A DNA stretch of 40,344 nucleotides from a virus, in the IMG/VR virus record IMGVR_UViG_3300027971_002725, positions 1 through 40,344 of that record; one strand, 5' to 3'. The stretch's first letter is position 1. Each line of letters begins with the position of its first letter. Shown here piece after piece: positions 1-40,344 of the stretch. The position numbers and the translations under genes were made by a program. Below the pieces are notes generated by a model. The model did no database searches. It saw nothing but the letters and a program-made list of their open reading frames with translations, and was not told the DNA's origin.

Positions 1-68
1 GGAGTCGAACCCCATCCCTGTTAAGAGAACCTGGTTTTCAAGGCCAGTCGCAGGACCATCCCCGCTGC
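1..68 (-). tRNA. tRNA-Ser(UGA), 3' end cut by window edge
   Basis: The minus strand shows a T-arm (GGGGTTCGACTCC), a long class II variable arm and the anticodon loop CTTGAAA, which gives UGA. The 3' acceptor strand lies outside the window. The long variable arm fits serine. The 5' end near 68 is estimated. Confidence 0.8.
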
Positions 69-83
69 ATCATCTTCCTTGTG

Positions 84-171
84 TGGTACGACTGACCGGG
101 ATCGAACCGGTACGCCCTTACGGACATCAGATTTTAAGTCTGAGGCGTCTACCTGATTCCGCCACAGTCGC
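84..171 (-). tRNA. tRNA-Leu(UAA)
   Basis: The acceptor stem GCGACTG/CAGTCGT closes with one G-U pair, followed by discriminator A and an encoded CCA. The anticodon stem TCAGA/TCTGA holds loop CTTAAAA, so the anticodon is UAA. The long variable arm is correct for leucine. This is a regular class II tRNA. Confidence 0.92.
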
Positions 172-206
172 GTGTTTGTTGTCCTATTACTGTTGGCATG
201 ATCTAC

Positions 207-917
207 TTACAAGTAGCTCAAATAGTGGCCAACATATTTTTGTGCTGTTTCTATATCGTAATGATGGCCATCACGAGAATAGTCTAACTGTTCTATATCT
301 GTTATGAATTTACTTTGTCGTTGATTCATGGCTTGATAGATTTTTGTGTCTAGATCGGTTTCATAATGAAAATCAAAATATCTAGGAATCCAACTGTGTA
401 TAATTTTCGTTGTGGTTGGCAACTGATCAACATTCTTTAAGAAATTTTCATAGTCGCTAAAATCATCAGAATTGTAGTGCAAAGTTCTTGCTTCGTCGCC
501 CAAGGTAGAATCATCAATTTCTCGACGATGTAGATACGACCACTGAATAAAGATAATCTGAGGAGTCACTGCGGTCATTAGATCAACAACCTTTCTAGAG
601 ATCCAATCGTTGCTGGCACCGTTCATACTGACATTAACTGTCCTGATACCTGTTTGCTTTTCAAGTAACTGTGGCCATATTTCGTCAAACGGTTGACCCA
701 TGCCCACAGTAAAACTATCACCAAAGCACCATATGGCATTGTCGAGATCTGCCGGCCATTCGTTATCTCTAAAACCTCGACTGTTGAATTTGTACGTTAT
801 ATTTTTTTTATAATTCAACCAGTGTTTTTTATTTTTTGCTTCTTCAACACAATCTAGTCCAAGTATTGGGTATGTTTGGTTGATTTTAGATTCTACACAA
901 AAGTCAGGCAATATCAT
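207..917 (-). CDS. SGNH/GDSL-type hydrolase (copy 1)
   Basis: 236 residues. The SGNH blocks are visible: GDSFTVG (block I, nucleophile Ser), NGASNDW (block III, GxxND) and DGHHYD near the C-terminus (block V, Asp and His). No signal peptide is seen, so it probably acts in the cytoplasm or is packaged. SGNH enzymes are esterases or acyl-transfer enzymes; the substrate here is unknown. It is the last gene of the Bug, PP-loop, SGNH series and is followed by two tRNAs on the same strand. Four further SGNH-like genes occur in this window, so an acyl-group tailoring role within the phage is a reasonable inference. Confidence 0.75.
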   Translation of the reverse strand: MILPDFCVESKINQTYPILGLDCVEEAKNKKHWLNYKKNITYKFNSRGFRDNEWPADLDNAIWCFGDSFTVGMGQPFDEIWPQLLEKQTGIRTVNVSMNGASNDWISRKVVDLMTAVTPQIIFIQWSYLHRREIDDSTLGDEARTLHYNSDDFSDYENFLKNVDQLPTTTKIIHSWIPRYFDFHYETDLDTKIYQAMNQRQSKFITDIEQLDYSRDGHHYDIETAQKYVGHYLSYL

Positions 918-937
918 TCCAATGTTTATCTCTGTTA

Positions 938-2056
938 TTAAAAAGTCATTTGATACATTTTTGAGTCGAAATGTTTAAAATTAAACACATTTCTTGGATC
1001 TTGATCTTGCATCAACAGCTTTCCAGCCGGGTCAGTCAACACTGACATATATCCCTTGGTAAAGTTGTTAAAAATGTCGCGATGGGTTTTATAAAGGTCT
1101 TGAAACCATCTAGCGGGCCTACCTCTAACTTCTGATCCATCCCACTTTCCTGACGCCGGCAACACCATCTCAGTATGATAGTTTCCTACATGCTGAAGAT
1201 CACTGCGATTCAAGTCATCAAATCGTCCACAAGCATCGATGCTATAACCCAGCCAATCAAACCAACCTTTGTGTATCTCGTTCCAAGGTAAAAGATCTTT
1301 AGGCAATGCGCCTGGTGGGTTTTTTGATTTGATGTAATTCAACAGCATATAGCTTTGTTTGATATGCAGTTCAGGAAGGTCCGGGCTGATATAAAAACAA
1401 TCTATCCCTGGCAAAGCCATCAGTTTGTTGTAGTTGTCATCATCTTGGTAAGAATACACAGCATCTTGTGTTATTTTTATTCTTGGTTTTTCGTATCCTA
1501 CCACTGATATAAAATCATCTCTACCTAGTATAGAACTGATATAGTCCGTTGAGTATCTATCAGGAGCAATTATTCCAAAATGCTGTTTCACATTCATGTT
1601 CCATAACCAGTCTTGAGATTTATATGCTCCCAACAATGACGCTTTAAAGTCATCGTCTATGATTATTCGAATAGAAGGATCGTACAATCCAGCTGAATAC
1701 AATTCATGCACTCGATCATATGTTCCTTCTGGATGATCGGGACGTTTGCGTTGATAGATAGCAGTCAGTGGAATGCGATTGCGCTCAAAAACTTTGTAGA
1801 TGGTATAACTATCGGTGCCACCAGAAAAGTATAAAACTATGGGTTTGTTTTTTGCGGCAATCTGTCTGGCCCGCATGTCTAACAGTTGATCCCAAGAAAG
1901 ATCAGGGTCTTTGCTCCAATCCGCAGAATCAAATTCTGACTCATGCATGTTGAAATGGATGTCTTGGATGCCTAAATTCTTAGAGGCAGCATAATGTGCA
2001 GCAAAAAACTTATTAGTGAATACTGTGGCATCGGGGCCAACCTCATAACACAGCAT
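938..2056 (-). CDS. PP-loop ATPase-like protein
   Basis: 372 residues. A typical PP-loop (LYFSGGTDSYTIYK) lies near residue 80, as in N-type ATP pyrophosphatases such as QueC, asparagine synthetase and tRNA-modifying enzymes that adenylate a substrate. It does not look like standard QueC: it is much longer and has only three cysteines, with no C-terminal zinc cluster. It starts directly after the Bug gene (TAATATG junction) and is followed by an SGNH hydrolase. The substrate cannot be read from sequence. It could be a divergent deazaguanine enzyme or an amide-forming enzyme; I leave it unassigned. Confidence 0.7.
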   Translation of the reverse strand: MLCYEVGPDATVFTNKFFAAHYAASKNLGIQDIHFNMHESEFDSADWSKDPDLSWDQLLDMRARQIAAKNKPIVLYFSGGTDSYTIYKVFERNRIPLTAIYQRKRPDHPEGTYDRVHELYSAGLYDPSIRIIIDDDFKASLLGAYKSQDWLWNMNVKQHFGIIAPDRYSTDYISSILGRDDFISVVGYEKPRIKITQDAVYSYQDDDNYNKLMALPGIDCFYISPDLPELHIKQSYMLLNYIKSKNPPGALPKDLLPWNEIHKGWFDWLGYSIDACGRFDDLNRSDLQHVGNYHTEMVLPASGKWDGSEVRGRPARWFQDLYKTHRDIFNNFTKGYMSVLTDPAGKLLMQDQDPRNVFNFKHFDSKMYQMTF

Positions 2057-2057
2057 A

Positions 2058-2996
2058 TTATTTCAAATATCTATTGGCCATTAGATCCAAAGTCTTGTAT
2101 TCTTTGTCCAGATAGGCATTGAGAGCCGGCAATGCGGTCTCTCCAGGTTGATAGTTTAGTTGTCTAAGTTCGGCCACTATCTTGGGGTCTGTCCAAACTT
2201 CGGCAAATGCTTTGTTTAATTCCTTCACAGTGGCATCTGGTGTTCCTGTCGGGGCGTATAACCCCCACCAATATTGGAATACCAAATTGGGAAAGGTTTC
2301 ACTTACAGTTTCCACATTTGGAAATTTTGGACTTCTTTTGTCTGATGTTATTGCTAACACCTTGACTCTTTCGGTCAAATATCTATCTTCTAATGTGACC
2401 ACAGCAGATTGTAAACTTCCGCCTGCCACATCCATCGCCGCCTGATTCTCGCCTGCATAAGAGATAAACTCAGGGCTGACTCCGGCTAAGGAATATAGAG
2501 AAGAAGCAATCAAACTAGAATGCATACTGAAGTCAGCTATCTGTCTTTGCAGCGGATCTCTTTTGATCACTTCTAAGAATTCTTTGAAATTGTTGGCTGG
2601 GAAATCTTTTCTTACTATAAGAACTGGTTCCGCTCTGGACATCGATATCACTGGAACAAACGAGTTCCTAGTAAATTTTACCAAATCGGGGTGTTGTTTT
2701 GGCAGCAATGCTAGGTCTGCAACCCCTCCAAATAATAAGGTCCGCCCATCGGGTACGGCGCTGGCCACCAAATTAGTACCCACTATTCTATTGGCTCCGG
2801 GCCTGTTGACCACCTGTAGCGTGATACCTTTATCTTTCATCAACTGGCTGAGCCGAAGACCTAGCACAGTCCTGCCAGCACCTGGTGGTGCTGGAACTAT
2901 CAGGGTAATAGGATCTTTACGAAGATTAAATTCTTCACCAGCTGATACTGTGATAGCTGTGATTGCAAGGATAATGATTGTGAGAAGTTTTTTCAT
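2058..2996 (-). CDS. Bug/TctC-family periplasmic solute-binding protein
   Basis: 312 residues. It starts with a signal peptide (MKKLLTIIILAITAITVSAG, cleavage near residue 20). The Bug-family N-terminal pattern follows: ITLIVPAPPGAGRT, then VVNRPGANRIVG and VASAVPDGRTLLFGG. The length matches the family (about 320). Bug proteins bind small carboxylates in the periplasm and are greatly expanded in Burkholderiales. It lies 43 bases after the last tRNA of the cluster, with an ATG that has no visible ribosome site and is preceded at once by TATAAATA. A Bug gene in phage DNA is unusual and suggests capture from the host. Confidence 0.88.
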   Translation of the reverse strand: MKKLLTIIILAITAITVSAGEEFNLRKDPITLIVPAPPGAGRTVLGLRLSQLMKDKGITLQVVNRPGANRIVGTNLVASAVPDGRTLLFGGVADLALLPKQHPDLVKFTRNSFVPVISMSRAEPVLIVRKDFPANNFKEFLEVIKRDPLQRQIADFSMHSSLIASSLYSLAGVSPEFISYAGENQAAMDVAGGSLQSAVVTLEDRYLTERVKVLAITSDKRSPKFPNVETVSETFPNLVFQYWWGLYAPTGTPDATVKELNKAFAEVWTDPKIVAELRQLNYQPGETALPALNAYLDKEYKTLDLMANRYLK

Positions 2997-3001
2997 GAAA
3001 A

Positions 3002-3009
3002 TATTTATA
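3002..3009 (-). promoter_or_regulatory. TATAAATA box, T4 late-promoter-like
   Basis: Exact match on the minus strand to the T4 late consensus TATAAATA. It ends five bases before the ATG of the Bug gene, so a transcript starting here would be nearly or fully leaderless. The flank is AT-rich, so a chance match is possible. Confidence 0.45.
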
Positions 3010-3038
3010 ATACTCCATCACTGCCAGAAATTTTATTC

Positions 3039-3121
3039 TGGTGCCCCAGGCGGGACTCGAACCCGCAAAAACCTGGCTTCTAAGACCAGTAGCTGTTCCA
3101 ATTTGCATAAGTCACCGGGGC
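3039..3121 (-). tRNA. tRNA-Leu(UAG), class I-like variable loop
   Basis: Acceptor GCCCCGG/CTGGGGC with discriminator A and encoded CCA. The T-arm GCGGG-TTCGAGT-CCCGC is standard. The anticodon stem CTGGT/GCCAG holds loop CTTAGAA, giving UAG, which reads CUA leucine codons. The variable loop is only about six bases, while bacterial leucine tRNAs have a long arm, and the D-stem is weak. The charging identity is therefore less sure than the anticodon. Confidence 0.75.
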
Positions 3122-3234
3122 ATATATGAACACACTCATTTCCTGACTTTACGGCGGTAGTGCCCTACTCCTTTGGGATAGCCCCTGCGTCCAGTTGCCA
3201 GGTATCCTGTTTGCCGTGAATGTGTTCATATATG
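3121..3234 (-). repeat. Inverted-repeat-enclosed element A in the tRNA cluster
   Basis: Perfect 14-bp inverted repeat: CATATATGAACACA at 3121-3134 and its reverse complement at 3221-3234, enclosing about 86 bases. The interior can form further short stems (GGCG/CGCC type) but has no tRNA T-arm. It directly adjoins the 5' end of tRNA-Leu(UAG). Similar AACACA-type stems enclose elements at 4305-4386 and 4535-4633. A structured non-coding RNA or an RNase processing stem is possible; function unknown. Confidence 0.5.
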
Positions 3235-3252
3235 CTGCTGCGGAAAAATGAA

Positions 3253-3449
3253 TTTGAGAGTAGTTCCGCCCATGTTATCGGAACCATTCACCTTAGTATA
3301 TAAAGCCGGCAAGGTCTCGGTACGCCACTTGAGATACTTGACAAAGGTGCTCCGATGCGTTTACGGGACTCGAACCCGTCCTTCTTTTTCATTAGTTGGC
3401 TCTTCGAAGAAGCCTTCTAGCGAGTCTTTCTCTTGCTAACACTCTCAAA
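3253..3449 (-). repeat. Inverted repeat enclosing a tRNA-like gene
   Basis: A 9-bp inverted repeat (TTTGAGAGT at 3253-3261, ACTCTCAAA at 3441-3449) encloses about 180 bases, including the tRNA-like gene at 3355-3436. The 100 bases on its left (3262-3354) hold nothing I recognise. Confidence 0.35.
3355..3436 (-). tRNA. tRNA-like gene, anticodon UCG, irregular
   Basis: The minus strand has a good T-arm (ACGGG-TTCGAGT-CCCGT) and a good anticodon arm (GGCTT-CTTCGAA-GAGCC), giving anticodon UCG (Arg). Unlike an arginine tRNA it has a variable region of about 17 bases. The acceptor stem has mismatches, no CCA is encoded and the D-arm lacks the GG pair. It may be a decayed tRNA or an odd class II tRNA. 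The ends are estimated. Confidence 0.5.
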
Positions 3450-3521
3450 ACTTGCCTGGGGACGCCGGCTCAGCTTGGTCGTTTAAGACACGCAGGACAT
3501 CTGCGTGGCTCCCTATAAAAT
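3450..3521 (-). other. Intergenic spacer with a 7-bp hairpin
   Basis: Between two tRNA-like genes. The minus strand forms CACGCAG-ATGTC-CTGCGTG at about 3488-3506. There is no T-arm and no ORF. It may be a tRNA remnant or a processing stem. Confidence 0.3.
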
Positions 3522-3600
3522 TGGTCTGTGCGGTAGGATTTGAACCTACGATTTCTCACTTCCAAGGCGAGTAGATTAGACCGGACTTTCTCACACACAG
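3522..3600 (-). tRNA. tRNA-Pro(UGG)
   Basis: Acceptor CTGTGTG/CGCACAG, discriminator A and encoded CCA. T-arm GTAGG-TTCAAAT-CCTAC. Anticodon stem CTCGC/GTGAG with loop CTTGGAA gives UGG. The D-loop carries GG. Regular class I tRNA. Confidence 0.9.
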
Positions 3601-3608
3601 ATAAAACT

Positions 3609-3679
3609 TGGCCCCGGTGGAAGGAATCGAACCTTCGTTGGTTGTATACGGACCGTGTTACCATTACACTACAACCGGG
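3609..3679 (-). tRNA. tRNA-like gene with shortened anticodon arm
   Basis: Good T-arm (GAAGG-TTCGATT-CCTTC), good D-arm (GTGT-AATGGTA-ACAC), an acceptor stem with one bulge and an encoded CCA. Only 17 bases lie between position 26 and the T-stem, so the anticodon arm plus variable loop is several bases short. I cannot place a normal U33-anticodon-purine loop. The isotype is unassigned. Confidence 0.5.
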
Positions 3680-3686
3680 ATAAACT

Positions 3687-3763
3687 TGGTGCAGCCAAAG
3701 GAATCGAACCTCTGTGGCAACTAGTATGCGATGCACTGGGCATCTGCCTTCTCCAATCACTGC
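3687..3763 (-). tRNA. tRNA-like gene, anticodon not assignable
   Basis: T-arm AGAGG-TTCGATT-CCTTT and encoded CCA, but the acceptor is one pair short (GCAGTG/GGCTGC) and no standard 5-bp anticodon stem can be drawn. It sits in the array with the shared AGTTTAT-type spacers, so it derives from a tRNA. Confidence 0.45.
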
Positions 3764-3769
3764 ATAACT

Positions 3770-3878
3770 TGGTGGATTGTAAGGGACTTGAACCCTTGTC
3801 AGACCAAGAGTGCGATGGCGCACACTCGATAATGCTCCTACGGCTACTCACCGTGCATGAGACCAACCTTGACAACCC
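3770..3878 (-). tRNA. Oversized tRNA-like gene (class II-like)
   Basis: Strong acceptor GGGTTGT/ACAATCC, discriminator A, encoded CCA and T-arm AAGGG-TTCAAGT-CCCTT. A long variable arm GAGTG...CACTC is visible. The body is about 106 bases without CCA, some 15 longer than a normal class II tRNA, and no canonical anticodon loop is found. It may carry an insertion or be decayed. Confidence 0.5.
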
Positions 3879-3885
3879 ATAAACT

Positions 3886-3957
3886 TGGTGCACCTAACAG
3901 GAATCAAACCTGTCTGCCATTGGGCGATCAACTCCAACCGCAATATCAATCCAGCGC
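3886..3957 (-). tRNA. tRNA-like gene with enlarged anticodon loop
   Basis: T-arm ACAGG-TTTGATT-CCTGT, discriminator A and encoded CCA. The best anticodon stem is GTTGG/CCAAT with a 10-base loop. The D-arm is reduced and the acceptor GCGCTGG/TAGGTGC has a mismatch. The anticodon cannot be assigned. Confidence 0.4.
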
Positions 3958-4013
3958 AAAAAATGTAATGGTTACGAGTTCCATTGCTACTCAATCATGT
4001 AGCCGATTTTGTT
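3952..4013 (-). other. Possible D-armless tRNA-like RNA
   Basis: Between two CCA-bearing genes, the minus strand can form a terminal CAAAAT/ATTTTG stem, a perfect GCTAC/GTAGC stem with 8-base loop ATGATTGA, and an AATGG/CCATT stem with a 9-base loop. There is no room for a D-arm and no CCA. Confidence 0.25.
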
Positions 4014-4088
4014 TGGCGGTGCCAAGGGGTAACGATCCCCTTCTTCAAGCGTGACAGGCTTGTGTGCGTCCATGAACACTTTGGCACC
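4014..4088 (-). tRNA. tRNA-Asp(GUC) with T-loop ATCGTTA
   Basis: Perfect 7-bp acceptor GGTGCCA/TGGCACC, discriminator G and encoded CCA. D-stem GTG/CAC with a GG-bearing loop. Anticodon stem CAAGC/GCTTG with loop CTGTCAC gives GUC. The T-arm AGGGG-ATCGTTA-CCCCT has A in place of the usual first U of the T-loop. A 60-codon open frame over this tRNA is a shadow. Confidence 0.9.
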
Positions 4089-4220
4089 TAAATTTGGCGA
4101 AAATGTTATGAGGGCTCTTACCCCACTGTTGTTTGCATAGGTTGCGCGGCCTATACGTCCCGGACACATTTCCTGACCCGGCAGTGCTTACTTTGTGGCT
4201 CTTGCTTTCCACTTGATCCC
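4089..4220 (-). other. 132-base spacer with hairpins in the tRNA cluster
   Basis: No ORF. The minus strand forms ATAGG/CCTAT around an 8-base loop and a distant CACTG/CAGTG pairing. An 11-base string CATTTCCTGAC (4167-4177, plus strand) also occurs in element A at 3137-3147. It may be an eroded tRNA or a small RNA. Confidence 0.25.
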
Positions 4221-4295
4221 TGGAGTCGCATACGGGTTACGATCCCGTCTGGTCACCTTGAAAGGATGATGACCTCACCAGAAGTCTAATGCGAC
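4221..4295 (-). tRNA. tRNA-Glu(UUC), copy 1, T-loop ATCGTAA
   Basis: Perfect acceptor GTCGCAT/ATGCGAC, discriminator T and encoded CCA. D-stem GAC/GTC with GG. Anticodon stem TCATC/GGTGA with loop CTTTCAA gives UUC. T-arm ACGGG-ATCGTAA-CCCGT again has the unusual A-starting T-loop seen in tRNA-Asp. Confidence 0.9.
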
Positions 4296-4304
4296 ATAAT
4301 TTAC

Positions 4305-4386
4305 CATATAGGAACACACTTCGGATACTGTACTAAACAGAAACTATCCATCACGGGCACTCCCGCTGAAATGTGTTTTTATATAG
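4305..4386 (-). repeat. Inverted-repeat-enclosed element B
   Basis: The arms ATATAGGAACACA (left) and TGTGTTTTTATAT (right) pair fully as RNA if two G-U pairs are allowed. The roughly 50-base interior has small hairpins (CGGGAGTGCCCG type) and no T-arm. It matches the AACACA stem family of elements A and C. Confidence 0.45.
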
Positions 4387-4470
4387 CGACTCGCCGTAAG
4401 GACTTTTACCCAACTGTTTTATTCACCCGACAAGTCCTAGATGACAGTGTTTTCTTTTTGCAAAATACGA
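4387..4470 (-). other. 84-base spacer with a 7-bp inverted repeat
   Basis: AGGACTT at 4399-4405 pairs with AAGTCCT at 4432-4438. No tRNA core and no ORF. Likely a processing stem or tRNA remnant. Confidence 0.25.
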
Positions 4471-4538
4471 AATAGTGAACAGGATTTGCACCTGTGCCCG
4501 CAGCCAACGACTGCACTCTCCTACTAAGCTATCACCAT
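4471..4538 (-). tRNA. Probable tRNA-Asn(GUU), 15-base anticodon arm
   Basis: Acceptor ATGGTGA/TCACTAT, D-arm GCTT-AGTAGGA-GAGT and T-arm ACAGG-TGCAAAT-CCTGT are all good. The anticodon arm GCAG-TCGTTGG-CTGC has only four pairs. The loop places GUU at the anticodon but with C at position 33. No CCA is encoded. The 5' end overlaps the left arm of the next inverted repeat by four bases. Confidence 0.55.
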
Positions 4539-4633
4539 ATAGAAACACACTGCCAGTCCCGAGGATTCGAACCCCTTTCTCTTGTAGTTTACCACGACTT
4601 TTGCAGTCAGGCAAGCAGTGTGTTTTTATATGG
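4535..4633 (-). repeat. 19-bp inverted repeat enclosing a D-armless tRNA-like RNA (element C)
   Basis: Left arm 4535-4553 and right arm 4615-4633 are reverse complements over 19 bases with one difference that is a G-U pair in RNA. The interior carries a T-arm with loop TTCGAAT (about 4561-4577), a class II-like variable hairpin GTGGT-AAA-CTAC and a GACT/AGTC hairpin in the anticodon position. There is no room for a D-arm. The terminal stem appears to replace the acceptor stem. Confidence 0.5.
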
Positions 4634-4636
4634 CAA

Positions 4637-4710
4637 ACTCATTGCGGGCAGGAATCGAACCTGCGTTTGCCTCTTGGATGAGGCTTTCTTACCACTAGAA
4701 GACCGCGAGT
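4637..4710 (-). tRNA. tRNA-like gene with 6-base anticodon loop
   Basis: D-arm TTCT-AGTGGTA-AGAA and T-arm GCAGG-TTCGATT-CCTGC are standard. The anticodon stem GCCTC/GAGGC is perfect but its loop is only ATCCAA, one base short of normal, so Gly(UCC) or Trp(CCA) cannot be separated. The acceptor ACTCGCGG/CCGC...GAGT has a three-base bulge. Confidence 0.55.
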
Positions 4711-4758
4711 TCCTGAGGGTAATTACTCCCCAGTATGGATGCTACCTGCAGATAACAT

Positions 4759-4841
4759 TACCATAGTGAAGCACACTCAACATTACACCCTTGATTCGCT
4801 ACTGCTACTAGGGGCGTGTTCTAATGTGCTTCACTATGGTA
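4759..4841 (-). repeat. 17-bp perfect inverted repeat (element D)
   Basis: TACCATAGTGAAGCACA at 4759-4775 and its exact complement at 4825-4841 enclose about 49 bases. The right arm contains the CCA end of tRNA-Glu copy 2, so stem formation would occlude or define the 3' end of that tRNA. Probably a processing structure. Confidence 0.6.
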
Positions 4842-4911
4842 CTCGGTACGAGAATCGAACTCGTCTTTCCGCCTTGAAAGGGCAGCGTCCTAACCGATAG
4901 ACGAACCGAGC
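4837..4911 (-). tRNA. tRNA-Glu(UUC), copy 2
   Basis: Acceptor GCTCGGT/ACCGAGT, discriminator A and encoded CCA. D-stem GTC/GAC with GG. Anticodon stem CTGCC/GGCGG with loop CTTTCAA gives UUC. T-arm ACGAG-TTCGATT-CTCGT. It is the first gene of the cluster in transcription order and has the normal T-loop, unlike Glu copy 1. Confidence 0.92.
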
Positions 4912-4926
4912 ACATTGACCATCAAT

Positions 4927-4938
4927 TGTTAAAGAACA
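4927..4938 (-). promoter_or_regulatory. boxA-like antitermination site (TGTTCTTTAACA)
   Basis: The minus strand reads TGTTCTTTAACA, one base away from the bacterial rrn boxA core TGCTCTTTAACA, which binds NusB/S10 and makes RNA polymerase resist termination in untranslated rRNA. It lies between a strong promoter (start near 4971) and the first tRNA, the same place as in an rrn leader. Confidence 0.7.
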
Positions 4939-4977
4939 ATTTGGATTGCTACAATGAACAATTCCTAACTAGCCACT

Positions 4978-5006
4978 AGTATAGCATCTTGTGCTTTACT
5001 GGTCAA
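4978..5006 (-). promoter_or_regulatory. Sigma70-type promoter of the tRNA operon
   Basis: The minus strand has TTGACC (5001-5006), a 17-base spacer and TATACT (4978-4983). This places the start near 4971, ahead of boxA and the tRNAs. Confidence 0.8.
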
Positions 5007-5108
5007 CTGGTTTAGTAAAAACCCTTTATGCTGTAGGGTCTTTACTAAACTTGCTGTATCCCTTGCTTGAGTGTATTGTAGCAGAGTTGGGATTTCTGAG
5101 CAACCACC

Positions 5109-5138
5109 AAAAAAAAACCCGCCTAGTTGGCGGGTCTT
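5109..5138 (-). terminator. Rho-independent terminator
   Basis: The minus strand reads ACCCGCC-AACTA-GGCGGGT followed by a run of about nine T. It ends transcripts coming from the small units at 5158-5569, just before the tRNA promoter. Confidence 0.88.
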
Positions 5139-5157
5139 TGCGATATTTGTGGTAGCG

Positions 5158-5256
5158 TCAAATATCACTAGGCCCGCTGAGGTCATAATCCAGCGCCTCG
5201 CTCGGAATATTGAGTGAGGATATCTCTAAGGACAGTTGGGCTTGTTGTGTTATCAT
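5158..5256 (-). CDS. Possible 32-residue leaderless peptide
   Basis: ATG at 5256 opens a 32-codon frame that starts MITQQAQLSLEIS and ends PSDI, then TGA just before the terminator. The -10 box TATAAT (5263-5268) ends seven bases upstream, so the predicted start falls on the A of ATG. There is no ribosome site. Either a leaderless micro-ORF or a small RNA of about 145 bases. The 5' part has hairpin potential (CGCTG/CAGCG). Confidence 0.4.
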   Translation of the reverse strand: MITQQAQLSLEISSLNIPSEALDYDLSGPSDI

Positions 5257-5262
5257 AAGTGT

Positions 5263-5291
5263 ATTATATATGCCTGCTGACAAAAAAGCAA
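5263..5291 (-). promoter_or_regulatory. Sigma70-type promoter for the 5109-5256 unit
   Basis: TTGCTT (5286-5291), a 17-base spacer and TATAAT (5263-5268) on the minus strand. Predicted start at 5256. Confidence 0.7.
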
Positions 5292-5320
5292 TTGTTTTCG
5301 GCAAATTTCATCAGATATTT

Positions 5321-5569
5321 TTATTTCATTTCAACCAGCTTCTTGACATCCTTATGCTTGACTATGATGATGTTGTGAGTCCGATCTCGGAACTGGATGG
5401 GCAGGTCAAGATGGATAGATATTTGTGGTCCGTTGGCTTCGTTGATCACGGTGTCATTGCCCACAGTGCCCACAAAAGGTATCTTGTTCCAATGGCCAAA
5501 CACACGGTCGCCGATCCAATAGGTTGGTTTATAACCTTTTTCGTTGAAGTAATCTGACTGTGTTCCCAT
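5321..5569 (-). CDS. Small conserved-looking protein of unknown function
   Basis: 82 residues, starting MGTQSDYFNEKGYKPTYW and with a mixed composition typical of real genes (YWIGDRVFGHWNKIPF in the middle). I recognise no family. The frame is fixed by its own promoter at 5576-5604, whose predicted start falls on the A of the ATG, so the mRNA would be leaderless. It follows potA on the same strand. A start further inside is unlikely because no other ATG occurs before the last two codons. Confidence 0.7.
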   Translation of the reverse strand: MGTQSDYFNEKGYKPTYWIGDRVFGHWNKIPFVGTVGNDTVINEANGPQISIHLDLPIQFRDRTHNIIIVKHKDVKKLVEMK

Positions 5570-5575
5570 AGGTGT

Positions 5576-5604
5576 ATTGTACTATATATCAAATAAAAAG
5601 TCAA
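5576..5604 (-). promoter_or_regulatory. Sigma70-type promoter overlapping the potA stop
   Basis: TTGACT (5599-5604), a 17-base spacer and TACAAT (5576-5581). The -35 box overlaps the potA stop codon. The start falls on the ATG at 5569. Confidence 0.7.
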
Positions 5605-6680
5605 GAGAACATGTGGCAATCAGTGGCATTCCATCCCAGGGTAGCAACGCTGCCGGGCTGCAGGCCAAGATCACGGCCATCGTTAGGAAGTGTCACGATA
5701 AAATCTTCAAGTCCGCAGGTATTCATCCTTAGCCGAGCATAGCGTCCCAGATACGTTAGATCAACTACTGTACCAGACACCGTTGTGTCCACTGATCCCG
5801 TGGCAGGATCGAGTCGTACACGTTCTGGCCGTACAGATATTTGTACAGTTTTTCCCAGGGGGTTGATGCGTGTTGATTGGGAAAAAAGACGGGTGCCGTT
5901 GGCCAACATGACTTCACAGGTGTTGCCATGCATGGCGCTGACCTTGCCATGCAAGGTGTTGTTCTCGCCGATGAACTGGGCCACAAACGCATTGGCCGGT
6001 TGTTCGTATAACCGAATAGGAGTATCAATCTGCTGGATACAACCTTGGTGGAACACAGCAATTCGATCAGACATGGCCATGGCTTCGGTTTGATCGTGTG
6101 TGACATACACAACAGTGATGCCAAGCTCGTGATGTAGTTGCTTGATTTCATACTGTAGTTGTTCGCGCAGTTGCTTGTCCAACGCGGACAATGGCTCGTC
6201 CATCAGTATCAACTGCGGCTCAAACACCAATGCTCGTGCCACTGCTACTCGCTGCTGCTGACCACCTGACATCTGTGCCGGCCTGCGAGATTCAAGACCT
6301 GTTAATCCCACCCTGTCCAACGCTGCCATCACTCGACCATGTGCTGCTGTGCCGGTAATGCCGCGCACACTCAATGGAAAGCCCACGTTCTCGGCCACTG
6401 TCATATGCGGAAACAAAGCATAGCTCTGGAACACCATGCCGATGTTGCGGTGCTCGGGCGCGATGCGTTTGATGGGCTTGCCATCTAGATAAATCTCACC
6501 GGCTGTTGCGGTCTCGAAACCGGCCAGCATCATCAGCGTGGTGGTCTTGCCGGAGCCCGAAGGCCCCAGCAAGGTCAGGAACTCGCCTTGCTCTATGTCC
6601 AGTAAGAGATCCTGTACCACCAGCACTTTGCCGTCGTAGCTTTTTTCAACATGGTCAAATCGCACAAAAGGTTTTTGCAT
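5601..6680 (-). CDS. potA: ABC transporter ATPase, PotA-type
   Basis: 359 residues. Walker A (GPSGSGKTT), signature (MSGGQQQRVAVARAL), Walker B (LILMDEPLSALD) and H-loop (YVTHDQTEAM) are complete. The C-terminal third looks like the TOBE regulatory domain of polyamine and related importers (PotA, YdcT, FbpC group). It energises uptake at the inner membrane with the two permeases encoded upstream (6699-8722). It is the last gene of a four-gene operon in the usual binding protein, permease, permease, ATPase order. The exact substrate is inferred from the partner proteins. Confidence 0.92.
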   Translation of the reverse strand: MQKPFVRFDHVEKSYDGKVLVVQDLLLDIEQGEFLTLLGPSGSGKTTTLMMLAGFETATAGEIYLDGKPIKRIAPEHRNIGMVFQSYALFPHMTVAENVGFPLSVRGITGTAAHGRVMAALDRVGLTGLESRRPAQMSGGQQQRVAVARALVFEPQLILMDEPLSALDKQLREQLQYEIKQLHHELGITVVYVTHDQTEAMAMSDRIAVFHQGCIQQIDTPIRLYEQPANAFVAQFIGENNTLHGKVSAMHGNTCEVMLANGTRLFSQSTRINPLGKTVQISVRPERVRLDPATGSVDTTVSGTVVDLTYLGRYARLRMNTCGLEDFIVTLPNDGRDLGLQPGSVATLGWNATDCHMFS

Positions 6681-6698
6681 GGGTAAGATTTTCCTGGA

Positions 6699-7496
6699 TT
6701 ATCGCCGGCGCAATATTTCTAAAATCAGCAACATGGCCGCAGCAAATAAAATCATCATAAAAGATGCTGATAATATGGTGGGAGAAAGTTGTTCGCGCAG
6801 GCCAGTCCACATCTGTCGAGGTAACGTGATCTGCTCCGGTCCTCCCAGGAACAACACCGCTACCACTTCGTCGAACGAGGTAGCAAACGCAAACAGAGCA
6901 CCCGACAACACACCTGGCCAAACAATGGGCAACATCACGCGCCTAAAAGCAGTGAGTGGTGATGCACCCAACCCACGTGCAGCTCGCACAAGGTTCATGT
7001 CAAATCCGGCCAGTGTGGCAGTGACTGTGATAACCACCAGCGGCATTCCCAACACCGCATGCACCAGCACAATGCCCAGCAGGCTATTGGCAATGCCCAG
7101 CTTGGAGAAAAAGAAATACGAGCCCACAGCCAAGATGACCACTGGCACGATCATAGGCGATATCAACAGTGCCATCAGTAGGCGTTTACCAGGAAGGCTG
7201 CGATGAGTTAGCCCCACGGCCGCCAGTGTTCCTAACACAGTGGCCAGCAAGGTGGCCAGTACAGCAGTGATCACACTGTTGTAGATGGCATGCAGCCAGA
7301 CCAGGTTAGTAAACAAATCGCGAAACCAGCGCAGGCTGTATTCTTGTATAGGAAAGTTGAAATAAGGTTCGTTGTTGAATGCCAGAGGTACTACGACCAG
7401 CACAGGTGCAATCAAAAAGATCAAAACACATACAGAAAAACACCACAAGGACCAGTGCCCTATGCGCTGAGATAAGGTAGCGTACAAGGGTATCAT
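6699..7496 (-). CDS. potC: ABC permease, PotC/YdcV-type
   Basis: 265 residues with about six membrane segments and the cytoplasmic EAA-type loop (AARGLGASPLTAFRRVMLP) that docks on the ATPase. The length matches PotC-like permeases. The start overlaps the end of the upstream permease by four bases (ATGA), which implies coupled translation. Starts further in would remove the first membrane helix. Confidence 0.9.
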   Translation of the reverse strand: MIPLYATLSQRIGHWSLWCFSVCVLIFLIAPVLVVVPLAFNNEPYFNFPIQEYSLRWFRDLFTNLVWLHAIYNSVITAVLATLLATVLGTLAAVGLTHRSLPGKRLLMALLISPMIVPVVILAVGSYFFFSKLGIANSLLGIVLVHAVLGMPLVVITVTATLAGFDMNLVRAARGLGASPLTAFRRVMLPIVWPGVLSGALFAFATSFDEVVAVLFLGGPEQITLPRQMWTGLREQLSPTILSASFMMILFAAAMLLILEILRRR

Positions 7497-8722
7497 TTGA
7501 GTTTGAAATTTCCAAGATCCACGATGCGGTCGTAGATGGCGTACAGCACTAGCACTGTGGCCAGTAGAATAGCTGCCAGTGCCGAGGCTAGGCCCCAGTT
7601 CAGAGAACGTCCCATGTTGTCGGCCACAAAGTAGCTGATCAGTTGATCAGTAGATCCACCTAGCAATGCTGGGGTAATGTAATAGCCCAGTGCCAGCATG
7701 AATACCAACAATGCACCTGCACTTATACCCGGAACACACTGGGGCAAGTACACACGCAGAAAGGCAGTGGTAGGATCGGCTCCTAGTGATCTTGCTGCCT
7801 GCACATACGATGCAGGGATTTGCCGCATGACTGCGTACATGGGCAGGATCATGAATGGCAGTAGGATATGTGTCATGGCCACAACTACACCAAAGCGATT
7901 GAATATCAGTGGCAGCGGCTCGGCAATCAGCCCTATGGCTTGCAACAGTGAGTTTATCACACCTTCTTTTTGCAGTATCACCATCCAAGCGGTAGTACGC
8001 ACCAGCAGCGAAGTCCAAAATGGCAGCAGCACCAGTATCAGCAACAGATTGGCAGTGTTGTCACGCAGGTGCGCCAACAGATAGGCCAGAGGGAACCCTA
8101 GCAACAAACAGGTCAAAGTCACAGCAAATGCAACTCCCAAGGTACGCAGATAAATCGAGATGTGGACACGCTGGTCTTGGGATTGTAGTGCAATGCTATT
8201 GTCTGGCAAACGCCGTGAATCTAGGGCCGATAAAAAAAACAAGGAATGCACAGGTGAGGCAAGATTGCGGATGTGGCCCCAAATGCGCGGCTGTATCCAT
8301 TCAGGATCAACAGATTCAAAAAAAGGAGCCCAAGGACCTTGCGCTTGGGTATCAATACGTCGAGCAGCCTGCATAAAGATCGTACGCAGTCCGGGTTCTT
8401 CAATGTTCAGTCGGTTGGCAATGGCGCCAGCCTTTTGTTCTTGCACAGCTACTTTGAGGTCTTGAGCCAATGCGGCAAATACAGATTCAGGGGGAACCTT
8501 ATCACGGGGGCCATTCCAGGCATCCAATGCACGCACTGTGCGTACTAGATTGTCCGGAATGATCGGGTCATATATGCTGTTGAACAATACTGTGCCTAAT
8601 GGCACAAGAAAGCTCACAGCCACAAACAGAAACAATGGTGCGATCAGCACATAGGCCCAAAAATGACCGCGCTGTTCTGCTTGACGCAGGCGCTGCCCTA
8701 GGGCGGTTGTGCTGTCGACCAC
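7493..8722 (-). CDS. potB: ABC permease, PotB/YdcU-type, with large periplasmic insert
   Basis: 409 residues. Membrane segments include WAYVLIAPLFLFVAVSFLVP near residue 25 and five more after residue 200. The EAA-type loop AARSLGADPTTAFLRVYLP is near the C-terminus. Between the first and second helix lies a soluble segment of roughly 140 residues (about 55-195), so the protein is longer than PotB of E. coli (about 275-285). Some YdcU-like permeases of proteobacteria have such an insert. It begins four bases after the binding-protein gene. Confidence 0.88.
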   Translation of the reverse strand: MVDSTTALGQRLRQAEQRGHFWAYVLIAPLFLFVAVSFLVPLGTVLFNSIYDPIIPDNLVRTVRALDAWNGPRDKVPPESVFAALAQDLKVAVQEQKAGAIANRLNIEEPGLRTIFMQAARRIDTQAQGPWAPFFESVDPEWIQPRIWGHIRNLASPVHSLFFLSALDSRRLPDNSIALQSQDQRVHISIYLRTLGVAFAVTLTCLLLGFPLAYLLAHLRDNTANLLLILVLLPFWTSLLVRTTAWMVILQKEGVINSLLQAIGLIAEPLPLIFNRFGVVVAMTHILLPFMILPMYAVMRQIPASYVQAARSLGADPTTAFLRVYLPQCVPGISAGALLVFMLALGYYITPALLGGSTDQLISYFVADNMGRSLNWGLASALAAILLATVLVLYAIYDRIVDLGNFKLK

Positions 8723-8726
8723 TGGC

Positions 8727-9791
8727 TTACTTGGCTAACCAGGTTTGGAATCGCTTGGATAGATCATCGCCGTTTTCCATCCAAAAGACGGCATCCACGG
8801 TCATTGATCTTCCGGGATGAGCAGCAGCTGGCAAGTAGGCCTTGTTGGGATTGCTGTCTGGCACCCGGGCAAGAGCTGAACGACGGCTGGGTGAATACGG
8901 AATGTGGGTTGTCAACTCAGTCAAAGGCTTGGTGCTGGTAGCAAAACGTATGAGGTCATTGGCCGCAGCAGAGTTTTTGCTGCCTTGCAGCACCACAAAA
9001 TAGTCTGTGGCCATCAGCTGTGCATCCCACATGATGGCAAAGTTCTTGTTCTCTTTGAGATTGGCACTTACAATACGACCATGCCAGGCATGAGTCATGA
9101 CCACTTCACCAGCAGCCAAGCGTTGTACCATCACTGCACCTGCTTCCCACCACACGATGTCTTTCTTGATGGTATCTAGCTTGCGGAAAGCACGTTCCAC
9201 ACCAGCTGGTGTGGCCAACACTTTGTAGACATCGGTCATGGGCACACCATCGGCGATCAGTGCCCACTCCATGGCAGCCACTGGATCTTTGCGGAGACCA
9301 CGTTTGCCCGGAAACTTCTTTGTGTCAAAAAAGTCATCCATGGTCTTGGGACCATTGGCTCCAAACTTGGCAGCATCATATGCTATGGCATTGGTATAGG
9401 TACTGTTGCCCACAGCGCAGGGTAAAACCGCGCCTGGGAAAAAGTCTTTAGCGGCAGCAGTGCCGTCATCACCAGCTGGCAACTTGCTGGCGTCGATTTT
9501 TTCAAACACGCCTTCTTCACAACCTTTGATTGCTTCTGGTTTGTCAATCACAGCAATGTCCCATTTGACATTGCCTGATCGGACCTGTGCAGCCATGGCT
9601 CCCAAAGATCCATCAAAATCTTCAGTGGTGACCTTGATTCCAGTCTTGGATTCAAATGGCTTGAACTGAGATTGTGTTTGCCCTGCGGTATAACTACCAC
9701 CAGGACCTGCTATAGTAAGACCTTGCTGAGCAAAAGTCTGTGACGATAAAATCGACAATGCGGCGGCCGCAACGATTACAATTGATTTCAT
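8727..9791 (-). CDS. potD: Extracytoplasmic substrate-binding protein, PotD/YdcS-type
   Basis: 354 residues. Signal peptide MKSIVIVAAAALSILSSQTFA, then QQGLTIAGPGGSYTAGQ typical of the spermidine/putrescine-type binding family (SBP_bac_8 class). First gene of the operon. The ligand could be a polyamine, GABA or a related compound; without the pocket alignment this stays open. The untranslated leader is about 150 bases (9792-9947). The base composition of 5600-9800 appears richer in G and C than the neighbouring phage genes, which fits recent capture. Confidence 0.88.
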   Translation of the reverse strand: MKSIVIVAAAALSILSSQTFAQQGLTIAGPGGSYTAGQTQSQFKPFESKTGIKVTTEDFDGSLGAMAAQVRSGNVKWDIAVIDKPEAIKGCEEGVFEKIDASKLPAGDDGTAAAKDFFPGAVLPCAVGNSTYTNAIAYDAAKFGANGPKTMDDFFDTKKFPGKRGLRKDPVAAMEWALIADGVPMTDVYKVLATPAGVERAFRKLDTIKKDIVWWEAGAVMVQRLAAGEVVMTHAWHGRIVSANLKENKNFAIMWDAQLMATDYFVVLQGSKNSAAANDLIRFATSTKPLTELTTHIPYSPSRRSALARVPDSNPNKAYLPAAAHPGRSMTVDAVFWMENGDDLSKRFQTWLAK

Positions 9792-9947
9792 TAAAATTTT
9801 CCTAAAAGTATAAAAATTTTAGCTGCGGAAGAATACCGCATTACGGATGGCGTTCCATGAGTATCACTATGGTAAAAGGGTTTGACTACCCCAGGCGTCA
9901 ATGTGAGTCCGACGTCGGCCCCTGCCGGCGTTGCTAAAATTATTTAT
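9792..9947 (-). promoter_or_regulatory. Long structured leader of the pot-like operon
   Basis: About 155 untranslated bases between the predicted start and the potD ATG. The minus strand has several GC-rich stems (GCCGACGTCGG near 9910-9920, GCGG-TATTCTT-CCGC near 9830-9845) and CCAT...ATGG arms near 9857-9875. The last hairpin is followed by an A/T-rich stretch. It may be a regulatory RNA; it fits no riboswitch class I know. Confidence 0.4.
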
Positions 9948-9948
9948 G
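9941..9948 (-). promoter_or_regulatory. CATAAATA late-promoter-like box
   Basis: NATAAATA-type box (CATAAATA) on the minus strand, just downstream of the sigma70-type -10 of the pot-like operon. It could give late expression from nearly the same site. Confidence 0.3.
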
Positions 9949-9953
9949 TCGCA

Positions 9954-9981
9954 ATTATACACTGGTACAAAAAATAGTCAA
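9954..9981 (-). promoter_or_regulatory. Sigma70-type promoter of the pot-like operon
   Basis: TTGACT (9976-9981), a 16-base spacer and TATAAT (9954-9959). The -35 box begins right after the T-tract of the preceding terminator. Confidence 0.8.
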
Positions 9982-9985
9982 GAGA

Positions 9986-10005
9986 AAGCCCACCGAAGTG
10001 GGCTT
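9986..10005 (-). terminator. Rho-independent terminator after the SPFH gene
   Basis: AAGCCCAC-TTCG-GTGGGCTT followed by TCTCTT on the minus strand. The TTCG tetraloop makes it very stable. It sits 13 bases beyond the stop codon. Confidence 0.85.
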
Positions 10006-10018
10006 GATTTCTTTTGGA

Positions 10019-10876
10019 TTACTTGCTGATGTTCATCAAGGTCTTTGAATCGGCACCTACCACAGTAGCGGGCAGCTTGCCATCCCATTTTTCGATCCAT
10101 TGCAGTTGCACATAGTTTGCACCACCATTGCTTTGGATGGCCTGTGCTTGGATAGCGATGGCTCGGGCTTCACCTTCGGCTTGAGCGATACGGCTCTTGG
10201 CTTCAACTTCGATGCGGCGTAGGTCTTGTTCAGCCTTGGCAGTTTGCTGCACAGCGATGACCTTTTGTTCAATGGCCTTTTGGTAATCAGGACTGAATCC
10301 AAAATTCACCAGGCTGATGTTGCTCACAGTGATGTTGAACGGAGCCATCTTGGTGATCAAGTGTTGCAGGATCTCTTGGCTGACCAGATCACGCTTGGTA
10401 ACCAATTCTTCACTGGTGTAGTGGCCGGTCACACTCTTGAACGCTTCATTGATGCCAGGTCCAAGAACCTTTTCATCCACATTGAGACCAAACTCTTTGT
10501 AGATGTGCGGAACCTTGAGTGGATCCAAGCGATAATTCACCACGATGTCGGTGTGAACTTGTTGCAGATCCTTGGTGCCTGCACTTGCACCATCCAGCTT
10601 GGCCTTCTGTAGTCGAACATCAACATCAGCGATGTTGCTGATGGGGTTCACCATATGCACGCCTTCAGTCAGCGGCAGCGGATTGACCTCACCGAATGTG
10701 ATCTGCACACCAGTGTGCCCTGCTGAGATCACTGTGAAACTACTCCCCACAACAAACAACAGCACAGTGACTAGGCCTGCTGCGATACTTGCACCGATTT
10801 GCTTGAAGTCGGAAACAAATGCGATAGCACCTGCTATGATCAAGCCAATAACAAAACCTACGATAATGAGAAACAT
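10019..10876 (-). CDS. SPFH/prohibitin-family membrane protein
   Basis: 285 residues. Two hydrophobic stretches at the N-terminus (about 1-20 and 30-52), then a prohibitin-type SPFH domain (GHTGVQITFGEVNP, GVHMVNPI) and a long charged helix with a KAEQDLRRIEVEAKSRIAQAEGEA-like coiled coil (about 215-250). Prohibitins form membrane ring complexes that scaffold or regulate membrane proteases; phage homologs are known but poorly understood. Start supported by AAGGAG six bases upstream. Own promoter at 10901-10929 and own terminator at 9986-10005, so it is a single-gene unit. Confidence 0.88.
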   Translation of the reverse strand: MFLIIVGFVIGLIIAGAIAFVSDFKQIGASIAAGLVTVLLFVVGSSFTVISAGHTGVQITFGEVNPLPLTEGVHMVNPISNIADVDVRLQKAKLDGASAGTKDLQQVHTDIVVNYRLDPLKVPHIYKEFGLNVDEKVLGPGINEAFKSVTGHYTSEELVTKRDLVSQEILQHLITKMAPFNITVSNISLVNFGFSPDYQKAIEQKVIAVQQTAKAEQDLRRIEVEAKSRIAQAEGEARAIAIQAQAIQSNGGANYVQLQWIEKWDGKLPATVVGADSKTLMNISK

Positions 10877-10900
10877 AAGACTCCTTGGTTAAAAAATCTT

Positions 10901-10929
10901 ATTATACACAAAAAGAAAGGGCCTGTCAA
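10901..10929 (-). promoter_or_regulatory. Perfect sigma70 promoter of the SPFH gene
   Basis: TTGACA (10924-10929), 17 bases and TATAAT (10901-10906): a full consensus. The -35 hexamer covers the loop of the tmRNA terminator (10916-10937). Confidence 0.85.
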
Positions 10930-10937
10930 GGCCCTTT
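10916..10937 (-). terminator. Rho-independent terminator of the tmRNA
   Basis: AAAGGGCCT-TGAC-AGGCCCTTT followed by CTTTTT on the minus strand, about 40 bases after the tmRNA tag stop. Confidence 0.88.
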
Positions 10938-11118
10938 GGTTGTTTCTGTTACGAGGTATTTCCTACCCTAGGCTGCGTTCAGGCGGCCAAAGCGAACTGT
11001 TCGTCGTTTGCATTTACGTTTTTTGCTTCTACGGCCGAGTCTCCCCTGCCCTAACGGTTTTCACATTACCGTGCTGTCCACTCTGTTACTTGTTGCCCTG
11101 TCGAAACTAGTCTCCCCC
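10938..11118 (-). ncRNA. ssrA: tmRNA, coding piece of a circularly permuted gene
   Basis: The 5' end GGGGGAGACTAGTTTCGACA has the tmRNA start pattern (acceptor 5' strand followed by TTCGAC). Downstream lies CGTAAATGCAAACGACGAA, the resume region, then the tag ORF (ANDEQFALAA, TGA) at 10979-11011, then only about 40 bases before the terminator. No T-arm or CCA follows, so the 3' acceptor half is missing here. It is found upstream at 11315-11385 instead: GGGGGAG pairs with CTCCTCC there. This is the order of two-piece tmRNAs, as known from alphaproteobacteria and some betaproteobacteria. tmRNA rescues stalled ribosomes with SmpB. Confidence 0.9.
10979..11011 (-). other. tmRNA tag reading frame (ANDEQFALAA)
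   Basis: Ten codons GCA to GCC and TGA. The product ends in the ALAA degron recognised by ClpXP, and the ANDE start is the proteobacterial form. It resembles betaproteobacterial tags of the ANDExFALAA type. Confidence 0.92.
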
Positions 11119-11119
11119 A

Positions 11120-11302
11120 TCATAAAGAAACTTTCATATATGAATCCCGTAATACATTCATCTGTGCAAGAATTACCCGCATTTCTGAAAGAATTGCCAC
11201 CTTGTCAGTTGCATCTGCCAACTTAGCAAGTAAGTCGCCGTGATGTACAGTTAACTTTTTTAACTCAGTGGCAAATTCAATTTGCTCTTTGTGTGTTTTC
11301 AT
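11120..11302 (-). CDS. Small helical protein encoded between the two tmRNA pieces
   Basis: 60 residues starting MKTHKEQIEFATELKKL, with AAGGAAG seven bases before the ATG. The sequence is charged, rich in Leu, Ala and Lys, and should be mostly helical; no family is recognised. It begins 13 bases after the CCA of the tmRNA acceptor piece and its TGA ends two bases before the tmRNA coding piece. It therefore fills the intervening segment of the permuted tmRNA precursor. An alternative ATG lies one codon upstream. It may bind or process the tmRNA, or only be a passenger. Confidence 0.65.
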   Translation of the reverse strand: MKTHKEQIEFATELKKLTVHHGDLLAKLADATDKVAILSEMRVILAQMNVLRDSYMKVSL

Positions 11303-11314
11303 CAAACTTCCTTA

Positions 11315-11385
11315 TGGTGGAGGAGGGGGGATTCGCACCCCCGTCCAGAACACTTTTCTCTTTGCTTCATACAGCAATAACTCTT
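11315..11385 (-). ncRNA. ssrA: tmRNA, acceptor piece (T-arm and CCA end)
   Basis: The minus strand carries GTTCTGGACGGGGG, then T-arm GGGGG-TGCGAAT-CCCCC (11326-11342), acceptor strand CTCCTCC (11319-11325), discriminator A and encoded CCA (11315-11317). CTCCTCC pairs with GGGGGAG at 11112-11118 over seven pairs with one G-U. The GTTCTGGAC string preceding the T-arm matches the conserved 3' domain of tmRNAs. The 5' boundary is not known; it may reach into the ORF at 11388-11534, since the promoter lies inside that ORF. Confidence 0.85.
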
Positions 11386-11387
11386 AC

Positions 11388-11534
11388 TTATCGCCAAGTC
11401 TTTTTTGCGATCCAATGTTGGATTTCTTGCACACGCCACGCTAGTCCCCATGGCAGTGTGAAAAATATCTTTGTACCATCAGGAGTATACATGGTCTTAC
11501 CATCGCTGTCAACCCCCATCAATCCTATAAACAT
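11388..11534 (-). CDS. 48-residue hypothetical protein
   Basis: ATG at 11534 with GAGGAG seven bases upstream. The product begins MFIGLMGVDSDGKTMY and ends AKKTWR. Its start overlaps the end of the zinc-ribbon ORF, which suggests coupled translation. The tmRNA promoter (11484-11512) lies within it, so the gene is read through from further upstream. Confidence 0.55.
   Translation of the reverse strand: MFIGLMGVDSDGKTMYTPDGTKIFFTLPWGLAWRVQEIQHWIAKKTWR
11484..11512 (-). promoter_or_regulatory. Sigma70-type promoter of the permuted tmRNA
   Basis: TTGACA (11507-11512), 17 bases and TATACT (11484-11489) on the minus strand. Predicted start near 11477, about 90 bases before the acceptor piece. Confidence 0.8.
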
Positions 11535-11671
11535 ACAATCTCCTCAGATAATTTACCACAATGTGGGCAATACAATTTCCGTGGTCGCCATGCTTCCATT
11601 GTGGCGATACTGAACCATCCCTTACACCCAGTGCAAGTGAAATGATAAATGATTTCTTTTTCCACGTTCAT
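11525..11671 (-). CDS. Small zinc-ribbon protein
   Basis: 48 residues beginning MNVEKEIIYHFTC. Two cysteine pairs (CTGC and CPHC, about 20 residues apart) form a rubredoxin-like zinc ribbon, common in small phage regulators. It overlaps the next ORF by ten bases. No clear ribosome site is seen, but it follows the 138-residue gene closely. Confidence 0.6.
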   Translation of the reverse strand: MNVEKEIIYHFTCTGCKGWFSIATMEAWRPRKLYCPHCGKLSEEIVCL

Positions 11672-11690
11672 CAGTTTTTTGTTTGCAAAT

Positions 11691-12107
11691 TTACTTATCC
11701 ACTGGATACGGCTCTACCGTCCAGCCTATGGCAAAAAGGTCTTGACGGATCTCATCTGTCACGGTGCCTTCACTTACATAGCCTTGATAACTATCAGCCT
11801 CACCTGCTCCAAAGATGCCTGAGCAATACCAGTCCATGTAATCGCCTTGACCTCTCAATTCGGCAACGATACCACCGGCTTCGTCTTGACCTCTCAAGTC
11901 AGCAACAACGCCGCCGGCTGCTCGCCACGAGCATGACCAGTATTCATCTCGCAATCGAGGCCATACTTGGTTGGGTTGGAACACATTGTTGCACATGGCC
12001 GCGTAGAGATTCTGTGCATAGGTTTCACTGTCCTGCACTTTTTTCAACATCCAATCACATGCGCGGATGTCCTTTTCTAAGTTGTAATCCGTGTTATTTC
12101 TGTTCAT
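11691..12107 (-). CDS. Phage protein with an internal tandem duplication
   Basis: 138 residues, family not recognised. The core GGVVADLRGQ is repeated as GGIVAELRGQ thirteen residues later (about residues 66-90), and on the DNA level the two copies are similar too, so this is a recent internal duplication. Trp and acidic residues are frequent (NQVWPRLRDEYWSCSW). Located just after tRNA-Arg and probably co-transcribed with it. Confidence 0.75.
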   Translation of the reverse strand: MNRNNTDYNLEKDIRACDWMLKKVQDSETYAQNLYAAMCNNVFQPNQVWPRLRDEYWSCSWRAAGGVVADLRGQDEAGGIVAELRGQGDYMDWYCSGIFGAGEADSYQGYVSEGTVTDEIRQDLFAIGWTVEPYPVDK

Positions 12108-12113
12108 GTTATC

Positions 12114-12188
12114 TGGTCCGGCGTAACAGAATCGAACTGCTATTTAGGGAGTAGAAATCCCCTGTATTATCCATTATACGAACGCCAG
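12114..12188 (-). tRNA. tRNA-Arg(UCU)
   Basis: Acceptor CTGGCGT/ACGCCGG, discriminator A and encoded CCA. D-stem GTA/TAC with GG. Anticodon stem GGGGA/TCCCT with loop TTTCTAC gives UCU. The T-loop TTCGATT is normal. Confidence 0.9.
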
Positions 12189-12193
12189 TTGTT

Positions 12194-12270
12194 TGGTGAG
12201 ACCTGAGTGATTCGAACACTCCACCCAGCGATTATGAGTCGCTTGCTCTAACCTAATGAGCTAAGGTCCC
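12194..12270 (-). tRNA. tRNA-Met(CAU)
   Basis: Acceptor GGGACCT/AGGTCTC, discriminator A and encoded CCA. Anticodon stem AGCGA/TCGCT with loop CTCATAA gives CAU. The first acceptor pair is G-C, so it is not an initiator type. It could be elongator Met or the lysidine-modified Ile2 tRNA. Confidence 0.9.
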
Positions 12271-12278
12271 TAAATTGT

Positions 12279-12307
12279 ATTGTAACAGGAAAACTATTTA
12301 GTGCCAA
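12279..12307 (-). promoter_or_regulatory. Sigma70-type promoter of tRNA-Met and tRNA-Arg
   Basis: TTGGCA (12302-12307), a 17-base spacer and TACAAT (12279-12284), followed at once by a second TACAAT. Confidence 0.7.
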
Positions 12308-12327
12308 CCGGGTATTGTGCCAGATTG

Positions 12328-12465
12328 CTATGTGGAGATCTGATTGATAATTTCAATTGCCAATCTTATTAAATCATGACTGGCATTTAATTTGGCAGAT
12401 ATTTGATCAATGTCAAAGTGCCTGCTGAGCATTTCTCTCACTGCATTGACAAAGTCTCGGGACAT
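12328..12465 (-). CDS. Small helical phage protein
   Basis: 45 residues beginning MSRDFVNAVREMLSRHFD, ending NQIST. Codon pattern and composition look real, with alternating charged and hydrophobic residues. No ribosome site is evident. Unknown function. Confidence 0.45.
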   Translation of the reverse strand: MSRDFVNAVREMLSRHFDIDQISAKLNASHDLIRLAIEIINQIST

Positions 12466-12492
12466 GCTAATATAACGCCTGACACCTGCGAT

Positions 12493-12524
12493 CTAGTGAC
12501 ATATCTGGAGAAATATATCACTAG
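12493..12524. repeat. Imperfect palindrome CTAGTGA...TCACTAG
   Basis: Seven perfect pairs plus an ATAT extension, overlapping the last bases of the GIY-YIG gene. No T-tract, so either an operator or an mRNA 3'-end stabiliser. Confidence 0.4.
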
Positions 12525-12844
12525 ACGCAGCCGCGCATGTCGGTGTTGAGGTTGGGCTGATATTCGCGGATCATTTCACGCTCGGCAGCATGAGCTTCTG
12601 ACTTGCCGCGGATCACAGCCAGTATCTTGGAAGAGAATGACTCAACACCACGCTCGCGCATGGCTTCGTACAACAACCAAGATTTGTCCTCGCTACGCGA
12701 ACGATACACATGCTTGTTGAAACGCACCTTCACGCTCTTGAGAGGAGTGCTTTCAGTCTTGGCAGTGACTCCGATATAGAAGTCATCACCGGACTCCAGC
12801 ATGTAGATGATATGCGTACGATCTGAGCGCTTTTTTCTGTTCAT
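12521..12844 (-). CDS. GIY-YIG nuclease-domain protein (Seg-like)
   Basis: 107 residues. The GIY-YIG signature appears as HIIYMLES...DFYIGVTA (about residues 11-26), followed by a basic stretch with Arg and by the catalytic Glu in AAEREMIREYQPNLNT near the end. A single-domain GIY-YIG nuclease of this size fits phage Seg-type homing or repair enzymes. The -10 box ends only five bases before the ATG, so translation is predicted to be leaderless. The domain begins at residue 11, which fixes this start. Confidence 0.82.
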   Translation of the reverse strand: MNRKKRSDRTHIIYMLESGDDFYIGVTAKTESTPLKSVKVRFNKHVYRSRSEDKSWLLYEAMRERGVESFSSKILAVIRGKSEAHAAEREMIREYQPNLNTDMRGCV

Positions 12845-12849
12845 GCTGT

Positions 12850-12878
12850 ATTATAGCATTTTGAGCATTATTGGTCAA
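12850..12878 (-). promoter_or_regulatory. Sigma70-type promoter of the GIY-YIG gene
   Basis: TTGACC (12873-12878), 17 bases and TATAAT (12850-12855). The predicted start falls on or next to the ATG at 12844. Confidence 0.8.
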
Positions 12879-12920
12879 CCGAATTTGCCGTTGTTTTTTT
12901 GCAACAAAAGTTGGGATTTT

Positions 12921-13316
12921 TTAGGTATTTTTTAGGTATTTTAGGAACTTTTTCATGTCCCCGTACAGGGCAAACATAGTTGCTTCTTTGCTGCCGTACA
13001 AAACTAAAGTTGGAGTTTTGGTTATCTGGAGAAAATACGGGCAAGTGAGTTTTTTGTTCAGTAGTAATAACTCTGCTGGCCCGGGCAAAACCTGCCGAGG
13101 ATTTCCCTTATATGGAACTGGAAGGTCAAATGACCAAGATTCGATTTTCAATTCTCTCATGACATTATCGCCTTCTAGACTCAATCTCAATCCTGAATCA
13201 GGACGGAAATCCTGCCACCATGACCGCATGGCCACATCATCAGTTATTCCATGATCAAAATGATCATCGGGCAATAGTTTCAGCAGTTGCTGAGTATAGT
13301 AGAGTTTATTTAACAT
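12921..13316 (-). CDS. Hypothetical phage protein
   Basis: 131 residues, start MLNKLYYTQQLLKLLPDD, overlapping the upstream gene by 11 bases. Family not recognised. The C-terminal half has a beta-rich look (PTLVLYGSKEATMFALYGD). The AT-rich run after the stop holds a repeated TTTTTAGGTATTT string. Confidence 0.7.
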   Translation of the reverse strand: MLNKLYYTQQLLKLLPDDHFDHGITDDVAMRSWWQDFRPDSGLRLSLEGDNVMRELKIESWSFDLPVPYKGNPRQVLPGPAELLLLNKKLTCPYFLQITKTPTLVLYGSKEATMFALYGDMKKFLKYLKNT

Positions 13317-13602
13317 CGGGGTAAACTTGAGACCCCTGAGTGAGCAAGACCACTGTGAATTTATCAGTCTTGAATTGAGTGTTCAGCTTGCGAGCTAGAT
13401 TTTTGGCATGCCCGGGATTTGAGAAACTTACCTTTTTGTATTTGGGTCCAGGGTATTGTGTGAGCATGTGACTGGTCTTGAGATTGATGGGTTTGCCATC
13501 ATAAAACACAGCCCACACCCCTTCACTTGCTAAAACTTGTTCAGTTTTGTAAGTGACTTTATTGGTGTGCTCGATCAACACCTGAGGACGCGGTCTGCTC
13601 AT
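13306..13602 (-). CDS. Hypothetical phage protein
   Basis: 98 residues, start MSRPRPQVLIEHTNK, basic. Family not recognised. The ATG is preceded at five bases by GATAAATA and by no ribosome site, a probable leaderless start. Confidence 0.65.
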   Translation of the reverse strand: MSRPRPQVLIEHTNKVTYKTEQVLASEGVWAVFYDGKPINLKTSHMLTQYPGPKYKKVSFSNPGHAKNLARKLNTQFKTDKFTVVLLTQGSQVYPDVK

Positions 13603-13607
13603 GATAT

Positions 13608-13615
13608 TATTTATC
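13608..13615 (-). promoter_or_regulatory. GATAAATA late-promoter-like box
   Basis: NATAAATA-type box on the minus strand, five bases before the ATG at 13602, in the same geometry as the box before the Bug gene. Confidence 0.4.
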
Positions 13616-13622
13616 TCATAAT

Positions 13623-13838
13623 CTATGCAGATTTGAATGAGCCGCCTGCTAGTTCAACCATAACTACTTCATCTTTGGGTGCAGCAGCAGGCGCTCGCAT
13701 GGCCTCCAATGTCAAGAGCAGTTTGGTTATATCTGCATGTAGATCTTTAGCATCTCGCATGGTCATGGTAAAATCACGTTGATTGCGTGATTCATGTGCT
13801 TTGATACTATCTACAAAACGATTGATGTGAAGGCTCAT
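13623..13838 (-). CDS. Small hypothetical phage protein
   Basis: 71 residues, helical in the first two thirds (DSIKAHESRNQRDFTMTMRD), then an Ala/Pro linker and a GGSFKSA tail. It overlaps the pyrophosphohydrolase stop by four bases (ATGA). Unknown function. Confidence 0.65.
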   Translation of the reverse strand: MSLHINRFVDSIKAHESRNQRDFTMTMRDAKDLHADITKLLLTLEAMRAPAAAPKDEVVMVELAGGSFKSA

Positions 13839-14197
13839 ACTTTTCTCAAAAATTGTTCTAATTCAGGAGGTTTCCACCCTTGGGGTTTGAGAACTTTACC
13901 ATCTTCGCGTTTGATTACCTTGCCGGTATCATGATCGATCTTGGCAAAGTTACTGCGCATGACTTCAATCCAGGCACCTTCACCATCAGCACCCATGCTA
14001 TGGATAGCACCGACAGTAACAACCAAGATGTCGATCAAGGCATCTAATGTATCTACATCATTGTCAGCATCTTGTAGTTCCTGGAACTCTTCCCCAATCA
14101 ATTTGATATACATGTCAAATTGATCTTGATCTCCGGTGACGCTCTGGTCACAGGCTATCATGAATTTCTCTTGGTCTTTGAATACATTAGTGGTCAT
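13835..14197 (-). CDS. MazG-like nucleotide pyrophosphohydrolase
   Basis: 120 residues from ATG at 14197 (GAAAGG upstream, overlap ATGA with the gene before). The all-alpha NTP pyrophosphatase motif is visible: GEEFQELQDA followed about 14 residues later by DALIDILVV (EExxE...D pattern). These enzymes hydrolyse nucleoside triphosphates; in phages they are thought to act on dNTPs or alarmones. A longer frame reaching 14323 exists but has no ribosome site. Confidence 0.75.
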   Translation of the reverse strand: MTTNVFKDQEKFMIACDQSVTGDQDQFDMYIKLIGEEFQELQDADNDVDTLDALIDILVVTVGAIHSMGADGEGAWIEVMRSNFAKIDHDTGKVIKREDGKVLKPQGWKPPELEQFLRKV

Positions 14198-14637
14198 GGT
14201 TTTCCTTTCACGATAGCTTCTTCTTTGGTGTAGTATGGACCTTGATACGAATATCGTTGCAAGGTAATAAGTTTGGGATTCTGTGTGATCTTCCACACAC
14301 GATGCTTCTTCACATAGTACCATCCAGCAGCAAACCAGGATTTGCTATTTTCTTCTTGTGTGAATAATGGCAGTCGATGTTGTATGTCCCACATGGCGTT
14401 GAACACTCGTTGCCCTGTGTCATACCCATACACTTGATTTTCTGGATTGGGTGTGGCTTCTGCTGCTGGCATGAACTCAATATCACGATCCAACATCTTG
14501 ATGGTTTTGTATTTTTTTACTGTGTTGCTGATCTTCACAGTATATCCATCATCCTCTGCTTCAATTTGCCCTACCTTGCGATTGTCTTTTTTCAGTATCC
14601 AATAGCGGTCGGCTATCACTGGCATGGCTAATATCAA
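14194..14637 (-). CDS. Hypothetical T4-like phage protein
   Basis: 147 residues if started at TTG 14637, which overlaps the nuclease stop (TTGA) and has AGGAG eight bases upstream; ATG at 14625 is the alternative. The body contains ADRYWILKKDNRKVGQIEAE and a Tyr/Trp-rich C-terminal half. No function assigned. Confidence 0.7.
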   Translation of the reverse strand: MILAMPVIADRYWILKKDNRKVGQIEAEDDGYTVKISNTVKKYKTIKMLDRDIEFMPAAEATPNPENQVYGYDTGQRVFNAMWDIQHRLPLFTQEENSKSWFAAGWYYVKKHRVWKITQNPKLITLQRYSYQGPYYTKEEAIVKGKP

Positions 14638-15632
14638 TTTAGTACTCCTGTATATGTTTTGTTCAGCCAGCGCCCAATGCTTTCAGCTGATTCACTGAGC
14701 TTGGTCAGTTCGTACTTGCCACAGAACTTCAAGAAGTGTGTGCCCACTTGGCCCACATCTTTGTGACTGATCTGTTCTCGGATAGCAGTATCTACCACCA
14801 GTTTGATCTCATCGGGTTGTGCGGTAAGATCAATCAAGGTGCGATTGCGTTCATAGTCGTCCATCACGCGATGTTCTTCACCATGGTGGTCGGTCCAACG
14901 CTGAAGCATGAGATTGTTCCAAGAATATCCGCGCTTTTCTCTGTCAGCAAAGGCCTCACGGAGACCAACTTTATTCTTTGTGCCTTTCTCACGAACTCCA
15001 GGATATGCACTGAATACATTGTCTGAGCTGTCGCCACGCATGCACTTCTCAAATAGCAGCCAGGCCGGATCCGGGATGGTCTTTGGCTGTTTAGTTTTTT
15101 TATCATTGACCTGATTGCCTTTGGCATCGAAGATACCCTCCAGTGTCAATAGCTCGTCGGTTATGCCATTGAATTGTTTGACATTGGGTGCAAGCAATTG
15201 CACAAAATCGGTGTCTGAACTGACCACTATGTGTTCGTCTTCTGGATGCAGCGCGATCCAACGTGCGATGATATCGTCAGCTTCTGCTTGTGGTTCTCGC
15301 AACACACTGCAATTTGTGCGCTGGCTGAGATACTGGGTCATCTCGTCGTATGTTTCCCAAAATAGTTTGTCTTCCTCGGCTTCTTGTTCTGTCATTTTGC
15401 CACGTGCCACAGCACGGTTGGCCTTGTATGGTTTGTAGTGATCTTTGCGCCAGCTGCGACCTTCTAGTGCGAATACCACATGATCAGCGTCAAATTTCTT
15501 TGCCACTTTGTTGGCTGCCATCAATGTGACATGCAATGCGAATCCCACTTTGGTCCATGAGTCAGATGCTCGGTGCGCACTATGCCGAGCACGGAAAAAC
15601 ATGTTGGCAGTATCAATCAGTAGGTATTTCAT
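14634..15632 (-). CDS. rnh: T4 RNase H-like 5'-3' exonuclease
   Basis: 332 residues from ATG at 15632 (MKYLLIDTANMFFRA). This is the FEN-1/PIN-type 5' nuclease fold: LLIDTAN (first metal Asp), EGRSWRKDHYKPYKANR, the acidic cluster EPQAEADDIIA, VVSSDTDF and MRGDSSDN followed by a helical arch. It removes Okazaki RNA primers during phage replication. A longer frame to 15716 exists but its extra N-terminus matches nothing. It overlaps the SGNH gene before it by 20 bases. Confidence 0.88.
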   Translation of the reverse strand: MKYLLIDTANMFFRARHSAHRASDSWTKVGFALHVTLMAANKVAKKFDADHVVFALEGRSWRKDHYKPYKANRAVARGKMTEQEAEEDKLFWETYDEMTQYLSQRTNCSVLREPQAEADDIIARWIALHPEDEHIVVSSDTDFVQLLAPNVKQFNGITDELLTLEGIFDAKGNQVNDKKTKQPKTIPDPAWLLFEKCMRGDSSDNVFSAYPGVREKGTKNKVGLREAFADREKRGYSWNNLMLQRWTDHHGEEHRVMDDYERNRTLIDLTAQPDEIKLVVDTAIREQISHKDVGQVGTHFLKFCGKYELTKLSESAESIGRWLNKTYTGVLN

Positions 15633-16356
15633 CAAGTTCCAAAAGTTGGTGTTGTTTGATGTATTGTAACAGATATTTGCCCCAAAAGCAATGGGCTGCT
15701 TTGCCAAAATGCCCATTTTTACTGGTCACATGTGGGAATTGATTTGCCAAAAGCACCGCATTATAACTCAATTCTCGCGTGTATGGACCTAGATAGCAGT
15801 TGTTCCAATCTCTACAATCAGGCACCATCTGCACAGCCAAATCACTGAATGTGCTATTGCCATTGAAGAACAGATGCTTTACCCCTTTGGCATTGAGATA
15901 TTGGTGGAATTGCCATATTGTGTCATGGCTCTGCCTGGTACAAGCATGATAGTCTATATCCATGATATATTGGCGATAGCGTTGCTCCAGTTCCGGTGGC
16001 ACATGGTCTACTCCGGATGCATTGACCTGATAACATGTGCCATCATGAAACCATTCTTCTCGTTCCCAGGTACTCCATTGTATCAGCATGAATGTGTTGG
16101 CCAACAGGTCGGGATTAGCTTCGATCCACTCAGTGGTGGTGCGTACGATTCGGGAATTACTACCGCCAGATTGACTTTGATTGATTCTTTCGCAGCCCAG
16201 CAAGCCTGACAGCACAGCACCAAAACTGACTTTTTCATTGTCAGGATGTGGGTGCCGACCTTGGCCCCGGAAGCGGCTGTCGTCCTCAGCCCAGCCATGT
16301 GGTGAGCCAGCTTCGGCGCCAGCTGCATGACTATCGCCATTGATGTACAAGATCAT
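15613..16356 (-). CDS. SGNH-type hydrolase (copy 2)
   Basis: 247 residues. N-terminal ILYINGDSHAAGAEAG gives the block I GDS motif; SQSGGSNSRI matches block III. Trp-rich middle (MLIQWSTWEREEWFHDG). The C-terminal GHFGKAAHCFWGKYLLQYI supplies a probable catalytic His, with no clear DxxH. It overlaps the nucleotidyltransferase stop by four bases. Confidence 0.7.
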   Translation of the reverse strand: MILYINGDSHAAGAEAGSPHGWAEDDSRFRGQGRHPHPDNEKVSFGAVLSGLLGCERINQSQSGGSNSRIVRTTTEWIEANPDLLANTFMLIQWSTWEREEWFHDGTCYQVNASGVDHVPPELEQRYRQYIMDIDYHACTRQSHDTIWQFHQYLNAKGVKHLFFNGNSTFSDLAVQMVPDCRDWNNCYLGPYTRELSYNAVLLANQFPHVTSKNGHFGKAAHCFWGKYLLQYIKQHQLLELDEIPTD

Positions 16357-16829
16357 TTCTGTGACAGCACCTTGTGACTCTCGGCTGCTGCTACACGCCG
16401 TCGCAGACTTGAACTGCTGAATGAATGATCACGGCCATTGAACACCAGTTCGATACCTCGGCTCGTACATTCATTCCGTCCGGTGAAATATAGGTCTTGA
16501 TATTCCACACCCAGGATACGCACATCCACAGGCAAGATCAACAGCAGATCCACAAGGTCTTGTTCGGTTTGATATACCACCACTTCATCTACATAACGGC
16601 AAGCAGCCAGTTGTATCTGGCGTTCTACTATGCTCTGTACCGGTGGATTCTTTTCGACAGGACGATCTATGGTAGGATCGGTTTGCAAGCCTGCGATCAA
16701 GTAGTCACAGTGGTTCTTGGCTTCTGACAGCATGGCGATATGGCCGGCATGCAGCATGTCAAAGGTACTGAAGGTGATCCCGATACGTTTGCCGTCAGCT
16801 TTGAGTTGTTTGATGTGATTGAAGATCAT
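16353..16829 (-). CDS. TagD/HldE-like nucleotidyltransferase
   Basis: 158 residues. ITFSTFDMLHAGHIAML contains the HxGH nucleotide-binding motif, and SSSSLRRRV near the end is the equivalent of the ISTTxxxxR signature. The family transfers CMP or AMP to phospho-sugars and alditols (glycerol-3-phosphate, heptose-1-phosphate). The GLQTDPTIDRP segment follows the usual pattern. It lies between two SGNH genes with ATGA overlaps on both sides, consistent with activating a small polyol or sugar for this pathway. Confidence 0.82.
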   Translation of the reverse strand: MIFNHIKQLKADGKRIGITFSTFDMLHAGHIAMLSEAKNHCDYLIAGLQTDPTIDRPVEKNPPVQSIVERQIQLAACRYVDEVVVYQTEQDLVDLLLILPVDVRILGVEYQDLYFTGRNECTSRGIELVFNGRDHSFSSSSLRRRVAAAESHKVLSQK

Positions 16830-17461
16830 TGATATAATTCTTTATAATGGACAAGCAATTTCTCAGCGATTAATTTATGTGATTCGGGACCCGGATGTCC
16901 TGTACCCAATTGCGAAGTACCATCGGTGCCGTTATCAACGCGATAGCTGTCGGCTGAATCTAGAGCATTATTTAAATAAACATATTCTTTAAATTGAGTT
17001 AAGCAATCATTTACCAACTGATTTGTTTCGTTATCGAATGTACGGGCAATAGACCAAATAATTAAATTTACCTTCATTGATCGGGCGTATTTAATTGAGA
17101 GATTAAGATGACGGTCTAATTCATAAACTAGAAACTTATCGGTATATATTTCAAATAATGTACGACTTGGTTCATTACTCAAAATTCTGTCTCTTATTAG
17201 ATTTTTTTGTGCATCATAATGTTTTATCCTGCTTAATTCGGTTATCTGTAAGACCATTGGAATATGAGGTTGCGCAAATTCTAGATTGCTAAAAGTATCA
17301 AAACTATTATAATTGCTTGATCCGCCCTTGCTACAATTAATTTCTTTTTTATTTAACTCAGCCGACAGTATGCTAGTATAGCAGTCATTGTTGTGTCTTA
17401 GACCATGTCCTCGGGTGTAACTGCACCCTAAAAATATCATAGAATCAGCAGACAAGATCAT
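16826..17461 (-). CDS. SGNH-like hydrolase (copy 3)
   Basis: 211 residues. FLGCSYTRGHG is a block I variant with Cys-Ser in place of Asp-Ser; GGSSNYN is block III; GTGHPGPESHKLIAEKL has the terminal GHPxxxSH block V. The DNA is richer in A and T than its neighbours. Same family as copy 4 (GCSFT). Confidence 0.65.
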   Translation of the reverse strand: MILSADSMIFLGCSYTRGHGLRHNNDCYTSILSAELNKKEINCSKGGSSNYNSFDTFSNLEFAQPHIPMVLQITELSRIKHYDAQKNLIRDRILSNEPSRTLFEIYTDKFLVYELDRHLNLSIKYARSMKVNLIIWSIARTFDNETNQLVNDCLTQFKEYVYLNNALDSADSYRVDNGTDGTSQLGTGHPGPESHKLIAEKLLVHYKELYQ

Positions 17462-17886
17462 GATACTTCGCTACGTCCATCACCTATGTTCCGGGTCTGC
17501 ACATACACGCCAGAGTTTCTGATGGCTTCTTCTTGTTCCCAGGTCTCCATGACCACATGCCTGCATACGTTTTGGAACCAGCGATCCACGATGTCGGAAT
17601 CAGCATCATCCTTCTTCATCATGTATCCGGCTTTGACCAACCGAGCCACAAAGATCTCGTTCCAGTCCAGTTCAAATGCACCTTGATGTAGATTGTTTGG
17701 ATCCACATCCATTCTCAACACTGCCACATATGGTTCGTTGGCTTCGGTGGCCAGTTGCTTGGCAGTCTTAGGCACTGCCTTGACTCGGGGCACAGGTGGC
17801 TCCTTTACCTCGGGTGCAGCGGCCAATGCCATTAATGCTTTTTCTTTTGCTTTCCCATTAAAAAATCTATCAAATAGTCCCATCAT
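17458..17886 (-). CDS. Hypothetical T4-like phage protein
   Basis: 142 residues, MMGLFDRFFNGKAKEK, then an Ala/Pro/Lys linker (about 20-45) and a C-terminal domain with DPNNLHQGAFELDWNEIFV. Start and stop overlap the neighbours by four bases. Function not known. Confidence 0.7.
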   Translation of the reverse strand: MMGLFDRFFNGKAKEKALMALAAAPEVKEPPVPRVKAVPKTAKQLATEANEPYVAVLRMDVDPNNLHQGAFELDWNEIFVARLVKAGYMMKKDDADSDIVDRWFQNVCRHVVMETWEQEEAIRNSGVYVQTRNIGDGRSEVS

Positions 17887-18134
17887 GCGTTCCTTTTCAG
17901 TTGCCAGATCAAGAATTCAATCTTGTCTATGTAGTAATCTACAATCACATCGGTACCGGGACCGGTGATCCTTCTTGTGCCCTTGTAGCACAGTTTGAAC
18001 CAAAGGCGCTGGTCACTAAAGAGGCACCGTCTTGGCAGCCAGCAGAAATGTAGATGCCAATCAACAACACGAGTCAATCCCCAATTCTCACTTGGTGGAG
18101 ATTGAGTTGTGCTCATTGGATCCATGATTCCCAT
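17883..18134 (-). CDS. Small hypothetical protein
   Basis: 83 residues from ATG at 18134, which overlaps the queE stop as TGATG and has GGGG upstream; an ATG four codons earlier is also open. Tyr/Trp-rich (DWHLHFCWLPRR). Unknown. Confidence 0.6.
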   Translation of the reverse strand: MGIMDPMSTTQSPPSENWGLTRVVDWHLHFCWLPRRCLFSDQRLWFKLCYKGTRRITGPGTDVIVDYYIDKIEFLIWQLKRNA

Positions 18135-18979
18135 CAAGTGCCCCATTCGTTCTTGAATAGTGGCACTTGTAGTCGATCACTATACCGCCATCCTTTTCGC
18201 ATTGCCATTTCTGCCACTGCCCTATTATTAAGACTGTACACCCGTTCAACACCACCAACAGGCATAATATACACAGGCCCCGCAAAGCCCCCAGCACGAA
18301 ACTCCTCCACGGCTCTTTCAGCATCTTTTAAATCCTCTTCTGTTGAGATCACAAACTTCAAATATGCTGTGCCAAATTCTTCATACTCGGCCACAACCTC
18401 TGGACAGATAGCATCTGACCATGACTCACCCGAACATGGCAGTTTAGCACTTACACTGAATGTGATTTCTCTCGCCAGCGGATTGGTGATGTACCAACCC
18501 TGTAAATATTCTTTAAACTCTTTACTCAACTTTTGGGTGCCATTGGTCTCGAATGTGATCTCTTTCAACCCTGTCATCTTGGGATGATCCAACAAGTCCG
18601 GATACTGCTTCTGCCAGCCCAGCAATGGCTCACCGCCCGTGATCACAAGATGTTCGTCGCGCCATTCCTTGTGCGGAAGCGTATCAACAATAGCGTGGGC
18701 AATCGCATCAGTATCAAGCACAGGAGACAGATGCCGAAACCTAGGATCCCAACTAGCATAACTGTCACACCCTGTAGATACCAAAGGCAGCGAGTTGTAA
18801 TCCTTGTAGAGATCTGGGTCAATTGTGTTTGCTTCATTGCTCAATTCTCCACGTGACATGCCAAATCCGGCACATTTAAAGTTGCATCCGAAGGTGCGTA
18901 AGAACACACTAGGCACACCCATGTATCTGCCTTCACCTTGTATGCTGTAGAATAGTTCTGCTATTTTGATTTTGCTCAT
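18134..18979 (-). CDS. queE: 7-carboxy-7-deazaguanine synthase, phage type
   Basis: 281 residues. FYSIQGEG, then FLRTFGCNFKCAGFGM: the first two cysteines of the radical SAM cluster (CxxxC). The third cysteine is not two residues later but probably in STGCDSYASW, after a 45-residue insertion, as in phage QueE-like enzymes. LVITGGEPLL (GGEP motif) and ETNGTQ follow. The reaction turns carboxy-tetrahydropterin into 7-carboxy-7-deazaguanine (CDG). With FolE, QueD and DpdA in the same operon it should feed DNA modification. Confidence 0.88.
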   Translation of the reverse strand: MSKIKIAELFYSIQGEGRYMGVPSVFLRTFGCNFKCAGFGMSRGELSNEANTIDPDLYKDYNSLPLVSTGCDSYASWDPRFRHLSPVLDTDAIAHAIVDTLPHKEWRDEHLVITGGEPLLGWQKQYPDLLDHPKMTGLKEITFETNGTQKLSKEFKEYLQGWYITNPLAREITFSVSAKLPCSGESWSDAICPEVVAEYEEFGTAYLKFVISTEEDLKDAERAVEEFRAGGFAGPVYIMPVGGVERVYSLNNRAVAEMAMRKGWRYSDRLQVPLFKNEWGT

Positions 18980-19683
18980 AATCTTGTTACCTTGGTCATT
19001 CCTGAGTAGTTTGGATCTTTATTTAGATTGATACTGGCTCCGTGCATTTTAACACGAGTTTCTGATTTTGTCACCCATCCTGGCAATACTGCATCCAGAT
19101 AGGCCAAATGCTCTGCTGGGCTGGGATGTGGATCTACACCGGGCTTGGGCCAGTTGTTCTGAAACACCGTTTTGTCATATCCAGGCAAGATGCAATCTAA
19201 CACATCACTATAAAGTCGCATGACGTCACGATATAGGCTTACATCATCATCGTCATTTGGTCTTGCCATGATTTCAACCATGCTTAAAAATTTCCAATTA
19301 ATGTCAGGGCGCGATTCCAACAATGTTTTCACAGCCTTGATATATGCTAGGTCTCGTATCAAAAATCCTCGCTCATCAATGTGCGACTTGATATATTCAG
19401 GATGGTACACGGTCTTGGCAAAATATGCATTGCCGGGAGTGTGCCATCGGTTGTCTATGTATCTATCTTCACGATCTATACTGGTCCAACATACAACAAC
19501 TGTGTCTCCGGCACTGAATGCATTTCGTTGATCACATTCCATCACAGAGTTGAATATGTAGTGGTTGCCGCCGCCGGCCTGGCCCCAGTTCTGTGAGTGA
19601 TCAAATTCAGGTGCTAGACAATCTACCCAGGTGGGCCATCGGTAGTTGGTAAAACTGCAACCAAATGCAAATAACCGTTTCAT
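18976..19683 (-). CDS. SGNH-like hydrolase (copy 4)
   Basis: 235 residues from ATG at 19683 (ATGA overlap with the methyltransferase). KRLFAFGCSFTNYRWPTW is a GCSFT block I; GQAGGGNHYI is block III; PGVDPHPSPAEHLAYL is the D-x-H block V. The family may include carbohydrate esterases or glycan acyltransferases. Its upstream neighbour is a SAM methyltransferase, downstream queE. Confidence 0.7.
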   Translation of the reverse strand: MKRLFAFGCSFTNYRWPTWVDCLAPEFDHSQNWGQAGGGNHYIFNSVMECDQRNAFSAGDTVVVCWTSIDREDRYIDNRWHTPGNAYFAKTVYHPEYIKSHIDERGFLIRDLAYIKAVKTLLESRPDINWKFLSMVEIMARPNDDDDVSLYRDVMRLYSDVLDCILPGYDKTVFQNNWPKPGVDPHPSPAEHLAYLDAVLPGWVTKSETRVKMHGASINLNKDPNYSGMTKVTRL

Positions 19684-20462
19684 TGTTTCCGTGCTTTGAC
19701 CAGAAGATGCCATCCCAGGTATTCTTTGATAGCTTCACGCATTTCTTCTGGCATGGCTGCGAACCACGGCTCCAGTTCATATCTACCTTGTTTGTATGCA
19801 GGCACATTGTACATGAAGCAGTGCGCCTGGCGCAATCTTTCAATGTTGAATCTATCATCCAGCAAATCATACACTTCATCATTGGTATAGGCCTTGGCAT
19901 ACGGGCAACCATTTTGTGCTTCAAACTGGTCCAGTCCTTTGCGGATCATGCTGTACTTCCATGAGTTCTTAGCATACACCAGGAATCTGAACTCTCCTTG
20001 AGGTATCAACACATCGTAGGCATTCTGTATCATGTGATTGATGCGTGGAAAGTGATGCATGACTCCGCAGCTATACACAAGATCAAATTTTTTCAGGCCT
20101 TGATACACCGCAGCATCGCTGGCATCGCCACAGATAAAGTGACCTTCCAATCCTTCTACCTTGAATCGTTGTTCAGCCAGTTCAACGGTCTTGGGGCTGA
20201 TATCAATGGCAGTGTAGTCTGCGCCATATCGGGCAAACTCAGCAGCATCTGTGCCGATGCCACAGCCAATCTCCAGCACACGCTTGCCTTGCCATAAATG
20301 GAAGCCGGCAAACTCTCGCATGTGTGATTCCACACGATATCTGCGTTCAGATACTTGTTGGTAAAAGTCCAAGGTGCCCACTTTGGCGGTACCATGCAAG
20401 ATGTTGCAGGGTTGGTTGTCCCAGTAGCGTATGATACGCTGTTCTAGTGTGTTGTCATCCAT
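19680..20462 (-). CDS. Class I SAM-dependent methyltransferase
   Basis: 260 residues. Motif I VLEIGCGIGTDAAEFA (about 81-96), motif II DYTAIDIS, and motif IV region FDLVYSCGVMHHFP. The fold is that of small-molecule or lipid/sugar methyltransferases rather than DNA methyltransferases (no DPPY or PC motif). Located between a glycosyltransferase and an SGNH gene, so a sugar or glycan is the likeliest target. Confidence 0.85.
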   Translation of the reverse strand: MDDNTLEQRIIRYWDNQPCNILHGTAKVGTLDFYQQVSERRYRVESHMREFAGFHLWQGKRVLEIGCGIGTDAAEFARYGADYTAIDISPKTVELAEQRFKVEGLEGHFICGDASDAAVYQGLKKFDLVYSCGVMHHFPRINHMIQNAYDVLIPQGEFRFLVYAKNSWKYSMIRKGLDQFEAQNGCPYAKAYTNDEVYDLLDDRFNIERLRQAHCFMYNVPAYKQGRYELEPWFAAMPEEMREAIKEYLGWHLLVKARKQ

Positions 20463-20465
20463 TGA

Positions 20466-21311
20466 TTATCCTTCTATGATGGATCGTTTGATCTCCATGC
20501 TCCATTGTGATTGCTGGCGATTCACGTCGTTGATCTTCAGCTTCTCCCAAGGGTCTTGTGTGCCTTTGAGAACATTCCAGAAAAAATCAGTTTTCATGCC
20601 TATGCTATCCATGTATCTGGATAGTTTCTTGCAGTCCATGTATCTGGTCTCTACCACATCTGCATGCAAGAAGTCTCTGGGATCCTGTGGATTGCCTTCC
20701 AGCATGGGTCTGTTGTTGAATGTGTCATCTAGATTTTTGCCAGTGAGATCATAGCGTTCGTGGGCCACTTCAACTGGTATGCGTTGGTAGATATCCAACA
20801 AGTAGGCTTGCTGACTCAACCAAGCATCGGAGATCTGATGTGGGCACAGATATCCCAACAGCTCTAGCCATTTGTGTGGCACTATGGGAAAGATGCTGTA
20901 GGGATGTAGATTGTGTGTGCAGAATGCCAACAGTCGAAATTGACCAGCATAGCTCATGATGGTGGCATCCCATGCCGGAGTCTGCATCACAGCATCGTCA
21001 TTCCAGATGATGTACCATCTTGATTTGATCTGCGCGGCCATGGCATTGACATACTCATTGAGGCGTATGTAGCCCATGGGTTCAAATTTCAATGCAGTGT
21101 AATTGGCCTGTATAGAATTCAACCAGGGTCGGAGACTACTGTCAAAATAACTCAGCCCAACTGCATCGTCCCGGTCAAAACCCAGCATCAACTGTATAGA
21201 TCCGGGATCAACAGCATTGTCGTACAATGATTGTATGCTTTTTCTCAGCGCATCGGTGCGGCCGCGGGTGGGCAGAAGTACGCTGATATCATATTTAAAT
21301 CCAGCACTCAT
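20466..21311 (-). CDS. GT2-like glycosyltransferase (paralog 1)
   Basis: 281 residues from ATG at 21311. N-terminal DISVLLPTRGRTDALRKSI is a GT-A nucleotide-sugar fold, and WNDDAVM carries the metal-binding DxD-type acidic pair. It shares long stretches with the gene at 23332-24195 (THNxHPYSIFPI, QDAWLSQQAYLLDIYxRIPV), so the two are duplicates. The donor sugar is unknown; galE nearby suggests a UDP-hexose. A TTG at 21323 is possible but less likely. Confidence 0.82.
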   Translation of the reverse strand: MSAGFKYDISVLLPTRGRTDALRKSIQSLYDNAVDPGSIQLMLGFDRDDAVGLSYFDSSLRPWLNSIQANYTALKFEPMGYIRLNEYVNAMAAQIKSRWYIIWNDDAVMQTPAWDATIMSYAGQFRLLAFCTHNLHPYSIFPIVPHKWLELLGYLCPHQISDAWLSQQAYLLDIYQRIPVEVAHERYDLTGKNLDDTFNNRPMLEGNPQDPRDFLHADVVETRYMDCKKLSRYMDSIGMKTDFFWNVLKGTQDPWEKLKINDVNRQQSQWSMEIKRSIIEG

Positions 21312-21328
21312 AAAGTCTCGCAATCGGT

Positions 21329-23335
21329 TTATGTGGTAAGTGATTTTTTCTTGATAGAGAAAGAACCTTGTGCTTTGGCAGCACCGGCACCACGACGTGT
21401 GCCTTTGATATTTTCGCCACCCACAAGATCCACGGTGGCCTTGCCAAAGTTTCTACGTCTTGCAAAGTAAAACAATTCCAGGAATCGATTGAGACTCATG
21501 GTCTTGTCTTCCGGAAAGTCCAGGCGATATGTCGTAGCAATCTTCTTCAGAGGCCGATTGAAACTCAAGTAATCCCAGAGATTGTAATCCGATTCAAGAT
21601 TCATAGGATATTGATTTCTATCATTGTACTTGATGTAGTAGCTTCTTTGCAATTTCATCAAGCTGGCCAACATATCTTTGGGCAAGTCGTAGCGTTGCAA
21701 AAATGTCTCTAAGAAATCATACAGTTCATCCACTTTATCTTCTTGGTGCATGTTCATGCTGGTTCTATGGATGATATTCCAGCCATGTATCTCTACACCA
21801 ATCTTGGGATGGTTGATTCGTCCAGTGTTCATCCAGTTGGAGAAGTATTGTCTTGCTTCGGCTTCTTCTTTCTTCAACCATTCGTTGGTCATAAAGTACT
21901 CAAACAGATCTTCATAATACTCGTGGTAGCCGATGTTCTTGTACTTGTTGATAAATCTAGCAACTAAGGTGGCAAATCCATTGATATGGAATGTGGTCTG
22001 GAACCATGAAAAGATCTGTGCATCCAGCATCACTGGTGTAGGCATGTCTTTGGTACCAGTGATAACATCGATGCTTTCTTCAATGTGTTCTACACTATAG
22101 CTGCCGGCAAAGTAATCGGTCACGGGCTGGCTGGTGATCTTGAACAGCTTCTTCTGCAACAGATTCATTTCGGCGTTTTCCAACAACTGAGCTTGGAACA
22201 CAGTGATACCAGTGTGCTGATTCAGTTCGTACAAGGCATAGAAGTTCTTCTTCCAGGTCCCTAGAGTCTCGCCAGGCAAGCCAAGTATGAGTTCTGTGTA
22301 TGCAGGAATGTTGCGTTGGTCGCACAGCTCAAACACTTCGTTCAGCTTGTTCATCTCCATGTTCTTGCGGCGGATGTTCTCCAGCACATCCAGATCCAGA
22401 CTCTGTACCGATAGTGTTAGGCCTTGATTGAAGCCGCGAGCATCCAGCAGCTTCTTCACAATGTCTATGACTTCTTTCTTTTGATTCTTGGCCCAGGCCA
22501 CTGAGAATGTTCTTGGAGAACCGTATTTTTCTTGGCACTCGATGATCTTGTCAGCTATCATACCATCACGTTCGGGGAACATGCCAAAGTTGGCATCGGT
22601 GATTGAGATCCAGTCAAAGTTGCGTTGGGCCATCCACTCTAGTTCTGCGAACACACGTTCCAGTTCAAACTTCTTGACTTTGTTATAGGTAAGGCTACCC
22701 CAGTCGCAGAATGTACAAGCATAAGGACAGCCGCGATTGGTTTCTAATGTGCCTTGCCATGTGATCTCAGGATGGTCTGCAATCATCTTGTCAAAGATGC
22801 CTGACAGGTATGGGCTGGGTACTTCTTCTAGTGTTTCAATGCGTGTGGCATCTTGTGTTTTGATTGCTTGGCCATTTCGGTTGATCAGCAGGCCGGATAC
22901 ATTTTCCCAGTCTTTGGTTTCAAAGTGCTTGAGCAGATTTTTAAAAGTTATCTCACCTTCATAGCAGATCACCAGATCCATGAATGGTTCTTTCACAAAC
23001 AACTCAGGATCTTCGATAGCAACTTCGGGGCCACCAAATACTATAAGGCATTCGGGATTGAATGTTTTTATCAGCTGGGCCAGGTGATAGTTGTAGCGAT
23101 GATTCCACACATAAGTGGAGAACGCCACTAGGTGATTGGTGCTGAGCTTCAGTGCCAGTTCCTCGATAGGTTCTCTACGCCAGACCCACTCAGTGACTTC
23201 AAACCGTTCCCGGATCCAAGGATCAGCAAGGCTGTAACTCCATACCACACCAGCCGAGTAAGGCAAGTAATATGCATTGAACTCTTTGGGTCCTTGTTGA
23301 AAGTTGGGCTGGACCCAGGCAATTTTATATGTCAT
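21329..23335 (-). CDS. B12-binding-type radical SAM enzyme
   Basis: 668 residues. The first 150 resemble a cobalamin-binding Rossmann domain (IVFGGPEVAI, but no clear DxHxxG). The radical SAM core starts at RGCPYACTFCDWG (Cys 203, 207, 210). The C-terminal 250 residues are an extension with a basic, Gly/Ala-rich tail. B12-type radical SAM enzymes methylate unactivated carbons or phosphorus, or rearrange rings. It is flanked on both sides by the two GT2 paralogs, which suggests a shared substrate such as a sugar or a nucleotide-linked sugar. Confidence 0.85.
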   Translation of the reverse strand: MTYKIAWVQPNFQQGPKEFNAYYLPYSAGVVWSYSLADPWIRERFEVTEWVWRREPIEELALKLSTNHLVAFSTYVWNHRYNYHLAQLIKTFNPECLIVFGGPEVAIEDPELFVKEPFMDLVICYEGEITFKNLLKHFETKDWENVSGLLINRNGQAIKTQDATRIETLEEVPSPYLSGIFDKMIADHPEITWQGTLETNRGCPYACTFCDWGSLTYNKVKKFELERVFAELEWMAQRNFDWISITDANFGMFPERDGMIADKIIECQEKYGSPRTFSVAWAKNQKKEVIDIVKKLLDARGFNQGLTLSVQSLDLDVLENIRRKNMEMNKLNEVFELCDQRNIPAYTELILGLPGETLGTWKKNFYALYELNQHTGITVFQAQLLENAEMNLLQKKLFKITSQPVTDYFAGSYSVEHIEESIDVITGTKDMPTPVMLDAQIFSWFQTTFHINGFATLVARFINKYKNIGYHEYYEDLFEYFMTNEWLKKEEAEARQYFSNWMNTGRINHPKIGVEIHGWNIIHRTSMNMHQEDKVDELYDFLETFLQRYDLPKDMLASLMKLQRSYYIKYNDRNQYPMNLESDYNLWDYLSFNRPLKKIATTYRLDFPEDKTMSLNRFLELFYFARRRNFGKATVDLVGGENIKGTRRGAGAAKAQGSFSIKKKSLTT

Positions 23336-24195
23336 TGTGTACTTATGGGTTCTGCAGTCGCCGGCTTGCCAAAATGTGGATTGTTGAATTGCTTCATCTG
23401 ATGGTTAGGGTCATTTTCCAGCAATCTCTGCCAGGGTTCTTGTGTGCCTTTAAATATATTTTCAAAATATTCAGTACTTTGCCCGTGTTCTTGCATGTAT
23501 GTGGCTAATCGAGCACAGTCGCCTTGACGTAATCGTAAATTTTGTATGCTGTGAAAGTCATTGGGATCTTGTGGTTTGCCTTCAAGTATGTGCCGATCCA
23601 GGAAGGTGGCATCACCATTGTTGCCTGTTAGATCAAACCGATCATGCAACACATCCACTGGAATGCGTTCGTAGATGTCCAACAAGTAAGCCTGCTGACT
23701 CAACCACGCATCCTGTGAGCTGTGTGGAGAAATATATCCCAACAGATCAAACCACACCCGTGGAATAATAGGGAAAATGCTATAAGGATGCATGTTATGT
23801 GTGCAGAAGCCCAGCAGCGTGAGATGCTCACTGGTATGACTCATGATCACACTATCCCACCCCGTGGTCTCCATAGCAGCGTCATCATTCCAGATCATCA
23901 ACCATTTGCTGTCGGACACTTTGGCCAGTGCATTGTTGTATTTGTGCAAATTCACGTAGCCCAACCGATCAAACCTCATGGCAGTGTATGCAATAGATTT
24001 AGAATCCAGCCAAGGTTTGACCGTGCTGTTGAAGTAGTTGGTACCAACATTATCATCCTTGTCAAACGCAAACATCAATTGCAATTTTTCCGGATGGTCT
24101 GCTAGTTCTACTAGAGTTTTGATGCTGCGTTCCAAACTGGTGGTACGACCTCTAGTGGCCAGCAGCATGGCTATGTCATACTTGCGTTCAGTCAT
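23332..24195 (-). CDS. GT2-like glycosyltransferase (paralog 2)
   Basis: 287 residues from ATG at 24195. DIAMLLATRGRTTSLERSI, WNDDAAME and the shared QDAWLSQQAYLLDIY block mark it as a paralog of 20466-21311. The 25 C-terminal residues differ (PHFGKPATAEPISTQ). It overlaps the radical SAM start by four bases. Confidence 0.82.
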   Translation of the reverse strand: MTERKYDIAMLLATRGRTTSLERSIKTLVELADHPEKLQLMFAFDKDDNVGTNYFNSTVKPWLDSKSIAYTAMRFDRLGYVNLHKYNNALAKVSDSKWLMIWNDDAAMETTGWDSVIMSHTSEHLTLLGFCTHNMHPYSIFPIIPRVWFDLLGYISPHSSQDAWLSQQAYLLDIYERIPVDVLHDRFDLTGNNGDATFLDRHILEGKPQDPNDFHSIQNLRLRQGDCARLATYMQEHGQSTEYFENIFKGTQEPWQRLLENDPNHQMKQFNNPHFGKPATAEPISTQ

Positions 24196-24203
24196 TGAAT
24201 CTA

Positions 24204-24653
24204 TTATCCTTCGTAAATTGCACTGTTGGCACCGTGTTCTGCACATTCTACTCGAACACAATAACAACGGTTGTCAGTCTTTTCACGTATCAGTTGATCA
24301 GCAAAATTAAATGCATGTTCAGCAAACTTCTCTGCACCCACACCATCAAAGATACGTATCTCGGCCAAATTCAATACCTCCAATTCCAGAAACTTATGAA
24401 GGTATGGATCTGCGCTATCTAAGGCCAGCTTGTGATCAAAGTGATCTTCCAGCCAGGCTTTGAGCGCCTTAAGCCCTCCAAAATCCACTGCCCAGTTCTT
24501 GTTGTCTAATGAGTCACAGCCAAATGTGAATGTGAATGCCAGGCTGTAGCCGTGCAGCAGGTGGCAATGCGAATGATCAGCATTAGGCTGTCTAAACACT
24601 GCGCTCAACCCAATGTTGTGCCCGTAATGCTTGGTGGAATAGTATTTTGCCAT
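24204..24653 (-). CDS. queD: 6-carboxytetrahydropterin synthase (QueD)
   Basis: 149 residues. The zinc/catalytic block HSHCHLLHGYS (Cys 30, His 31, His 34) takes the place of CxxxHGH, with DFGGLK and FDHKLAL following and AEHGANSA at the end, as in QueD/PTPS enzymes. It converts dihydroneopterin triphosphate into CPH4, the QueE substrate. Own promoter at 24672 and AGGAG before the ATG. Confidence 0.88.
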   Translation of the reverse strand: MAKYYSTKHYGHNIGLSAVFRQPNADHSHCHLLHGYSLAFTFTFGCDSLDNKNWAVDFGGLKALKAWLEDHFDHKLALDSADPYLHKFLELEVLNLAEIRIFDGVGAEKFAEHAFNFADQLIREKTDNRCYCVRVECAEHGANSAIYEG

Positions 24654-24660
24654 GATTTTC

Positions 24661-24683
24661 TCCTATGTTAGATTATAGCATAG
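24661..24683 (-). promoter_or_regulatory. queD promoter with palindrome around the -10
   Basis: TATAAT (24672-24677) lies inside CCTATG...CATAGG, a six-base inverted repeat. No good -35 is seen. The predicted start is about 12 bases before the ATG. The palindrome could be an operator or a 5' hairpin holding the ribosome site. Confidence 0.5.
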
Positions 24684-24731
24684 GCGGCGGAGTTTGTATA
24701 GCGGGACGATGCCGATAGGCCGCTGTATGAG

Positions 24732-24739
24732 TATTTATG
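24732..24739 (-). promoter_or_regulatory. CATAAATA late-promoter-like box
   Basis: NATAAATA-type box overlapping the stop of the HIT gene; it would give queD a leader of about 70 bases. Confidence 0.3.
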
Positions 24740-25139
24740 TTGGCTGACGATAGCCATCTGCTTTGTAGTTGGCCTGCCCAGGTATGACCCCACGCACACC
24801 ACCAACCGAATCCTCACAGTCGCCCGACCGTCTTGGTATGAGATGCACATGTGGATACATTACTGTCTGGCCCGCTACCGAGCCAGAGTTAAATCCAATG
24901 TTGTAGCCCAAGCATTCGCCACGTTTGACCATGGCCTCTCCATGTCTCAATGCACTTTCGAATGCATCATTGATCACAGTCAATGTGTTGTAGGTGGGAA
25001 CAAACAACAGATGGCCTTGAGTCACCGGATATCGATCTCGAAACACAGCAACATGGAAGTCACTGAGTTCTTCTACCAGTTGATCCCAAGGCGCCACGCC
25101 GGCAGCACGGGCATCGTCAAGTGTTTCGTGATGTTTCAT
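24735..25139 (-). CDS. HIT-family nucleotide hydrolase/transferase
   Basis: 134 residues. The histidine triad appears as YPHVHLIPRR near residue 97. QGHLLFVPTYN and GYNIGFNSGSVAGQTV follow the Hint/Fhit pattern. HIT proteins split or transfer nucleoside monophosphates. It starts in an ATGA overlap with folE, so it is co-translated with the deazaguanine pathway. Confidence 0.82.
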   Translation of the reverse strand: MKHHETLDDARAAGVAPWDQLVEELSDFHVAVFRDRYPVTQGHLLFVPTYNTLTVINDAFESALRHGEAMVKRGECLGYNIGFNSGSVAGQTVMYPHVHLIPRRSGDCEDSVGGVRGVIPGQANYKADGYRQPT

Positions 25140-25930
25140 CTTGGTGCGAATTCCTGTTGCAGTTTAATATTGTCAAAGAACTCTTTTTTTGTGCCAGAAT
25201 CGTCCTTGAATGCACCTTTGAGTACAGTGGTCTGTGTAAGACTGCTATGTGCCATAATACCTCGATTGGTGCAGCAACCATGTTCGGCTTGTATATAAAC
25301 CGCTACATTGTCGCTGTCAGTGGCTTTCATGATTTCTCTTGCGATGTCGTTACACAGTTCTTCTTGTAGGGTGCCTCGACGAGCACACCACTGTGCTATT
25401 CTTGTATATTTAGACAATCCAATAAGTTTCTGGGCGGCGATGATCCCGATGTAAGCCACGCCAGCAACAGGTTGATGGTGATGACTGCACATGCTACGAA
25501 GCTCACTACGCACCACCAGCATACCTTCATAGCGGTCTGTTGTGTCGTTGGGAAAAGCTGTTGCGTCTGGTGGTGATTCATATCGTCCTGCCATTATCTC
25601 GTTGTAGTACATCTTGGCCAAGCGGTGTGCTGTGCCTTTGCTATTGGGATCATTTTCGCGATCAATCAACAAAGTGTCTAACACTCGTTCAAATGCATCT
25701 GTGGCTTCGTCGATCAGCCGAGTCTTTAGTGTTTCATCCAAATACTCGCTAATGTTGTCGCCGGCCCAGAATCTCTTGCCGTCTGTTTTCATCCGATCAC
25801 GCAGTGCGGTACTGAGATTCCGACCCTGTGCGCTACCGGCTTTCTTCTTCACATACGTTTGACCTTCTACAGGCACAAACTCTTCGTCACTGCCGGCTAG
25901 TAATGTATCTGGCACGAATTCTTCTGACAT
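25136..25930 (-). CDS. folE: GTP cyclohydrolase I
   Basis: 264 residues. RSMCSHHHQPVAG (Cys 148, His 150-152) and AEHGCCTNRGI (about 216-225) are the zinc and active-site motifs of FolE. The N-terminal 40 residues, with a repeated EEFVP, are a phage-specific extension. It makes dihydroneopterin triphosphate from GTP, the entry step to deazaguanines. AAGGAA precedes the ATG. Confidence 0.9.
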   Translation of the reverse strand: MSEEFVPDTLLAGSDEEFVPVEGQTYVKKKAGSAQGRNLSTALRDRMKTDGKRFWAGDNISEYLDETLKTRLIDEATDAFERVLDTLLIDRENDPNSKGTAHRLAKMYYNEIMAGRYESPPDATAFPNDTTDRYEGMLVVRSELRSMCSHHHQPVAGVAYIGIIAAQKLIGLSKYTRIAQWCARRGTLQEELCNDIAREIMKATDSDNVAVYIQAEHGCCTNRGIMAHSSLTQTTVLKGAFKDDSGTKKEFFDNIKLQQEFAPR

Positions 25931-25931
25931 G

Positions 25932-26522
25932 TTATTCCTTAATGGTTATAGTTCTCAAATCAGGATACTGCACGAACACAGGTTCTTGGGCTTGATATTG
26001 CTCCAGCAATGCCAATCCACGCACAGCATCTTCAACAGCGGGTTTATAATGATATCCCAACTGGAAAGTCTTTTGTGACTGCCAGGGTGAGATATTTAGG
26101 TCGCGACCATCATATCTTTGTTTTATCATCACATCATACGCTCGCTTGTTATCAAGCAGTATAGCACCACCGTGGCCTATCTGTAAAGGCTTTGTATGTC
26201 CAAAACTTAAACATTGCATCTGTCCATGCTTGTACATGCCGGATTCCAAGCGTCTAGCACTATCCCAGATCCGGGTGTAGGCAAAGTTGTATTCGCCGGC
26301 CCAGGTTTGTGTATCCTCATCCAGATACACATAGTCAATGCCCAGTTTGTGCATGGTCATTGGTATGCTAAGATAAGTGAATGGAGTCATCTTGAGACCT
26401 CTCACTCGGTCATACCTCATGCACATCTCAATGGCATGGGTGCAGCAATCAGTCATGATCGCATAAGGAGCACCGGTGTATGTGGCCAACGCCTTTTCAA
26501 ATTCCAATATCTTATCTAGCAT
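25932..26522 (-). CDS. Short DegT/DnrJ-like aminotransferase-fold protein
   Basis: 196 residues from ATG at 26522. TYTGAPYAIMTDCCTHAIEMC corresponds to the cofactor-binding start of DegT/DnrJ/EryC1 sugar aminotransferases, and LSFGHTKPLQIGHGGAILL to the region that carries the PLP lysine (SFGHTKP). The usual length is about 370-400, so the C-terminal half is absent. It could be a minimal enzyme, a partner subunit or a binding protein. Placed directly after galE. Confidence 0.7.
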   Translation of the reverse strand: MLDKILEFEKALATYTGAPYAIMTDCCTHAIEMCMRYDRVRGLKMTPFTYLSIPMTMHKLGIDYVYLDEDTQTWAGEYNFAYTRIWDSARRLESGMYKHGQMQCLSFGHTKPLQIGHGGAILLDNKRAYDVMIKQRYDGRDLNISPWQSQKTFQLGYHYKPAVEDAVRGLALLEQYQAQEPVFVQYPDLRTITIKE

Positions 26523-27459
26523 ACCAGTTCCATGCATGTTGTATCATATCATCTAATTCATACTGCATCCCGGTACCTGCAACCATTCCAAATTTGGCAG
26601 CACTGGCAGTGAGCATGGGAGGATCTCCTGGTCGCGGCTCACCAAGTTGGACTGTGACAGCACTACCGGTGATCCGTTGTGCCGCATCGATGATTTCTCT
26701 GTTGCTGGTTCCGTTGTTGGATCCAAGATTATATACGCCTGCTGTGACTTTTGGATCTAATGCCATCACATGTGCTCGGGCGATGTCAGCCACATGCACA
26801 TAGTCACGAACACAGGTTCCATCTTCGGTAGGATAGTCAATGCCATTCAGCACAAATTCTTTGTTGTCTCTAATACTTTCTAAAACTCTGGCGATGATGT
26901 GTGTGGCACCGGGTTCTTGTCCGTGTCTGCCCTCGGGATCGGCACCGCAGGCATTGAAATATCGGAATGCCACATAATCCAGGCCATAGGCTCGGTGATA
27001 GCTGGCCAGGATCTGTTCCACCATGCGCTTGCTTTCACCATACGGACTTACAGGTTCGCAAGGATCAACTTCGTGGCACGGAGTCATCACAGGCTCTCCA
27101 TACACCGCTGCCGAAGAACTGAAGATGATTCTAGTTTTAGGTAGAGCACTCATCACGATATCCAACATGTGGATAGTCTTGACCACATTGTTGTGATAAT
27201 AATCACTGGGATGCTTTATGCTGGGACCGACCAGGCTAGTGCCGGCACAATGTACAATGGCCGTGGGCACGAATTGTATCAATTTGGTTTTGGCCTGATC
27301 GCTGTCGATATCCGCCTGCACAAACTGATCAAATGTTTCTTGAAGATGTCGTGCGCAAGGGCGACGATCAATGCCCTGGACTTCATGCCCTGCATCCTTT
27401 AATGCCAGTGAGACTTGGCCACCAATGTAGCCTGCTGCGCCTGTGACTGCTACCTTCAT
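26512..27459 (-). CDS. galE: UDP-glucose 4-epimerase-like (GalE)
   Basis: 315 residues, extended SDR. GAAGYIGG (NAD-binding), SSSAAVYGEP (catalytic Ser/Thr region), YGESK (Tyr and Lys) and RYFNACGADPEG are canonical for GalE. It interconverts UDP-hexoses, supplying donors for the three glycosyltransferases nearby. ATGA overlap with the upstream glycosyltransferase. Confidence 0.9.
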   Translation of the reverse strand: MKVAVTGAAGYIGGQVSLALKDAGHEVQGIDRRPCARHLQETFDQFVQADIDSDQAKTKLIQFVPTAIVHCAGTSLVGPSIKHPSDYYHNNVVKTIHMLDIVMSALPKTRIIFSSSAAVYGEPVMTPCHEVDPCEPVSPYGESKRMVEQILASYHRAYGLDYVAFRYFNACGADPEGRHGQEPGATHIIARVLESIRDNKEFVLNGIDYPTEDGTCVRDYVHVADIARAHVMALDPKVTAGVYNLGSNNGTSNREIIDAAQRITGSAVTVQLGEPRPGDPPMLTASAAKFGMVAGTGMQYELDDMIQHAWNWYAR

Positions 27460-28667
27460 TGCACTTTTACCACTTGATATTTTTCATGAGCCACATGGTC
27501 GCGATATCTGTTGCCGGCTCGGTTCCACTGCTCACCACGTCCTTGGATGATATCGATGATGCGATCCACGGTACCGGTGTTCCAGTCTGAGATCAAGCCC
27601 ATGTTGTGATGCGGTTCGCGCAGTAGATTCTGCATCTTGTGATAGGCATCATCTATTGACCAAGCTACATAAAGTCTGTTGGGATCATTTGCAAAAGTCT
27701 CGGGGAAAGACCGATAAGCAGGATACAGCACATTACATCCAAGGGTATCCGCTTCTGAGACGGTGTTTGAAACCCAATCCTGAAGAGCACAATTGAAAAG
27801 CACACGAGTTGAATTAAGGTGAGCATAGTATTCATTCTTGCTGATGTTGTCGTAGATTTTGAGCTTGCCTTCAGCTTCCATCCTGCGAGCACGAGCCACA
27901 TACTCTGGGTTGTTGCTGCGCAACTCACCACCTGAGTAGATAGCAAACTCACATGGTTCGTCAGTAAGTTGGCTGTACATCTCGATCAAGTCCATGAAAA
28001 AGTCCGGTTGCTTCTCTTGGTCAAAACGTGCTGCGAATCCCACACGACGTGGGCGATCTGCGAATGGTCGGACGTTGCCAGCACCGCCAATGCGTTCTAA
28101 CACTTCAGTCTTGCCAAATGCCAGACCACTGATGTTGTAGATAGGCACATCCCATCCGGCCACTCTCATGTGCATGACCATTTCTTCATTAGTTGCAAGA
28201 ACTGCTCCACCGCTATCTCGAACCATTTCACACACCATTTTCTCATAGAGACCCATCCACTTAGCCATCCCCCAGACATGAACAAAGTCATCGGGATCGA
28301 TAGACTGAGCAAGACAGCGAACAAAAATACGAGGACGCAGGTTTGCAGGAACTTGATTGAGTATGTACGGCAGCGATTCAATGCCTGGCTGAAACATGTC
28401 TTCAAAGTAGATAACATCTTCATCGGTGACTTCTCCTTGTTGCATCAGTCGAACCAGGTTCATCAACTGGCTCATACCAAAGTAGCTGCGTCCATGTGCA
28501 TCCAGCACCTGTCCTACCACGATCTTTTGGCTGTTGTCTAGTGTGAGTCCGGGCACATATACCACATCGAGATTGTGCTGGTCGAACACACGTCGGTTCC
28601 ACTCGGTCAGTTGTAGTGTGTAGCGGGCTTCGTAACTTTCCAGCCCCATGTAGTAGAGTTTTCTCAT
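27456..28667 (-). CDS. GT-B-type glycosyltransferase
   Basis: 403 residues. Two Rossmann-like halves; the C-terminal half begins with RRVGFAARFDQEKQPDFFMD and ends with VSNTVSEADTLGCNVLYPAY, which corresponds to the E-x7-E donor-binding region of GT4-like enzymes. Acceptor unknown. Overlaps both neighbours by four bases. Confidence 0.75.
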   Translation of the reverse strand: MRKLYYMGLESYEARYTLQLTEWNRRVFDQHNLDVVYVPGLTLDNSQKIVVGQVLDAHGRSYFGMSQLMNLVRLMQQGEVTDEDVIYFEDMFQPGIESLPYILNQVPANLRPRIFVRCLAQSIDPDDFVHVWGMAKWMGLYEKMVCEMVRDSGGAVLATNEEMVMHMRVAGWDVPIYNISGLAFGKTEVLERIGGAGNVRPFADRPRRVGFAARFDQEKQPDFFMDLIEMYSQLTDEPCEFAIYSGGELRSNNPEYVARARRMEAEGKLKIYDNISKNEYYAHLNSTRVLFNCALQDWVSNTVSEADTLGCNVLYPAYRSFPETFANDPNRLYVAWSIDDAYHKMQNLLREPHHNMGLISDWNTGTVDRIIDIIQGRGEQWNRAGNRYRDHVAHEKYQVVKVQ

Positions 28668-28888
28668 GCGCGATGACCTGCCAATCTACGAGCGTCTTCC
28701 CACCACATGTTCTTGGCGTTCTTGCCTTGTGTGTATTTGGTGTATTGCTGCCATGCGTAGCTCTTGAAGTTGTAGAGATCTGCCTCGTTGTATCGATATC
28801 CGTAATCCTTACAGAATTCTTCGTATTGCTCGAGATCATTGAAGATCTCAGTCACACGGAGGTTGGGACGGAATGTGATTTTTGCCAT
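28664..28888 (-). CDS. Small phage protein
   Basis: 74 residues, MAKITFRPNLRVTEIFND, rich in Tyr, Asn and Trp. Family unknown. First gene after a 16-base gap; an AAGGAAAAAA stretch precedes the ATG. Confidence 0.7.
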   Translation of the reverse strand: MAKITFRPNLRVTEIFNDLEQYEEFCKDYGYRYNEADLYNFKSYAWQQYTKYTQGKNAKNMWWEDARRLAGHRA

Positions 28889-28904
28889 TTTTTTCCTTAA
28901 AAAT

Positions 28905-29591
28905 TTAATTAAATTTTGATAACCAGTTGAACAAATTATGTTTTATTTCTTGTGCAAATAACTTATTTCCTCGTATGTTTGGATGAACATTCTGAAATAA
29001 ATTATACATCTCCAATTTATGCCAACTTCCAAATGTGTCCGAAACTGCATCTACTATATCGTAGTCGGGTCTGATGTGTGGATTGCTGACAATGATTCTA
29101 TGAGCCACGTCGGCACTCCATCCAAGATTTAAACGTATATTACATGTATCAGCTAAAAATTTCTGCCAACTTGGATGAATTACTTCAATATTTGGATGAT
29201 TACAATTCCATACATCACTGTGAGATCCTATCAACGCTATAGGATGGTCTAACTCGGAGAGTTCTTGTAAAATTTTTACATTAACTGATTCTCTGATGTT
29301 TCTCCATTCTTTGGTCTGGATGATATTTTCCATTGGGCAATCTTCGTACCACCATGCATCAAGTATAGGATCACTATAAAACCAAATGATGGGTCTATTT
29401 TTATGATTGGGATTGTTGATAAGATGTGATTGTAATTTTTTCAACAGTTTGTGATTGCTGTGTGCAGGTGTCGCCAAGTTGATCACCTCTAACTTTAATT
29501 CTTTAGCAATATTTGTAATTTCGGTATCTGTATCATCGTAGGTGTCGAAGCTTCTTGCTGCCCAACTTGGGCCAATATATATAGGTGTCAT
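28905..29591 (-). CDS. SGNH-like protein (copy 5)
   Basis: 228 residues. IYIGPSWAARS replaces block I GDS by GPS; ATPAHSNHKLL is in block III position; NVHPNIRGNKLFAQEI resembles block V. The missing Asp in block I makes activity uncertain. AT-rich like copy 3. Its start shares the TAATG junction with the QueD-like gene. Confidence 0.6.
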   Translation of the reverse strand: MTPIYIGPSWAARSFDTYDDTDTEITNIAKELKLEVINLATPAHSNHKLLKKLQSHLINNPNHKNRPIIWFYSDPILDAWWYEDCPMENIIQTKEWRNIRESVNVKILQELSELDHPIALIGSHSDVWNCNHPNIEVIHPSWQKFLADTCNIRLNLGWSADVAHRIIVSNPHIRPDYDIVDAVSDTFGSWHKLEMYNLFQNVHPNIRGNKLFAQEIKHNLFNWLSKFN

Positions 29592-30043
29592 TAGAGTTTA
29601 ATTGAATGAGCAGGTTGGGAGAGATTGTATTGAATAGATGCGCCGTTCTCTCCATCCTCGGACACATCGATCCAGATTGCTCGGTCCGGATATTTTGCGG
29701 CGATCTGATCATAGAGATCATCCGCCATCATTTCGCAACTTTTGTAGTCTAGACTTAGAGTGCTATCACGATACAGATTCTCGAGCCAGCGTTTGAATTG
29801 GATGAATTCGATGTCTCGGTCATTATGGAACACATCGATCCACACCCTGAAATGAAAGATGTGGCGATGAGCAGTAGCAAGGAACGATACATCATATTCA
29901 TCTCCAGTGGCCAGTGCAGGATCTGTAGCAGCGGCTGGATATTTATGGATACCTTCTTTGCGGAATGTGACCCAGACCTTGCGATCTGCATGATCACGCA
30001 CTCGCTTGCGTTGTTCTAGTAGTATTTGTTCTCTTTGATTCAT
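29591..30043 (-). CDS. Possible second PTPS/QueD-fold protein
   Basis: 150 residues. ATAHRHIFHFRVWIDV has spaced histidines on a beta strand, followed by DIEFIQFKRWLENLY and the C-terminal SEDGENGASIQY that parallels AEHGANSA of QueD. The catalytic Cys-His block of QueD is not visible. It lies two genes after dpdA, so it might tailor or decarboxylate the deazaguanine. The fold call is by eye only. Confidence 0.5.
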   Translation of the reverse strand: MNQREQILLEQRKRVRDHADRKVWVTFRKEGIHKYPAAATDPALATGDEYDVSFLATAHRHIFHFRVWIDVFHNDRDIEFIQFKRWLENLYRDSTLSLDYKSCEMMADDLYDQIAAKYPDRAIWIDVSEDGENGASIQYNLSQPAHSIKL

Positions 30044-30546
30044 AGTGTCTCGTCCTTGGTATATTTAGACCAGTCAGTAAAGTGATCCCAATTTTGTAAG
30101 TCATGTATGCTGTGGCACCAAACGCCGGGGTTGGTAGCAGCAAAGTCCTTGTCGTCCAGTTTGAGTGTGGCGTTGTAGCCTAACTGCCGGATGTAAGGCA
30201 TCTTGACCGAGATCATGGGAATGAAGTTGCGATATTCGATCAGGCTGGATTCTACCAAGCCTTCCACGCATCGGACATCTATATCCAGGGTGCATAGATA
30301 GTCTCTATCTAAGAATGGCCGGATCATGCTCTCCCACAGACACCAGGCACCGGCATCGTTAATATGTGGATTGGGGAAACTTTGATTAGCACCAAAGTAG
30401 ATATGACCCCGTCCATTCAAGTGATGCCCAATCCATTCCTGTTCTTGAACGCCAACCACAAACAATGTGGGCATTCCAAATGCTGGTGTGTGTTCTACTT
30501 CAGTTCCGTAAAAGAACTTAACATCCTCATGACCTTCTCGGTTCAT
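30040..30546 (-). CDS. Unknown protein coupled to dpdA
   Basis: 168 residues. Contains PTLFVVGVQEQEWIGHHL and HIYFGANQSFPNP near the N-terminus and two Trp-His motifs at the end (VWCHSIHDLQNWDHF). ATGA overlap with dpdA and with the QueD-like gene. No family recognised; a role in base modification follows only from position. Confidence 0.65.
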   Translation of the reverse strand: MNREGHEDVKFFYGTEVEHTPAFGMPTLFVVGVQEQEWIGHHLNGRGHIYFGANQSFPNPHINDAGAWCLWESMIRPFLDRDYLCTLDIDVRCVEGLVESSLIEYRNFIPMISVKMPYIRQLGYNATLKLDDKDFAATNPGVWCHSIHDLQNWDHFTDWSKYTKDETL

Positions 30547-32096
30547 ACCTGATCCTGTTCAAGTTGTTGTAATGCTTGTAAGTTTAACTGATCTTCGGGG
30601 TCACTGTCAACCTCAACTATGTCAAATAGAGCATTGAATTGGGTTCTTGCATTCATGGCCTTTTTGCCTTTGAAGCCTCGTGTGCCCACCACATCCATCC
30701 AGTAGTTGTTGTAGTGCTCGATGATGTCCATGCTGTCTTGTTTGGTCGGAGCAGCAAAGATAGCTTCCACAATGTCATGGAATCGAGCATGATCACCTTT
30801 TTCGTTCCACAGCATGCGTGGCCATTTGGTGCCCGAGTCATATTCACGGTTAGCACGTTGCACCGACTCCAAGTGTGTCCAAACATTGTGCCCCATCAGT
30901 AATGCATATGAGAATGAATCCCACGATGTCTTGCCTTCTTTGCCGATCTTGTTTAGATCACCGGGCTTGTAGATACAGATGTCCTTCATGGTCAAGTGTT
31001 GGCTGATGGGACTCTCATCAAAGTGATTGACCAAGCCATCTGCTACCACAGCCTGCCCGTATGGGCGTGTGTCTGTGCTGTACTTCTTGTCGTCGGCTAT
31101 GGGACTCATCCTGTAAGACCACTTGCTGTTGTGCGTGGTATCAATCTTGTGATACACCTGCCCATTAGCAGTGGCCAAGAACGGACTGGCACAATCAAAG
31201 CTGATGGTAAAGGCTGGATTCACATGCTTTCTTACTGCACGTTGGATAGCGGTCAATAACACCGCCCACTCTAATTTGCTAGTGCCCAAGAAGTGCATCC
31301 AGTCATGCACACCTTCTTGCAAGAGATTGTCATAGCGCAAAGTGACCAGGCGTTTGAGCACAAGATGTACATCGCACATGTTCTGCCCACCCATGCTCCA
31401 CCCATCAAAATGTGTGTCAGGATACACAGCCGGGTCACAAAAGTGTTTCATCTCTTCATACCAAGCATCGGCTGATGTATGATTGTCACCTTGCAAAACA
31501 TTTAAAATCTTAGTGCCACCATTACGAACACCTTTGCGATGCTTCATGAAGTATTCGTTGTTGAACTTGGTTGCATCCACTGCTTCTTGCAGCGTGGTGA
31601 TCTGGCAGGCCTTGCTGGCTTTTTTATCGTGTATGACCCAGGTTGGAATATCAAGGGTCATGCAATAATCAGAAACATTGTCTAACCAATTGAGAATTGT
31701 CTCACGTTTCTTTTGTGCTTTGGCACAGCCCGAGTTGGCCTTCCAGTCGCCTTCCCACAGGCCCTTGGCGATCTGGAATCCACCAGAGTCACCCAGCATG
31801 AATGTGCCTGGCTCACGATTGCGAACCATGTCCTCCGACCAGTCTTGCTTGTTCAAGTCTAAGTTGGCATGCCCACCAGAGTACAAACTCCACTTGTACG
31901 GAAACAATGCTTTTTGGCTGTTGAGCCAGTTCAGCTGTTCCATGTCTGGTATGCCTGTGGGCATACGGGCAGGATCCACATAAGGTCCATTTACTGGATC
32001 TCGTTGCTTGCCCACGAATGTGGCATAGAAACCAGATATGGCTGGCAAGAACACAGCATAGTCATTCTGCTTGGCAGTGAGATTGTCTTGGATCAT
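30543..32096 (-). CDS. dpdA: DpdA-type DNA guanine transglycosylase
   Basis: 517 residues. FMLGDSGGFQIA (Asp 103) and MTLDIPTW (Asp 149) are the two aspartates of tRNA-guanine transglycosylases; NVLQGDNH and GWSMGG follow in order. The length and the absence of an evident TGT zinc cluster fit the DpdA group, which exchanges guanine in phage DNA for a 7-deazaguanine, protecting it from restriction. Together with folE, queD and queE it forms a modification pathway. The base made is discussed in the findings. Confidence 0.85.
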   Translation of the reverse strand: MIQDNLTAKQNDYAVFLPAISGFYATFVGKQRDPVNGPYVDPARMPTGIPDMEQLNWLNSQKALFPYKWSLYSGGHANLDLNKQDWSEDMVRNREPGTFMLGDSGGFQIAKGLWEGDWKANSGCAKAQKKRETILNWLDNVSDYCMTLDIPTWVIHDKKASKACQITTLQEAVDATKFNNEYFMKHRKGVRNGGTKILNVLQGDNHTSADAWYEEMKHFCDPAVYPDTHFDGWSMGGQNMCDVHLVLKRLVTLRYDNLLQEGVHDWMHFLGTSKLEWAVLLTAIQRAVRKHVNPAFTISFDCASPFLATANGQVYHKIDTTHNSKWSYRMSPIADDKKYSTDTRPYGQAVVADGLVNHFDESPISQHLTMKDICIYKPGDLNKIGKEGKTSWDSFSYALLMGHNVWTHLESVQRANREYDSGTKWPRMLWNEKGDHARFHDIVEAIFAAPTKQDSMDIIEHYNNYWMDVVGTRGFKGKKAMNARTQFNALFDIVEVDSDPEDQLNLQALQQLEQDQV

Positions 32097-32449
32097 ATTT
32101 TAATCAGTTCTGCTGTCATGCGCAGTTTTTCTTCAGCTTCACGCACTGCTGCCAACTGATCAGCCACGGCAGGATACTTATCAGCCAATGTTTGAATATC
32201 ATGTTCTTCTTTGATCTTTTGATTTGCCCAATCAATAGCCTGCACAGCATCATGGGTGAGACTCACACTGACATCGGTCATCTGCATAGGTTGCCACATA
32301 TGTCCATCCCACACTTCGATTCTCTGAGTTGTGGTATTAAACTGCATGTTACCCAGCCCTTGTGCTCCGCTGAAATTGTTCATGTAGTTGGTCGCACCAT
32401 TGTTTAAAGTGGTTAGATATCGCCCACTGCCATAAACATTCTTGATCAT
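32093..32449 (-). CDS. Hypothetical phage protein
   Basis: 118 residues. Gly/Asn-rich first half (NNGATNYMNNFSGAQGLGNM), a WDGHMWQPM strand typical of phage structural or fibre-associated proteins, and a helical C-terminus (about 80-115). Coupled to the clamp gene and dpdA by ATGA overlaps. Unknown. Confidence 0.7.
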   Translation of the reverse strand: MIKNVYGSGRYLTTLNNGATNYMNNFSGAQGLGNMQFNTTTQRIEVWDGHMWQPMQMTDVSVSLTHDAVQAIDWANQKIKEEHDIQTLADKYPAVADQLAAVREAEEKLRMTAELIKI

Positions 32450-33168
32450 TTTGATTGTGCTGGCAAGATGTAGTTATAAACTGCGATACCTGAATCCACG
32501 GTGATCTGTGCTGCACCATCATCACTGATACGCATGACTTTGTCTCCGGTGAGACACAGGATGCTATGCACCTGTGCAGCAGGCCAAGCCCATGCACGTT
32601 TGAGTGAGCCTTTTACACCGGGATGGAACACAAAGTTGCCAGCGTGTGTGGAGTGATCACCAAAGAACAATTTTAGATCTCCGTTCTCAATCTTTACTGT
32701 GAAGTTGGCTTCTTCGGCATTGGCAGTCATCTGCCATTTCAGTCTCTGGATAGCAGCGTTGGTGGGTTCAAATTCCACATGCCATGTTGCGCCTTTGAAC
32801 TTGGCTGTCTTGAGTTTGTCATTCACGATCTCACTTGCCATGAAGCGATAGGTATTGCGGAAGTCTCCTGCTTTGTTTTCAAAGTTGATACCATCTGGCT
32901 CACCAGTTGTTCGCTTGGTGATAGTCAATGTGGCATCTTCGCGGTACTCTTGCAAGTTGATCAAGGTCTTGAGTTTGCCAAGATTGGGCATACCAAAGGT
33001 TCCAATAAACTCGGCCACAGGATTTTTAAAATCTGCTTGTACTACCACACTCAAGTCCTCGGCTAGGCCGCTCATGCTGGTAGTGGTATCTGTTCCAACA
33101 ATCTTGACCAAGCTGATACAGCCCAGGTCAAATGTGTGTTCAACTAAATCTAATAGATAATCTTTCAT
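32446..33168 (-). CDS. 45: Sliding clamp, T4 gp45-like (probable)
   Basis: 240 residues, length close to T4 gp45 (228). The pattern of beta strands with EFIGTFGMPNLGKLKTLINL and the last strand VDSGIAVYNYILPAQSK fits a processivity clamp, as does its position beside the polymerase gene. Identity is by pattern, not by a fixed motif. AAGGAG precedes the ATG, and its own promoter is at 33192-33220. Confidence 0.68.
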   Translation of the reverse strand: MKDYLLDLVEHTFDLGCISLVKIVGTDTTTSMSGLAEDLSVVVQADFKNPVAEFIGTFGMPNLGKLKTLINLQEYREDATLTITKRTTGEPDGINFENKAGDFRNTYRFMASEIVNDKLKTAKFKGATWHVEFEPTNAAIQRLKWQMTANAEEANFTVKIENGDLKLFFGDHSTHAGNFVFHPGVKGSLKRAWAWPAAQVHSILCLTGDKVMRISDDGAAQITVDSGIAVYNYILPAQSK

Positions 33169-33191
33169 ACTAATCTCCTTGTATTGTGTAT

Positions 33192-33220
33192 AGTATATAG
33201 GTTTTTTTACTAACCCACAA
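33192..33220 (-). promoter_or_regulatory. Promoter of the clamp gene
   Basis: TTGTGG (33215-33220), 17 bases and TATACT (33192-33197). It overlaps the end of the methyltransferase gene. Confidence 0.55.
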
Positions 33221-34148
33221 CTATTTTGGCCAATGACTGACCGCCTTTTATACTGGTTATCTCACCAGGTTTCTTCAACTCTATCCATTTGGCATCCAAC
33301 ACCCCATTGTGTTCAAAGGTGACTGTGTATCCATTGTCGTGGGCTAGATTCCATATCTTCACACCTGGTGTATAACACATGAAATTCTTCTCAGCAAATG
33401 ATACACAATGCCATAGGTCGCAGTTGTTGTAAGTGAAAATTAACATGCCGCCGGGCCGTAACAGCCGATACATCTCTGCTAGATAGTCATTGATCACCGA
33501 CAGTGGTTTGTAGTTGAAATAATTGTAAGCAAAGATCAATCCAAACTGATTCTCAGGAAAGTTTTTAAATATGGGTCTCTTGGCATAATCGTTTATGGTG
33601 TATAAACGCAGGCGACGTTGATATTCAGGTAGATATCTTTCCTTTGCCGGCTCAAGCAATCCAATGTCATGATCCACTAGATACAATGGATCCAATGCTA
33701 CCATACTGTCTATATAATCTTGTTTGGCAGGGCGGATGATCATACCAGGTAGTCTCCAATCGGCATAACTCTTTACTCTGGCCAACAAGATGTTTTCGCT
33801 TGCTTGGTCAATTGGTAGTCCTCGATTGAGGATATGTTCCACAGTATCTTGCGAAAATTCTTCCTGATACACTCGCATGCTGTGCTCATACATGCTTGAG
33901 TCTTGTGATTCAACCATGTGTTGCAAGGATCGTGACACATTGGCAAAAGAGTTTCTAAATGCATCAACTGATTGTCGCACTGAATCAAGATCCTGCTCAA
34001 CATTGCGTATGTCTGATTCCGTACGTATCTCGTTGCTACTAACATGATGCAGTATATCTTCAAGATGCCGTACGAATTCACTGCCAACTGGATCAACACG
34101 TAGGCCGTCTATCTGATTTTTAAATTGTACAATTTGGCTGAGCGTCAT
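33210..34148 (-). CDS. Methyltransferase-like protein with N-terminal coiled coil
   Basis: 312 residues. The first 110 are helical and charged with a heptad look (RNVEQDLDSVRQSVDAFRNS). The C-terminal 150 contain FGLIFAYNYFNY and the MYRLLRPGGMLIFTYNN strand of class I methyltransferases. The glycine-rich SAM loop is not evident, so it may be inactive. ATGA overlap with the polymerase gene. Confidence 0.65.
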   Translation of the reverse strand: MTLSQIVQFKNQIDGLRVDPVGSEFVRHLEDILHHVSSNEIRTESDIRNVEQDLDSVRQSVDAFRNSFANVSRSLQHMVESQDSSMYEHSMRVYQEEFSQDTVEHILNRGLPIDQASENILLARVKSYADWRLPGMIIRPAKQDYIDSMVALDPLYLVDHDIGLLEPAKERYLPEYQRRLRLYTINDYAKRPIFKNFPENQFGLIFAYNYFNYKPLSVINDYLAEMYRLLRPGGMLIFTYNNCDLWHCVSFAEKNFMCYTPGVKIWNLAHDNGYTVTFEHNGVLDAKWIELKKPGEITSIKGGQSLAKIVVG

Positions 34149-36811
34149 TCAAAAGAAAATAAACTAGTAAATGTGTTTTCTGTGTTGGTGCTGGACTTTA
34201 GATCCCATCCCAACACACCCAAGAGATTGTCGATCTTCTGATCTACCACAGTGGTTTCCATCTCACCATCATCAAATGGCAAGTCCTTGAACCACTGCGG
34301 CAAATGCATCTCGTCCGTAGGATAACCAATACTGGTCCACCCCAGGGGATTTGATTTGAGCTTGCACACAATGGTCTTCATGCCATCTACGATCTGCATT
34401 GAATAGTTGTCCGAGTTCATCCTGCGTAGATTGTTCCAGTTCATAGCCGCTCGCACATGTCCGGGCATGTTGGCTTTGCCCAGTCGTTCTTCTTCTTTTC
34501 TATACTTGGTCAAGTTATTCACACGCTTGGGACTGCCCTTCTCCCAGCCGGGTCTTTCCATGAATATGTATTTGAACTCTCTTATGCGTGCCACGATCTC
34601 TTCTCTCTGTGTTCCTGTTAGTACCTTATTTAGAATTTCGCTCAAGAATTCCTGAATTATCACAGGTGTATCACTTCGTTTCAAGTCCAGGCCCATGGCC
34701 TTGACCTTGCCGGGCTTGCCATTTATATCCACACGCTTGTTCTCTTTGTCAATGTACAACACAGCATAACGCTTCTTGGTGATGAACAATCCTGTCCTAG
34801 CAACGATCTCTCGACCACCACGGATAACTGATCCCATCTCTCTTGGACAGTGGAATGCCTGTTCCATAAAGCCCGGGAATGATTCATTCACCTGATCTGC
34901 TATGGAGTTATACAATGCGATGCAAGTCTCTGCCGACCATTCCATGCGACCTTCCGCAACTTCTTTCTCCAGCATGGGCCACGCTGAGAAGTAGCATGAG
35001 TCTGTATCACCATAGATGATACTTTTACCCGAGTGGTCGTATTCGCCAGTGATGCATTCATTTACATGTGCATCCATGTGCTTGGCAATGCTGCGACCTA
35101 CCAGGGTGGTTGATTGTCCGATGCGCTTGTCAAAGAATCTACAACCGGCATTCAAGATAGCACCATACAAACTGTTTAAGTTAATCTTCTTGACCAGCTG
35201 GCGTTTGTCCCAGTATTCAAACTGCACCTCGTCCTTGCCTTCGTATTCGCGGGCTTTTTTCTGCATGTCTTTGCGCTCACTATACCAACGCTTGAGCAAG
35301 CCGGGAATCACCGCCTCTTTCTCATATGTGAAGATGGTACCATTGGCACTCAAGATCCAGGGTTGATTCGAGTCAAAGATCATCCGCCATATCTCAATAC
35401 CGGAGTGTATGGTCTCGGATCCATCCTGCCAATCTATAGTGATCTCTGTGCCGCGTTGTTGCTCCATCACGGCTGTGTATTCAAGGCTGGCAAACAATCC
35501 TTCCCAGGCGGCAGCAAAGCTGTCTCCTTTGGCCATCTTGTCTTTGATCAGCCTGTCAGTCATTATGGGCCGCAGTTGGCCAACAACGGTTTCCTGCCCC
35601 ATGTTGAGGGCCCTAATAGCACTGGGATAGAGCGAGTTGATGTCAATGGAGCCAATCCATTCGTGGATACCTTTTTTGGGATAAGCAACATAGGCACCTG
35701 CGGCTTGCGTGTCTTCACTGGAGAGCCTTTCTTTGCGATTGGGAACTACCATACCACGTTCATGAGCTTCCACGATGATGGCCTGCTCAGTCACTGCCAC
35801 TGCACCCATTGTGGTCTGCAATAACACGGTATTCTCATGTGCCAGGGTGTTGGCTAGACTCAAGAAACGCAGTTTCTTGTCCAGCTTGCCTATCAACATT
35901 GTGTCCTGACGATTGTAATCGATAAAGGTCTTGAAGTTCTGATTGTAAAGTTGATCCAAGGTGCCTTCAAAAGCAGTCTTGCGACCAATCTCTTCATATT
36001 CGCCAATGGCGTCTAGTGCATAACTATGACGTTCCTCGTAAGTGTATTTGCGATACAGTTGCATATAGTCCATATGCACACGGCCTATCAAGTCAAAGGT
36101 TTCGTTCTCGGCACCAAAGCGTTCGAACATGCGTTGCTTGGGGAATTGATTCCACAAACACATACGCCGTGTGTCATCTTTGCTTAACACTCTGCTGATG
36201 CGATTCACGGTGTAAGGAATGTCATAGCCCTCACTGTTCCATCCAGTAAGGATGTCTGCGTCCTGGATCAAGTCCAAGAACGTGTTCAACATGTCTGCTT
36301 CTTTTTCAAACATAAAGCAGTTGTCAAACTCTGCTGCAATGTCTTGTGCAGTCTCCAGGCTCATGTGTCGAGGTGGCACAACCAAGGTCACAAGTTGATC
36401 CAACCAATCCATATACACACTGATTGCCGTGACAGGATTGAATGGATCACTCACAGGAGAGAATCCTCGTTCGGGGTCAAAATCTACTTCAATGTCAAAG
36501 AATGCTGTGTGTAGTTTAGGACCGTCCTGTCCTTTATAGTTGTCCTCTAAACAACGAAAGATGGGATTGATATCCGATTCGTAGATGTTCTTGCTAGAGT
36601 GCATACGCACTTCTTTGCGGAACTCTTTGTTGTTCTTTGAGGAAAATCTTGCCACTGGTGTGCCGTAGATTGAACGGAATTTGCCTCGGGGATCGTCATA
36701 GTAGAACACATAGTTGGCCGGATATTCCTGATAGACTCTCTGTCCATCCTTCCGCTCAACCACATGGATTCGATCGTGGGCACGATCATAAAGTGCATCA
36801 ACGTAACTCAT
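34145..36811 (-). CDS. 43: Family B DNA polymerase, T4 gp43-like
   Basis: 888 residues from ATG at 36811 (GGAGATAT upstream). Exonuclease motifs: FFDIEVDFD, ILTGWNSEGYD and YNRQDTML. Polymerase motifs: SIDINSLYPSAIRALN (motif A), INLNSLYGAILN (motif B) and YGDTDSCYFS (motif C). The replicative enzyme of T4-like phages, complete and intact. A longer frame from a TTG at 36883 would cover the leader and is not used. TATAAATA lies 73 bases before the ATG. Confidence 0.95.
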   Translation of the reverse strand: MSYVDALYDRAHDRIHVVERKDGQRVYQEYPANYVFYYDDPRGKFRSIYGTPVARFSSKNNKEFRKEVRMHSSKNIYESDINPIFRCLEDNYKGQDGPKLHTAFFDIEVDFDPERGFSPVSDPFNPVTAISVYMDWLDQLVTLVVPPRHMSLETAQDIAAEFDNCFMFEKEADMLNTFLDLIQDADILTGWNSEGYDIPYTVNRISRVLSKDDTRRMCLWNQFPKQRMFERFGAENETFDLIGRVHMDYMQLYRKYTYEERHSYALDAIGEYEEIGRKTAFEGTLDQLYNQNFKTFIDYNRQDTMLIGKLDKKLRFLSLANTLAHENTVLLQTTMGAVAVTEQAIIVEAHERGMVVPNRKERLSSEDTQAAGAYVAYPKKGIHEWIGSIDINSLYPSAIRALNMGQETVVGQLRPIMTDRLIKDKMAKGDSFAAAWEGLFASLEYTAVMEQQRGTEITIDWQDGSETIHSGIEIWRMIFDSNQPWILSANGTIFTYEKEAVIPGLLKRWYSERKDMQKKAREYEGKDEVQFEYWDKRQLVKKINLNSLYGAILNAGCRFFDKRIGQSTTLVGRSIAKHMDAHVNECITGEYDHSGKSIIYGDTDSCYFSAWPMLEKEVAEGRMEWSAETCIALYNSIADQVNESFPGFMEQAFHCPREMGSVIRGGREIVARTGLFITKKRYAVLYIDKENKRVDINGKPGKVKAMGLDLKRSDTPVIIQEFLSEILNKVLTGTQREEIVARIREFKYIFMERPGWEKGSPKRVNNLTKYRKEEERLGKANMPGHVRAAMNWNNLRRMNSDNYSMQIVDGMKTIVCKLKSNPLGWTSIGYPTDEMHLPQWFKDLPFDDGEMETTVVDQKIDNLLGVLGWDLKSSTNTENTFTSLFSFE

Positions 36812-36883
36812 ATATCTCCGTTTATGGCCGGTAAGCCTTGATTCATGCTCGTGACGTGAGCGACTCGTTGCTGTTGAAAGCAA

Positions 36884-36891
36884 TATTTATA
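36884..36891 (-). promoter_or_regulatory. TATAAATA late-promoter-like box before the polymerase
   Basis: Exact TATAAATA on the minus strand overlapping the end of the DsbA-like gene. It would give a leader of about 65 bases. Confidence 0.4.
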
Positions 36892-37147
36892 GAGTTTTGC
36901 CAACGGTTTCCAAAATAGTTTCCAGCAACTCGTGATCTTGCTTGGCTTTGCCAAATTCGGCTTTGTGTGCTATCTTGATAGCTTTTTTCAGCACAGCAGG
37001 TTTGATCTCCAGTTCTTCGGCCACGGCCTTGATTGTGTCATTCAGCCCGCCTTGCAGGGTGTCAATCTCGTGCATGACCTGCATGCCTTCATTGATGATT
37101 TGGGTGAGTTTGATCTTTTGATCGCCGTTGAAAGATTTATCTGACAT
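36887..37147 (-). CDS. DsbA-like small DNA-binding protein (tentative)
   Basis: 86 residues from ATG at 37147 (AGGAG upstream, own promoter). Helical throughout, with KIKLTQIINEGMQVM and ELEIKPAVLKKAIKIAHK, then an acidic tail. The size, order of features and position before the polymerase resemble T4 DsbA (89 residues), a dsDNA-binding late-gene regulator. Similarity is judged by eye. Confidence 0.6.
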   Translation of the reverse strand: MSDKSFNGDQKIKLTQIINEGMQVMHEIDTLQGGLNDTIKAVAEELEIKPAVLKKAIKIAHKAEFGKAKQDHELLETILETVGKTL

Positions 37148-37168
37148 AGTGTCTCCTAGTAAAATGCA

Positions 37169-37197
37169 AGTATAATTGATATTACTGGAGAAGTCAA
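37169..37197 (-). promoter_or_regulatory. Sigma70-type promoter of the DsbA-like gene
   Basis: TTGACT (37192-37197), 17 bases and TATACT (37169-37174). Start near 37162. Confidence 0.8.
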
Positions 37198-37303
37198 TAG
37201 AAATGTGCTCACTTTGGGAATTACTAGGTAGCGAATCGTTCATTCCCGGGCAGCAGCCGCCCCACACTTTCGGTAACAGAGTACCGGTCCTAAGGTGTGT
37301 TCG
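37198..37303 (-). other. Structured spacer after the LysM gene
   Basis: About 106 bases without an ORF. The minus strand forms a long arm (CACACCTTAGG...AAAGTGTG with inner CGGTA/TACCG) and then GGGC-GGCTGCT-GCCC. There is no T-tract, so it may be a small RNA or an mRNA 3'-end structure. Confidence 0.35.
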
Positions 37304-39106
37304 TTATACCAGCAGTAGGCGTTTGGCAGTGATCTCAATCACTCGTTCAACTAGATGATTGCGTTGAGCAAATGATACTGAATCAGACAGTCCGTGGCGT
37401 GTGTATTGGCGATCGATGTAGTCCTTGATACGGCGCACATCATCACGTGTGGTAGCAGTCTCCAACATGACCTTGACGGTCTGGACAGTTTCGGCCACTG
37501 CGCTTTCTTTGGTCTTTTTCTTTGCTGGCGGTGCTGCTATCCTGGCATCCGCCCACTTACGCAGATCGCCCACGGTCATATCAGTGGAAAAATTATTCTT
37601 TGTAAAAAACTTGTTCGGAATAGTTTCTCCATGCTCTAGCTTGTAATCAGGATATAGATCCTTCAATGGTGTTTTCGCAGACTTGGTATTGATCATATTG
37701 ACTGCGTTTTCTGCACCAACGAAATGTGACAGATATTTGTTGCTATCAGTTGCTGGGATTTTGTTGCGAGATAGCACATCGGTATAATAGTTATCAGCCA
37801 CCTTCATAGTCGCATCTTGCAGAGCAGGATCTTTTTTAAAATCTTTCCAGGTCTTGCCGTACAACTCGTCTCCGGGTTTTGCCAAGGCGACTAGTCCTTT
37901 AAACGTGTCTGGCATGAATTGATATCTGCCATACGCACTGCTTCCTAAAATATTTTTTTGTGTGTAAGGCGACTTGGATCCGGGGGTCTCGGCCCTGGTA
38001 GCAATTTTATCACCAATCCAATCAACTGCTTTCTCGGCGCTTTTTCCTACTTTATCTACAATCCGACCTGTTTTTTCTGCCGCAGCAGGAATACCAGTGG
38101 GGGTGGTCGTTGGTGTAGGCTCTTTGCCAGTAGGTCTAGGAGTAGGTACATACGGTGGTTTTGGACGCTCTGGATTTGCGCCTGCTGGCATGAAAGGTTG
38201 AGGGCTAGGAGTACGCGGCGGCAAGTTAGGCTTGACTTTTGATTTGACAACAATCTGTTCGTCTGAATCCAATGAGTCAGCAGGACTTACTTTTTCGGGC
38301 GCTGCTTTGACCGTCGGAGCAGGTGCTGCCACAGGCGCAGGTTTTTTCAACGATGGAAATGCATCAGGAATAGCTTGAGACGGAAATTGCCCTGCTGCAA
38401 TACCCGATGCAGCCTGTTTTAGTTTGTCTAGAAAGCTGGGCTCTGCTGCCACAACTTTATTTGATGCCGCGGCGGCGGCTTTGATTGCTGGAATGTTTCT
38501 AGCTATTTTGGACAAGGTATCACCGGGCTGTATTTCATAAGGTGTGCCATCCGGAAGATCTATTATGGTTTTGGGTTCAATGATATTGGGATTGGCTCCA
38601 ATGATATCTTTGTTATTCCTGTAGATCTGTTTGACTAGATCCATGTCCAAAGGTTGATCGTCTTCTTCTAAGGCAGGTGCAGCCGGAGCTCGGGGCGCCT
38701 TGGGTACTGCCAGTGCAGGTGATCCGGGTGCTCGTGGTGCTTCATTTACTGCTGCGGTAGCGCGATCATATGTGGCTGCTTTGTTGGCATTGCCCATAGA
38801 ATACAAATCTCTGCCGGACATTCCTTCTTGTCCCGGAGCCGGCGTATATGCCTTGGAGGTGATACCACCAGCTTGTCCAAATGCAAATTTTCCTATACCA
38901 TAATCGACCTCAGCATCAGTAGAAAGAATTTTACCCTTGGGATCAGTTATTTGCTTGACATTAGTCGGGCCCATGCTGTATTTTCGTGTGGTCAGCCCGG
39001 TCTTGGAGTCGATTGTTTGATTGAGGCCAGGCAGAAGTTGTATCGGTTGATCGAGATTCTCGGCAATAGATTTTTTGCGTGACTCAAAGAAATTGTCTAG
39101 GATCAT
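37304..39106 (-). CDS. LysM plus transglycosylase-like phage protein
   Basis: 600 residues from ATG at 39106. N-terminus MILDNFFESRKKS; Ala/Pro linker; LysM-like segment PYEIQPGDTLSKIARNIP (about 187-213); a long Pro-rich region (PPRTPSPQPF, PTPRPTGKEP); then a lytic-transglycosylase-like domain with SAYGRYQFMPDTFK (about 385-540); and a helical tail. Such proteins bind and cut peptidoglycan, either in the virion for entry or at lysis. No signal peptide, so a virion-borne role is more likely. Confidence 0.75.
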   Translation of the reverse strand: MILDNFFESRKKSIAENLDQPIQLLPGLNQTIDSKTGLTTRKYSMGPTNVKQITDPKGKILSTDAEVDYGIGKFAFGQAGGITSKAYTPAPGQEGMSGRDLYSMGNANKAATYDRATAAVNEAPRAPGSPALAVPKAPRAPAAPALEEDDQPLDMDLVKQIYRNNKDIIGANPNIIEPKTIIDLPDGTPYEIQPGDTLSKIARNIPAIKAAAAASNKVVAAEPSFLDKLKQAASGIAAGQFPSQAIPDAFPSLKKPAPVAAPAPTVKAAPEKVSPADSLDSDEQIVVKSKVKPNLPPRTPSPQPFMPAGANPERPKPPYVPTPRPTGKEPTPTTTPTGIPAAAEKTGRIVDKVGKSAEKAVDWIGDKIATRAETPGSKSPYTQKNILGSSAYGRYQFMPDTFKGLVALAKPGDELYGKTWKDFKKDPALQDATMKVADNYYTDVLSRNKIPATDSNKYLSHFVGAENAVNMINTKSAKTPLKDLYPDYKLEHGETIPNKFFTKNNFSTDMTVGDLRKWADARIAAPPAKKKTKESAVAETVQTVKVMLETATTRDDVRRIKDYIDRQYTRHGLSDSVSFAQRNHLVERVIEITAKRLLLV

Positions 39107-39107
39107 T

Positions 39108-40070
39108 TTATTTTTCTTCCAAGTAGTCTTGATTCTGATTGGCTTCGCGTCGCTTTTGGAATATTTTAACTGCAATGTCAGCATGTTCAAGGTTTGGGAA
39201 TCGTGTGGGCAAGCTGCGACCTTCGTGCCGTATTTCAAATCCGTTTTGTTCGTCGCCCCAGCATTCTAGTGTCTTGCCATTTTCCATGGTGTAGGTTCTA
39301 ACTGGTGCATTTTCTTTTACTGGCAATAACGTCTTGGGATCGATCCCCGCTTTTTTTGACCACTCAGCTGCTTGCAACTCTGCAGGTGACGGCGGCGCCG
39401 GAATACCTTTTGCAGCGTTTGTAATTTCATCATCGTCGGGAAAAAAGCTACCGGTATTGTGTTTGTCTCTGGCCACCTGTACTGCCAAGGATGGAAAACT
39501 AAGTGGAGGATAAGCACCAGCGGCGGCAATCATTGCACCACGTGTGTCACCTAGTGCCGCACGGTTTATAGCATCATTTGCTTGATACGCGGCACCCACA
39601 GCTGGTATTCCTTTGGCAAAGCCTTTACCAAAGCCTTTTGCTCCTGCTAGAACTTTATCTACTGTGGATAGATCTTCTTCTACCTCAGCTTCTTCAACTT
39701 CACCACGCTCGATGGCGTCTCTGGCTTTGTTTTTCAATTCCGAGCTCACATGACCTTTCTTTTCCAAGTGGTCAAGATATTGTGTGAGATCTTTTTTGAC
39801 CCGGCTGACCATGTCTTCTTCAATTTCGGCTATGGCTTCCTCCAGTGCGGTGCCACGTGGCTCTGTACTATCGCCTACCATGTATCCATCCATGGGATGC
39901 GCAGGATCTGTCCGGCTGCCCAAGGCACGTATGTGCTTGGGCTTGAACAATGCTGGCAGTTGCGGAACTTCACGTTGCTGAGAATTTAGGCCGTGTTTGA
40001 CCCCAGTAGGGGTCAATCTACCCTCCACGGTGGCCAGACGTTCCAGCATTTGTTTTATGTCATTGCTCAT
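39108..40070 (-). CDS. Hypothetical protein with Gly/Ala-rich helical segment
   Basis: 320 residues from ATG at 40070, overlapping the Dps-like stop (ATGA). N-terminal helix with IKQMLERLATVEGRL, acidic coiled segment (EEAIAEIEEDMVSRVKKD), then a glycine/alanine-rich stretch (AGAKGFGKGFAKGIPAVGAA) that could insert in a membrane. Ends LEEK, directly before the LysM protein. Function unknown; possibly structural. Confidence 0.65.
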   Translation of the reverse strand: MSNDIKQMLERLATVEGRLTPTGVKHGLNSQQREVPQLPALFKPKHIRALGSRTDPAHPMDGYMVGDSTEPRGTALEEAIAEIEEDMVSRVKKDLTQYLDHLEKKGHVSSELKNKARDAIERGEVEEAEVEEDLSTVDKVLAGAKGFGKGFAKGIPAVGAAYQANDAINRAALGDTRGAMIAAAGAYPPLSFPSLAVQVARDKHNTGSFFPDDDEITNAAKGIPAPPSPAELQAAEWSKKAGIDPKTLLPVKENAPVRTYTMENGKTLECWGDEQNGFEIRHEGRSLPTRFPNLEHADIAVKIFQKRREANQNQDYLEEK

Positions 40071-40344
40071 GCTCGTTCCGTTTTTAGATAACTCAGCAGT
40101 TGCCAACGATACTTGCCGTGGGCGCTGAGTCGTTCAGCTATGAAGTTGGCAATGCCCTGTTCGTTTTCGTCAGTGGCAGAAGCAAAGCAACCATTGAGAA
40201 TCTCAATCATCTGATCGTTGTTGGCATGCAATTCTTCCAGCATGAGTCGAGCACGTGGGATTTTTGTCTGTCCGGCAATCTGGGTGAGTTCTACATAACG
40301 CTCAAAGCTGGCCGGGGCATATTCACCTAAGTAGCGGATGTATT
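40067..40344 (-). CDS. Dps-like ferritin, C-terminal part (runs off the window)
   Basis: The last 91 residues are present; the start lies beyond the window. FERYVELTQIAG, ARLMLEELHANNDQMI and NEQGIANFIAERLSAHGKYRWQLLSYL follow the C-terminal helices of Dps/DPS-like ferritins. Dps binds DNA and stores iron while detoxifying peroxide. The ferroxidase residues of the first helices cannot be checked here. Confidence 0.75.
   Translation of the reverse strand, partial: YIRYLGEYAPASFERYVELTQIAGQTKIPRARLMLEELHANNDQMIEILNGCFASATDENEQGIANFIAERLSAHGKYRWQLLSYLKTERA

Follow-up and report, generated by a model that had tools for sequence, protein, structure and literature searches.

Permuted tmRNA genes of phages can carry interchangeable small protein genes in their intervening segment

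Why should a small protein gene lie between the two pieces of a split RNA gene? The question is raised by the minus strand of a 40,344-base virus fragment from IMG/VR (the window), in which a preliminary description had recognized a circularly permuted phage tmRNA with a 60-codon open reading frame (ORF) in its intervening segment (IVS). The RNA gene is found exactly where it had been placed: the Rfam model RF04321 (tmRNA_permuted) matched over its full length (1-213) at 11376-10979 (-) with 119.6 bits (5.8e-23; cut-off 47), ARAGORN independently called a permuted tmRNA with the tag that had been proposed, ANDEQFALAA, which ends in hydrophobic AA, and neither ARAGORN nor Rfam found a one-piece tmRNA elsewhere in the fragment. 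The acceptor strands GGGGGAG and CTCCTCC form seven of seven pairs across the IVS, including the tmRNA-typical G3-U70, and the acceptor piece has a T-stem with five of five pairs, the T-loop GTGCGAATC and an encoded CCA within UCC-A-CCA. The acceptor pairing, the start of the 5′ domain at 11118 and the T-arm and CCA end at 11315-11342 had all been claimed before and are upheld. Rfam detected no intron family at this tmRNA, and the T-arm is intact, without a T-loop group I intron. Judged from its sequence, the locus looks like a functional permuted tmRNA gene of a phage (Table 1). The match to a promoter upstream of it is at chance level for such a stretch and sits within a short upstream ORF.

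Table 1 Features of the permuted tmRNA locus in the window
Feature	Position	Strand	Remark
Candidate promoter TTGACA-17-TATACT preceding the whole unit	11484..11512	-	11/12 consensus
tmRNA acceptor (3′) piece, T-arm 11342-11315, encoded CCA	11315..11376	-	RF04321 model start 11376
IVS stem, 5′ strand: final A of CCA together with TAAGGAAG; doubles as Shine-Dalgarno site of the ORF	11307..11315	-	97% paired across loci
Intervening segment (IVS), 196 nt, missing from the mature two-piece tmRNA	11119..11314	-	between CCA and acceptor G1
Cargo ORF P0001, 60 codons plus TGA (11122-11120)	11120..11302	-	no homologues
IVS stem, 3′ strand, overlapping the last ORF codons and the first base of TGA	11122..11130	-	
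tmRNA coding (5′) piece; acceptor strand GGGGGAG 11118-11112, TTTCGAC	10979..11118	-	extends to ~10938
Tag frame ANDEQFALAA including stop	11011-10979	-	in the coding piece
Terminator-like hairpin 3′ of the tmRNA	10916..10937	-	9 bp stem plus T run, pattern match only

Several features were observed around the tmRNA. Within the terminator-like hairpin lies the TTGACA of a promoter with a 12/12 match to the consensus (TTGACA-17-TATAAT, 10937-10901 (-)) for the following SPFH-like gene, and such an overlap of terminator and promoter 3′ of the tmRNA also occurs in the related contigs L002 and L010. A fragment of a GIY-YIG-type homing endonuclease (12521-12844 (-)) has the tmRNA and a pair of tRNA genes (12114-12270) in its vicinity. 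Further away, two adjacent genes at 6699-8722 (-) both match phrog_1577 and represent a tandem duplication, and a tRNA-like gene (4640-4709 (-)), for which an anticodon of two bases was called and which is also present in L003, is located between tRNA-Glu genes.

The ORF begins 12 bases past the CCA and its TGA ends one base before acceptor G1, so that the earlier view of an ORF with its own ribosome site filling the gap holds, with spacings of 12 and 1 instead of 13 and 2 bases. It is preceded by the Shine-Dalgarno (SD)-like sequence TAAGGAAG, and its product was predicted by AlphaFold2 from the single sequence to form one long helix (residues 4-59, pLDDT 94). Searches with the 60-residue protein yielded no homologue in Pfam, PHROGs, phages or IMG/VR, and neither Pfam nor PHROGs identified it as an endonuclease; a DNA search of the window against cultured phages gave no match. 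Of dinucleotide shuffles, 2.5% leave the frame open. Taken alone, the ORF is weak and might be due to chance; that it is more than this is argued by the comparative evidence from other phages.

For this comparison, three IMG/VR scans, with the ORF-type 5′ flank, the acceptor piece alone and the 3′ flank, were followed by a structural finder looking for a T-stem, UCC-N-CCA, a 7-bp acceptor partner downstream and TCGA. We extracted 158 distinct permuted tmRNAs, mostly from uncultured phages and five from cultured ones. An IVS-spanning ORF, starting 6-18 nt after the CCA and reaching the IVS end, is carried by 89 of the 158, a class to which the window ORF (+12, -1) belongs. Such ORFs are present in 64 of the 71 IVSs of at least 140 nt; four of the other seven hold two tandem ORFs, and one of these second ORFs is closely similar to a single ORF elsewhere (L209 and L154). 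The short ORFs of L004 and L298 were set aside by judgement, as was L173, a false positive of the finder in a tRNA region. Since the 5′-flank and 3′-flank scans select for parts of the cassette itself (SD-ATG or the 3′ stem end), all frequency claims are drawn exclusively from the acceptor-piece-alone scan and from a scan with alpha-type T-arms. In these sets, anchored only in RNA, 24 of 29 IVSs of at least 145 nt consist to at least 70% of a forward ORF, compared with 1.2 such IVSs after shuffling and 4 when the reverse strand is read. The ratio is 7/10 in the acceptor-piece-alone set (shuffles 0.3, reverse 0) and 17/19 in the alpha-type set, which represents a second lineage (shuffles 0.9, reverse 4), while among shorter IVSs the ORF excess is modest in the former and little or none in the latter. 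We conclude that the IVS ORFs are coding as a class. The shuffles and the lack of homologues would allow the window ORF to be an accidental open frame in a long IVS. This is very improbable given the ORF's cargo-class start context, SD, length and C-terminal stem codons, and the ORF-less IVSs of the set are mostly only 25-126 nt long.

The RNA part of these loci is conserved as well. All of the 20 sampled cargo loci match RF04321 above the cut-off (78-140 bits), the acceptor strands are paired at 7/7 positions in 104 of 106 cases when only the acceptor piece and TTCGACAG are anchored, with covariation among relatives, and the tag frames are intact in most loci, with tags that end in -LAA or similar. 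These observations bear on the view that a formerly functional tmRNA was destroyed by the ORF, leaving the protein gene as the only part that counts. Some loci (L010 type), in which the T-loop or TTTCGAC region is altered, would agree with such decay; the preserved tags, covariance scores and acceptor covariation speak against it, and we give it hardly any credence. Nor is the ORF the cause of the split, as relatives without one have the permuted form, too. The cargo is optional, being absent from many permuted tmRNAs of phages. In cultured phages of Stenotrophomonas and Xanthomonas with a permuted tmRNA, the IVS is short, with the IVS stem and no credible cargo. A search for the cassette in bacterial genomes returned one chance match, in a MAG and without a tmRNA.

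How the slot and its content relate to each other is best seen among the closest phages, which we located via the neighbouring SPFH/prohibitin-like gene (10019-10876). In L002, where this gene is 95% identical, a different 65-codon ORF occupies the same context; in L003 (91%) the IVS is reduced to 65 nt without an ORF; in L004 it measures 85 nt and has no convincing ORF, and L010 contains yet another ORF. Among the window, L002 and L003, identity is 86-97% in the tmRNA flanks and the IVS differs, i.e., by sequence comparison the slot is kept and its content is replaced among close phages. Nearest to the DNA polymerase encoded in the window, at ~50% identity, are the polymerases of two jumbo phages, Phosso and Atu_ph07.

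Across all loci, the 89 ORFs encode peptides of 23-133 aa and fall into 43 clusters by BLAST (41 by phmmer; two are doubtful), counts that a more sensitive comparison may lower. Purifying selection is indicated by dN/dS values of 0.07-0.37 in 12 of the 15 informative cargo families, to which the window ORF, lacking relatives, does not belong. Most families had no match in database searches. Among those with recognizable features are a thioredoxin with the WCGPC motif (PF00085, 4e-21; L241, L261) and a CxxCxxCC protein (PF03692; L132), both above the Pfam cut-offs; in addition, 10 of 41 families encode strongly hydrophobic peptides of membrane type. A family of 122 aa occurs on 13 contigs, every time in the tmRNA slot. 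For family 0, an acetyltransferase-like nature was considered from a low-confidence model with weak matches (E 0.1 or worse) and is not claimed. The longest IVS cargo gene, of 133 aa, is located on the fragment L263, which also contains a COG2908 RNA motif (L263:159-203; RF02939, 70.9 bits). No members of families 0 and 2 or of the L263 cargo were found in cultured phages. Homologous cargo with 65% identity is shared by L394, of the alpha lineage, and L224, of the other lineage, showing that cargo moves between slots; recombination via the conserved tmRNA flanks could effect such exchange. The alpha-type loci L391, L434, L382, L408 and L421 possess two-gene IVSs, in which a gene for a conserved peptide of 18-25 aa (..GDSDEEPSSKK..) precedes a gene for a membrane-type protein of 38-44 aa. 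As far as can be judged from these comparisons, the IVS is a recurrent slot for interchangeable small protein genes across phages.

One such gene resides in a cultured phage. The IVS of phage Melnitz, annotated only as SsrA, contains an unannotated 41-codon frame (46096-46218 of MZ577097) with the sequence MFKWLSKTRLVVITRDYF.., which has relatives in the alpha set (L363, 82%, and L428, 68% identity). It has been described that phages such as Melnitz have a permuted tmRNA and that in Melnitz it is controlled by a glutamine riboswitch (PMC9004378). This riboswitch (L314:46398-46446) is located downstream of the tmRNA coding piece, where the RF01849 match ends at 46390, and the next gene is therefore its more likely target than the tmRNA.

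The slot is bounded by an RNA structure that overlaps the signals for translation. The last A of the CCA and the first eight IVS bases pair with positions -12 to -4 relative to acceptor G1, resulting in a 9-bp stem that adjoins the acceptor stem. In this register 97% of the pairs form, compared with 52-61% in neighbouring registers, and covariation is present; in the alpha set the values are 89% and 64%. When stem partners were re-dealt among loci, 85% pairing was obtained for ORF-bearing and 67% for ORF-less IVSs, hence in the former a part of the pairing might reflect the fixed SD and stop motifs. The stems of the ORF type are also weaker (median -7.4 versus -11.1 kcal/mol without ORF). An SD is found in 15 of 19 ORF-bearing IVSs and in 2 of 57 ORF-less ones (unbiased set, p = 1.6e-10), and in the predicted fold of the window precursor it is paired with the end of the ORF. 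UGAU terminates the IVS in 79 of 89 cases with and in 51 of 69 cases without an ORF. Because this motif ends most IVSs irrespective of an ORF, we infer that the ORFs adopted a pre-existing structure, whose 5′ strand would have become the SD and whose structural UGA would have become the stop codon. The stop lies at -1 in 55 of the 89 ORFs, which leaves a single base between it and the presumed RNase P cut, and about a fifth stop 9-13 bases earlier. In Melnitz and in families 1 (8 loci), 8 and 10, no stop precedes the presumed cut; in some families the ORF continues into the coding piece, so the fixed stop is not universal.

We consider it probable that, within this slot for interchangeable small genes, a single transcript serves both as mRNA of the cargo and as tmRNA precursor and that translation competes with maturation. 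Ribosomes would load at the AAGGAAG just past the CCA of the acceptor piece, read the IVS and halt at its terminal UGA. Once they are gone, the IVS ends could pair (8-9 bp), lengthen the acceptor stem and mask the ribosome site, and thereby expose the sites at which RNase P and 3′ processing would free the two tmRNA pieces; for permuted precursors, processing with RNase P and tRNase Z has been suggested (PMC3985003). Translation of the IVS would require the stem to be open and maturation of the tmRNA would require it to be closed beside the acceptor stem, and the output would be set by the competition between the two. The freed IVS would be a mini-mRNA extending from the ribosome site to one base past the stop.

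A rival reading, to which we give a little below an even chance, is that the IVS is a tolerated spacer whose ORFs are translated without any regulatory relation between cargo and tmRNA, the SD and stop overlapping the stem only since the stem must be kept. The great diversity of the cargo, mostly without known function, and the many ORF-less relatives are in line with this. That SD and stop recur within the structure used for processing, across unrelated families and two lineages, speaks against it, but this fits economy as well as regulation.

A further possibility, which we regard as unlikely, is that the tmRNA controls its own cargo: maturation by RNase P would turn the IVS into a (near) non-stop message, ending one base past the stop or before any, and the product would be tagged for degradation by the tmRNA of the same transcript. 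The stop at -1 in most ORFs suits this scenario, and ArfA of E. coli provides a precedent (PMC3985003). Where no stop precedes the cut, as in families 1, 8 and 10 and Melnitz, only the uncut precursor would yield a terminated protein and the cut RNA would be a non-stop message. Yet a stop codon followed by one base may still be read normally, and the fifth of ORFs with earlier stops would be protected. If true, self-tagging would constitute a built-in switch that limits these small proteins to the time before tmRNA maturation or to saturated rescue.

The supposed discarded spacer of a split RNA gene is a gene slot in many aquatic phages, including jumbo-phage contigs of 300-364 kb, whose ribosome binding site and stop codon belong to an RNA-processing structure. 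This raises a testable link between translation of a message and maturation of the ribosome-rescue RNA. It also makes the IVS a new place to seek small phage proteins that annotation has overlooked, and it may help to explain why the permuted form of the tmRNA gene is retained.

A 2025 survey of tmRNAs described a tRNA gene in one IVS and a repeat in another (PMC11915505). An IVS protein gene is mentioned neither there nor in PMC9004378 and PMC4131195, in agreement with the preliminary description, which had supposed such genes to be undescribed, and literature searches, with most subscription papers outside their scope, returned no description of them. Permuted tmRNAs of Alpha- and Betaproteobacteria, Cyanobacteria (RF04321, RF01849, RF01850, RF01851) and phages have the same order of acceptor piece, IVS and coding piece, and bacterial and phage forms have paired acceptor strands, an encoded CCA and a tag frame in common; the loci described here differ in that the IVS carries a protein gene, with its SD and stop embedded in the IVS stem. 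The group I introns of tmRNA genes (tmRNA_intron), which sit in the T-loop and contain LAGLIDADG homing endonuclease genes (PMC11915505), likewise have a protein gene in a portion of the tmRNA precursor that is removed. These elements are self-splicing and always encode endonucleases, whereas here there is no intron, processing is presumably of the tRNA type and the cargo is unrelated to endonucleases. The arrangement also resembles that of arfA in E. coli, where an RNA-processing enzyme sets the 3′ end of the mRNA near the stop, beside ribosome rescue (PMC3985003); here, in contrast, the mRNA would be part of the tmRNA precursor itself, and control by tagging is hypothetical. Permuted tmRNAs in phages were known; what seems to be new is the content of their IVS, small protein genes.
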